From Diadema setosum (Eukaryota; Echinodermata; Echinoidea; Diadematoida; Diadematidae): a stretch of 64,000 nt of DNA. A program made the translations under genes and the position numbers. Location: contig NC_092705.1 of the NCBI RefSeq assembly GCF_964275005.1, positions 14,941,885 through 15,005,884 of the forward strand, written 5' to 3'. The notes beneath the pieces are model-generated. The model did not search any database. It was not told the origin of the DNA and worked only from the letters and a program-made list of their open reading frames with translations. Shown one piece after another: positions 1-64,000 of the stretch. Within the stretch, counting starts at the first letter, position 1; each line of letters opens with the position of its first letter.

Positions 1-98
1 TTTTTTTTTTTTTAATAAAGCTAGATCAGTACAGTAGGCCTATATCCTTTGAATTCTAATCAGTAAGAATGTAAAACTTAATAGTGAGAAAATCTCAC

Positions 99-3000
99 CC
101 ATGCTGGAGAGCCTTTTTGATGAAACCTTTCCGTTGGGTCAGACACAGGACGTGGCGGCCAGCATGGGCCTCCAGAGACTCCCCTGCACCACCCAGTACG
201 ATGACCGCCGCACTGCCCCGCCCGGGTCCACCCGCCAGGTAGTCAATACTCTCCTTACACACATCGCACATACCTGAAGGAGAAGCAGAGAATTAAGGGT
301 TAGCCCTTTAAACAAAACTTTGTTATAAATACCAGTTAACGTTTACATTCACAGCTTCCAATAGACATGACTGGATTAAATGTAATGTCAAACCAGAAAT
401 AAAGAGGAAACTGTTAATGAGGGAGATACATGTGTCCATGTATAGAGAAATCACCAATAGATAAGCATGATATGCATAGCATAGTATTGTTATGTAGAGA
501 GAGAAAAAAAAATAACAAAAATAGAAGATGACCTAGAGAAAAGAAAAAAAAAATGGAATATACCTGAACAGAGAGGACAAACAGAGAAAAGACAGAATAT
601 GAAAGTGGCATACCATGAATGATAAAGGAATGTAATAAAAAAAAGGCAAACAAACAAAGTTGCAGCAATATAAAATGGCAAAATTAATTTATATTCTTTC
701 CAAGACATGCATCATGTTTTAATTAGAGTTAGTTACATCAGTTTTCCTTACAATGGAACTTGTCTACTCCAGGTTGGAGTTAAGATATAAATAGTTGCAC
801 TAATGCAATATCTTCACAAAATTTGCATTCCAGTTGAAAGGCAATCAAGGATTATCAAGTATCTTTAATCAAATGAATTTTTTCTCACAAATACCACTGG
901 TCATGTTTTGGTAAAAGACAGGGATAATGACATGGGTGTTATACTGTAGTCGCAAGGTTGCTTGCCAAGGTGCACAATATCATCATGGATTTGGGATATA
1001 AGCATTTTACCTCATGGCTACCACATGAGGATAGGGCAAAAGATAAAGGTGTTTACTGATTGGAACTGAGATTTCATATCTGTGACCTTTGCCATTTGTG
1101 AATGACAACTCTTTATCACCGTACGGCTGAATTTAATACTCTACTACTGATAATCATTTCATTGATCAGGGCAGTGCTTGTGCCATATAGTCTGTGCTAT
1201 GCTTTACCATGTAAGTAGTGCACAAATGTGTGCAAGTCTAGAACTTCTTTTTTATTTTTATTTTCACAAGACTTCAGATATTGAGATGCCTTTGCCATTG
1301 AGCAACTCCGCTTTCATATATGCAAAGAGCTACAAGAGTGTAGTCTGTATAAACACTCATCACAAAATGATAAACATGGACTTAAAGGTCCAGTTTACCT
1401 TTGGAAGCAGTGACTTAAAAAATGTTCAAAATATCACATTTGTTGCATATGCGTAGGTCTGTTGCATCACAAAACATCCTACCATATAAAATTTTTGCCA
1501 TAAAGCTTAAAAGCATAAGGAGATATCAGTGTTTTTCTCATTAAACTGTAGACTGTTCAGTCTGGAAACATTTTTATTATAACTATTGTTCATATTTTGT
1601 GTATTTCAAATTTTTGCAATGGTTGTAATGTTTCTATCCCTAACTCACATTTCAGAACTATTTTAAAGCACTAATGCTGGGTTTTTGTCTCATCTGCAAA
1701 TGGTAAATTATGCCTTTAAAGGTTGCTGCTTCTATTAGGCTTGAAGGTCACTAACCAAACACACAAAACCACCTGACCACCTGCCTGCAATGTGTGTTAC
1801 TGCACCAGTGTAAGAATGAAACAAAGCTTTCCTCACCTCCAGACATAAAGAAATCCCTGACAAGAGGGTATTTGTACATGACGGACAGAGTGCATAGATG
1901 GGAGCGAATGCCGGGAAAGATGGCGCTGAAACCTGTCCCCTCTGTTGAAAAGTTGACAAAGGCGCTAATGCTCATGATTCCATGGGGGTGGAAGCCAACA
2001 ATGTAGTTATGACGAGGGTCGAGGTCTGTCGTTTTATGCAGTCTGACGGGGAAGTAGTCCGCCATCCTCTTCCAGACGCTCAAACTTCGCATGAACTGCG
2101 ATCGCCGTCCACCCCTCTGCGGTGTGTCCCTGTCATAGTAGGCCCAGCCGAAAAGGAGGAGACTGACCCAAAAATACCTGAAAGGTACAAATTTAGGTTA
2201 TGATAAAATGTTGGGATTGTACCAGGTGAGAGACAGTTACAGAGACATACAGCAGCAAAATGTGAGGTAAAAATGTTGCCTGATTCAAGGCCTACACTGT
2301 AGTCATATTCATAGCTTAAGTTACCTTACAGTTGTACTTCACTGAGCTAAGTTATCCGAGAGTGGGAAGAAATAAGCAGCAACAGATAAGTGTTACGTGC
2401 AATATCAACAGTGTCTAACTACAAATAGGACAGTAATCTGAAGAGCAGATTTTCTGTTTTCTGTTCCGGTTTCGGTATACTCAGAATTTACTGTACTCCA
2501 CCGATTTAAGCAGATAAGCTTATCAATATAATCAAACTATAAAATTCAATTCCAGGTTTTGAATAATCTAAATCATCAAATCCAATATTCACTGATGATG
2601 ATGTCAATCCATTTTCAAATTATCATCATCAAATAGAACCACTGTCACAGTTAGAGTCCAGATGTCTAGAGACCCTACTGCATTTATTATAATGAATTAG
2701 ACTATCACTTAAGAATCTCAGAAAATCTTGCTTGTTTTCCCTAGCTGCATTCATTTCAGGATACAACACCATTCTAACGTTAGATCAAGTAGATCTACTT
2801 AAGTAGATCAGGGAGGCGGAGGTGACCTCCCTCTGATCTGAGTAGATATGGCAAATCGTTAAGTAGCCCGACATCTAACGTTAACGTTACAGACAACGTA
2901 AAGTGCCAGTGGATTGTTCTTTAAGGTAAAATTATCTGATTCAGCTGACTGAAAAATAGGTCTGTACGTGGATCGGGCATAGAATTAGAATAGAACCATG

Positions 3001-3272
3001 TTCCGAGAAGACTGCATCTGGAAAGAGCCAGTAAAGTTAAAAAAAAACAAAACAGATAAAAGACTCCTCCGGACTGACGGATTTGTCTGTCTTGTTCAGT
3101 TACACGTATGTACGTAGCTATGCTATGCATACCTTGTGATAAGCATGTAGAATAGGACAAACTGCGTCAAGAGTCGAGAGAACATGAAAAGCGACCACCA
3201 CAGGAGCACCGATGCCGTCTCAAGACGACGATGAAGGGGCACGAAGAGAGGTGCAAATTTCGGCAGCTTCAT
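99..3272 (-). CDS. MOGAT2: MOGAT2-like monoacylglycerol/diacylglycerol acyltransferase, first three coding exons (partial)
   Basis: The family moves an acyl group from acyl-CoA to mono- or diacylglycerol at the ER membrane. Coding exons in gene order are 3133-3272, 1837-2177 and 99-273; all introns are GT-AG and phases agree (2, then 1). They give 218 aa, and the rest lies left of the window. I chose ATG 3270-3272 because the product opens MKLPKFAPLFVPLHRRLET, which parallels the FAPLFMPWERRLQT start of vertebrate MOGAT2. A hydrophobic hairpin follows (about residues 20-60), then the RDTPQRGGRR loop, and the family HPHG motif at residues 110-113 inside GFHPHGIMSISAF. NFSTEGTGF and FPGIRSHL follow, then GGAGESLEAHAG and RKGFIKKALQHG in exon 3. 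DGAT2 is the alternative, but the short N-terminus favours MOGAT2. Whether it is orthologous to MOGAT1, 2 or 3 is not resolved. Confidence 0.9.
1386..1715. mobile_element. TTAA-flanked MITE in MOGAT2-like intron 2
   Basis: TTAA occurs at 1382-1385 and again at 1716-1719. The ends are inverted: AGGTCCAGTTTACC on the left and, read on the other strand, AGGCATAATTTACC on the right. There is no coding potential. The TTAA duplication points to a piggyBac-type or related transposase; the family is inferred from the termini only. Confidence 0.6.
2775..2884. repeat. Small foldback in MOGAT2-like intron 1
   Basis: TAACGTTAGAT at the left is inverted as ATCTAACGTTA at the right. Inside, GATCAGGGAGG (from 2807) faces CCTCCCTCTGATC (from 2826), which would form a tight hairpin. 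Confidence 0.4.
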
Positions 3273-3744
3273 CCCTGCAGCTTTCTTGGTTTTGGTGCGA
3301 ATATTTCTTACCAACTTGACCCAGTAAATGTTGGCAATTGTATAGATCTACAATGTTACACTTTACGGCCCTATTGCCTAATGTTGACAGTCCTCCACTC
3401 ACTCACGTCGCCTCACTCACTGCTGTGCTGGCTTCGCTGAGGTGTAGCGCCGAACGACAGGGGTCCTCTGTCGGTCACAGCATGCATGCACGCAGTGCAG
3501 TGGCGGCCAGGTTGGTCAGCGGTCCGTAACACTAACAGTAACGTTAGGGCTCCCTAGCTAGGCCGGGGATATCATAGATTATCTATATCAATAGGCAGCA
3601 GAGAGGCCCATTTTCATCTTACGATAGATACAAAATGCGTTCCTGTCGACCGATAATACAAAGCAGAAGATACAATAGCATATATCTGCTTGATTGGTTG
3701 GCGGCGGGTCAGTCAGATCAGAGTGGTGGATCGATCGTAAATCA
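3273..3744. other. Upstream flank of the MOGAT2-like gene
   Basis: This holds any 5' UTR and the promoter of the minus-strand gene. It is richer in G and C around 3360-3540 than its surroundings. I see no clear TATA box and no ORF worth calling. Confidence 0.3.
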
Positions 3745-3752
3745 TTCGTACA

Positions 3753-4266
3753 CAGCGTTGGCAGGTCCAAACAGAGCAAAATCACCAAAAAGCATGTGAA
3801 AAATCACCAAAAGCCATAAAAAAATCACCAAATTTGGAAAAGCGTTGGTAAGGCTTCAATTTCAAGACAAAATGATGTCAGTAAACCAACCTTTTATCAA
3901 TCACTCTGCGCGAGTCTCGGTGCAATTTACGGCGCGCCGTATAGTCACACACACTAAATGCAAAATGTGCACGATGTGTATGGCCATGGATATATGAGTG
4001 TTTGTGTACGTATGGTCAGTGGTGTTGAGTGACAAAAAAGGCACATGTTATGTTTCTACAGGAAATAAGGAGAAAACTTTGGGCAAAATGCATTTTTGTT
4101 TTCAATTAGAGTGATTATTTTTCATTGGTCTTTAAATCACCAAAAAATTACCAAAAATCACCAAATTTTGATTTGGTTACCAGGCTAACATTTTGTCACC
4201 AAACAAATTAAAAAATCACCAAATTCCACCCTTTTTGGTTACCGAAATCACCATCTGGCAACACTG
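3753..4266. mobile_element. hAT-like MITE with perfect 8-bp target duplication
   Basis: The ends are inverted: CAGCGTTGGCAGGT on the left and CAGTGTTGCCAGATG (reverse complement) on the right. The 8-mer TTCGTACA sits directly outside both ends (3745-3752 and 4267-4274), as hAT transposases leave. No transposase ORF is present. Near both ends the motif AAATCACCAAA recurs many times on the same strand, possibly subterminal transposase-binding repeats. Confidence 0.8.
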
Positions 4267-4312
4267 TTCGTACACCGTACACCGTATCGTTCGTTCGTAC
4301 GTCGAGGTACCG

Positions 4313-4436
4313 TACGTACCAAAGAGCGTAGAAGTGCGTAGAAGTGCGCCAAGATCTAGAGGGTCTGAAGCATAAACAGCGGCCATTTTAGGAAGCAAAC
4401 CGCTGGATACGCGAGCATACGTGACCTATTAAGAGT
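4313..4436 (+). repeat. Dispersed repeat, copy 1 (ACCAAAGAGCGTAGAAGTGCG family)
   Basis: Begins ACCAAAGAGCGTAGAAGTGC and contains AACAGCGGCCATTT and AAACCGCT. It matches 8313-8459 in the same orientation and 10706-10849 inverted. Function and family are unknown to me. Confidence 0.5.
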
Positions 4437-4439
4437 GAA

Positions 4440-5335
4440 CTCTGCCCCCATTTTATTTTTTTCAAAGCTTTATCAACAGTTTTGGCTAACAGTTTATGCT
4501 TGCAATTTTATGAAGTTTCTCGTATTATTTTCATACATGATAATTTGGTTGTGTATTACACTACAGTCTTAATACAGTTTATTCCTCATGACGAAATATT
4601 TGGACAATTTTCTATTGAAAATACTGAAATTTTCCCTTGAATGAAAGAAGAAAATCTTAATACAGGCTTGCAATTTTATGAAGTTTCTCGTATTATTTTC
4701 ATACATGATAATTTGGTTGTGTATTACAGTCTTAATACAGTTTATTCCTCATGACGAAATATTTGGACAATTTTCTATTGAAATATTTGGACAATTTTCT
4801 ATTGAAAATACTGAAATTTTCTATTGAATAAAAGAAGAAAATCTCCTTATCTCGGGAATGAGGAGACAACTTTTTTAGCTTTATCAACAGTTTTCTATTC
4901 AATTCTCTTTTTCAATTCAATTTTCTCGCTTAGGCTTGTAATCTTATGAAGTTTCTTGTATTATTTTCATATTTTGATAATTTGACTGATTTTATTGAAA
5001 TATTTGGATAATTTTCTATTGAAAATACCGAAATTTTCTATTGAATAAAAGAAGAAAATCTCCTTATCTCGGGAATGAGGAGGCAACTTTTTTTTAGCTT
5101 TATCAACAGTTTATTATTCAATTCTCTTTTTCAATTCAATTTTCTTGCTACATGGTGACGAACTTTTTACAAGCCTAAAGGAGGCAACTTTTTTAGCTTT
5201 ATCAACAGTTTTCTATTCAATTCTCTTTTTCAATTCAATTTTCTCGCTTAGGCTTGTAATCTTATGAAGTTTCTTGTATTATTTTCATATTTTGATAATT
5301 TGGCTGTGTATTACAGTTTATTCCTAATGACATTC
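4440..5335. repeat. Degenerate tandem array, AT-rich
   Basis: Three to four imperfect copies of a unit of roughly 160-200 bp follow one another. Each holds TTATGAAGTTTCT followed by TATTATTTTCATA, an AATTTTCTATTGAA stretch, and GAAGAAAATCTCC or a close variant. Copies start near 4498, 4665, 4935 and 5250. There is no coding potential. Confidence 0.6.
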
Positions 5336-5587
5336 ATTTGTATGATTTTGCAGGTTTGTACAGGGACTGCTCGCGTGATCTGTCAGCGTCATTTTCTTCC
5401 TTTTTTTTAATGATTTTATGGGTGGTGTCATTAGATTTCATTCATTATTTGTGACATTGATTTGCTCATGGAATATCTGTGAATGTTTGTGTATTGGATG
5501 CACGTTGGTGCTTGCTGATATTTTTTATCACGGTGGTGCGCTGGTGTTGGGGGTTGGGTGCTGGTGTTCACGGTGATGACTGGTTCC

Positions 5588-5588
5588 T

Positions 5589-5624
<36 letters not shown>
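5588..5624. repeat. (TG)n microsatellite
   Basis: An uninterrupted TG dinucleotide run. ORFs crossing it are repeat translations, not genes. Confidence 0.9.
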
Positions 5625-5626
<2 letters not shown>

Positions 5627-5747
5627 TTTGGTGTGTGGCGCTGGGGAGCGGTTCATTCGCGTCTGCTCATTGCGGCGAACGGGGAGAATTCCGCCCAACC
5701 ATCCGGGGTGTGCCTTTCTTTTATTGACTCGGTTCAAGTTCAAAGTT

Positions 5748-6040
5748 CTGCTTGAGTGATTTTGGATTGCGTAGACTCTCACGCAAGTCACCTGCTCTGA
5801 TACAATGAAATGAAAACGACGTATACAGCGTATTAACGGAAATGAATATCTTAAAGCGACTGGTCATAAAGACTAATTTTTTGACAATGTAAGGAATTTC
5901 TGTAAGTTCTGCTTGAGTGACTGGATTTCGTAGACTCTCACACAGGCCATCAGCTCTGGTACAATGAAATGAAAGCGGCGTATAGAGCTATTAAAGGAAA
6001 TAAATATCTTAAAGCGACTGGTCACGAAAGACTAATTTTC
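5748..6040 (+). repeat. Direct duplication of about 130 bp
   Basis: Two copies (about 5748-5880 and 5909-6040) share CTTGAGTGA, GTAGACTCTCAC, ACAATGAAATGAAA and ATCTTAAAGCGACTGGTCA. They are diverged, so the duplication is not recent. Confidence 0.55.
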
Positions 6041-8256
6041 TGCTAAACAGGAATACCGCGTTAATTTGAATACAGTATACAGTACTATAGTATGTGAAAT
6101 CGCGAGGGATCTGACCAGAAGCTACAGGCCTACAAAATAATAATAATAATAAGTATAATGATATTTACCGAACGTTCGCACCTTCAATTTAGTCAAACAA
6201 AGACGCTTATGGTGTTATTAAAGATAGGAGAGAGAACACCTTGACTACAGAGACATAGCATCATTTCAGGACTATAGAATAATATAAGCAGACCTATGCA
6301 ATAGGTGATCAGGCAGCCCTCAATTCCAAGCTAACACAAAATTCACTTGAAGAGCCAAAAGTGCATAAATTGGCTTAAAACTGACTAAACAAAACACTAA
6401 AACAAAACTCCGAAACGCACAATCAATCAAAGTCATAATTTGAGAGCTTTTCTCGACGTTGCGAACTAGAGTAAAACGTATTTTATTTCGCCGTTTTGAT
6501 GAATGCTGCTGAACCCCAACCAGCATCAATTATCACAAAACCAGTGGCGCACATCATTATCGTGTACAGGTGTAAAGACCTATAAGTAGGTCTTTGTATA
6601 GGTAACAATCTAAGAGAGGAATAACACGTAGAAATATCGGGGAGGCCTATACTTTTGGATTTTACAGTATGTCAGTTTAACCTATTATGTGTACAATGAA
6701 AGAAAGGGATCATTAATTAGCTAAACAAGATGGGAAAAAGAGTGAGAAGAACTAAATGATGACAACCAGCTGCCCCTCAATTTTCCGAGCAAATGAAGGT
6801 ATACATAATGAAAATGATTGATCTGATACAATTCGAAGTAAGCATGCTAGTAAAAGAACAGCAACATCAGCAACAGTAGTTGTTTTCCATATAACCTTGC
6901 ACTATAGACAAAATATTTCACGATAGTAAGAATTCCACTGCAACTGCGATAAAGCAGAACCTCTCGCGGGCTTTTCTCTCAGGGTACACACACTATACAA
7001 TCCACAAAAAATGATTGTCTGACCTGGTGAAGATTCCTTTTCCCAATAATAGTCCGTATAACTTCTTGATGTTGCAGCCATTCAGTGACTACAGCTCGTC
7101 GGTATGTGTTGCTGCCCGGAGTAATCCCATTCCTGGCAACATTGATACTAACCCAGCCAACTTACCAAACTTTGCCTTCCTTGTCCCCTTGGTAACCGAA
7201 CCGTATCCCGCTGAATTCTCTTTGTTGTGACGATTCATTTGCATATCAAAGATTGTCGTATACTGAGGATTCCAGCCTACACGCATACCAGTCAGCTTAC
7301 AAAATGTTATATTAATGGCGTCAACTGCTCTAGAAATTTATATCCTATCCCTGCAATTAGCCCTAACCCTTCTTGGTATATACAGAAGAAAAAAAAAACG
7401 ATCAAACAAAACAAAACAAAGAAAAGACGATAGGAGGGAAAAATCTGTCTTTTGCTGTATATAATATTTGGGATTCATTACCAGCATACCGCACCGGAGG
7501 AATTCTTTCTTCATTTCCTATTCTAATTTCAGAGTAATAAGATGAACACTGGTTCTTGTGATATTAAGATGAACAGTTGACGACACTCGCCTATCTTAGT
7601 TTGTTTATAGCTCTTTCAACCTTATGTAATTCCCTTATCACCACTTGGGAGCAAAAAGGGGAGGCATGGTGCAAGGCATCATTTCACACCCATGTCTACT
7701 CAAAGGGGGTCTTTTTGATTTGAGGACAAATGAAAAAAAAAATCCTTCTATAGGCCTATATTTGTTTTTCTTTCGAGTTTTGTTTTGTCTTGTTCTTTTT
7801 TCTTTTCTTTTTTTTTTAACCAAAACTCATCTCTAATCAAGGGCGACTAAGGCAGTACTAACATTGGAGATGAAGCAGGATCGATGAGAGGTGGTTTTCC
7901 TACCTCCCCGTTCCATCTTTATATCTTACACCATATGGCCTGCCGGTTCTTAGGCGGTATGCATGATGTAGGCCTATAATTTCGCGAGTTCAACGCGCGA
8001 TAGAGTGAATCCGATCCATTGATAAGTCTGATCGATTGAGATAGACATGATAATCAGTCACTTGTATTGAAAACTTTGATAATAGATAATCACGCAACAG
8101 AATAGGCCTTGAGAATTTTTGCTTTTAAATCAGCTGTACTACATTAGTCTGTCTCTATATAGTTATGAAATCGTGAACAACAACTACTAAGGAATTTAAT
8201 GTCTGAATAAACAACAACTGATCAACAAAGACCTCGTGTAACCTGTCTCGTAAAGA
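6041..8256. other. Intergenic, no feature recognised
   Basis: AT-rich sequence with short A- and T-runs. ORFs here are short, low in complexity and lack protein-like composition or splice logic. I see no gene. Confidence 0.4.
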
Positions 8257-8290
8257 CCCCCCCCCCCCCCCGGGGGGGGGGGGGGGGCAC
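8257..8290. repeat. Poly-C/poly-G palindrome
   Basis: A run of C is directly followed by a run of G of similar length, a perfect homopolymer hairpin. Run length may be unreliable in the assembly. Confidence 0.6.
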
Positions 8291-8312
8291 AAGGCCCTGT
8301 GTTTTAGATTTT

Positions 8313-8459
8313 AACCAAAGAGCGTAGAAGTGCGCCAAGATGGTATACTCAGGCGATTTTACAGATAAAGAGGTGTAGTACGCCATGGAGCCCAACAGCG
8401 GCCATTTCAGAAACCAAACCGCTAGATTATCGCAAGCGTATCAATGACCTCCCTTTAAT
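8313..8459 (+). repeat. Dispersed repeat, copy 2 (ACCAAAGAGCGTAGAAGTGCG family)
   Basis: Same start ACCAAAGAGCGTAGAAGTGC and the same AACAGCGGCCATTTCAG core as copy 1 near 4313. The flanks differ. Confidence 0.5.
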
Positions 8460-9451
8460 TTTCTCCATTCTAAGGGGCAAACAGCGGTATAGCATTGTTT
8501 AAGACCTCAGAATTCCATTTGGAAGCATCATTGTTACCTATAAAAATGAGAAAAAAAATGAAGAAATGTCCATTATTTTCGAATCTATAGTCCCTGAAAG
8601 TTCGAGATATATAGGCACTACTGAAACGGCCTTCTCGATCTCTCCATTCCTCCTTTCCTAGTAGATCTCTTTCTCTCTTTTGCATCTACTCTCTTGGCCT
8701 TATATCACACCTTCGGGAGGGGAGAGGAGGGGGAGGGGGACGTGTCCCCCCTGGATTTTTTTTTCCGGGGATCATCCCTCTTTATTTCCAAACTTGTAGT
8801 ATTATTATTTTTTCTTATTTTTTAGCACTATAGAGCTTGTATCTGCAGTGGTAGCATGTTCAAAAGATTTCAGATTTTTTTAATGAAAATTCTCAAATAT
8901 TCCATCAAAGACGTGAATCACATTGTTGAATTTTGATTCTGAAAATTCATATTCTTAGATCCACCTCTCATAAACTTACATATTGAAGACGCGCATAAAT
9001 ATGCCGATCCTGGATATAAAGAGGTCATGAACAACAACGAATTTAGCCATTCACATTTTCCCTACATTTCCTCTTTTTATCAAAAATCGCACATATTCCA
9101 CCATAGTGTGCACCAACTCGTATAATATCAATTCTGAAAAATATAAAAGCTCCCTCTCGCCCACTCGCGACCTCAAATACAGAGTGCACTGTGAAGACCG
9201 ACAACGTGGATCAAGAGGTGACTGCAGATATCACGATTCAGCCAATCACATTGTCCCAGAATATTTTCTCTTTGATTATATAAACATTTTAAATTCCACC
9301 AAAGTGGGTGCTGAGATTGCTGAATTTCTACATAAAAAAAAAACACACCAAATGCTCCGACGGGGTGGAAGGGGGGAGGGGGCAGTGGTGTATAGACAAG
9401 TCCTCAAATGAGACCGGTATTAAAATTTGGGGCCAACAGAGACGATCTGCA

Positions 9452-9621
9452 GGGCCCTGTTTCATAAAGCTGTTCGTAAAGTTACGAACAACTTACGAGC
9501 GACTGGTGATCAGTTCTGATGTGGTACACTTATCAGAATTTCCATAAATCAGCACAAGCAGTGATCACCAGTCGCTCGTAAGTCGGTCGTAAATATACGA
9601 ACAGCTTTATGAAACACCCCC
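9452..9621. mobile_element. Foldback MITE of the GTTTCATAAA type
   Basis: A near-palindrome: GTTTCATAAAGCTGTTCGTA and, further in, TTACGAGCGACTGGTGATCA on the left are repeated inverted on the right, ending TTTATGAAACACCCCC. The arms cover most of the element. Relatives lie near 10919, 23687 and 33715. Confidence 0.7.
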
Positions 9622-10705
9622 TGATATTGTGTATTGCGGCCAAGAAAGGCGATTAATACGTTCAACCACTCCCCCCCCCCCCCAAGATAACACACACATC
9701 ACTACATGAATACACATGGCCACTTTACTCAGGAATATTTTTCTATTAGGACAAGAATGATTAACATTTTGTTATTATCAACAAGAAACATTGTTTTATG
9801 CGGGGATCAGTAATGTGAAAATATAAGGTGACGGCGACGAAGATCACGATTATAATAAAGAAGATAATGATAATACCAAGAAGAAGAATGTTGATAACTT
9901 CAGGACGGTACATGATTCAGCGACTGAAGCTTGTTCTGCCCATGTCAGTGCATCATATTAAACAATACATAATAAAAGTAATACAACTCGTCCGTTTGGT
10001 CCAATATGTTAATTCAAATTCAAATTCAAATTTTATTTTCACTTTCTTTTTTCAACAGAATGTACAAAAAATATATACATATATATTTGAAATTTGACAT
10101 GCGCCATTGAAAATATACACAGCGATCCAAGGATAACAACATGTTCATCACACAAAAAAGAGACATACAATTCATAAATCTTAAAAGTGCCAACACACTG
10201 TGAAAATTTCACATGTATCAAGAGGTCTACATCACCCTATCCACGGTACCCCCGCCAAAAAATATATAGGGGCCTAAATGAAAAATAAAGATAACCCGAA
10301 AAGAAGAAAATGAGTGTTCGTTTGTTGTTTTTTTTTTAAGACTGTATAGAAAGGATGATTTTATTGACCGCCTACAATGATTTCTGTCGGTTGTTCTAGG
10401 GGAAATCATGGCATATTAGCGTACATTGTTAACTAGGAGAAGAGTTGAGAGAGAGAGGGAAAGAGACAGGGCTCTGAAGCTGTGGGCACGCTGTCTCTCA
10501 TGCATATCAAACACAATAGTGTAGATTAGTTAGCTCGAATTTTGAGGGACTGCAGATTTGATAATGGATTGAATTTCTTTATTTGTATTTCGTTCTCAGG
10601 AGGAAATGATACTTCTTAATGTTGTAATAAGGTCTAAGTCCTTCTTTTACCCTGTATGCCTCCCTAAAAGGGAGAAAAAGAAAGGAAGGCAGAATACCGC
10701 TCCAT

Positions 10706-10849
10706 TTAAGGTCACGTAAAAATACGCCCGCCATCGCTCGCTTTGCTTCCTAAAATGGCGCCAGAACCTGCCCATGAGCGAACTTCTTTGGTAGACCCTC
10801 TTATTAGCGCACTGCGTTCGCTTCTATACTTCTTCTATACTCTTTGGTA
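10706..10849 (-). repeat. Dispersed repeat, copy 3, inverted
   Basis: Read on the minus strand it starts GTACCAAAGAGTATAGAAG and holds GGCGCCATTTTAGGAAGCAAA, matching copies near 4313 and 8313. Confidence 0.45.
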
Positions 10850-10918
10850 CACACGTAGGAGGGATCCCCGGATGGATTCTGCATGCAATTTTTTGCAATG
10901 ATGCTCGCTCCATCACCA

Positions 10919-11121
10919 GGGCCCCGTCTCGTTAGACTTGTGATTGATTCAAATCAATCACAACTTTACGATTGACTGCAAATCCATCTTATAAAAAAGT
11001 TATGATTGAAATTAAGACGGAGAACTGCAATCAATCAATCACAGGTTGCGATTAATTGCAGCTTTCAAGAGATTTGTGATTGATATTGATTTCTATCACA
11101 AGTTTTATAAGACAGGGCCCA
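10919..11121. mobile_element. Foldback MITE with GGGCCC ends
   Basis: The left end reads GGGCCCCGTCTCGTTAGACT and the right end, inverted, GGGCCCTGTCTTATAAAACT. The interior repeats TGATTGATT and its complement. There is no coding potential. Confidence 0.65.
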
Positions 11122-11418
11122 GGGTGGCTCGCTCCCGGATCCCGCCCTCGCACGCGGTCCCCCGCCCCCCCCCACCCCCCCCCCCATAAATGTCACGGGG
11201 GGTTCACGAAGAATCTAAGTCGAACTTAAAATTTAAGATTGACTAAAAAATCAGGGTACACCACTGGTTTCCCTGTTCAATTTCATTAGCCTTTTTAATC
11301 CACTTCAAATTGTCATTAATGTTTACATTTTTATTTTATTTATACAATCTTGTATTATCAATGGCTCCATGCAGCATTGAAGTACACACAGCATACTATA
11401 AATTTTAGTCAATCTTAA

Positions 11419-12381
11419 CCCTATAAAGCCCAAGGGGGGGCACATTGTGCCCCCTACTATATTTTCGTTTGCCACTCCTACACCCTCTACTCGATTTCAA
11501 CCAAATTTGGTGACTTTTCCTAAAATCTTATTGCGAACATTTTGATATATAGTTTAGCTATGTCCGATATTGGTGGTTGCCATGGCAACCGTAAACTGAC
11601 AACCTTGTTCGTCAGATTTTGAATGATTTTCTGTTCCAATTTCACTTATGGATGAAATGGGGGTTTTCTTGGCTGTAATTTGCTGAAGGACCAGAATGTG
11701 AAGTAATTATGGTTGTGAATTACCCTGAAATGGTCTTCTTATTATTTCCTTTATTTTTATATGACATAGGCATCAAACAATAGATATAATAGAAATAATC
11801 AAAAATACAGCATTTTCCAGAGACTACCCTTTTATTTTGTGTTATCTTCACACAAGCTTTCCCTGTAATATCATTTTTTATCATATTATCAGTCTGCAAA
11901 CTCAAAATTTCAATATTTTGAAAATACGAAATGTGATACCAATATATGTACCCATTCCAAGCAATACGTCATAGGTTTCATATATTTCTTTATATTGTAA
12001 CGAGTAGCGCCCCCACGTGTTGACCTTGAGAAATTTCAACCATAACAAATAGTGAAGGTTGACTTGCTTTTCCTTTTTGGGAAATATGAAAATGATTGAT
12101 ATGAAATAAAAACATATATACTGGGGATAAAGAAATAAAAAGAAAAAACATGATTTTAGCATATTTCCTATGTATTTCTGTATATTTTGGTAAATAGCGC
12201 CCTCAGTGGATGACCTTGAGAAATTTCAAATGTTGGGTCATGTAGAGTGTGAGTTGCTCTACCCATGTGCCAAATATGACGGTCATACATCATATAATAA
12301 AAAAGTTATATAGGGGGGCACAATGTGCCCCCCCCCCCCCTTGGGCCTGGAAGGGGTCAAAATAGCTTGGGCTTTATAGGG
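11419..12381. mobile_element. piggyBac-like MITE, 963 bp
   Basis: TTAA lies at 11415-11418 and 12382-12385. The element begins CCCTATAAAGCCC and ends GGGCTTTATAGGG; TTAA followed by CCCT is the classic piggyBac terminus. Next to each end lies a second inverted pair (GGCACATTGTGCCCCC on the left, GGGGGGCACAATGTGCC on the right). Two internal copies of TGACCTTGAGAAATTTCAA occur near 12023 and 12211. There is no transposase ORF, so it is non-autonomous. Confidence 0.8.
11575..11590. promoter_or_regulatory. Perfect palindromic X-box-like motif inside the piggyBac-like MITE
   Basis: The 16-mer GGTTGCCATGGCAACC is a perfect match to the symmetric RFX-factor X-box. It lies inside a transposon with no nearby start site, so function is doubtful. 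Confidence 0.35.
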
Positions 12382-12759
12382 TTAAATATAAAGTTCGACT
12401 TAAATTCTTCGTGAAACACCCCTGGATATTTGTGCCCCCCCCCCCTTTAGCTTTTTAATTTTGTTTGGTCTTTTTTTTTTTTGGTCTTTTTTGCTAGTCA
12501 GCTGATAAATCCGGAATACGTACGTGGCACCACAAATATTCTTTATGTCTCCCCTTTTACGGAATTCCTGGATCCCACTGAGGTACCACACCTCCGATCT
12601 GAACGCAAGCTCAAGCACCCTGTGCCTGATCGAGGGGTGTTTCACACAGAATTTCGAAGACCAGTCCAGAGTACGCTCGCCCTGGGGCCTATGAGAAATG
12701 CTTGTTATAACAAAATCAGCTCGTCAATCTTTACAGGGGTAAATTTTCAGATCATACAG

Positions 12760-13165
12760 GCTGCATGGCCGGCGGAACCGGGGGGGGGGGGGCACTTTTT
12801 TGTACCATACAAAGGTATACAATAATTACATATAATGTCTCCACTTTGGGCCCCACTTTTTTTTTGTCTTTTTTTTTTTTTTTTTTTTACCGCGGAAGTG
12901 CGTTAGTGGAACTAGAAAGAAATAGATAGAGACCTTGAAATGTGAGCAGGGTAAGGTTATGTTTTTGCACTGAAGACCTTTTTCTTTTTTTTTTCTTCTT
13001 TTTTTTCGCTTGTCAGCTGAATAAACCCAGAAGTTGAAGGAGAAGGATAAGCTGAAGACCTTTTATTTATTTATTTATTTTTTTTGCTTGTTAGCTCAAT
13101 AAACCCGAAAGTGCCACCCCCCCCCCCCCCTAACTTTTGAAAACGCTCCACCGGCCCTGGGCTGT
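12760..13165. mobile_element. Low-complexity MITE with GCCGG ends
   Basis: Left GGCCGGCGGAACC and right GCTCCACCGGCCCTGGGC form imperfect inverted ends. The interior is poly-G, poly-T and poly-C with two copies of AGCT-AATAAACCC-GAAGT. A relative of this style lies at 36817-37100. Confidence 0.4.
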
Positions 13166-13585
13166 ATGTGATTTCCATAATAGGCCCTATTCTATATTTT
13201 AGATAAGAATGAACATTTTGGAGACTTTCTCACACAAGTAATTATAACAACGTAAAGTATTAAAGAGACATGGTGCTTTTTTTCCTGTAAATTTTGATGA
13301 TGATTTCAAGTGGGTTCTGAAAACATTAGAGAAACTTTAAAAAGAGAAATCAATGCCATATGCTACCTTAATCTTAAGTTGATGAAATAAGGGAAATGTG
13401 GTAATGATGAAAAGATGACACAATGGAGATTATGATGATCATGATGAGGAGGAGGAGAAGCATTAATGGCAATAACAAAGTTAATCACCACAATTTTTCA
13501 ATCCACTACCATCACCACTGTTTAAGCTTCTACATTATATCAATCATTAGCATCATCATCATCCTCACTCCTATAGTCAGGTTAA

Positions 13586-14149
13586 AGGACAAGTTCACCT
13601 TCATAGACATGTGGATTGAACGGATGCAGCAATATTAGTAGTCTACACATCAGCAAGAGTTTGAGTAATCAGACAATCCGTTTAGAAGTTATGAATTTTT
13701 GAAGTTTCTGCTCACTGCTCACTGCTAGATGAGAAGACTACTACAGCTTGTGATGCCACATGTGTACGATATAAAGAAAATATAAAGAAAATTCAACATA
13801 TTTTCACTTTTCTCACATGATAAAAGAAAACGACTTCTCTCTTTCAGAAGGCAAGGGAAATAATATTACCCGTAACACACTTCAGTGACGAGTCAAGGAA
13901 ATGTACATTTTTCTAAAAGTAAAATTTTGTGAAATTCTCTTTATATTTCCTTATAGCATTGTATGCGTGTGACATCATACACTGTAGTAGTCTTCTCAGC
14001 CAGCAGTGACTGTGCAGATACTTTAAAAATTCATAAATTTTGAACGGATTGTCCGATTTCCCCCAGACTTTCACTGATATCTTCTACACCATGTACTAAT
14101 ATTGCTGCATTCACTCAATCCACATGTAATATGAAGGTGGACTTGTCCT
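13586..14149. mobile_element. TTAA-flanked long foldback MITE, full copy
   Basis: TTAA lies at 13582-13585 and 14150-14153. The element begins AGGACAAGTTCACCTTCATA and ends with the inverse, TATGAAGGTGGACTTGTCCT. The arms match imperfectly for over 200 bp, including ATGAGAAGACTACTACAGC and its inverse. Partial copies sit at 18225-18625 and 51725-52002. Confidence 0.8.
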
Positions 14150-14153
14150 TTAA

Positions 14154-15840
14154 TGATGCTGATAATAACAATGAAGAGAACATAAATGGGGAGAAGAATG
14201 TCCATATCCTTGGAGATGGCAATGAAGATGGTATGGTAATGGTGACAGTCATCTTGATGGTGATAAGACAGGATTCAGGTGATGAATCTGACCACGTTGT
14301 TAATGGCGGTGATGACAGTGTTAATGGTGATGGCAGCAGAGATGATGCTTATGGTGGTGATGACAATGCTGTTGGTGGTAGTCATGGTAACGGCGTTTTT
14401 TAAGATGGTAATAGTGCTAAAAGTTTTGTACTGCTTACACTAGGATAAAACAGAGAGGCATGGGGTTATGAATACAATGATAATGATGGTGATGACAACT
14501 TAGGGTGGTGTTGATGGTGCTTTTGATGATAATGATTACCTTGGTGATTGCAATGATATCTAAAGGTATGGGAAAATATCTTGGGCAACAAAAGGGAGGA
14601 AACTTCTAGACATTGGTAGAGTGAACTTAATGCAGTGAATTTATAAAACAGACAAACATGCACACACACACAAACATACACACCATCATAAAAACACTTG
14701 TGTAATAAAAACTGAGAATTTTAGCTATATTTATTTTCCTCAACTTGAGATGAGATTGAAGCTGCTGAAAAATAAAGGTAATGATTTGAACATACAAAAT
14801 AATCTTAATATTCCAAAAATATTTGTTATGTAAAAAGTGCAATTACGTTGAAAAGACTTAATTTTTCTCTCTTGATGACGAAAATGGTGTTTATCTCGGG
14901 TGTTTATCTGTTTTTGCATTCACACTCTTCACGTATGTATAATCACACACTACACACAATACACACATAATCATACTGACACACACCCTCACATAGAGCT
15001 AAGCGAATACAATTATAATGAGAGTCCTGAAATTTGTCTACAAATTGTAGTCATGACCCAATTAATGTTTATTAATGTGAACCATTTCTTGGTCATACTG
15101 TTGTCATATATTATTACTGTGTCATGAAAAAAAAAAAGAGCACATTGTATATCACATGAAAGATACAACATCCCCATGATAGGAGATACATAGTCTTCCA
15201 CTCATTAATGCATATATCATACATATATATTACACATAGGGTCCTTTTTGGTGAACTTTTTTTTTTTTACTAAAAGCCGTCCTCATTGCTTTTCTTCAAT
15301 CCAGCATTTTACCCAACACTTTGCTGTATCCAGAACCTAATTCATTTCATCATGATGAGGAGAAATTTGGTTTAATACAACACAACAGCAATTCAATTCA
15401 GGAACTGGTGGCTTTGCAGGTACCTTTTTACACCTCAGACATAGACATTTTCTGATGATTTGTCTTATTTTTTTTTTTTTATATTTCATGTGATTATGAG
15501 AAAGTACCCACACCAAGAGAATCATTTCAACTCTACCAGTTACTCCATATTACCTTGACTCGCTCTAGATCCCTTGCCAGGTTGCTTAATTTTGTGTACA
15601 GAAAAATTATGCACTACAGTAATCATGATACAAACTCCATCATCACCTAAAATCATTCGCTTACAACTATCTCCCAAACTTCCTCAACTTCCCAGACACT
15701 GCCCAAAAGATGAGAAATTGCACCAAGAATTCCTCCAGCAGCGCAATCCCTTTTACTACCCATCACTTCAATCGAAGCTAATACATTTACCCACACATTC
15801 TATCACTCCTAGACCCTTGTACCCGTAGTTTACAAAATAT
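14154..15840. other. Intergenic, GAT-rich then AT-rich, no gene seen
   Basis: 14150-14560 is a degenerate GATGGT/GATGAT repeat whose ORF is rich in Asp, Gly and Asn. 14640-15000 has short CA and ACAC tracts. I found no splice-compatible coding exon. Confidence 0.4.
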
Positions 15841-15864
15841 CGATTAATATAAGTGAAAATTTAG

Positions 15865-15955
15865 CAAGGAAAATGGGATTCCATCGGGATTTGAACCCAA
15901 GACCTCCAAACTGCTAGACCAGTGCTCTTATCCAATGAGATGTGAAAGGCCCTAG
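15865..15955 (-). mobile_element. tRNA-derived SINE, copy 1
   Basis: Read on the minus strand it has a tRNA-like head with a D-arm-like TGGATAAGAGCACTGG and a B box GGGTTCAAATCCC, then the tail GATGGAATCCCATTTTC. Tail and head match the copy near 34685. A further tail fragment (GGGATCCCATTTTCTTTGCT) lies near 16140. Confidence 0.6.
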
Positions 15956-16384
15956 TGTGGTGTTCGTCCCAGAAACCCCTTAATTCTCAATGCTCGTGTG
16001 GTCAAAGCTTACTTCAAAACTTGACATAGACCCAAAGGATTGAAATCAACTTGGGATAAATGTGAGGAATCACTGAACTGAAGAAGCTTTTAGAATAGTT
16101 GATGCACAGTAAATACAAAGGGAAACTGACCACAAAGATTGGGATCCCATTTTCTTTGCTCAATTTTCATTAATATATAGCATGTCTTTCTGGTCAGTTC
16201 GCCTTTGTTCGCATTAATCAAATATTGATTAAATCACAAATTGATTGTGACAGCAACATAGCACAAGAATGCAAAAAAAGTTGAACATAAATATCAGCAA
16301 CTTGAAGTAATTCTCAGGCACGTTACACGAAAGTCTTTGCTCTCCTAAAGTGGGTTTGTGAAGGATTTGTAATTCTGTCTTTAT

Positions 16385-16612
16385 CAAATACTGTAAACTA
16401 AGAATACTGTAACACCACAAATGTTCATGTTAATTTCGCAAATTTTGCAAGAGCCAAGATTGGCTATATCAAAATACATGCAAAAGTTCTTGTCTACACT
16501 ATGTCTTGAATGCTAGTGGCAATTCACAAAAATTTCATAACAGCGAAAAAGGCTGTCGGCTGCGATTTGTGAAATTTCGTGCCGCAAACACTTCTTGTTT
16601 TACAGTAGGCTG
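16385..16612. mobile_element. Short MITE with ACTGTAAAAC-type ends
   Basis: It is bounded by TACTGTAA on the left and TTGTTTTACAGTA on the right, and holds AATTTCGCAAATTTTGC and related CGCGAA-like words. It belongs to the same loose family as copies near 20225, 28879, 50548 and 60055. Confidence 0.4.
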
Positions 16613-17382
16613 GTATCATTGTCTGATATTGCAGTTAACTCTCTTCTCCATTTACAAATACTCCTGAAAATAGTGCACAATTATCTCCACATTTTGAACA
16701 AAAAATTGTTTTCCTTATTCCTATGCTGCACATTTTGGTTAAAATTAAAATCGTAGAAGTCCTTTTGCCTGAAATCTACAGATATCTGCTACTGTTTTCA
16801 TAAATAAAAACTTTAATGAGTCACGGATAACATTTGAACCACCATTGGACACACACATTTCTGTATATTCAGCGTAGATTCTAGTTACAAAAATCTGTTT
16901 GGTCAATCTAGTGATTCATATCACCACATCCACCTTGTGATGACAATCTACTTTTCATACAAAGACCAATACATGAATCTGAAAAAAAGAAAATATTCCA
17001 TATGACTTGTTCACATTCTTATGTCCCCCCCCCCCATACACATATACACACTTACAGTTAACATAATGGCTAAGCATGGAGCTGATAAGCTATTTTGAAT
17101 GTTACTTTAACAGGACTTACGTATGGGATCCACATGTATCAACATTTGGTTACCGTAGACAATGCATTTTAGGTAATCAAATACCTATTTCAACTTTGTC
17201 TTCCATTTGCAAAACAAAACTTGAGAGCTCGTTCACTACTGTACACAGCTAAAAAACAAATAAGGGTGCTTGATTGCACAAATATCCAATATCTGTTTCT
17301 CATACCCTGATAAGTGCAGTTTATATAATATCTGTTCACAATTTTTTAAACATTACTTATGACGTACACAAGGTGCAAGTTA

Positions 17383-17462
17383 TTTATTTCTGTTTATTCA
17401 GCTATTCAGGTTCAAAACACATTTCTGAACCCTGTGAAGGAATGCATCCTTTCACCTTTATT
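17383..17462 (-). terminator. Candidate MCCC1 polyadenylation region
   Basis: On the minus strand AATAAA occurs several times between 17383 and 17462, about 600-700 bp after the MCCC1 stop. A transcript end is needed to choose; this is only the most plausible cluster. Confidence 0.25.
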
Positions 17463-18077
17463 TCACAAAATCATATTCATGCTTGCTTCACTGAATATAT
17501 TTTATCCAGTATCTTTTAAGGCAAATCTATTGGGAGAACATATCACATAAAAATGATGTAATCATCACTGAAATTGACTTTAACAGATATCTAACAAAGG
17601 TGAAATTGACGTCGGTTACCAAAGCATGCAACAAAATCAGTGTTGAATAAACGACACACACTATCATATGTACCCGTGTTAACAGCACAGATATTTCAAT
17701 TGTCCAATTTTTGGATGTTTAAAAGCACATCAACATGTGTGCTTTGAGAGTTTCTTCCTCCCCCCCCCCCCCAAAAAAAAAGGGTGGTAAAATTCAACTC
17801 CCAAGCCTTCCTTCACGAGCTATTACACATAAAGCCACAAATGAATGCAAAACAAATGAGCAACACAGAACAAAATACCAAAATAAAAACCACATGAATG
17901 ACTGCTTATGAGTACAGCATAATGCCTGCTGAAATTGAATACATCAGAGAGAAAGGATGAAATATCCTTTTTTTTTTTATATTGTACTTTTCTTGGGTTT
18001 ATATACCATCACAGCTGCAATTTCTGTTGTTGATGAATTCACAAGATTCCAGTTTTCAATGGCGTTCTTAGTTCTTC

Positions 18078-21000
18078 CTATTTCTTGTCTTCATACGCCA
18101 CAAGGCGAGCATTTTTCTGGACATTGTCCCCCTTAGCCACCAATATTTCAGCTACCACTCCATCCTTTGGTGCCCGTATCACATACTGTATTGAAATAAA
18201 AGGAAAGAGAGAACAGTCAAACATTGTTTGTGTAATTGGGCAATCTGTTAAAAAGATATGAACGTTTAAAGTTTCAGTGTTGCTATTGATAGATGAGAAG
18301 ACTACAACACTTTGTGATGTCATACATGAAAAAGATATAAAAAAAAATATTAAGAAAATTAAGCATACTTTAACTTTTCTAGCATAATGAAAGAGCACTT
18401 GACAAATACCTCCTTCAGAAAGAATCACTCTAACAGGTCAAGGAAATAAGTACTTTTTTTAAAGTACATTTTGTGGAATTATCATTCTAACAAATTTTCT
18501 TCATAAATTCAGAACTATTCAATAGATTGTCTGATTTCTCCCAAACTTCATTGCTATGTTCTACTAACTTTGCTGAATTCACTCAGTCCACATGTATATT
18601 TGGGTCTCATACCCCTTTAAATTTTTTTTTTTTGTATGTAGAAAAAAAGAGAAATCTGCCCTAGCTGCCATTACCTCCATCTTCATGGACTCCAAGGCTA
18701 CCAGGGGCTGCCCCTTCTCCACTCTATCACCAGGCTTGACATACAGGTGGGTGATGTCACCCTGCATGGGGGCGCGATCTCCTGTGCCTCCTCCGCCTGC
18801 CTCGGCCAGAAACTCTGGTAAAGGCCGATTTAGCTCCACTCCTCCAATCTAACAGGGGCACCAGGAAGAAAGAGAGAGAGGGGAAAAAATGGATTGAAAA
18901 CATTAAATTCTGACTCATTTGTATACACTGAAATGCAACCTTATTGTCTGTGGGAAGTTATCGAGCATTAGGAGTGGCATGAATTGAGTAACTTTCAGAT
19001 CACCTTTCAGGAGTGTGAAGGCTGGTCCAAGCACTCTAAAATTATAATCTCCCTTTTAAAATTATGAATTTCAAATGGAACTAAGGGAACATTATTTGCC
19101 AAATGCCATTTTACCCGGGCCTTACAAATTAACATTCTGCGCAATGTATCCTGTGTATCCTGCAATGCTCCTATGTAAAAACTGGTATTGTAGTTCAATT
19201 ACGTGCCAAAGTACATCAATTTTATGTTAGATGGAGCCTCAAATTTAGAAGTTAAAATAACGGTCATGAGAAAAATCCACAGTAAGTTTTCATTTGTTTT
19301 CAGGATACAAAAATTTTTGTTGCGGAAACAAGCTAGCATGACCCAAACATTTGACCAGCAATTTAATTCTTCAAACTATCATAAAAAAGGGACCTTTAGT
19401 AATGAGCATAGCATAAAAAAAAAATGAAAATATCTAAAATTATTTTTACTAACTGCTACTGGTTTCAGTATCTGTGGGTCAGAGGAAACTCACATGATCC
19501 ATGGAGAAGAGGTGAATGCTGTCTTCATGCATGACAATGGTGGATGTGGTCTTCTGTCCGTCCACTACACTGGTCAATTCAAGAGCATTGTCCTGGCCGG
19601 CCAATGACCCTTGGACACTGTAGGCACGTTCCCCAACCTAGACACGCAAAGACCAAAAAGACATATAGGAAAAGAAGCATTATTCAGAGGGATGAAAGAA
19701 ATCGTGGAAGTGAAAAACCAACAAACAAGCACAAAGCACAAAACAAGAAAATCTTTATATGCTCAAAAGATTGTGATATATGAACTTTTATGATCATGTA
19801 CTCACTGGTGACAGATAAAGCTGAACTGTTGAAAATCCCAACCCAAAACTGTCATATTTCTCTTTTTTTCTCCGCAGATATAAACTTTCCTGTCCCTTTT
19901 TATCATCAATTGAATAAACAGACAGAATGCAACAGTGTGAAATCACTTCTCCTTTCATTAGGGTGAGGCAGAGAATGAAAAAAAAAAATCTGAGTGCAAA
20001 AGGATTAGTATCTCCATCACAGGTTGCTAATTCTAAACCCACCTGCACTCGGAATGTTCCATCAGGCTGGTAGGTGACCAAGGCCACAATTTCTGTGTCC
20101 CCTGCACTCAACTTCACTCGTCGGCACAGACTGTCATTGAGTCTCAACCCACTGCCCAGGCTGTACGGTGAGAATGGGTCTGGAACGAAGAATACATGTA
20201 TATGTACACTACTGTAATACATTGTACGAGAATGGCATGAAATTTTTGCTCATTGCAGCCAACGGCCCTTTTTGTAGCATGAAATATTTGTGAATTACCA
20301 ATGGCATTTAATGCACAGTATAGAACAGAAATTCTAATTTTGCGAATCTTGACTCCTAGCGGAATTCACAAAAATTTCATGCACGCAAAATTTATGGGTT
20401 GACAGGACTTTGCTAATTTGGCAAATAACTCATCAACATCACAAAATGTCTTTTGAAGGTAATCAACAGCATAATTTACTTCAATTTCCATTCATTCATT
20501 TTCAGCAGATTTATTGTCTATCTGCAAGAGTCACAATGTGAATAGACTCATGTTAATTTCTAATAACATCATCAACTGCCAAGGAGCATGGTATAGATAC
20601 TATACGCAATTTGTGGAGTTGATAAGCGCGCTGTAATTTAACTGTATGTACGTATTGTTTTGACATCCATCTGTTGTATACGCTATATATTTTCAGGTGT
20701 CGGGTGCTATTCACAACACACAAAAATATTAACTCTGATGGCTACACAAATCCGACATGCACACATACATTTCTCAGCTCATCACTCTACTCCATGATTG
20801 CAAATTTGACACTCATGAAATTATCAGGAAGTCCTAACTCACGAAAAATTAAACTCACTGAAATACATGGCATATACAGTATTCTGATTGATATAATCTC
20901 AGTGGTACCCTAACATAGCTGACATCATTAACCCGTTGAGGACGAGTCCTGAGTATACTCGGGCAGGTGTCTATGGGAAATGCGTGTTGTGGCAAAATCA

Positions 21001-24000
21001 AACCGTCCTCAACGGGTTAAAAAAACAAACCAACTTTGTTATTGTATATGGCATACATTTAGCAAGTCTAATTTTTCACGAATCGGAGCTTCCCAACAAC
21101 TTTCGCGAAAATGGAGTACAGTACTAAATGGAGAAGTATTTGTGCATGTCACATTCATGTTGGAATTAGAGTCAAAATTTTTGTGTGTCTCTAAATTCAC
21201 AAATAGCACCCGACTCACGAAATTTGCGAAAGTAAAAACCTTGCGAAATATTCAGCGTACACTGTACATCACTTACCACCACACTCCAATGTCTCTTGCT
21301 GACTGGACCTCTGTTCAAAGAGCACAAGTGCCAGGACGGCTCTGCACAGGGTGTGGTCGTCGAGGGCGCCCTTCTCTGGAAACAGCTCCCTCTCGTGCTG
21401 CGGAATGAAGTCTGTGTGCACGTTTCCTTCTTTGAACTCGGGGTGCTTGGCCAGGTCATCTAGGAACCTGATGTTGGTCTTCAAACCCACAATCTGGAAG
21501 AAACATTTCAGAGATACAAAAAGAAATTGTTGCATGTTTAACTGGATGATGATAATCCATTAAGAGACTGAATACAAACATATAATACAGGGCTCAACAT
21601 TAGTGGTGGCCCGGTGGTCAATAACTGTAGCACTAAGAGGGATACAAAAATTGACAGATGGGTAGAAAATATGGATATATAGACAAATGAATAGATACAG
21701 GATAATATATACATAGAAATTTAGATTGATAAGTGGACTGAGTGATAGAGAAAAGATGAACTAATAAATATATAAGACATAAATGGACAGTTACATTACT
21801 ATAGAAATGATAGATGAAGAAATACAGTGTATATATGTGGAGAGAAAGAGAAAGGAGAAAGGTAGAAAAAGAGACAAGCAAACATATGAATTGTTAGTTA
21901 CAAAAAATTCTCCCTTGACTCTGTTTCTCTCTCTCTCTTTGATGATTGTTTGAACCTTGTACCTGGTATTTCTGCAGACACTGCCTCAACTTTTCCAATG
22001 CACTCTTCCTGTCATGTGACCAAACCACAAGCTTGGCAATCATAGGGTCGTAGTAGGTTGTCACTTCGTCTCCTGTGGATAGACGAGAGTGAGAGAGTGA
22101 GAGATGGCAAGAGAGTGAGGGGTAGAGAAAGACAGACAGGGAGGCAGACAGAAAAGGAGGGTAGGGGGCAGAGAGAGAAAAAAAAGGGAGACAAAAAGAT
22201 ATAGAGAGAGGGGAGAGAAAGAAGAAGGAAAGAAGGATATGTGTTTAATTTGAAAGGCAGATAGTTTCACGTGCAATGTGATCTTGCCTTTATAGAGCTC
22301 TGGGGGTATTACGTATCAGCATCAGGCACATTTTTTTTTTGGCAGGTTGGGCTAATTCAGATTCAGATTCAGATTCATTTAATGTCCATTCAGGAAATTC
22401 TTTTTTTGGCATATGGGCGTACATATGACAATATTTTCACTAATTTCCTGTAGTGACTTTCAGCTGTTTTAATAAAACACCTACACAAAAAAAAAAAAAA
22501 AAATGTAGCTATCATATTGGTTGATTGCTCACCACCATGTATGCAGGTACAGTAGAAGTACTACTGAAATTTATGAAATTCTTTCATCAAGATTTTTTTT
22601 TTAAAATTGCAGCTGATTAGCACTGATGTAGGACAATTTGTTAATCAATCACAAAAAAAGTACCATTGCACATTGTCACTGTCAGCTGTGCAATTTTGTT
22701 TGCTTGTTTCACTAATGGGGCACACTATCCCGATAGAGTGATACAGACATAGAATGCTTTCAACTTATGCATGGTATGGTATGGTATGGTATGGTATGGT
22801 ATGGTATGGTATGGTATGGTATGGTATGGTATGGTATGGTATGGTGTGGGGTGGTATGGTATGGTGTGGTATGGTATGGTATGGTATGGTATGGTATGGT
22901 ATGGTGTGGTATGGTATGGTATGGTATAGTTTGATTCACTTTTGAGCTTTCAAACATGGCCTAAGTCCTTCGTTTTAATATCCTTACCTTGTCTAACTCC
23001 TGTCTCTATTCTGATCATCTCCTCAGCACTGGGTGTGGCTAGGTGGATGAGAGGCCCCGCCCCTGGGAGGAAGTTATTGTCTGGGTCCTCTGCATAGATC
23101 CTGGCCTCAAAGGAGTGACCGTGGAGCTTGAGGTCATCTTGGGACACTGGTAGGGTCTCACCAGCCGCCACCTAGACAATTAGAAAGTCAAAGTAAAGGA
23201 CAAAAAGAATGTTAATACAGTGGACTCACAACGCTCTCAGGACCGGCAGTTTTCTTTCGTTGTATTGATTATTATCTTTTTTTTTTAAACTGAACAAATA
23301 AGTAATAAAGAAAAACATAGGGAGGATAATGTTGTGGTCTGCATTTTTATTTTGTTATAACTCGAATTTTGTTATAACTGCATTTGTTATGACGGGAGTG
23401 CTCTGTAAAGAAAATGCAGCATTTATTGAACCACGAAAACCAAAAACTTATTTACTATTTCTTTGAAATTTTCTCCTACTCAATCTGACAAATCTTAGCA
23501 TAACTCACTATAAGTATCATATGTATTTTATTCAAATCTCCCAAACTAAACTAACTCCTTATTTCTGTCTTCTGTTTTTTTTTTTTGTCTGTTTGTTTGG
23601 TTGGTTGATTACATGTCGGGCACTTGCTTTCTGTCTGAATACAAAATGCTCTAAACTAAGTCTCTTCTTGATTTTGGTGAAGACCTGGGGGCATTTCATG
23701 AAGCAGTTTGGTCGGATATTTTTCTGACAAACTGTTACAAGCTACTGAAATCCTTGCATCTGATTGGCTGAGAGCAAATTTGTCTGACAACTTTTGTCAG
23801 ACAAAATGCTTCATGAAATACCCCCAGTATCACAACAACACTCACAGACAGACAAAATATGTGATTTCAAAGACCTCTGAAGATTTGAACAGTAATATAA
23901 CATGTCAATTCCATCTTTCTGCGGATATCAGCTACATTATCTGAACAGAAAGACTTCCTCACTTTGAGTTGCCACTCCACTAAATCTGTCTTGGTGACCA

Positions 24001-27000
24001 TCTCCGTGACTGGGTGTTCCACCTGGAGACGGGTGTTCATCTCCATGAAGTAAAAGTTCTGCTGAGCGTCCATGATAAACTCCACAGTGCCTGGGGAGAA
24101 TTTGGTTCAAACGCAGTCATTAGAAATTGAAAAAAAAAAATCAACCAATCACTTACATGTGCATGGTGGTCATCATTCATGTAAATTATTCCAGCATGAA
24201 TTAGAACATATGTAGAAATGGCAATTCAATTAATCTTTTATGTACACTAAGTAAAAATTACTCAGCAAATATGTTTTTTTTTTTTTATATGTTAAGAGTT
24301 AAAGCATTTTTTTTTTTATAGTGTTATCAAATCACTTGCATCTATTCATACCAAACAATCAAACTGTGTGGGTTAATCTCATTGCATTAGCAAATTGAGG
24401 AATGCCTATGATAGTGAATAACCACTTTTTTCTCTCTACAATATGTTTGTAAAAGCAACAACAAATAAACACACATGAAATAACATTAAAGATTACCAAA
24501 TAAGGTAAGAAGAAATTATTACAGAACTTGGGTAGACTGGCATACAGATAAAAGAGGGCATATTACTGTCCCTCCCTGGATGAGCAAATTCAACTGCCCT
24601 GATTCTTTCATCAACTTATTCCAAAATGTCTCATTTTGAAACGAATATGCGCTACTGAAGACCAGCTTGGAAACTTTTTTAGGGCACAGCTGATTGGTCA
24701 GCAAATGAAATGAGAAATGCAACAAAGACAAATAAAGTGCTACTGTAATAACTTGCCTGTCTGAATGTTTGAATGGAAATAAGTAAATCAAGTTTTATGC
24801 TAGAAATTCCTACAATATCTCGTGATCTGTTTGAATCAGAGAGCTTTCATCATAGTCTGGCAGCCAAACCCTGATTTTGGGGCTAAGGTTGCATTGGAAT
24901 GTTATAGTTTTTTTTTTAAAGTGATATTGAATGTTTAGACCTTCTATTTTATCAATCCACATGCTGGAGCTCTGTCAGCATTGAGCAATTTGAGATATAC
25001 GCGGAAATCCAAGATGGCCGCCGGCGGCCATCTTGAAAATGCTATTTACTTACTTTTAACCCCCCTAGCACATCCAAAATGGGCATTAAAGGTTTTTAGG
25101 GATGGAGAATTCAAATCTGAGGTTAGTTTCAGGATATTACTATGTTTTGATGTCTTAAAATAAAATGGCGCCCATTTTTCAAGATGGCCGCCATCAACAT
25201 GCTGTAGTGTAGACTTTATATGTAGAATTGCGCAAAGACCTGACTTATCATTTAAGTTTTCCCCTTTTTTGGACAAGGGAGGTGCATAATGTAAAAAAAA
25301 AAAAAAAAATATGAAGATTAAGGCCTAAAGCTTAGATTCATTGATAGAAACAATACAGGTTAATCCTGTTATAACGAAGTCGCTTATAACGAATGACTGC
25401 TTACAATGAAGCAATGTTAGCTGAAGTCCCGATTCTCTGTAAATACAACCGATTCGCATACAGTGAAATTCGCTTATAACGAAGTATTTTATGTGATCCC
25501 AAGCATTTCGTTATAACAGGATTCGACTGTAGTATTATCAGAAGTATTTCAAAATAGTCATGTTGCTTTTCTGTATACATTGGTATACACATAATTTCAA
25601 GGTATCTTTTTGACATGATTTTTTTGAATACTTCTGTTCTGTAACGGCTCATTATTCTTGCCACAATGACCAAACGAGAGAGGCAAGAGATATTACCAGC
25701 CATCCAGAAGAAACAGATGAAATAGATGCATAAACAGTATCTTCAGGAAAAAGCCTGATATTCAGGAACATGATCCATACATGTGAACCAAATAAAGTAG
25801 TAGACAAACTTAAATATTTGGTTCTTGCTAGAACAGAAGATCTGTTTTATCACCTCTGCCTGTAGCAGTATAACCAATGGTGACACTACAAGGGAACAAG
25901 CACTTCATTCAGGTAGGATTGTTGAATTGTTTCACACTACTCTTCAGCAAGGACAGATCCTCCAACAGCAGGGTGATGTAAAAAAAAAAATCTTCAACCG
26001 TCATTAGGGTTCCAGTTTGATCATTATATTGTATCACCCAAAAGAGATCACTTTCAAAACAATCAAGAAGTATTTAAAAAAATCATATCAAAAAGATGCC
26101 TTGAAAATGTTTTTCAGTTTTTTTTGTTTTGTTTTGTTTGTTTGTTTGTTTGTTTGTTGTTTTTTTTTTTTTGGGGGGGGGGGGGTGTCAAGGTCATGCC
26201 ACCCCCCCCCCCCCCCCCCTTCTTGGGGGGGGGGGGGGGGGCGGCTGTATTATGAGGGAGCGAAGCGACCGAGACGAGCGAGCCGAGCGAAAAGAGGGGG
26301 AGGGTGTGTCCCCCTCCCAGGGTGAGAACTTTTTGCATTTTTATGTTGTAAATGGCGCAATTTGATGCATGTTTTTGCGCCTCTTATGGACTTAAAACGG
26401 CCACACTTGTTTAATTAAGGTAGCAGGATATTTAGATGTGGATTATTATTGAACAACTTGCCTATAAAGACATTTGTGGTAGCATTTGAATAAACTTCTT
26501 GTATTAATTAATGAATTTCATGAACGCAGTCTCTTGTAAAGCAATCAAACAGAAAAGGCATGCACATGTCGAGGGTTTACATAAGGGATATTTCTCCTTC
26601 CACACTGAGGTGATTTTACATTTTCAGACCTGAAATTCAGCGATCTGGTGCAAACTTTTGTTGCAATACTTGGAGTTTTTTCTAGCTCCCCCCCCCCAAA
26701 AAAAAATAATGGAAACAATTAGGGCTTTTTTTCAGGGAAGTGTTAACAGCAAAATCACGGGATTTACCTATTATTCCGCATGTGCATCACCTGTGTGTAT
26801 GTACAAAGTCTAGAGGGGGAGGGTGCGGGAAGGGGATGCCCCCTCCCACTCGACGGAGCTATTGAGTTTTTAAAACTGAAGTAAAGCGATCTGAAGCACA
26901 CTATTTGTGGGAAATTTGGAAATTGCCATTCCTCAAAGTGTACTTAGTCTATGGAGGGGACCAATCAACGGGAGGGTGGCAAGATACCTCTCCCATAGTC

Positions 27001-27762
27001 GAGGGAGGTTTTTTTTTTATATTTTTAGAACTGAAATTCAACAATCTGGCGCAAACTTCTGTTGGCATATCTGAAAATTTGTCAAATAGAGAAGTGCAAG
27101 TCTGCAGAAGGAGACATAGCAGGATGATGTGGGAGGGGATAAGCCCTATTCTCCCTCCTACATGAGGGAGATTATGTATTTTCTGATTGCAGTTAAACGT
27201 TTTTGTGTACACATTATGTGGTACACGTATAATTTTTATGTTTGGAAAAATTCGAAGTGTAGCCATAGTCTACTTGTTTGCACAGGAGGGGGGGGGGGGG
27301 ATGGGGAGAAAGCGTGGGAGAGTGCTATCCTCACCCTCCCCGTACAGGGAGCTTTTGCCATTTTAAAATTGAAATTGAGATCTATATTTCGTATACGCAT
27401 ATTTGATGGAATATTTGGGAAAGTATTAAAAAAAATGATCGGGGGAACCGACAGAGGAAAGGGTTGATTAAAAGGGGATATTACCCTTGTACATGACGGA
27501 ACTTTTGATTTTTTTTCGGAATGTAAGTGATACATGTAAGTCTTGTGCACGCAGAATTATTCAGAATCTTAAGGGGGCGACTGCCACATCCCCCCCCCAT
27601 CCCCCCTCCCCCCGCTTTTGCTATGCTGGTGCTTAGACGGGAACTTTATGTAAGAGTGGAATCTTGGGATATTCATATTCATGGGTATTTTGATTTTCCC
27701 CAATTTTTTTCCTTTTTTTTTTCTTTCCTTTCTTTTTTTTCACGAACCAAAAGTGTGTGTGT

Positions 27763-27793
<31 letters not shown>

Positions 27794-27806
27794 GGGGGGG
27801 CTGCAG

Positions 27807-27845
<39 letters not shown>

Positions 27846-30800
27846 TCCGTGGCCCCTGTAATACTACAGTCGAATCCTGTTACAACAAAATACTTGGGAT
27901 CACATAAAATATTTTGTTATAAGCGAATTTCGTTGTATGCGAATCGCTGTGCTATAGGTTTGTATGTACAGAGAATCGGGACTTCAGCTAGCATTGCTTT
28001 GTTGTAAGCGACTTATAAGCGACTTCGTTATAACAGTTAACCTGTATTATTTTTATCAATGAATCTAAGCTTTACAGGCCTTAATCTTCATAAATTTGTT
28101 ACATTATGCACCTCCCTTGTCCAAAAAAAAAAAGGGAAAACTTAAATGATAAGTCAGGTCTTTGCGCGATTCTACGTAGTCTACATTACAGTATGTTTAT
28201 GTGGCGGCCATCTTGAAAAATGGCCGCCATTTTATTTTAAGATATCAAAACATAGTAATATCCTGAAACTAACCTCAGATTTGAATTCTCCATCCCTAAA
28301 AACATTCAATGCCCATTTTTGATGTACAAGGGGGGTTAAAAGAAAGTAAATAGCATTTTCAAGATGGCTGCCGGCGGCCATTTTGGATTTCCGCGTATAT
28401 CTCAAATTGCTCAATGCTGACAGAGCTCCAGCATGTGGATTGTTAAAAGAGAAGGTCTTAACAGTCAATATCAATTAAAAAAAAACACTATAACATTCCA
28501 ATGCAACCTTACCCCCCATGGCTGCCGGACTATCAGCTGAATCAGTATGTTCCAAACTTCATTTATCTGTAACCATCCCCACTCCTCCCCCCCCACATAC
28601 ACATTTCAAAAGTTATAGATGAGGCTATAGTTCCTAGTCCACGTTTGTGTAGAGACTGCATCTCCGTCCATCTCACCTGCTCCTACATAGTCCACTGCCC
28701 TGGCTGCCTTCACTGCAGCCTCTCCAATCCTCCTCCTTACATCTTCTGACAGGTGTGGCTGAGAGACACATAAATACAGACATTCAGCATGAAAGACTCA
28801 ATATTCAAATGAATGATTCTTGAATAAATTTCCTTTGATTTATTTGTAATGGCTTGACAAATTGTTCTTCACTGAATACTGTATACGCTGAATATTTTGC
28901 GAGGTTTTTAAATTCCCGAATTTTGCGAGTTAGGTGCTATTCGCAAAATTAAAGACACACGAAAATATTTACTCTGATCCCGATGTGAATGTGATGTATG
29001 CGTGTACTCTTCTCCGTTCAGTACAGGACTCATCACGATTCACGATCACGAATCTAACCACTCGCAAAATCGTCGGGAATTCCCAATTCGCGAAAAGTTA
29101 GACTCGCGAAATATATGGCGTATACAGTAAATAAACACAGATTATTCATGCCTGTTCAGTGATCACGAAGTTGTAGGTTCGAATTCCACCAGAGTATGAC
29201 GGATATCCATGATTTCTACCATGACTATTACTCTAAACACTGAATAATCAGTGCTTACTCATGTCAATGAAGGGAAAATTTAAATCTATTCATTTCCAGT
29301 CATTTTGTGGAAGTGATTTCAAGCAAGATTCTTTTTCATTGGTTTTGATGTCTTCAATAGGACTTCAGATATGTGTTTTACTTGTTAGATAAGCCCCACC
29401 CTATCCCAACTACTGATAGATCTACCTTGTAAACAATAATGATATTAAAAAAAACCCCAATAGAACATGAGTTGCAGTTCCAATGTAACAGACATACAAT
29501 ACAGAAATACAGACACATAAACAATGATCTTTGAATTCTGAATGGACAAGTTTCTCACCCTGATGCCAAGGGTGAGTTATCTGTGACACTCACAGTTTGT
29601 CTGAATTCAATTTCTTCAACCAGAACTCACTGCTGACTACTTTAAATCATTGCTTTGTCTCTGGCAAACCTCTGCAAGCTCAATGAATACCACAGAAACT
29701 TTGGGTACAGAAAAAATGTGTAAATGTGAATATTTTGAATGAACTCATGTTTATGGGCACACTTACTGCTGGTGCCTCCTCGATGATCTTTTGGTGTCTC
29801 CTCTGTACACTGCAATCTCGCTCAAAGAGGTACACATAGTTTCCGTGTTTGTCTCCAAATACTTGGACTTCAACATGCCTGTCATAGACAACATAAAGTA
29901 CATTGTATATGAAACTATAATATATTATATATATAATATAATATATATTATATTATACTCAAATTTCAACTTATGCTGATACTTATCCTGCAAAAATGTA
30001 AAATTTGATAAGGATTTTATGACTGAATGTCTTTACAAAAAACAACAACAACACATTCATTTCTGGTGATAGATACAAATTGTAGCTTTGGGCAAATATA
30101 ATTAAATGTCATGTCAACTATCAATGACACTTCAATTCTTGACGTCAAATGTACTCACTGTACTATCAAACTAAATCAGGTCCAAGTGTTTCTGTACACT
30201 GTTTAAAATGGATGAGGAAAACTACTGCATGGTCCTACCGTCCATGGTATTCCGGTATAAATATAAATATGTTCGTAATCAACATAATTGTATGAAATGC
30301 TGTCTCTAAGATGATGACAATTTTAGAAACAGACTTCAGTTTTCATAGGGAGTTTGGCTAACATTAACTGCATATTCTACAAATGTCAAGACTTAATTGT
30401 TAAATAAAACGAAAAAAGACAGGCATCTACCTTGGAGTCTCAACAAATTTCTCCACTAGCATGATATCATCATCGAAGGATTTCTTGGCCTCCCTCCTGG
30501 CCGATTCTAAGGCCTCATCAAAATCATCTGCTGTCATGACGATACGCATGCCCTGGAAGAAGCCAAAAATGTAAATATGAAATACTTAAAGTTACTGAAA
30601 GGCAGATCCTTACAATGAGCATCTTAATCACATTACACGCCTTCATATGTCAATATCAGCACTTTCCTCCTTCTAAATACGTGTTCAGGCACTGATCTAA
30701 TCTACATGAAACCCTGTGACTTAAAGGAGTTGTTTTTCCTTATTGCACTGAAAAATTAATAGCAAATGTGTGGAATGAGTAGCTTTGCTCAGTCCTTTTG

Positions 30801-33800
30801 TAACACCTTTAGATTAACTTAAAACTGATTTTGAGCCTCAGTAAGTCAAAATTACTCAGAATTCTACTGCCAACACAATCCATCCTTACTATGTAAAGGG
30901 AATGTACAGTGTATGCATGAACTATAATTTTATTGTACTCGGTAGACACAAAATTCTTTTACTATCTTTTTTTTTTTCAATGAATGATTGGATAGTCAAT
31001 TAAGATCAAGCTACTTTACAACACTGTGACTGTCTTGTCCTTACAGAAGATTAGGGTAAAAATTGACATGTGCAGATAAACAATAATACATTGCAATTAC
31101 TTCATAATCATGTGCTGGTTTGTTTTTTCAAACACAGTTACAATGTGTTGAAATAAATGTGGCAACAGTATGCATTAATTCATTTGCCTAGGCCTGAATA
31201 ATCTCAGTCACATGAGTGTTCATAGCCACTGGGAGATTATTCACACACACAAAAAAAAAAAATGAACAAACAAAAACAAACAAACAAACAAACAAACAAA
31301 CAAACAAACAAACCAACAAAAAACAACAAAAACAATAACAACATCAACAACAAACACATGTGACTTATCACATGATTCTACCTTACCTTGCCACCACCAC
31401 CTCGAACTGCTTTCAGCATGACAGGGTAGCCAATATTCTCCGCCTCCTGCCTCAATCTCTCATTTGATTGGTCCTCGCCATGGTAACCTTCAATGATAGG
31501 CACTCCAGCTGCAGACATAATGGCCTTTGATGTGCTAGAGCAAATAATCACATATATCATCAGAAAGATAAATCATATCCTGTGAAAACTAATCCTCTGT
31601 GGAAGAATGTATCATACATTTCACATGACTATGCATTACGTGTGACATGAACATTGAATTTTCTCTTTTAAATGCACAAGCTCTTTCCATTAGACTAAAT
31701 GGAAAGATTCTGAATGATCATTTTTAAATAGTGCCACAAAGTGATCATGGATTTGATTTATTTTACACACAAATTGTGTTTTCAGGACACACATGAGGGA
31801 TGGGGCAAGTTTTCTTTTCGCAAGTTAGGATTTCCTTCTTTTTTAATGAAGGATTGCAGGCTTTTAGCATAAAGTAGAATCTAATTTCTGTGGGAAATAT
31901 CTTTGTTTCTGTCCTTGATTCAAATGACATAAAGGATCTGGACATTCTTTCAACAGGCATACATGCTGAAGAACATAAGATCCAATGAAGCATGTAGGAG
32001 ATTAACAGTTATCCATTCCCATATTAGCACCGTGTTTACTAAGTAACCTATCAGGGTTTTTTTTTCACAACAAAGCTAGAACAGAGCCAATACTTTGATT
32101 TTGAGAATGAGAGCATAACATTCATTCATTTTCTTCCCTTAAAAAATGACAACATCAATGAACACCAAAGAGACAAATACACTAATGAAAAACATTAAAA
32201 ATTTCTCAAGTCATATCATATTTCAATCTCTGTAGTCAAAGCAAGATTTACCAAAAAATCATCCAGCTACAGAATACTGAAATGTCAAATCTCAAAATTG
32301 GCACCAACCTTTTGATGCCCATGTCCCTGATAGCAGAAGAGGGAGGACCCACAAAGATGACACCCTCTTTGCTGCAAAGGTCAGCAAACTCTGTGTTCTC
32401 AGACAGGAATCCATAGCCAGGGTGTATGGCCTAGATAGAGTAAACACATAGAATATACATATTTTTGAACATTTGGTTCGATTCTAACTCAAATCTTCTT
32501 TAATAAACAACAGGTTTTCCACAAGCTCTCCAATGGAAAATGGGACCAACCAAAAGACCCAAGAAACTGACATGTTTTTCATTCATTATACTATGTCATC
32601 CAAAATCTGTCCCTCCTTGAATTTACAAATACACTGCAGTGCTGCACACAGAAATCAGACTTTCAATTTGCTTTTAATTTCATATTAAGGGTATCATAAT
32701 GGAAGTGGATTTACTGATAGTAGGTCCCATGCAATCTTTAAACATATGGCATGATTTTGTGCTGTAGAACTGAGTGATACTCATCCAAAAAGACAAAAGA
32801 AATTGCACAGATTTTTACTGATTAATTACCTGAGCACCTGATGTCTTGGCAACTTCAATGATTTTCTTCTTGTTGAGGTAGCTGAGTTGTGAGGCAGCTG
32901 GTCCAATATGGTAGGCTTCATCTGCCTGCAGAGAAAAGATGATAAACCTGATAAAATCTTCCAGTATCTTACCAAAGGCAAGGGTATTTGTGGAAAAAGA
33001 CTCACTTCTGAGTATTTTTCCCAATTACTGCTTCCATGAATTACAAATACCCCCTAAAAAGAGAAGAGAGCAGGTTCCTGCAGTATAGGCACTCCTGAAG
33101 ACAAAATTAAACAAGCCACTTGTGCAAGGTACTGCACAGATTATTACCTCCGCCAAGGAAGGAGGTTATGTTTTTGTTACCATTTGTTTGTTTGTCCGTG
33201 TGCAAAATAACTCAAAAAGTTGCAAACAGATTTGGATGAAACTTGCAGGAAAGGTTGAGAATGACATGAGGAACAGATGATTAAATTTTGGCAGTAATCC
33301 GGAAACTTTAATGGATCTTATGAAGGATTTTCGATATTTGGCAGGTAGGGTCAATGACCCTACATTGGGAGTTCAAACTGCGTATTTTTGAGGTTTTCAT
33401 AAGCACACTAGAGTGCGTGCTCCACTGCGAGGCGTGTCGCACAGCTGAAGGTTGTCGACGTAACAAAAGCCTTCATATTTGGGAATTTGTAATAATGATT
33501 TTTAGCATGCGATACGAACGGGTAGAAATCACTGATCACTCTGGAAGAACAGGATAATTGGTGGAAATTAGCTGCTTGGCGGAGGTCCGCGCTCTCAGAG
33601 TGCTTCTCTAGTTACAGCTTAAGAAAACAAACAATAATATTCTTTGTTGAATATGTTCAGGATGGAAGTTATAGCACACTGGCATGACTGAACAAAAGAA
33701 GTCAATAAAAATCAGGGGCCCATTTCATAAAACTTGTCATCAGTGACAACTGCCACATTTCCATGACAAATTCGCTCTCAGCCAATCAGATGCAAGGATT

Positions 33801-36800
33801 TCAGTAGCTTGTCACATCTATGACAACTTGTCACTGATGACAAGTTTTCTGAAACGGGCCCCAGCAGGTGTAACTCAAAGACTATCTCCGATGTACACAA
33901 ACTCATATGATTTGAATTGTCAAACTGGTTTCAATCATACTCTCGTCCTTGCACTGGGAAGTTGAGGCTGTCTCACACTCAAGATGCACTCAACATGAAA
34001 CAAGGGACAGCCCTTGTTGGGTTTGTTGAGAACAAAAATATAACACATGCTGCCCTTTGTATCTCAGAAACTACTTCATGACATATCATAAAAATTAGAA
34101 AATAAAGAAAACAAATTCAGTTTGTGTGATATACTACAAATAGATACAATATCATATAGAATTTGATGCAGTGCATGTCTTTAACAAAGGAGGTGTCTCC
34201 CAATTAGACCTCAAGGAATTGAAAATTTGAACAAATAGGTATGAAGTGGGCAATGATTTCAGACACATAGTGCTACATCTCAAAACGCTCATTCCACTAA
34301 GAGCTACTAAGACGACTCTTACCATTAGAGTACAGGCTACAAGCAAATTATTTTCAGCAATTTGATGACTAAGTTTGGATGGAGTTTAAATGAAAGCCAA
34401 AGTGATATTTCCTACCATCGCAACATGCATCGAGTGTCTGTCTGCTTCACTGTACACTGCAACCGTCTTCACACCGAGCTTATGGGCCGTTCTGATCACA
34501 CGGCATGCAATCTCGCCACGATTGGCAATCAGTACCTTGCTGATTGCTGATGACGATGCTGTCGAGATGAACAAAGTAAATGAATTTTCAAGGTTATCAC
34601 CAAAGTCATGATGCTTGTAACACATATATTTCTTTTTCCGAGCATTGAGAATATAGGGTTTCTGGGATGAACACTGAACTAGGGCTTTCTACAGTTCAGT
34701 CGGTAGAGCACCGGGCTAGCAATCCGGAGGTCTCGGGTTCGAATCCCGATGGAATCCCATTTTCTTTGCTCCATTTTCCAATAATGCATATATTTCTTAT
34801 CAAACACAGAAAGGTTTAACTGTCAAAATCAAAGAGGACATGTGAGTTTGTTAAATACTTTTCTGACTTAATTTTTGTGACTTGAGGTGATCAATTTTTA
34901 CTGGATGACTATTACATGAAATGCTATGTTGCATAATGTTTAATATAAAATGATGTGATCACAAACACAGAAATTACAACAAATGCTTTATAGGTTACCT
35001 GCAAATAAAACAGTATGTATCTTATCAATCTATTTATCTATCTGTTTATGCATACAGCACATGCATTAATTATGTGACAGATAGCTGCGTTTACTCACCT
35101 GATCTTGATAAACATCCATTTTGCCATCCTATGTTTCTTGTTAACTGTGCAAGATTTCTGGAAAAATGAAATTAATACGTGTACACTTGTTGAATGAAGT
35201 AATGTACAGGGTGTTCATGCAATGACCCATCTTTATTAAACTGACATTTGCTCGAGATGTACATTATCACACACAGTCAAAACCCATGTCAAGTTTCAAC
35301 TTGAAGCAAACTGTCTGCCACATCTTTTCTACATCAGGAACACAAACTCTTATTGACCTTCCTACACATAAGTTTGCGAGAATGTAAAAAATGAAGTATT
35401 CTAACCAAATTTCAGGTTAATTTGAGTAGTAAATTTTTAGGTGAAAATGGCACTGCTTTCATTGTTTGTTTGTTGTTGTTTTTTCCATCTGGAAGCCCAC
35501 ATACCTCCTGCCCATGAAAGTAACATTCAGACATGCATAAATAGACACATTATTGACACATTTTTTTTTTGAATCATAACTACGTATTTTCAAAATATTT
35601 TTTATAAGTTAACCAGAAACTTTTGAAAAAAAAAAAAGAGAAACTAGAGCACTCTGCCGGAAGACCCGATCGAGCACATTGGATGATTTTTTTAGGCTAA
35701 ACTGTTGAATAATGGCAACTGGGAACCAATGTTTGCATTTTCGTTTTCACAGAATTTACCTTGTGCCACTACAGGTTATTAGTAGGAGACTTCAAATACA
35801 CTGGGTTGTGATCACTGTAATGAGGTTGGTGTAGCATACGAAATATGACATGGCATCCCATAAAAGTCCAAACACTGAGGGCGCTTTCCATAAAACTTTT
35901 TTTTACCTAGAATAACCCCCCACAAAACTCCATAGCAAGTTTGAATAATATCCGACAAGAAATGTGGCTTATAGAGCATATACAAGAAATGTGACATGGC
36001 CTCCAAGTCGGAACACTGAGGGCGCCGTCACCACAAACTGTTGTGTCCTTCATGTAGAATGACAACCCATACACCTCCTTAGCAAGTCTGAGTAAAATCC
36101 AGTGAGTAACAATCAAATTATTGCATGAAAGTGACCTTTGACCCTGTAAAACGTGGAACAGTGGGGGCAGCAGTATCAATATATAAAGGTGTCTAGATTT
36201 GACTATAATAATATGTTTACATACCAAATTTGGAAAAAAAAACGGGTTATAAGAAATCAGTCAAGATTGTACACACAAGCAGACCCTGAAATATTTACCG
36301 CTTTGTGTATAAAGACGGAACAAGCGAGGGCGCCACAACCAAAAACAAAGGGCATCTTCATTTCACTATAGTCTATAATGCATCTTTTTGCCAAATTTGA
36401 AGAAAATCTGATAAGAAATGTGGCTGATAGAGCGCACACAAGAACCGGACACAGACGCGGTGGCGCAATGAGGCCAAATCCATAATACTAGTATCCTCCG
36501 AACTCTGTTCGGGGGATACAATAATAATTTAATGCTCACAATATGAAACAATTTCGTACAAATGTGTAATTATGACAAAGATTGACAACAAATTATGATA
36601 AACATGATTTGGGAATCAAGTGCAGAAGTCAAAAAGGCGAAATCCACTTTAACATGAAAATGTGAATTCATGCATTCATTGCTGGGTTTAGTATCATCAC
36701 AGTACAAATATTACGTAACTGCAGCAGCGTACACATGTATCCTCAGTCTGCCCTAAAAGAGTGACTCTGTGCCTGTGTAGGCAGAGTCATAGACAATAGG

Positions 36801-38228
36801 GTAGCTAGATTGAGGCACAGTAAGACTAAGAGCTACCAGGTCATGGTCGGCACCACGTTTTTAGAAGTGGGGTGGGGGGGGGGGGGCAATTTATATTTCT
36901 GGTGCCACTTCCGGATTTCTTCAGCTGACAAAACAAAACAAAACAAAACAAAGCATTCAGCGCAACTTTCTGCTATGCTACCACTTCCAGGTTCAGGATT
37001 TGCCACACCAGCTGACAAAAGCCCCAAGTGGTAATACTCTATTTAAAAAAAAGGAAAAGAAAAAAAAAAAAAAAGGTTCCGCTGCGCCGGCCCTGCAGCA
37101 GTGCAGGTAATTCCAGTATGGTAAAGGAGCGCTGAAACACATCTGAAGACAGTGAAGTTCTCAAAACTAGATCCATTGACCATATTCTTAGTTGATGCAT
37201 GCATGCATCATTATAATCTTTATCAGCCTACTTTACTTCCACTATCAGCATGGCCATTGTTCTTTGAGTTAAGGTCAACAGCACTCAACAGGGTGCAACA
37301 CGCACTGCCGCGCCGGGGGCACATGATGCAGCATATGCAGCATGCAGCAGCAGGCAGGTGCGCGTGTAGACAGAAAGATCCGTCTGTCCGGAGGACTCTT
37401 TGCCATTAACCCTGTCCTCCGTAGACAGATGGAAGGTATCAGTACCCATTGCTGTGGGGATGTATACGGAGGGGATCCGTGAAGCCAGACGCAGTCTCCG
37501 CAGAACATTCCCCGACACAGATACAGACCGATCTTTCGGTCAAGTGCGCGTGCGGCTATGTACTTCCAAGACCAAATGAAGCTATTTGAAAGTGGCAAGT
37601 ACGTGTCACAAGTTCCAATATCGTATCGACACCAACATGAACCAAGACTCTTTTTACTAGTTTTTTTCTAGTCACAATGGCTAGAATAGAGTTATATTCA
37701 TGACTGTTAATTAAATAGATTAGCAAGTGCCTAGTAGTTTATTTTAGTATAAATTTAGAAACTCAAGCCAAGATTCAAGAAGAGCATGAAGAGATGGATC
37801 CGACCCTCACAATCGTCAATCGATAGTTGTTTTTGTCTTTTAGACTTTTAGAGACTAGAAATCTAGATATTACGCAGATCCTCACATAATGTAGCCCATG
37901 TGCTAGTTGTTGCTGGATCTGGATCACTGGGATGTACTAACTCACTTAAAATTAAACTTAGATTTAAATAGAGTCTTGGGCCAAGGTTCATCACACACAC
38001 TGAATGTTTTTAACTTCAAGAAGAAGTGTGTAGAACTCTATACAGAGCCTCTACACAATTTACAGCGAGTGGGACTATTCACGACGGCAGTATACAGAGC
38101 TCCCTGACCTTTGATAGGACGCCGACGTCACAATATCAAGTCTTTGTTAATTCAAAGTCACACAAGGGATAAATATAATGAATTACTACCAACCTTGCAT
38201 TTAGATACCAAATCAACGGCGAAGTCAT
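18078..38228 (-). CDS. MCCC1: Methylcrotonoyl-CoA carboxylase subunit alpha, complete 17-exon model
   Basis: Biotin-dependent subunit of mitochondrial 3-methylcrotonyl-CoA carboxylase in leucine breakdown. Exons in gene order: 38194-38228, 35099-35157, 34416-34558, 32830-32925, 32309-32430, 31387-31534, 30431-30552, 29767-29878, 28677-28758, 23963-24090, 22988-23171, 21963-22072, 21277-21493, 20043-20179, 19494-19637, 18675-18848, 18078-18185. All introns are GT-AG and phases close to 706 aa plus stop; human MCCC1 has 725. Biotin carboxylase starts at [16 protein letters not shown] (from residue 37). The glycine-rich ATP-grasp loop RGGGGKGM begins near 196, and [16 protein letters not shown] lies near 321-336. 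A biotinyl domain ends the protein with SMKM, Lys669 being the biotin site (the usual motif is AMKM). Exon 1 ([11 protein letters not shown]) is chosen because its phase fits exon 2 and the start is basic with no acidic residues, as in a mitochondrial presequence; its donor GTTGGT is weak, so exon 1 is the least sure part. Confidence 0.95.
18225..18625. mobile_element. Diverged copy of the TTAA-flanked foldback, MCCC1 last intron
   Basis: It shares GATGAGAAGACTAC, TTGTGATGTCATACAT and CACTCAGTCCACATGTATAT with the full copy at 13586-14149, but the terminal TTAA sites are not preserved. It fills most of the intron between the last two MCCC1 exons. Confidence 0.55.
20673..20882. mobile_element. 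Diverged TGTATACGC/GCATATACAG MITE
   Basis: Left TTGTATACGCTATATATTTT and right GGCATATACAG match the intact element at 28879-29127. An inverted relative follows at about 21050-21270 just before an MCCC1 exon. Confidence 0.45.
22771..22927. repeat. (ATGGT)n pentanucleotide microsatellite in an MCCC1 intron
   Basis: About 30 copies of ATGGT with a few GTGGT/GGGGT variants. ORFs on both strands (MVWYG and IPYHT repeats) are translations of it and not genes. Confidence 0.95.
23687..23825. mobile_element. Foldback MITE with ATTTCATGAAGCA ends
   Basis: GGGGGCATTTCATGAAGCA on the left is inverted as TGCTTCATGAAATACCCCC on the right. Its core (GAAATCCTTGCATCTGATTG) is the inverse of the core of 33715-33862, so the two are relatives in opposite orientation. 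Confidence 0.7.
24833..25537 (+). repeat. Left arm of a long inverted repeat in MCCC1 intron 8
   Basis: About 700 bp that recurs inverted at 27858-28548, roughly 90 percent alike by eye. Shared words include ATTTGAGATATACGCGGAAA, TTCAAATCTGAGGTTAGTTT and CGCAAAGACCTGACTTATCA. Its inner end is a pogo-like MITE (25356-25529). It contains a perfect 26-bp palindrome at 25010-25035. Confidence 0.85.
25356..25529. mobile_element. pogo-like MITE at the inner end of the left arm
   Basis: TA flanks both ends (25354-25355, 25530-25531). The ends are CAGGTTAATCCTGTTATAAC and, inverted, CAGTCGAATCCTGTTATAAC, a style typical of pogo/Tigger elements. The interior repeats CTTATAACGAA. No ORF. Confidence 0.65.
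26220..27620. repeat. Degenerate tandem array with GGGAGGG...CCCTCCC hairpins
   Basis: Four to five units of about 230-300 bp, starting near 26240, 26810, 26950, 27120 and 27290. Units tend to carry a G-rich and then a C-rich block (GGGAGGG ... CCCTCCC), a GGAGnTTTT stretch, and in several cases CTGAAATTCA-CAATCTGG-GCAAACTT. The first unit has GAGCGAAGCGACCGAG. It sits between the arms of the long inverted repeat. Confidence 0.55.
27776..27842. repeat. Poly-G / CTGCAG / poly-C perfect hairpin
   Basis: A long G run, CTGCAG at the centre, then a longer C run, preceded by a GT repeat. Length is likely unstable and may be misassembled. Confidence 0.6.
27858..28548 (-). repeat. Right arm of the long inverted repeat in MCCC1 intron 8
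   Basis: Inverse of 24833-25537, with its own pogo-like MITE (27867-28044, TA at 27865-27866 and 28045-28046) at the inner end. The pair would fold into a dsRNA stem of several hundred bp in the MCCC1 pre-mRNA. Confidence 0.85.
28879..29127. mobile_element. TA-flanked MITE with CTGTATACGC ends
   Basis: TA at 28877-28878 and 29128-29129. The ends CTGTATACGCTGAATATTTT and, inverted, CTGTATACGCCATATATTTC match. The interior holds several TTTTGCGA and TTCGCGAA words on both strands. No ORF. Confidence 0.75.
31260..31318. repeat. (ACAA)n microsatellite in an MCCC1 intron
   Basis: Tandem AAAC/ACAA units beginning just upstream of 31320. No coding meaning. Confidence 0.85.
33145..33617 (+). repeat. 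Dispersed repeat starting TTACCTCCGCCAAGGAAGG
   Basis: It starts TTACCTCCGCCAAGGAAGG with GGTTATGTTTTTGTTACC after it, includes CAGATTTGGATGAAACTTGC, and ends GGCGGAGGTCCGCGCTCTC then GAGTGCTTCTCTAGTTA. From memory this repeat type occurs in many invertebrate genomes. The edges GGCGGAGGT and ACCTCCGCC are inverted, so it looks like a non-autonomous DNA element. Confidence 0.55.
33715..33862. mobile_element. Foldback MITE with GGGCCC...TTTCATAAAACTTGTCA ends
   Basis: Left GGGGCCCATTTCATAAAACT and right GGGGCCCGTTTCAGAAAACT (inverted), each followed by TGTCATCAGTGACAA. The core CTCAGCCAATCAGATGCAAG is shared, inverted, with 23687-23825. Confidence 0.75.
34683..34790 (+). mobile_element. tRNA-derived SINE, copy 2
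   Basis: A tRNA-like head has a D-arm CAGTTCAGTCGGTAGAGC, an anticodon-like stem-loop CCGGGCTAGCAATCCGG (loop centre AGC) and a B box GGTTCGAATCC at 34736-34746. The acceptor stem does not pair, so it is not a working tRNA gene. The tail GATGGAATCCCATTTTC matches the copy at 15865-15955. Confidence 0.65.
35820..36500. repeat. Degenerate tandem array in MCCC1 intron 1
   Basis: About five diverged units, 120-150 bp each, of the form GACATGGC..CAAACACTGAGGGCGC..AGCAAGTTTGAATAATATCCGA(C)AAGAAATGTGGC. Units start near 35835, 35985, 36130, 36290 and 36430. Confidence 0.5.
36817..37100. repeat. Low-complexity G/A-rich repeat near MCCC1 5' end
   Basis: A G run, AAAC repeats and an A run between GGTCGGCACCACG and TCCGCTGCGCCGGCCCTGC. 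Two copies of CACTTCCGG/CACTTCCAGG followed by CAGCTGACAAAA. It resembles 12760-13165. Confidence 0.35.
37330..37560. repeat. Inverted repeat around GAAAGATC
   Basis: Left GTGCGCGTGTAGACAGAAAG with ATCCGTCTGT faces right ACAGACCGATCTTTCGGTC with GTGCGCGTG. GTCCTCCGTAGACAG lies inside. No protein-like ORF and no identified family. Confidence 0.4.
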
Positions 38229-39079
38229 GTTGCTAGACTACTTTTTTAGGTCGTTCTTCAGCAATAATTTTTCGCGAAATAGAAAAGTCTCGTTCCTTAA
38301 ATTTTATGTTATGCTTAATATTTATTTCCTATTGAATACTTAATTATCTTAATGACAATCTTTTTATATATAAATTGTACTTAAATTAAATTTTATATAA
38401 TTTTGTATAGTTTATTTATTTTCTATTGATGCAATAAAAATTCAAATTTTCCTTAAATTCTATCACGTAGATTTTCTGATTGGCAATGTTGTTAACAGCA
38501 ACCACTATCAACATCACAAGAAAAAGGTAAGAAAAACATTCGCTCCCTGTCTTATTACTTCGTCAGATCTACAACGTGAACGAGGTGTGTGGAATGAACA
38601 TTTAATGTATATTTTGCTCAGGTGTAGTCTTCGTATGTTGATTCTGTGTATCCTGTTACATTCCATTGTGTTCTTGACATCACCATTTCGACAGCAAATG
38701 GGTTGTTAAATGTAGTCCCACCCCTTGGTTTTTCCGTCGGTAATACAGGCTACAGCCCTATTCATTGTAATGCCATAGGCTACCCATGGATTGTTGCGGC
38801 CGCGGCGGCACGGATAGGAATAGGATAGATCTGTAAATTACATTCACTCCAGGCCTAGGATCTGACTTATTACTATTACATGTTAATTGGGCCACAATTT
38901 CCTATTTATCATGTTTGTAGTCATTTAAGTGACGTAAAGCAAAAGTTGCTTTCTATGTCATAAATTTTGATAATCTACCCGAGTGGCCTAGTGGTCACTG
39001 GTACTATCGTGCCTTCGTGGTAGGGAGTTCGACGGATTGCCATTTCGCGCTATCGTATCTGCTAACATTCTTCTTCTTC
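38229..39079. other. Intergenic upstream of MCCC1
   Basis: This should contain the MCCC1 5' UTR and promoter. 38240-38480 is very AT-rich. A tRNA-like A-box (TGGCCTAGTGG) near 38985 may be a SINE remnant. No exon seen. Confidence 0.3.
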
Positions 39080-41140
39080 TTCTTCTTCTGTATATTCTGC
39101 CTCCTTCAATCCTGAAGATTCTTGCAGATTTAAATGCGTGTGTGCATATCACAAGGGCACCCGAGTGTGCAGTACCTGAATGCAAGGTGCGTTATTTACA
39201 TGGTGCAAGTAAAAACCCGTTGCTCGATTTACTCCACATCTTCCGTCAGGCGATGACGGAAGACCTCCACAGACGGTGCCAGGATGACCTCTTGGGGCAG
39301 GCTGTTCCACTGCCGTACTGTGCGAGGAAAGAAGGACTGTTTGTGTTGTTCTGTCCTGGAGATGGGGACCAGATAGCCATATGGATGAACTGTTCTTGTT
39401 TGTCTTGTGATGGGGTGGATGTGGTGGTGGTCCATGTTGAAGTCTACCAGTGATTTGTGCATCTTGTACAACATGGTCAGCCTGGAGACTTCTCTTCTTT
39501 TCTGAAGTGAAGGCCAGCCAAGTTGTTTGAGCATTTCTGACACGCTTGAGGTATTATGATACCGGTTTAGCACATATGTGACCCTGCACCTCAAAACAAA
39601 CAAAAAGTCGCCAGACATGAATTTTTAGTTAAGACCATATTCTGAAAGAGCAGACTTTAAGCTTTAAAATGATGTATAACTCAAATCAAATGGATTCTCC
39701 TAACCTATCTTAATATTGGAAAGAAAGCACAAACTCAGGAAAAGTGTGAACTGAGAAAAGAGGCTCTGAAGTACAGTGTCTATTCAAGCGCTTAATCTTT
39801 GCCAAACCGTGCTGGCTGTGCGATGAATAGGACAAAAAAAAAAGGAAGTAAACCACCAGAGTAATAACAATGAAGGGATTATCAGATTAAACTGAAATTA
39901 AGCATGCCCCATAAACACATTCTGTCCATAATTAATGCCGACTTTCAAAGCAGTAGCACTATTCTTTCAAAAGTTATTAGAGTTGAAAGTGAAGAGTGCG
40001 GACAAGGTTTTTCAGAAATGAAAAAGGGATTCTAAAGACACACCTAATCACACTATTCTACCAAAAATGTTCGAGATAAACTGCTAAAGAAAACACACTT
40101 TCCTGCCCGTTTTATGATACCAAATTTTAGCATAATGTAAAAGAAGACCCGCTCTTTCAGAAAATATGAAAAAGTCAAGTTCGGCTAGGTTGACCCATTT
40201 CACTTATTTGCAGTCCTCACGCAAAATCAGTGTGTGCGACTTTATGTTCGTTTTGAGGTGCACGGTCACATATCGTGCAGCGCGTCTCTGGATCATTTCC
40301 AGCTGTTGTATGCATCCAGTTGTGTAGGGATCCCAAACTGAACATCCATATTCAACAAGAGGATGCACAAGTGCCTGGTACGCTGTCGTCTTGAGTTGGG
40401 TTGAGTGGATGCGTAGATTACGTCGGAGGAAAGCCAGGGTGTTATTTGCCCTCTTGCAAATGTTAGAGATGTGTTGGTTCCATTTGAGGTTGGTTTCAAT
40501 TGTGATGCCCAAGTATTTGGCAGATGTGACAGTGTCCAGGACTATGCCATTCAGAGTGTATTGATGATGATGTCTAGTCCTCTTTCTGGTGACTGTTATT
40601 GCGTGGCATTTACGGGGATTGAGTTCCATCAGCCAGTCACTTGACCATTTACTGAGTTTATCTAGGTCTTCTTGTAGGAGCCTGGCATCTTCATCTGACT
40701 GGATGGTCATATACATGATGGTATCGTCTGCAAATAGCCTTACTGACGTGGACATGTCTGTGGGCAGGTCATTGATATAGAAGAGGAAGAGACAGGGTCC
40801 AAGGACTGATCCTTGTGGGACTCCAGATTCAACTTCCACTTCAGATGAGGTAGTTCCATCTAAGACGACTCGCTGTCTTCTGTTTGTGAGGAAGTTTGTT
40901 ATCCATCTGATGTTATGGCCTCTTACTCCGTAGTACTGCAACTTGTGAAGTAGTCTTTTGTGTCCAACTTTGTCGAAGGCCCTGCTGAAGTCTGTGATGA
41001 TGATATCTGTTTGCTTGTTCTCCTCCATGTTGTTTATCAGGTCACTGATGAAACTGATGAGCTGGAGTTCGCAAGACTTCTTTGCCCTGAAGCCATGTTG
41101 GAGTGGGTAGAGGATGTTGTTGTTGTTTGCATGGCTCATG
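39080..41140 (-). mobile_element. jockey/CR1-like LINE, 5'-truncated, split by a MITE
   Basis: The minus strand encodes reverse transcriptase: LQHGFRAKKSCELQL, TDFSRAFDKVGHKRLL, GVPQGSVLGPCLF and the catalytic FADD box (RLFADDTIMYM), then the C-terminal RAARYV...LNRYHNTSSVSEMLKQLGW, ending with PRTVRQWNSLPQE. The endonuclease and early RT are missing. The open frame joins a chance palindrome (TTTGCATG-GCTCATGCAAA) near 41130, so the 5' end is truncated there. The 3' end shows an (AAG)n-like tail near 39070-39090. The frame is open except for the 694-bp MITE at 39577-40270, so the copy is fairly young. CR1 and jockey clades are not separable by eye. Confidence 0.85.
39577..40270. mobile_element. 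TA-flanked MITE inserted in the LINE
   Basis: TA lies at 39575-39576 and 40271-40272. The inverted ends read TGTGACCCTGCACCTCAAAA and TGTGACCGTGCACCTCAAAA and stay alike through AAAGTCGC, about 35 bp. It splits the LINE between ARYV and LNRYHN codons. TA duplication suggests a Tc1/mariner-type transposase; none is encoded. Confidence 0.85.
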
Positions 41141-43502
41141 CAAACAACAACAAACAACAAACAACATTTGAAAACCAGGTTATGATAATCTGTTGTAACG
41201 TCCACATTTCTTCATCTTTTATCTTCTAAATTCATCCTCAAGCAGCAAAGGAGTAGAAGTTTTCAAATATCATATTAGTTTTGACGAAATTAGTTTGCAA
41301 AAGCTGAAAACGAAACTTTGAAAATAAAATTTACTCTACATTGGCCATTCGCGCGATGTCTCCATTGCACGGAAGTCGCCATTTTGGGAAATGTTCTGCT
41401 AAAACCTTTGAACTTTGACGTCATACCACTTACTGTAGGGGTACCCTTCGAATGTGTTATGAAATGCATCGTGTACCGTACTCGAAACATTACGCTTTTG
41501 AATGATACTACTCACTGCATAACTGTCTACATTTTCGCAATGCAAATCGAAAGATTGTTTTGATGAGACTTTTACACCCATTTTTACATCAATAATTCTG
41601 TTGAAAATCGTCCAAGATCTATAATATTTAGAAAGTGGAAAAAGGTATGGAAAAGTAGTATGTTATGAAAGTCTTAAGTTTTCTGAGCATGTTGCACCTT
41701 GTTGCTGTGCGTGTTACTGGCGCGCAGTGCGCAGTCCGATCATGAAGTGTTCGGGCCGCCATATCCCCGGGCGCTATAACCAGGAACGTGTCAGTGCGGT
41801 TAGGGCCGCCGGTGTGGGTTTTGTATCGTCAACATGATGGGCAGATTATGATTTGTCTTCATTAACAAATATGAGTTTGTATTTTGAATAGGTTTTGAAA
41901 CCTACTCATATAAGGTCTATGTCATACAATGATCATGGCTAATCTTATTGATATTTTGTTATATGTTTATTAATTGTCTTTTTTTTTGGGCTTTGGTGGG
42001 GCATTGCTCACAAAACTGGGGTCTGTGGTTTTGTTTTGCTTTATTTTGTTTGTTATTTCTTTTAATTTCTTTTTTTTTTGGGGGGGGGGCGATGCGGTGG
42101 GAAGGCTGGTAATAACCTCCCTTCATGCATTTTTCACACAAGTGTATTTCCTTTTTGACATGCTTTTTGTGTCCATTTATGTAGCTGTAAATAGAAAGAG
42201 TCCAAGTTACAAATAATACAATACACTGGAAAACAATAGCTATACTCCTCATTCCACTATCAAACTTTACAGAATGTATAATGGTGATAAAACATGCATG
42301 TATCTTTGTCAGATTAAAAGGTATATATCCTATTTTAAACATCCATTGTTTCTTTAATACCAAATAGAGCTCTGCAACTGGAAAACTTCAACAAGATATC
42401 ACTTAACAAGTTCACAAGAAACATCGTTAAACTAATACAACTCTTCACTAAGTTCAGAGAAAGATGTAATTATCTTGGCCTATATATAGCTTATTTGAAC
42501 ACCATTCTTACTTTTGTGACAAGCTTTCCAGTGATACCAAATAAATATTGTTAGATGTAGCTGCAACTGGAAAATGTTTATGAACATTCAAGTGTTTTGG
42601 GAAATTGTCGCTACTCGCCGACAAGAAAAAAAAAAGAAGCTGTACCGATGATAAAGCTTGCATAAGTCAAATTTAAGGGTATTAAGCTGATTTAAACACC
42701 AGTATGTTTCTTTTTTGACGAGCTTTCCAATGATATCACATTTTTGTAGAGCTCTGCAACAGGAAAAAGTCTGTCAAAGACTCAATACATTGGACAATAG
42801 TCATAACTCACTGTTTCACTTCTAAAATTTACAGAATGAATTTCACTACAAAAAATATTGAAACCTGCATATCTCGGTCAAATTTAAAGATATAATAATA
42901 AAGCTGATTTAAACACCATTGTGTTTCTTTCTTTTTTTTTTTGACAAGCTTTCTGTTGATACCAAATTTATTAGGCTGCTGCAAAGAAATCTATTTTCCG
43001 TCAAACTCCCTACAAGTGGTTTTCTTTTGATGGTGAAAGGCTGCATATGAAAATAATCTATCTTGATTTGTGATCTTACCACCATCTGCAACTGCAGCAG
43101 CCGGGAATTAAATTAGTAGTAATATTGACATATTGCCCATCAGTAGTTACAGTTTACGATTATTACCAATAGCAGCATGCAGCAGCAGTAACCACATAAT
43201 GGTGAACAAAAGTGGAAAAGGTTTAGATCTATTTTCTTCAAGCTTCAAGTTCTTATGCAGAGTCTAGTCATCATACTGCTCATCAGATGGTGGCTCTTGT
43301 GTAAATCATGATATTTGTTCATTTTGTGCTTAGCTATAACTGCCTAAAAATCCAGTATTAATTTTCAACTCATGAATATCATTGAATTTGACATATACAA
43401 AAATATTTTATCCAAGAGATGATCGCAACAAAGATCCTAAGTAGGCTCTTTGATCTCGATTAGAAAATGCCATTGATTTCTTACAATTTCTATTTTGTCT
43501 AG
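41141..43502. other. Upstream region of AKAP14
   Basis: 41690-41830 is GC-richer (CGCGCAGTGCGC, GGGCCGCCATATCCCCGGGC) and is the best promoter/first-exon candidate. A CTAG acceptor after a T-rich stretch ends at 43502, implying an upstream non-coding exon. The rest is repeat-rich. Confidence 0.4.
42230..43000. repeat. Degenerate tandem array upstream of AKAP14
   Basis: Four diverged units of about 190-220 bp share GATTTAAACACCA, TGTTTCTTT, GACAAGCTTTCC-GTGATACCAAAT and GCTCTGCAACTGGAAAA. Units centre near 42330, 42520, 42720 and 42940. Confidence 0.5.
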
Positions 43503-43518
43503 GACAAGTCACTAAGGT

Positions 43519-45817
<2,299 letters not shown>

Positions 45818-46320
45818 GCGATACCATCTGAACAATTAATGTCACTCTTATCGTTGTCGTGTTACCATAGTCCATGACTGGAAGTCTGCCTCACTTCATA
45901 GCTCCGATGTTTGGGCGTCCTTTATGCGAGAAGTCCTTTCATAACTTTTCACGGGATTGCAAGTTTTAAGGATCACTGATGCAGTGAAAATTTTCTGATA
46001 TCAGACTGGTATGAATGTGTCTCTTATTTATCAACAGTCAAGATGCACCCTGTTGGGGATGATAATGCAACAGGAATTTACAGCTTCTACCAGCCCTATG
46101 CAATTTTTGTTTGTGAGCTTTCATCCATTACTGTCAACTTTCTCAAGCAAAGTGATCTTGGTGTGACAAAGTCCACAGGAGTGGATGAAAGCTCACCTAT
46201 AAAACTGCCCAGAGGTATGTAGAAGCCATAACCTCCTGCTGTATCATTTATTCTGTTCGAATTCATTTAATCCATACGCCATCCAAGATTGTTAATCTCC
46301 AAAACATCACGAAAAATAAA
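45818..46320 (+). other. AKAP14 3' UTR candidate
   Basis: Non-coding sequence from the stop to the first AATAAA (46315-46320). Transcript data would be needed to confirm the end. Confidence 0.4.
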
Positions 46321-46808
46321 TATGTGAACCATTTAAAGTGTTGCAGGAACTCAAATCTGTGCCTGAGAAATTCATGATGAGTTTGTGTCAGGAATGAACC
46401 ATCTGATAAGTAAAGCAAGTGCAGTAAATCTCATGTAAACTGACGCTGCAAAGTCAACAAATTGCACAAGTCAGCACCATGTTATAATCTGATACAGAAT
46501 TTTTCCTTTCTTGTATTTTTCATTTGTTGAGTTCCATTTAAGGTCAACAGATTTTCTCCAGTCTTGTGCATGCCAATTTACATAAGGTTTACTGTAGTTG
46601 AATTTTTGTCAAATGCAAATTAGATACCATAGATGTTGTTGTTGTCAGACAGAACTCAACACTTTAAATTGGCACCTTTACAATATGCAAGTTTACCTGT
46701 TCATTGCTAGATTGTAGTCAATATCAGGCAGTCTTTATTGCTGAACTTTGCAATCTAAAATGGTCATGACACCTTTGAAGAAGTTATGATATACTGATAT
46801 AATATAAA

Positions 46809-46962
46809 CAGTGGCGGATCCAGAGGGGGGCACACTGGGCCCGCGCCCCCTCTTTATTTGTTGTTAAAACAAAAGAAAAGAAAGAAATTGAGATGAAACC
46901 TGGAAGTAGCACCAGAAAAATCGTTTGCGCCCCCCTTTACGGAATTCCTGGATCCGCTCCTG
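46809..46962. mobile_element. MITE with CAGTGGCGGATCCAG ends
   Basis: Left CAGTGGCGGATCCAG, right CTGGATCCGCTCCTG. C-rich and A-rich interior. I could not find a matching target duplication, so the superfamily is left open. Confidence 0.6.
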
Positions 46963-47077
46963 TTAAATATTCATAGAGTCTATGTGTACTGATGAATATG
47001 TGTACTGTATATAATGTGACAAATATTATCACCATACTTCACTGCCATGATACGAGTTGGCAAATCCTATTCATGTA

Positions 47078-47657
47078 CAGTCCGACCTCTCCCATCTGGA
47101 CATGTCCGGACCAGCGCTCATCTGGATAAGGGATTTGGCTGGATATGGGAGACTTGATGTTTTACACACGCAACTGCTACCAAATGGCAGGTACATGTAC
47201 ATGTATCAATTTTGCTTGATCATGTCACATCCTCGTCAGCTGGTCTCCGTTCAGAATTTCTGATAATTTGCCCAATGAACGATCGCCTGTACCATACCCT
47301 GATTTAGCGAACAATTTTCTGTCCCTGTTCTTGCTGTGATTTGGGGGTAATGAATGTCTAAATGCATGTTATGTAGATGAAAATCTAATGAGAATGTATG
47401 TTAATTCTATGTAGGGAATGATTAAGTACACTGTATAAACAGCTCTGTTGCTGTGCGCAGCATGTACCGGTACACAGCATCTGGTCAGGCTAGGGAATAA
47501 TATGAAATTCATGCGAGTTTGTACAAGAATTTCTTTTGAGTTTGGAATCTCCCTTTTCCTAGTTATTAGATTGAAAAAAAAAAAAATCACAGTGAGATTA
47601 CCTCCTAATAATACAGAGATCCAGATAGAGGGAGGCCAGATAGGAGAGGTCGGAATG
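47078..47657. mobile_element. pogo-like MITE (CAGTCCGACCTCTCCCATCTGG type)
   Basis: TA at 47076-47077 and 47658-47659. Ends CAGTCCGACCTCTCCCATCT and, inverted, CATTCCGACCTCTCCTATCT. A second inner word GGATAAGGGATTTGGCTGGA follows the left end. No transposase. Confidence 0.7.
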
Positions 47658-47659
47658 TA

Positions 47660-49160
47660 TTGCAGTGAATAGATACCCTGCTGTCATCTGAGAAAGTGCA
47701 CTGAACTGTCCTTGTAAATACAATATAACTTTATATACTATGTGTCAAAGTTTGTTTGTCTGAAATGTGTTTTTGTCCTGTATGAATGACATGGCCAATG
47801 CTAAATATGTTTTCACTTTTTTCTTTATCTTACTGGGTCCCTGGTCCCAGTCAGAATAATCTCCTAACAAATTGACGTTGCCCCAAACAAGACTGTGTAA
47901 ACTCATTTTTTTTTTTTGAATGCACTGTAAAAGACATAACTTTTCTTCAAACTTAACCATCCCCCAAATCCTGGTGCTTTCAACATGGTTTTGTGGATTG
48001 TCTTTGCATCCATACTGTTTACAATTTTACTTTTCTTTTGATCAGAGTTCAAACATTATTCAACTTCAACTACTCCAAACAAAAACTTTGCTCTGGGTAA
48101 CACCCTTCAAAAAGTTTTGATTTGATCAATTAATATCTCTGGATACGAACATTATGACCATGAACCACACACAAAAACACCTAATCACACATTGATAAAT
48201 ACAAACAGTACAAATACACTATACATTTTATTTTCTCATTACAAAATGTGACTACATGTTTTGTACATCATGTAAAGTCAAAAAGATAGTACAGTTGACT
48301 CTTGTTACAATGAATACAATGTACTGATATAACAACCTCTCTGCACGACAAAATAATTTTCTCTCCTATAGTTCATAGATCCTTTAAAATCTACTGTCTG
48401 TCAAAACCCGATATACAAATATTTTAAAATAACAAAAGTAATTTCACTGATCTTGAGGAGTTGGTTATACCAGGAGTTCATTCTATTGACAAAGGTCTTG
48501 GTAGCAAAATTAGTTCACAGATTGTGCTGACTGCAAGAATACTGGCACATCTTTAAACATACCAGAGGAACAAAAAGTGTGACAACATAAATAAACAATG
48601 CACTACATGACAGAGATATGTTTGTGATTTCATGTTACATTATAATATGATACTGTATATAAAAAATGTATATTTTCTGGTAAGGCAAGAGACATGTTTT
48701 GCACCGGAAGACAATTGACACTAAATGCAGCCTTTTTACATACAACACACATGGTTTCTACAGTGACAATCTCCCAAAACTATAATGTTGAAAACTTGAC
48801 TTTGTCCCCTGGAAAATAGATACGACATGCCTTATCAAAGTGACAAATATGTCATATTTGTAGAAAGGTTAAAGTTTAAACACTACATACATGTGTGTGA
48901 GGCCCCTGCATATTGACCAAGAAAAAAAAACCCTCCTTGCTGAGAAACTAATTATTTTGAAAGACACATTTTTCATGATACAAAATCATATTGATTCTGT
49001 GATGAATTCCATACTCGCATTTAATCCCCTCATAAGAAAACCTAACTAAAGTGAACCCTGTCATAATGGGATTGACAGGACCTAGACAATTTTCTTCTTG
49101 TAATGAAATCTCATTGAAACATACACTCAAAGATTGCTTCATGAATACATTACTAGTATC
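47660..49160. other. Intergenic between AKAP14 and TMTC4 ends
   Basis: AT-rich with no coding exon. It may contain the distal TMTC4 3' UTR; on the minus strand an AAAATAAAATG near 48225-48235 is one possible poly(A) signal. A weak pogo-like terminus (ACAGTTGACTCTTGTTACAA) lies near 48292. Confidence 0.3.
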
Positions 49161-49167
49161 ATACTCA

Positions 49168-49341
49168 CATGAAGCACTATTGCAGGATGGTCCCAACAAA
49201 TTTAGTCCCACTTTCAAGTAAGAGAGTCCTCTTGTTAGCTTGTGCTTGTGTCAACATGAAGCACCATTAAAGGATGGTCCTGACAAATTTAGCCAAACTT
49301 TCAAAGTGAGAGAATCCTCTTGTTAGCTTGTGCTTGTGTCA
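49168..49341 (+). repeat. Tandem direct duplication, about 86-bp unit
   Basis: Two adjacent copies run from CATGAAGCACTATTGCAGGA and CATGAAGCACCATTAAAGGA to a shared TCCTCTTGTTAGCTTGTGCT. They differ at only a few positions. Confidence 0.75.
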
Positions 49342-49706
49342 AATACAGAGTATTTTGAAAAATACTTTTGTAAACTTGCATTTGTAATTTCAGTGAAACC
49401 ACCAAGTACAATATCATCCCAAACTGAGTACAATATCATCCCCCACCACCGTTCTTTTACATTCTAGGAGCGCACAAAGCAAATAAGGGAAATACAGTTG
49501 TAATGACTTCAACACTTCATCTCCTCTTGCAAAATCATATGATGTGTCTTTGAAAATAGCTCACTACATGTATATTGAGTGAGAGACATACCTGTATGTG
49601 TTCAAAAAATCTGTACCACAACTATCTTTTGGCAACAGTAAAATCTTGTACAAATCACATTTGTTACAGTGCAATTTGCCTGTACTACTTTTCTTAAATA
49701 GGAATA

Positions 49707-50276
49707 CAGTCAAACCTGCCTTAGTGGCCATCTGTCTATAGCAGCCACCTGTCTATAGCGGCCACTGAAAAATCCCCGTAAGAGAAAAACCCTGTTAAAG
49801 ACCCTGTGTATAGCGGCCACCTGTCCAACGCGGCCAGCAGCCACAAATTTTGTTTCCCGCGGTAGATTTTAACCTGTCTATAGCGGCCAAAAGAGCCCGA
49901 TAATTCAGCATGTCTTTCTGCTTTGTAGCCGTGCCAGTCATTCATGGGCAACATTTAGTGATCGCCAGTATTATTCGCCATCACTGCATTCATCACTCAT
50001 TCAGTCATAGTAATGCAATAGTGTTTAGCTTTCTTTACGACTGTACACATGCTGATGTGCAACAATTTCATAAACACAGGCATTGTTCAATGCATGAAAC
50101 ACACGTGTGCATAAGTACACACATTTCTTGTAAGTACTTATTGATGTATACAACGATGATACATGTACATGTAGGCAATGCACACAAAGTTGGATGACCT
50201 ATCTGTAGCGGCCACCTGTCTATAACGGCCACTTTTTTCGTCTCCCTTGGGTGGCCGCTACAGACCGGTTTGACTG
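49707..50276. mobile_element. pogo-like MITE (GTCTATAGCGGCCAC repeats)
   Basis: TA at 49705-49706 and 50277-50278. The ends are CAGTCAAACCTGCCTTAGTG and, inverted, CAGTCAAACCGGTCTGTAGC. The word CTGTCTATAGCGGCCAC repeats several times near both ends. Non-autonomous. Confidence 0.8.
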
Positions 50277-50547
50277 TATGTACATGTACAAATATTTCTG
50301 TGCCACATGTAAACCTTCACAGCTAGACATACAAACCTCTTCCCCTCTACAAAAAAAAAATTTCCAGCTAATATTGTTTGCAAGTCATCATCATATTCCT
50401 AGTATCTTGCAGATCATAGTAAAAGCAAGAGCAAATCATCATTATTGAGAATGTAAAAGAAAATACTCACAAAAATTAATATTTCTACCGTTGGCATTTT
50501 TGTCTGCAGTGACAATTTCAGAGATATTCATAAATATTACATATTAC

Positions 50548-50718
50548 TGTAAAACATGATATATTCGCGGCATGACATTTTCGCGAATTGCCACTGGCAT
50601 TCAATACATAATAGTGTAGACAAGAACTTTCATGGACATTTGAATTTTGCGAATCTTGGCTCTCACGAAATCCGCGAAATTAAAATGCACATGAACATTC
50701 CTCGTTTTACAGTATATT
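50548..50718. mobile_element. Short MITE with TACTGTAAAACA ends
   Basis: Left TACTGTAAAACATGATATAT, right inverse TACTGTAAAACGAGGAATGT. The interior has TTCGCGAATTGCCACTGGCA and TCCGCGAAATT. Same family as 16385-16612. Confidence 0.65.
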
Positions 50719-51402
50719 TAGAGTCTTCTCACTACAGCAAACTGTTTGCACATCATGACCATTAATTAGCCAGTATTCACATCATGTCAATTATGGTAGT
50801 TTTTGCGGTTTTTTTAACAAAAAGTACTGTTTTAAACAACTGCTGGTTTTAAGTAGTATTCATGAAAATATTGCAAGTAATAAGGAATCAGCCGGTAATC
50901 AGAAACTTTCATCATTGATGCCACTGATTTAATGCTGGAATAGAAAACTTGGTGGGCTACACTGCATGGTGAAATATTTCTTCATCCATCAAGCAGGGTA
51001 AATACAAGGATTGCTGACATGGAAAATATGATCAGAAAGAGATAAATTAATACCATTCTGTCAGTCAAGATCTCGTCCTCCATCAATGACAACTATAATT
51101 CTTAGCTTGTCATATGGGTGACGTACATGTACAATAATGTAAAATATACATTGTGATTACTCTGGTGAAAGCACATGCTTGGCAAGTTGAAAAAACAAAA
51201 ACAAACATAGAACAAGATGCTATTCTAACAAAGCTAATGCTGTTTACATTTTAGACCTTTCCTGTAACTAAACACAGAAACATTTCCAGTTATTTTCAGG
51301 TGCTTAGATATTCTTTTTTGTTCTGTAAGTAAGAACAGATTTCTACGACCAAATATTTTCAATGACACTGTAACTGATTGACCACAGCTGGATGACTTTA
51401 GC

Positions 51403-54400
51403 CTAAACTGTGCCCTTTTGGGCTAGGGTCCGCTCCAGTTTTTGCATGTTGGCCCTAGTGACCTCTGCCTTGGGGTCAAGGGTCAGGGACCTCTGGTAGC
51501 ACTGGAGAGCTTCCTCAAGCTTACCCCATCGGTGGTACAGCACACCAAGATTACCGTGGTAACTAGCTGCATTCGGATTGAATCTGATCGCTTTCTGGAA
51601 CATTTTTTCTGCTTCCTGTCAAAGAGAGAGAGAGAGAAAAAAAAAAAATTATGGGTTATTTCTCCTAATCACTACTATCAATGATATCTCTTTCACGCAA
51701 AACTTGTATAAAAAGCAAACTTTGATATTACCCTTAACATACGTCAGTAACAAGTCAAGACAATGTGCACTTTTTTCAAAAAGTAACATTTTGTGAAATT
51801 CTCTTTATATTTTCCTTATACTTTTATACTTGTGACATCATCAGCTGTAGTAGTCTTCTCATCCAACAGTGTCTGAGCAGACACTTCAAAAATTCATAAC
51901 TTTTCAACGGATTGTGCGATTTTCCTTAAACTCTCACTGATGTGTTCTACTAATACTGCTGCATTCACTCAATCCACACGTATATGAAGGTGGACTTGTC
52001 CTTTAAGTGCCTCGGCACATAAAGGGTTAATTAAGAGAACTGATGGAGGAGTACCTCAAACTGTTCCAGTTTCCCTAGGACGTTCCCCATGGAGTAGAAA
52101 ATGGAGGGCTCCTCTGGCAAGAACTTCAGAGCTTCCTGTCCCACAGCTACAGCCGTGTTATAGTGACCTTTAGTTTGGCAAAACATTTCAGAATGTTGAA
52201 ATTCACATTTCTCTCTTCAATTAGCAAAGTTTCGTTTATTTCTGTCTCATTCTGTGCAGGTTTGATGAATTTAAGTTCATCTCATATTTTTCCAACATTA
52301 GATATGCAGTGAAATTCAGAGCTACATTGCCAATTTGAGAATGACATGACAACTTTCATAAAGTGAATGGAATCAAACTTTTTGGTAGCTGCATACAGAG
52401 CTAATTGAGAACCAGTGTACAGTGAATAAGTAGGAAAGAGGAATTTTGAATTGCTTTCATGAATAGGAAAGGGCATTTCTGTCGTCACTTTAAACAATGA
52501 TGCAATGAAACAGTCTAGACCTCTCATGTGGAAAGGCAAGAAAATGTGAGTTTTGTCTGCCATTGTCTATCAGTGAAATGTAAAGTGACGAAAACAAAAG
52601 TAATATATTCAGTGTCAGAGGGTCAGCATTGATAGTTTACGTTAAAAAAGTAACTGCAGTATTTAGGATCAGAGAAGGGGGGGGGGGGCTGAGAAGAAGG
52701 AAGGATGAAGGCAAGAATACATGAAAAACTACAAAAAGACACAATATACCTTCTCTAAATATACCTATAATTGATACCCAACATTCATGTCATACAACTG
52801 TTTGGCACACATATAATATCTTACACAGAAACTTTACCAGGTATTGAAAGTGACTTTGATATCAGGAAGTCAACTGATTAGAGCAGTAATAAGCAGTGTT
52901 CTTTGAAATAGAGCTAAAAGATGGTGAAACTACAAGACAGAATGAAATGTAACATTTGTTCATGAAATAGTAATTGATCTTGATTACTATGCAACTCAGG
53001 CAAGCTAATGATGTCATCACCTCACCATTCTCCAACTAGTTTGATTTGTGCATACAAAATTGTTCTTTTTGTAGACAATTCAACAAATGTGATGAATTTT
53101 GCAGAGGTCAAAGTTCATTTCCAGACTGAAATACAGTTGAACCTCTATTATCCGGCCTCCCTTTATCCGGATCTCTCTATTATCCGGAAGCAATCTCGCC
53201 GTGATTTTTTTAATCTTTTTTTTTAATAATTACGGGAGGAAACACACATGAATTACACATACTTGATACATTTCTTAATGATTATTTAGGTAAATCATCC
53301 CAAGAATTTATAAAAGAAAATGATTTCCGCTTGCAAACACGAACCTCTATTTTGGGGTCTGTTACTGAGTGTAACAATGAAAAGGTCGCAGTATACACAT
53401 TACTACATGTGGTACTACAATGGGCTACATCAGTACATGTGTATGTGTATGTACCATAGAGCTCTATTATACGGTATGTACATGTATAAAGCATTGAGTC
53501 TCCCGTATCCGGCCAAATCCCTTATCCGGATGAGCCCCGGTCCCGACTTGTCCGGATACGAGAGGTTCAACTGTACAGTGTATGAATACCGTGTGTTAAT
53601 CACACAATCAAGCCAAGAACTGTCAAACGTCAAAACTTATTTTACTTTCAAAATATATTTTACCTAAATGCACTTTTGACTGCAGGTTCATTCTACTCTA
53701 GCAGTACACTACTGAAGGGCACTACAATGTCTTTGACTCAAATATTCATTTGCGTTCATTGTTTCATGCAGTGTTTTTATGTCATGTGTATTTCTGCAGG
53801 GCATCTTACCCAAATCATCATACAAGGTTATGGTGTTGAACCATGCCCTCGTGTGGTCAGATTTCTGTGAGGTCGCCCTCTCCCACGCCATCACGGCCCG
53901 CTCCCACTTCCTTGTTTGCATATACTGTTGTCATGACAACAAAATACTGAACATCTTCTCTACTCTGAGAGTAGAGCTTTATTTTTCAGATATAGTGGCA
54001 GGCAATCTTCATTTGGACTGTTTGTTACTCATTGTACTTGCATGAGTCTAGCATGCATCTAGGTTTAAAGACTGATGTTTCATTCGGGTGTGAAATGGTC
54101 TCACTCCATGCTATCAATTTGCAGGGATAGAACCTGGATATACTGGGTTGGTATAAGAAGCAATGATCAGTATGGAACAGGTTTAGTTTCTCAACACACA
54201 ACAAATCTTGATGGAGTCCTCACACTGTTATTAGCATAAAAAGGCTGGGTTGTCATGTTACAGTCAAGAGTCATGGTATAGCTGTGACAAAAGAGGGAGC
54301 TATGTAAAAGTCCTCATGAAAGTCTGTCAAACGGGGCTATAGATTAATGTAAACAGTATTTCCTAACTGCAAATCATGAACTGAAGAAACCCAACAATAC

Positions 54401-57400
54401 ATTGCAAATCTTGATGATGCAGGAAGGTAAATGTGTCATTCAAGCAGTGAATGACTTTCAGGAACATTCTCCCTTCTTGACCCAATTTAACCCTTCTTGT
54501 GTTTGAGTGCCATTGCTGCCGATTGACAAAGAAAATCCCCATTGTACACACTGTCCAAATTCCCTCTCACAGAAAGGGGTAAGGGACTGCAGGTGGAACT
54601 ACTTACAAAGGTCTATGTCTTAGAGTGCTATATTCCACGCAATTGAGCATTTTAAAACATGATTTTTAATTATTATTTTTTTTTTACTTAAAATGTATAC
54701 ATATCTGAGCAGCAAATTTGTCAGACTTGATGGAAGAGATAAAACAGATATACTGCTGGGAAAACTATGAGAGTACTACCCGATATTACATGTGGTTGTG
54801 GGGTTGTGGTGGTGGTGGGGAGGAGGGTAACCATTCATTAAGAATTCAGGTTACAAAGTTGAAAGCTGACAGATGAAAATTATGTGGGTCGCCCTTTACT
54901 CATACAGGGATGCCACTTAGAATGAAACAGAGTGCCCGAAATGTATCTACATGAAGCTACTTTGTACACAAAAGGACCTGAACATAGATACAGCCAGGAC
55001 CCGATTTCAGGCTTTTGCCTGAAAACTTGCATGCCTGTTCATAGATAATTTGAATGTACTTTGTCTTGATTCTCAACTAGCAATGGAATAGCACTGTTCT
55101 GGGTAGAGACACACGCAACCATTTAGTGAAGTTTGTGGGTACAGTTCTACATGTATACTTCATGAAAATGTGCTTTTCACGTTCACATGGACTTTAAGCA
55201 GTTAAAGCAGGTTTAACCAGCAATATGTGCATCATGCAATGAAGTGAATAGTGCAATAAGTCATGCCATGCACAAAAACAATGCAATTTCATCATTAGGA
55301 AGCATCAAGACAAAATAACTAGACATTTGTGACCGGCGCCAACGGTTTCAGGCAAAAGTCGGAAATTTTGAAAATTCATTTTTTCATTGAATCACATTAC
55401 CCATTTCCTAAGCTTTACATTGATATAAAACACTTGTATTCTCCGGTACTGTGAGTGGTCATATAAAGCGAAATATAACACACTTTTTGATTTGTTAGCC
55501 TGACCAAATTGCGAAAAACGGGCTTTGAAGATTCCCCTCATGCTCGAAGACAATGCCAGGCGGCGATGCGAGGTGAGAATCACCCATCTGTGCAATGATG
55601 CCAATCGAGATTAAGCTCCGCCTCTAGCAACCACAGCGGCTTCTGATTGGCTCACTGAGAGAGTCAAATTTCCCGGGCACCTTCCTCGGAACTCGGCGTA
55701 TGGAACCGAATGCACAATGCGTTTCGCTCGGGTTTGTTTACCAGTACGTCTTTCAAGATAGCGGATACGATAATTACAAGCTGCTGATTACGTGTGCATG
55801 GTCACGTATTACTCAATGGCATCCACACGCTATGCCTGTGTGTATACGTCACAGGAGCGGGTAGCACATTCGTTTCCACATCTTTACAAATCACGTTTTC
55901 ATAGTGCTTGATTTGTCTTGTAAATTTGATCATTGGGACCCTTTCGAAGGCAGAAGGATGAAAAGGGTCATGCTTTCTGTAGTTTCCTTTTTTTTTTTAA
56001 GCTGTACATGTGTTGCGTTGTGCGGTAAACAAGCAAGCAAGCAAAAACAAACAAACAAACAAACAAACACGACTTTACCTAGTTTGGTGCAATTTTGACG
56101 TTTACGACAGTGTATTATTTGAATACTGGTCATTTATGACCACTCCTTTTCTCTCTTCTGCTGTCTTTTTGAGTCAACCTGATGTCATAATTACTACACG
56201 CACAATATCAACAAGTCAGTTTCCGATCGTACGTTGCACGATTTGTGTGGCAATTTGCCACTCTGATACGCTTAAATCATGTTCCCTATCGTATACATTT
56301 TCACATTAAGTTAGTGCTGCCTAGTGTTGCTGTTAAACTTTTGTTTCACTAATTCCGTTGTCGAACATTGCGGTAAAAAAGCTCGGATAGAAAGCCAAAC
56401 GAAGAGCTTAAAGACCGAGCGTACTGGTATCTATTGTAGCAACAACAATGGAGCATGCATGTGTAATTAGCGTGGACAAAATATTTCCAACACGCTGCGA
56501 GGCGTATCTCCGAAAGCCGAACTATGTAAATGCGTGCGACGCACTATCCAACCGCGCGCGAGATGCCGCGCCGTAGCAACACTAGTCTGGGCATAGTGGC
56601 GCGGCGTTCGAAAGAAGATCGAAACTGACGAGTGCGCTCCAACATAGGGAGTTTAAAATTCCATTTTCGGTAGGAAAAACTTAGTGTTATGCTGTGAAAT
56701 TTAGTGTATATGTAGAAAACATATCAAAGATTCAAAATCTGCAAAAACCCAAAATCGACAAAAATAATGGTCAAAATGTTTGTACCCGGCCTAGGAGGGA
56801 ATTTGCTTTTGCGACTTTTGCCTGAAACCGTTGTCGCGGGTCACATTTTGTTACGCTCAAACTACCACTAAGACATCACTCTACTATTAATAGTGGTATC
56901 CATTCGCTTTTTTACAAACAGTAAATATCACAACTAAAATGTTAACTGGTTGCAACTACAAACACAGCTTTACGAATGCTGAATAAATTTTACAAACAAT
57001 TAAAGTAATTATCACAATCAAAATTTTACTTGGTTTCTACTGAAATACCTGCCAGTCTAGAATGTTATTGTGTTATAAACTAGTTGTCACAGTGAATAGT
57101 CTTGAAAAGCATAATTCAAAATCAAGTCAAGATTGATATAGTGATATTTTCATAAACTGTTGAATTTTACACTTCCCATCCAAATTCCATTTTTACTCCT
57201 ACACTATTTAGAAAATAAAAATGAATGCATCTTAAATGGAGTCAAGTTATAAACTTTAACTCAAATTAACAACAAAAAAACAGCTGACACATTAGAAATA
57301 CAATGTGTGCCATTCTTTTTTCTTCCAGCAAAGCAAAATCATCACAACAAAACGGCAAGATGTTCATAGAGAGAGTGTGACCAACTCTTTCTCACCTAGA

Positions 57401-60400
57401 TTGTCAAGCAGTAGCAGTGCATTATTCCATGCTTCAGCGTGAGTGTTTAGCAGGGAGGTGGCATTAAGCCAAGCCGACAGGGCCTGGTCTGTCTGTCCTA
57501 CCACTAGGTACTGTTTGTAAGGGTGAGTCAAGACAAGGGTTAGTCTTTCGACACTATGTTATTCAGAGCTAGGCTATACTTCGCTATACAAGAAATTAGT
57601 TTCTAATTCATAGAAGTTTGGGACTTGTCAGTGTCAGTCTTAGTGAACAAGGGATCATTATGTAAAATATACATGTTTTTGTTTTTATTTGAATATTTAT
57701 TCTTCTTTTTTTTTTGGGGGGGGGATGTGTTTGTTTGGTTTCTAACCAGAAAAACCAGATAAAAGATGTATCAATTGACAGGATAAGAAAAAGAACTTTA
57801 TTTTCTGTAGAACTTGATTATGAGACAAGTGAGTTACAAAGGTGACAGAAAAAAAAATCTGTCACTTTTGGGGGCATACAATTCTACTTTTCATATTGCA
57901 TAGTGCTTTTATTTGAAAAAAAAAAATTGATGGTTACTACTAGAACTGAAACATATTTCTGCCTTTTGGCATGCATCTGATTTTGCGGACTGTTGCCAGT
58001 AACTTAAAATTGTTTCAAGCATTTTAACTAAACGAAACAGCAAAGTACATTCTTTCTAACTGATTAATTTATGCAAAGTAAATCATGGGATGGTTTTGTA
58101 AGCGTAAATCAGTTTTGGTAGTACGGTGCAAGAAGCAACTGTCTGTTAGAAGCGTTCAATAAGAGTTAGAAATGAAGCAATAAACATGGCAAAAATATCT
58201 TCATTCACAGTACACAAAATAATTGATAATTAGAACACTGAAATAACACACATTTGTAGACATTACCAAATTAAAGCATATCAAATCAATAGGAATAGCA
58301 AATCGTTGCTGGGGCGACAAGACCTCGTAACTACAAAATGTCAAATGTACAAGAGAGCCAAGAAATATGGCGGCCTAAGCACTATACCTTATGGGATAGC
58401 TTTTCCTTTGACATGCCGTGGGGACTTCATTTTTTGGGTAAGGCAATTAGGATTTGGACAGGACATCACTTAACTGTTCATCTCACCATTAATCCAAAAA
58501 GTAATTTTCACCAAAATTTGAGATACAAGGTCTTGTCACCCTAGCAACGAAATATGATCTAAAAATGAGAAATGAAATACTTTTCTGCATTTAAGTATTC
58601 TTACAAAGATATTTGTCTATCACATTTCTCACAAGCCAACATTTGTGTTCTTTCATAACAGAGCATTAAGGCATAAAGAAACATAAAGATGCAAATATCA
58701 TAATTTCAGCTTCCACTCAATTTTTTAAAGTGTTTGTGTGCATGGGAGTGGGGGGGGGGGGGAATCCTCAATAAACCACCTATTTCTGTTACCCTGGTAA
58801 CAGCTGTTTCAGTCCCAAAGACGTGACTTCTCCACCCACTACACAAAAGTCATGGCTACATTCCAGGCAGTACATTCTCACTTTATTTAGTCAGTCATTT
58901 ATTGATATCAGCAATCAAATATCACTACCATAAGATAAATACAGTACACAAATATGATTTTTTAACCAATTGCGGTAAACTGTACAATTATGCAGAAAAT
59001 ATATTCACTCTGATAAACCCTGTTGTCTCTACTTAGAATGAAAAAAAGCAAAAACAAAAAGAAGGGGGAAGTGGCTACCACTATATAGATCAAGCCTGAA
59101 TGTGTGTCTTGCAGTATTGTAAAGCACATGTAAAATAGCTTCGACAGAAATATTCAAAGATTTTTGTAAAGCTATAGAATATGTGGATGAAAACAAAAGA
59201 TGAAATGTCATTTTCTGCCTAACTCACCAGGTTGCCAAGGTTAAAGTAGCAGTCTGGGTAGTGTTTCCTGTGACGTAGAGCTGTGAGGTAGCTCTCTTCA
59301 GCCTGGGCGTACTTTTGCAGAGCAACCTGAACAATGCCGAGATTCATCCAGGCAGCAGCAAACTTGGGTCTAGGGATCAATCATTTTTGTCACAGTTCAG
59401 TGTAGTTCTATTGTGGCAGGAAATACATTCTTAACAAATGCTATATCATTCACATCTTGAAAAACAATATTGCTACCAAAAAGCAATCTCCAGACAGCTA
59501 CACAAGAATTAACTTCCATAAACTGACAAATAAAACTGAATGATTCATTTGAGTAGTCTAATTGATAGATCTGTGATACAGTCACAGCAGTCAACATATC
59601 ATACACTACTTTAGAAGTATGAAACCAATCTAAGCAGTGAAGCTGTTCCTCACAATAAAGTTAAGTATGTGCTACTTTGAATAAGAAGTACGGTAATAAT
59701 TACGAGATATACAACGAAATAAGGATGGTGCGAAGTCTGAAAACGGATATGAATTATAGTAGGCAACATCATGTGCCCCAGAAATTGTTACAGCGCACTA
59801 TGACTAGTTCAGTTCAAAACACAACAGGAAGATGTTTCACACAAAACCAAACAAACAAACAAAAACAGTTCTATTTCAAGACACTTTCAGATTGCCAAAC
59901 TTTGCCGGGGGATAACTGAGACCTTTGATTTTGTTTGTTTGTTTGTTTTTTCAAACCAATTGCTGAATTATATATCTAGTGCCTAATTTAATTTTTCAGT
60001 TTCAGGGTGACATTGTGAGATCAAATATGATAGTAAATGATTACTGAATAATGTACCAGCTGTTATTTTCATGTACAGATATTTTCATGAGATGTTGTTT
60101 TCGTGAGTGAACACAGAGACTATTATAAGTGCACTACTATCCTATCGTGTGGTGACGTTTTGGCGCATTAAATTCAAGGTCCAACAGTGATTCGCGAAAT
60201 TAGCGAAAATTAAACTCTCGCGAAAATAACAGCTTATACAGTATAAAGTGGAAATGAGAGTGTAGATACCGGACAGTCACTGCCTGGGAGATTAAAGACT
60301 CTGCCTCCTCCGTCTGGTTCATCTCCCGGAGGAGGTTGCCCAAGTTGTTTAGGGCCTGGTCATATTCTGGATACAACCTGCAATCGAGATGTTCATTCAT

Positions 60401-63033
60401 GGCAAAATCTATTGTTAGAGACTTTGTGGGTCACATTTGAACCAAGCCTCTAGCACGTTTTTTGATCAGTCCTACATCTAACCAAATCTAAATATATGAG
60501 AAGTTGTTTGCATGTGTACCAAAATTCAAGCTAAGAGGGCAAAACTTTGCTGGCATGAATAAAGTGTTGACCATACAATCGTAGCTCTGAATTTGATACA
60601 CTCTTGAGTATCTTTACATCAACTTAAAAGCAAAATGAATTTAATTCTCTCCCCCCCCCCCCCCCATCTAAAAACAATGAGAGATATCATCAAAATTTAA
60701 CCAAAAAAAAAAAAAATGATTCCTAGTAGCTTATATCAGACTTCCTAAATTGCATGGAATTTGACAATGAAGTATGCAGCAGCCAAGTTAAGTGTGTTTC
60801 ACACTGTAAGCGCTAAGATACAGTGCATATACTAGTAGTGCATTTAGAAATCCATCACTACTCTCATTATATCTAAACTGGATGAAAGACAGGGAAGCAT
60901 TAAAATAATGATATCGTAGTTGTAGCACAATAGACAAAACTCCACTGGTACAATTTGTAGTTTTCTATGACGTGTGTCTGTGGAGGGTTATCAGTCTGTC
61001 TGGTTTAGTGAGTCTTTTAAAGACATACTTGAGAGCTGTTTTGGCTCAGTGGACAAGATACCAGACTATCAATCATGAGGTCACTGGTTCAAGTCCCCTG
61101 GCTGCAGTGGTCATGAGCCTAGATAAGACTGGTCATCCTCATTGCCTAGTCCCTCAAGGAGGACTTAGAGCCAATGGTCCTGTGGTTGCTTTACAAAGCA
61201 TTGCAAGCATTCACTGCTTTCCTAGCAATTCAAATTCAACATCTGCATTCCCTTGTACTCAGTGTGTCTGACAACATATCTGAAACATCATTTTTATTGC
61301 CATTTCTCATACCTTAATGCTTCCCTATAGGCAGAAATGGCTTCCAGTGGTCGACCCAGGTCAGTTGCACTTTTTCCTATGTTGTAGTGAACCTGAAAAG
61401 AAGAAGTGACTATGAAAGCCTTTTTGGACACATGATGAAGCAAAACTTGCATGCTTTTACTACCCCAAAAACATGCATTGTCAGAAAATTGCATGCATTT
61501 TCCTTGAGCAAGACAGCTGCACTCAAAGTACAGTCAGTATTCAGGATTCAGGATAAATAGCATTACAGCACATAACACATGATCCAATTTGCATCATCCT
61601 CCCTAGAAACTTTTGTGTTACAGTGACAAGGGCATACAACCCTAATATTCTATAACTGTCTTAACTGAGAGAATACATCTGAGAGAATACATCTTGAAAA
61701 GAATGAGTTTTATAAAATTGAATGTTGAGAGCACACAAAAGTGGATCTTCATTTGAGAAAAAATTAACAAAACAGCTGCCTGTTCTACCGGCATATGAGG
61801 GATCACTCTTTCCTAACATATTTTGTTAACAAGTTAAGAGTTGCTTTAATAATCAGACCAGCTACCTTTACTAATTTCATGACAGACTTAGGAATGGTCA
61901 TTAAAGATACCAGGAATTTTGTTTTCTTAGGTAAGGATCATAACCAGATTTCACTTGGACCTTGCCATCCTCCTAGCCACTCACCTTGGCATTTAAAGGG
62001 CAAACCCTGAGCCCTGATTGGTACAGGCTGTCCTCCGTCAGCCATTCTTTGTTTCTATGGATACAGCGGGTCATGTGACAAGCTATCACCACCATCAGCA
62101 TACCTTGAACAAACTGAATTTTGAACAAGAACAATCTGTCATTAACTTGGTGTGGATTAAAATACCCAAACATGTACATCCAGAAAAAAAGAAAAAAAAA
62201 ACAACAACAACAACAAAAACAAGTTCTAAATTGAAAACAAAGGACTAAGTTTCTTATTAGATGCCAAAGTCTCTGTATTTTGGAATGTAAAACACAGTTT
62301 CATGTAAAGACCTGTGTGGCTTGTTACATTCCTGGGGAAATTGTATCTATTCAAAATTAGGGCATATTTGTATAATGCTTGGAGCAAATCATGGAATGAT
62401 ACCAAGAAGCCACACACTTTGGAGCACATGCTGTTTTCTATCTACTACTACCAGTAGGCATGAATCATCAGTCAAATCACAAAACTCCACTATACCTTAG
62501 ATTTTGATACAGACTTCTAGCTGCTCTTACCAAAGGTAATAGCATTCCTCATCCTTTATAAGAAAACATGACTTTAAACTACAATCACGGCATTGGCTGG
62601 TTGTTATTCAGGGGAAATGGAAAAAAAAAATGCCTTTATTGGGGTATATAAAGAGGGTTCCGATCTACAATGTGAATGAAACAATGTGGTTCTGCTGTTG
62701 CATTTGCAGTACATGTACAGTACCCTCTGTTGTTAGTCCGTGGTGGCATTCAGAGCAATATACATGTTTTCAGATTTACCCATTTCCTTGGATGTAAATA
62801 AAATTACGGGTATATCAAGAACACATGGGCATAGAGTTCCTACATCACTCACTCTTTTCACACTGTTGGGCCTTGCAATGCACAGCTGCCTCATTCCCAT
62901 GACAACCAGCAAGCAGAAACCCAGACTGGGAAGATAGAGGGCTCTCTCCGCCACCACGAAGCCAACACGAAAGAGGAGATTGGAGGCTGGGATGAATGGT
63001 ATGATGAGAGCGGACATAGCCATGGTAAGAGCT
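51403..63033 (-). CDS. TMTC4: Transmembrane O-mannosyltransferase TMTC4, C-terminal part (5' end beyond window)
   Basis: TMTC proteins are ER membrane enzymes that O-mannosylate cadherins. Exons in gene order: 62853-63033, 61985-62113, 61313-61392, 60270-60377, 59228-59369, then either 57396-57510 or 53810-53924, then 52055-52167 and 51403-51615. All introns are GT-AG and phases close to 359 aa plus TAG. The upper edge of the first listed exon is uncertain by 2 bp. Visible parts: the last membrane segments and family word GFVVAERALYLPS, then LRVCPLNAKVHYNIGKSATD, which starts the TPR array, then DQALNNLGNLLRE, AAWMNLGIVQVALQKYAQAE, YPDCYFNLGNL and NPNAASYHGNLGVLYHRWG. Several segments match human TMTC4 closely, more than TMTC1-3. 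The alternative exon pair is treated separately. Confidence 0.95.
51725..52002. mobile_element. Half copy of the TTAA-flanked foldback in a TMTC4 intron
   Basis: It ends TATGAAGGTGGACTTGTCCT with TTAA at 52003-52006, like 13586-14149. Only the right half survives. It lies 50 bp before the TMTC4 exon at 52055. Confidence 0.7.
53134..53573. mobile_element. pogo-like MITE (CTATTATCCGGCC type)
   Basis: TA at 53132-53133 and 53574-53575. The ends CAGTTGAACCTCTATTATCC and, inverted, CAGTTGAACCTCTCGTATCC match. Subterminal TTATCCGGAT words lie near both ends. No ORF of transposase size. Confidence 0.85.
53810..53924 (-). CDS. TMTC4: TMTC4 alternative exon, version 2
   Basis: 115 bp with an ACAG acceptor and GTAAGA donor, phase 0 in and phase 1 out, identical in size and phase to the exon at 57396-57510. 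It encodes YMQTRKWERAVMAWERATS and continues with HTRAWFNTITLYDDL. The TPR framework residues (Y1, A10, A13, W14, A17-T18-S19, H24, A27, W28, N30, L34, D36, L38) are kept while the rest differs. Joining both versions shifts the frame, so one transcript can use only one. Confidence 0.85.
55328..56845. mobile_element. 1.5-kb inverted-repeat element between the two alternative TMTC4 exons
   Basis: Left TGTGACCGGCGCCAACGGTT and right, inverted, TGTGACCCGCGACAACGGTT, with TTCAGGCAAAAGTCG on both sides. The termini share TGTGACC and AAAGTCG with the MITE at 39577-40270. Two interior stretches (about 55540-55720 and 56440-56650) are CpG-rich, with GGCGCGGCG and GCCGCGCCGTAG. No transposase is recognised. 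Confidence 0.7.
57396..57510 (-). CDS. TMTC4: TMTC4 alternative exon, version 1 (human-like)
   Basis: 115 bp, entered in phase 0 after an ACAG acceptor, left in phase 1 before GTGAGA. It encodes YLVVGQTDQALSAWLNATS and continues with HAEAWNNALLLLDNL. This is the second helix of one TPR and the first of the next. It is the version closer to human TMTC4 (AWRNAT, AWNNMIILLDN). It shares length, phases and 14 of 38 residues with the exon at 53810-53924. Confidence 0.9.
57540..58303. other. TMTC4 intron, no feature recognised
   Basis: AT-rich sequence with a short G-run near 57715. No exon-like ORF. Confidence 0.3.
58304..58549. mobile_element. MITE with CGTTGCTGGGGCGACAAGACC ends, TMTC4 intron
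   Basis: Left CGTTGCTGGGGCGACAAGAC, right inverse CGTTGCTAGGGTGACAAGAC, about 33 bp of inverted ends. The same family occurs in AKAP14 intron 2 (45113-45597). Confidence 0.75.
60055..60243. mobile_element. Diverged TTCGCGAA-type MITE in a TMTC4 intron
   Basis: It ends ATAACAGCTTATACAGTATA and begins ACCAGCTGTTATTTTCATGT, an inverted pair. Inside are TTCGCGAAATTAGCGAAAAT and CTCTCGCGAAAAT. It lies directly before the TMTC4 exon at 60270. Confidence 0.5.
61033..61255 (+). mobile_element. tRNA-derived SINE, second family, TMTC4 intron
   Basis: A box TGGCTCAGTGG at 61042-61052 and B box GGTTCAAGTCC at 61086-61096 both fit RNA polymerase III consensus and spacing. The tail differs from the SINE at 34683. 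It lies antisense to TMTC4. Confidence 0.6.
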
Positions 63034-63178
63034 CTTTAGGAAGAGAAGAATGAATGGAAGTAAGGAATGCATCAGTCCTGTATCTGAAATCAACCTCAAC
63101 ATTTCTCCTACATGATGTTCTGTCATTCCTGTCACATATCAATGTATGACATAATTAGGATAGGTTTTAAAGCAATAG

Positions 63179-63401
63179 ACTGGTTTACCAACATATTCAG
63201 ATCATAGCCATGCCTTTCTGACATTGGTTCTACTAGACAACTTAAAAATTTGCCCGAGGTTTGCCTCACGTGGCTACAACTAATGCATGTAAATTGATTC
63301 CAAGTATTCAAAAATACTTTTTGAGAAACAGGTCAATGGAATGGTTCATTATGTCAATATGGAAGAGACATCTTTAAATCTGAATAGGTTAGTAAACCAG
63401 T
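63179..63401. mobile_element. Foldback MITE with ACTGGTTTACC ends
   Basis: Left ACTGGTTTACCAACATATTC and right inverse ACTGGTTTACTAACCTATTC, followed by AGAT on both. No ORF. Confidence 0.65.
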
Positions 63402-63599
63402 CCATTTCAGAACTAGATATATCGCTACGGCGACTGATATGCCTCCGCCATAATGCATGGTTCTCCTAATAGGTCTATAGTACAATGTCTTGACAATGTG
63501 TGATGACAGTTTCACACAATTGACAAAATATTAAAATGACAGGTTTGCCACAAATGTGCTGAATGTTCACTTTCCTAGAACTAGGTTCAATTGGATGAA

Positions 63600-63920
63600 T
63601 GATTAAAATGTCAGAGTGCAGGTATTTGGGGAACTGATGATTTTTACTTGACTTTTGACCCTTTTATAAGTTTATGCATTGAGTAATTTTCAAGTTATTG
63701 AAAAAAAGTATAATTTCAGTATCAAATGGGAAAATAGCATTATCTAAACCTGGTCTTTGACCTTTGACCTCACAGTTCCAAAGAGAATCACTGTTAGGTT
63801 GAACATGCATAAATATGTAAGTTTCATGATGATACCTTGAGTTACTTTTGAGATATGGAGGAAAAAGTGCAATTCAGCACTTTCACTTGACTTTTGACCT
63901 TTTGACCTTTGACCTTTTGG
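63600..63920. repeat. Repeat with GACCTTTGACC words
   Basis: ACTTTTGACC, TTTGACCTTTGACCT and similar words recur with diverged spacers. TGACCTTTGACCT resembles a DR1 nuclear-receptor site, but here it is part of a low-complexity repeat. Confidence 0.35.
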
Positions 63921-64000
63921 CAAGAAACTTCCCACAGAATATATATTGGGTAATACATGCATACATCAAGTTAAAAAAAAACAAACCTTCAGGCATTGCA

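What the first reader, a model, noticed from the sequence alone, without database searches (positions are those of the whole stretch)
53810..57510. Mutually exclusive exon pair in TMTC4 that would swap part of its TPR surface
Seen: two minus-strand exons, 57396-57510 and 53810-53924, are both exactly 115 bp, both enter in phase 0 and leave in phase 1, both have clean splice sites, and both encode a version of the same TPR segment (14 of 38 residues identical, framework residues kept). 115 is not a multiple of 3, so using both or neither breaks the downstream frame. Known: TMTC1-4 are ER O-mannosyltransferases for cadherins, with a C-terminal TPR array. Inference: splicing chooses between two TPR faces and so could change substrate or partner choice. 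I know of no described alternative exon pair at this place in TMTC4, but could not search.
Basis: partly seen in the sequence, partly recalled or inferred. Interest (0 to 1): 0.87.

Follow-up and report, generated by a model that had tools for sequence, protein, structure and literature searches.

The report
Either-or exon pair in urchin TMTC4
In a sea urchin, the gene for TMTC4, an enzyme of a family that puts mannose on cell-adhesion proteins, carries two alternative versions of one exon that keep the protein readable only if used one at a time; both versions are found in other sea urchins, so splicing probably lets the animal choose between two surfaces of the enzyme's likely substrate-holding arm.

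Summary
Two minus-strand 115-bp exons, v1 (57396-57510) and v2 (53810-53924), lie in tandem in the only TMTC4 locus found in a 912.7-Mb genome, most likely Diadema setosum. Phases match; including both or neither gives a premature stop 163 or 95 nt upstream of the last junction. Diadema setosum and Lytechinus pictus models use v1, the Strongylocentrotus purpuratus model v2, a Lytechinus variegatus model holds both. S. purpuratus and L. pictus are 92% identical in the rest of the TPR region but 12 of 38 across the exon. Of 6358 pairs of fetched homologues, four show such a break, all echinoderm; two involve starfish, so starfish probably have such a pair too. Predicted models place the exon at helix B of TPR4 and helix A of TPR5, mid-array. 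v2 lacks an N-glycosylation sequon present in 118 of 120 near homologues, though many distant ones lack it as well. Mutually exclusive splicing is likely; a change of substrate or partner is inferred only. No RNA data were available, and none of the four sea urchin models bears an isoform label. The kind is known (tandem-duplicated exon substitution); my searches listed none in TMTC4.

The parts
57396..57510 (-). v1: first version of the alternative exon (115 bp, phase 0 in, phase 1 out)
   Evidence: used in the D. setosum model P0003
53810..53924 (-). v2: second version of the alternative exon (115 bp, phase 0 in, phase 1 out)
   Evidence: its counterpart is used in the S. purpuratus model P0004
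59228..59369 (-). shared upstream exon (142 bp), ends in phase 0 inside helix A of TPR4
52055..52167 (-). shared downstream exon (113 bp), enters in phase 1
51403..51615 (-). last coding exon with stop codon
60270..60377 (-). TMTC4 TPR exon
61313..61392 (-). TMTC4 TPR exon
61985..62113 (-). TMTC4 exon, last membrane helix into first TPR
   Evidence: start moved by 3 bp to agree with P0003
62853..63031 (-). TMTC4 exon, membrane part; the first exon that I placed inside the window
57457..57465 (-). N-x-T sequon codons (NAT) in v1; v2 has RAT at this place
53925..57395 (-). intron between v1 and v2 (3471 bp): too long for steric exclusion
55328..56845 (.). stretch bounded by 38-bp inverted arms, 92% complementary, inside the v1-v2 intron (probably an inserted element; my reading)

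Best explanation
TMTC4 of this sea urchin has a pair of tandem-duplicated, mutually exclusive exons. Shown from sequence: the two are homologous, of one length and phase, with GT-AG splice sites, and each alone keeps the frame while both or neither gives a stop codon placed where nonsense-mediated decay normally acts. Exclusivity therefore needs no special structure: wrong products are non-productive or decayed RNA, possibly helped by splicing factors (inferred). Shown by comparison: both versions are kept as separate clades in sea urchins. Supported by prediction: each version builds the end of TPR4 helix A, all of TPR4 helix B and TPR5 helix A, in the middle of the lumenal TPR arm (seven repeats by my count of the predicted helices), without changing the fold. 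Framework residues, including the Asn at position 6 of TPR5 helix A, are the same; the variable ones include positions 2, 9 and 13 of TPR5 helix A, which face the groove in TPR proteins generally (recalled), and TPR4 helix B, where v1 carries an N-glycosylation sequon and v2 does not. Inferred: cells choose between two versions of the arm thought to recruit cadherin domains, and so alter which substrate or partner TMTC4 takes, or how tightly. The confidence given is for the either-or exon pair being real and used; the change of substrate or partner alone I would put near 0.4.
For: Exons, phases and stops. Homology above chance. One locus. v2 counterpart used alone in S. purpuratus (23 of 38 identical to window v2), v1 alone in L. 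pictus and D. setosum, both present in the L. variegatus model (33 and 21 of 38). Break confined to the exon: S. purpuratus against L. pictus 204/222 outside, 12/38 inside, nominal P 4e-20. v1 clade support 100/99, v2 clade 98/96. In a neutral simulation an open v2 with at least 21 of 38 residues kept occurs in 0.27% of runs at 0.5 substitutions per site and in 0 of 4000 at 0.75 or more. Identical helix borders after an offset of 61, exon block pLDDT 95-97. Eleven positions the same in all six urchin exons, eight fixed differences. TPR arm lumenal (PMC7801869, passages) and proposed to recruit cadherin EC domains (PMC11292533, passages).
Against: No RNA read was seen. None of the four sea urchin model names carries an isoform label, so the annotation pipelines gave no sign there of a second isoform; the protein database merges sequences at 90%, so one could still be hidden. 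The L. variegatus model joins v1 and v2 through 29 residues without counterpart. All sequences of relatives are gene predictions. v2 evolves faster than v1 (21-23 of 38 against 32-33). Three sequences per version only. The neutral simulation allows chance survival at small distances (49% of runs at 0.1, 29% at 0.2, 12% at 0.3), and the real neutral distance was not measured.
Confidence: 0.8

Rival explanations
1. v2 is a dead or dying duplicate exon that is no longer spliced in Diadema.
For: The D. setosum model uses v1 and its name shows no isoform number; v2 is less conserved than v1; no RNA evidence on hand.
Against: Open frame, GT-AG sites and the TPR framework positions kept in Diadema; 21-23 of 38 residues shared with relatives; used alone in the S. 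purpuratus model; neutral survival unlikely for distances of 0.5 or more substitutions per site.
Confidence: 0.12
2. Both exons are used together, giving a longer TPR array, as the L. variegatus model has it.
For: The L. variegatus model P0005 contains v1, 29 filler residues and v2.
Against: Direct joining shifts the frame; the filler has no counterpart in the other models; the sister species L. pictus has v1 alone; 29 extra residues would break the TPR register (inference).
Confidence: 0.04
3. The choice mainly controls the amount of TMTC4: including both or neither sends the mRNA to decay, and the protein difference is of little account.
For: Both wrong products have stops 163 and 95 nt upstream of the last junction.
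Against: Does not explain why v2 itself is held as a TPR-compatible stretch distinct from v1 with eight fixed differences.
Confidence: 0.12
4. The starfish difference is not a second pair but fast change of this exon in the Patiria line alone.
For: Only one version is seen per starfish species here; the tree does not reject the three starfish exons as one clade (p-AU 0.287).
Against: Patiria and Acanthaster are of one order and 85% identical elsewhere in the TPR part, yet 16 of 38 in the exon, while the more distant Asterias shares 27 of 38 with Acanthaster; the models are labelled isoform X1 and X2, which says that isoforms exist but not where they differ.
Confidence: 0.2

Closest known systems
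Tandem duplicated exon substitutions / mutually exclusive exons (236 human events in PMC9741552; 1,399 human MXEs in PMC5740500)
   Same: Neighbouring homologous exons, isoforms identical except for one homologous stretch, mostly ancient (PMC9741552, passages); lengths not divisible by three in 377 (60%) of human clusters (PMC5740500, passages).
   Different: 'TMTC' and 'tetratricopeptide' do not occur in the main text of either paper; here the pair lies in a glycosyltransferase of echinoderms; no RNA proof yet.
TMTC4 of vertebrates and amphioxus
   Same: Same gene, same exon stretch, same sequon as v1 in the listed homologues.
   Different: No pair of the fetched vertebrate or amphioxus homologues that met the thresholds shows an exon-confined break, so there is no sign of a second version there in this sample.
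O-GlcNAc transferase (OGT) TPR arm
   Same: Nearest natural solved relative by sequence and fold, after engineered TPR proteins; the Asn at position 6 of helix A aligns; in OGT such Asn residues hold the substrate backbone (recalled).
   Different: Cytosolic/nuclear enzyme with another catalytic domain (recalled); no TMTC name is among the 47 solved chains or the 50 rows.
Dscam exon clusters
   Same: Splicing picks one of several homologous exons to set a recognition surface (recalled; PMC1397879 seen in a search listing with the start of its abstract).
   Different: Two exons only; exclusion here can be by frame and decay; no docking or selector sequences shown.

Membership tests
Mutually exclusive (tandem duplicated) exons | Neighbouring exons in one gene | tested here: met
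   v1 and v2 lie between the same two shared exons of the only TMTC4 locus found
Mutually exclusive (tandem duplicated) exons | Exons homologous to each other | tested here: met
   E 5.1e-14 with a profile lacking v2; 14 of 38 identical, 0 of 200000 shuffles
Mutually exclusive (tandem duplicated) exons | Same phase and compatible length with splice sites | tested here: met
   115 bp each, phase 0 to 1, AG/GT
Mutually exclusive (tandem duplicated) exons | Joint use or joint skipping not productive | tested here: met
   premature stops in both cases
Mutually exclusive (tandem duplicated) exons | Each version present alone in transcripts of the gene | tested here: inconclusive
   gene models only: v1 alone in two species, v2 alone in one, both with filler in one
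Mutually exclusive (tandem duplicated) exons | Junction reads bridging the other exon | not testable with these tools
   no RNA reads on hand
TMTC4 (GT105 O-mannosyltransferase) | Closest relatives are TMTC4 | tested here: met
   the window's v1 isoform (358 residues) is contained in P0003, named TMTC4-like of D. setosum; most named rows among the 120 listed of 1044 hits are TMTC4 or mannosyltransferase
TMTC4 (GT105 O-mannosyltransferase) | DD motif in the first lumenal loop and C-terminal TPR array | tested here: met
   P0003 reads FVFDD near its start (motif as in PMC7801869); TPR array in the models and by Pfam. The window itself holds only the C-terminal part.
TMTC4 (GT105 O-mannosyltransferase) | Mannose transfer to cadherin domains | not tested
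   enzyme assay needed; TMTC4's own substrates are described as predicted (PMC13123603, passages)

The most novel reading that the evidence does not exclude
An echinoderm-wide splicing switch, older than the split of starfish from sea urchins, re-aims an ER O-mannosyltransferase: one isoform has a glycosylated TPR arm of the usual deuterostome kind and serves the ancestral cadherin substrates, the other lacks the N-glycan, presents a different groove and serves other cadherins or partners, so that alternative splicing of the enzyme rewrites the O-mannose pattern of adhesion molecules by tissue or stage.
Probability: 0.18. Interest if true: 0.82.

Novelty: new member of a known kind. Interest (0 to 1): 0.6.

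Why it matters
What gives each TMTC enzyme its own cadherin targets is open; the TPR arm is a proposed answer that still awaits structural and binding tests (PMC11292533 and PMC13123603, passages). Here evolution has kept two versions of one 38-residue stretch of that arm in the same gene, differing at eight fixed positions and at an N-glycosylation sequon. Swapping the two in an otherwise unchanged enzyme is a ready-made experiment on what the arm recognises. It is also an old case of either-or exons in a glycosyltransferase outside vertebrates and insects.

Tried and rejected
Rejected: steric exclusion (v1-v2 intron is 3471 bp) and U12/U2 incompatibility (all introns around the pair are GT-AG, none with a U12-like donor, judged by eye). 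Competing RNA pairing: 27 inverted pairs of 16 bp or more in 52000-59400; the longest look like ends of inserted elements (my reading), and without relatives' DNA nothing could be shown. Rbfox-like TGCATG: 6 in the region against 1.4 expected from base composition, but the whole minus strand of the window is also rich (38 against 13.5), so no clear signal. A separate v2 gene: no, one DNA match and one high-identity TMTC4 locus. A second duplicated exon in the gene: none seen when each exon peptide was compared with the window at E up to 0.01, but that comparison does not see v1 against v2 either, so it is a weak control. Common origin of the urchin and starfish pairs: not settled; v2 with the Asterias/Acanthaster exon as one clade is 5.0 log units worse, p-AU 0.126, v1 with Patiria 0.2 worse, p-AU 0.289, while an urchin-only duplication (v1+v2 as one clade) has p-AU 0.040, a post-hoc test on 38 columns. 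A narrow search with the S. purpuratus v2 exon alone returned only itself (1 hit among 2 candidates); a search for shorter relatives showed no further named echinoderm in the 120 rows listed of 1213. dN/dS was not possible for want of DNA of relatives.

Result against the sequon idea: the 118 of 120 is for the best-listed, mostly vertebrate homologues. Of 15 more distant or selected homologues printed, 10 lack N-x-S/T at this place, among them several insects. The sequon is thus not universal, and its lack in v2 is one loss among several. On recheck I lowered the novel case from 0.20 to 0.18 for this, and the best explanation from 0.83 to 0.80 because none of the four sea urchin models bears an isoform label; the dead-exon rival went from 0.10 to 0.12.

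Dropped before counts: the P0005 model was left out because it holds both exons, as were pairs with under 36 exon or 180 other aligned columns or under 60% identity outside the exon; only the 120 listed rows of each search were available, not all hits. In one search P0005 was counted by its first (v1) match and the window's two exon peptides did not match the pattern.
Full report
WHAT IS THERE. The window is a piece (contig 22) of a genome of 912,680,840 bases in 102 contigs. Eight minus-strand exons between 63031 and 51403, v1 among them, splice to a 358-residue stretch contained in P0003, protein O-mannosyl-transferase TMTC4-like of the sea urchin Diadema setosum, so the window is most likely that species; v2 is the ninth exon. 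v1 or v2 alone keeps the frame to the same stop; v1+v2 and neither give stops 163 and 95 nt upstream of the last exon junction, beyond the roughly 50-55 nt at which nonsense-mediated decay usually acts (recalled).

MORE THAN CHANCE. A profile made without any v2 sequence finds v2 at E 5.1e-14 among 1667 open stretches of the window; the next hit outside the two exons is at E 0.68. v1 and v2 share 14 of 38 residues (0 of 200000 shuffles) and 56 of 115 bases, most at codon position 2. The v2 DNA occurs once in the genome search. The TPR region of TMTC4, with v2, gave nine matches: six on contig 22 (78-95% identical) and three on contigs 11 and 13 that are 31-37% identical and presumably other TPR genes.

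CONSERVATION. One search returned 1044 homologues, of which 120 were listed. Sea urchin models: D. setosum v1; L. pictus v1 (32 of 38 identical to window v1); S. purpuratus v2 (23 of 38 identical to window v2); L. variegatus holds v1 (33 of 38), a 29-residue filler and v2 (21 of 38). The filler looks like a gene-prediction artefact forced by the frame (inference); the rest of that model agrees with L. pictus in 754 of 803 positions. None of the four names carries an isoform label. Trees of the 38 residues put the v1 exons together (100/99) and the v2 exons together (98/96), so the duplication is older than the split of Diadema from Lytechinus and Strongylocentrotus. A neutral simulation, 4000 runs a step, leaves v2 open with at least 21 of 38 residues kept in 49% of runs at 0.1 substitutions per site, 29% at 0.2, 11.7% at 0.3, 0.27% at 0.5 and none at 0.75 or more; the real neutral distance was not measured here, but the split is more than a hundred million years old (recalled).

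THE EXON-SWAP SIGN. When two species' models use different versions, identity drops in the exon alone. S. purpuratus against L. pictus: 204/222 in the rest of the TPR part, 12/38 in the exon (nominal binomial P 4e-20), and the worst 38-column window starts one column before the exon. I then asked this of the pairs among 235 fetched homologues (P0005 left out; many are vertebrates): of 6358 pairs that met the thresholds, 4 show a break at P under 1e-4, all echinoderm: S. purpuratus/L. pictus, Acanthaster/Patiria, Asterias/Patiria, Diadema/S. purpuratus. The pairs are not independent and the P values are nominal. The starfish case is telling: Acanthaster and Patiria are of one order and 85% identical outside, yet 16 of 38 inside, whereas Asterias, of another order, shares 27 of 38 with Acanthaster and 16 of 38 with Patiria. 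This fits two exons in starfish, of which different automatic models show one each; the models are labelled isoform X1 or X2. It is an inference, since no starfish genome was at hand. Whether the starfish and urchin pairs go back to one duplication is undecided.

ANATOMY. AlphaFold2 models of the S. purpuratus (v2) and D. setosum (v1) proteins have mean pLDDT 86.6 and 80.7, with the blocks over the exon at 95-97. In both, the exon makes the last residues of TPR4 helix A, all of TPR4 helix B and all of TPR5 helix A, with helix borders identical after an offset of 61 residues, in the middle of seven repeats (my count from the helix list). Helix A lines the groove of a TPR superhelix (recalled). 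Positions the same in all six urchin exons are TPR4 11, 20, 24, 27, 34 and TPR5 3, 4, 6, 10, 12, 14; fixed differences are TPR4 17, 25, 31, 33 and TPR5 2, 9, 11, 13. TPR5 position 6 is Asn in every version shown and aligns with the consensus TPR Asn and with OGT; in OGT such residues hold the substrate backbone (recalled). So the general grip would be kept while neighbours change: E to R at position 2, L to T at 9, N to D at 13. The Asterias/Acanthaster exon also has T at position 9. v1 carries N-A-T at TPR4 26-28; an N-x-S/T sequon is there in 118 of 120 listed homologues, the exceptions being the v2-type S. purpuratus model and Acanthaster; P0005 was counted by its v1. Against reading too much into it, 10 of the 15 mostly more distant homologues printed lack it. 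As the TPR part is in the ER lumen (PMC7801869, passages), the switch may add or remove an N-glycan; that it is occupied is not shown.

MECHANISM. Shown: frame rule, homology, conservation, one-at-a-time use in three of four sea urchin models. Supported by prediction: isostructural swap. Inferred: both-in and both-out RNAs are decayed; splicing factors bias the choice; the arm's substrate or partner preference changes. The TPR arm is proposed to recruit cadherin EC domains before transfer (PMC11292533, passages), and TMTC4's own targets are described as predicted (PMC13123603, passages). Steric and U12 mechanisms do not apply; no docking structure could be shown.

KNOWN OR NOT. Either-or homologous exons are well known (PMC9741552 and PMC5740500, passages; 'TMTC' does not occur in their main texts; supplements could not be read). 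Ten paper searches showed, among the rows listed (15 of 20 and 12 of 34, all found in the others), no title or abstract start that reports such a pair in TMTC4, and no paper held TMTC4 together with sea urchin. The library is open-access only. Verdict: a real and old pair, unreported as far as these searches go, of a known kind, with an unusually direct use for testing what a TMTC arm recognises; RNA proof is the missing piece.

Noticed in passing
55328-56845: A stretch of about 1.5 kb bounded by 38-bp inverted arms (92% complementary) sits in the intron between v1 and v2, probably a DNA transposon or MITE.
   Followed up: no
53132-53575: A second short stretch with inverted ends (24 bp, 92% complementary) lies in the intron downstream of v2.
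   Followed up: no
1754-2197 (-): Open stretch matching diacylglycerol acyltransferase (DAGAT, E 2.5e-40): part of a neighbouring gene.
   Followed up: partly
40207-41211 (-): 335-residue open stretch that reads like a non-LTR reverse transcriptase with FADD (recognised from memory, not searched).
   Followed up: no
34687-34754 (+): tRNA match, 45.1 bits against a gathering score of 29.
   Followed up: no
45194-45406: About 70 copies of CAA.
   Followed up: no
P0013 and P0014 (crinoids Anneissia and Antedon): The exon stretch is identical in 38 of 38 residues between the two crinoids although the rest of the TPR part is 80% identical: unusually strong conservation, unexplained.
   Followed up: no
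P0016 (unnamed assembly source): The exon of this unnamed homologue groups next to the urchin v2 exons (84/87) although it keeps the sequon; origin unknown, could be chance on 38 columns.
   Followed up: no
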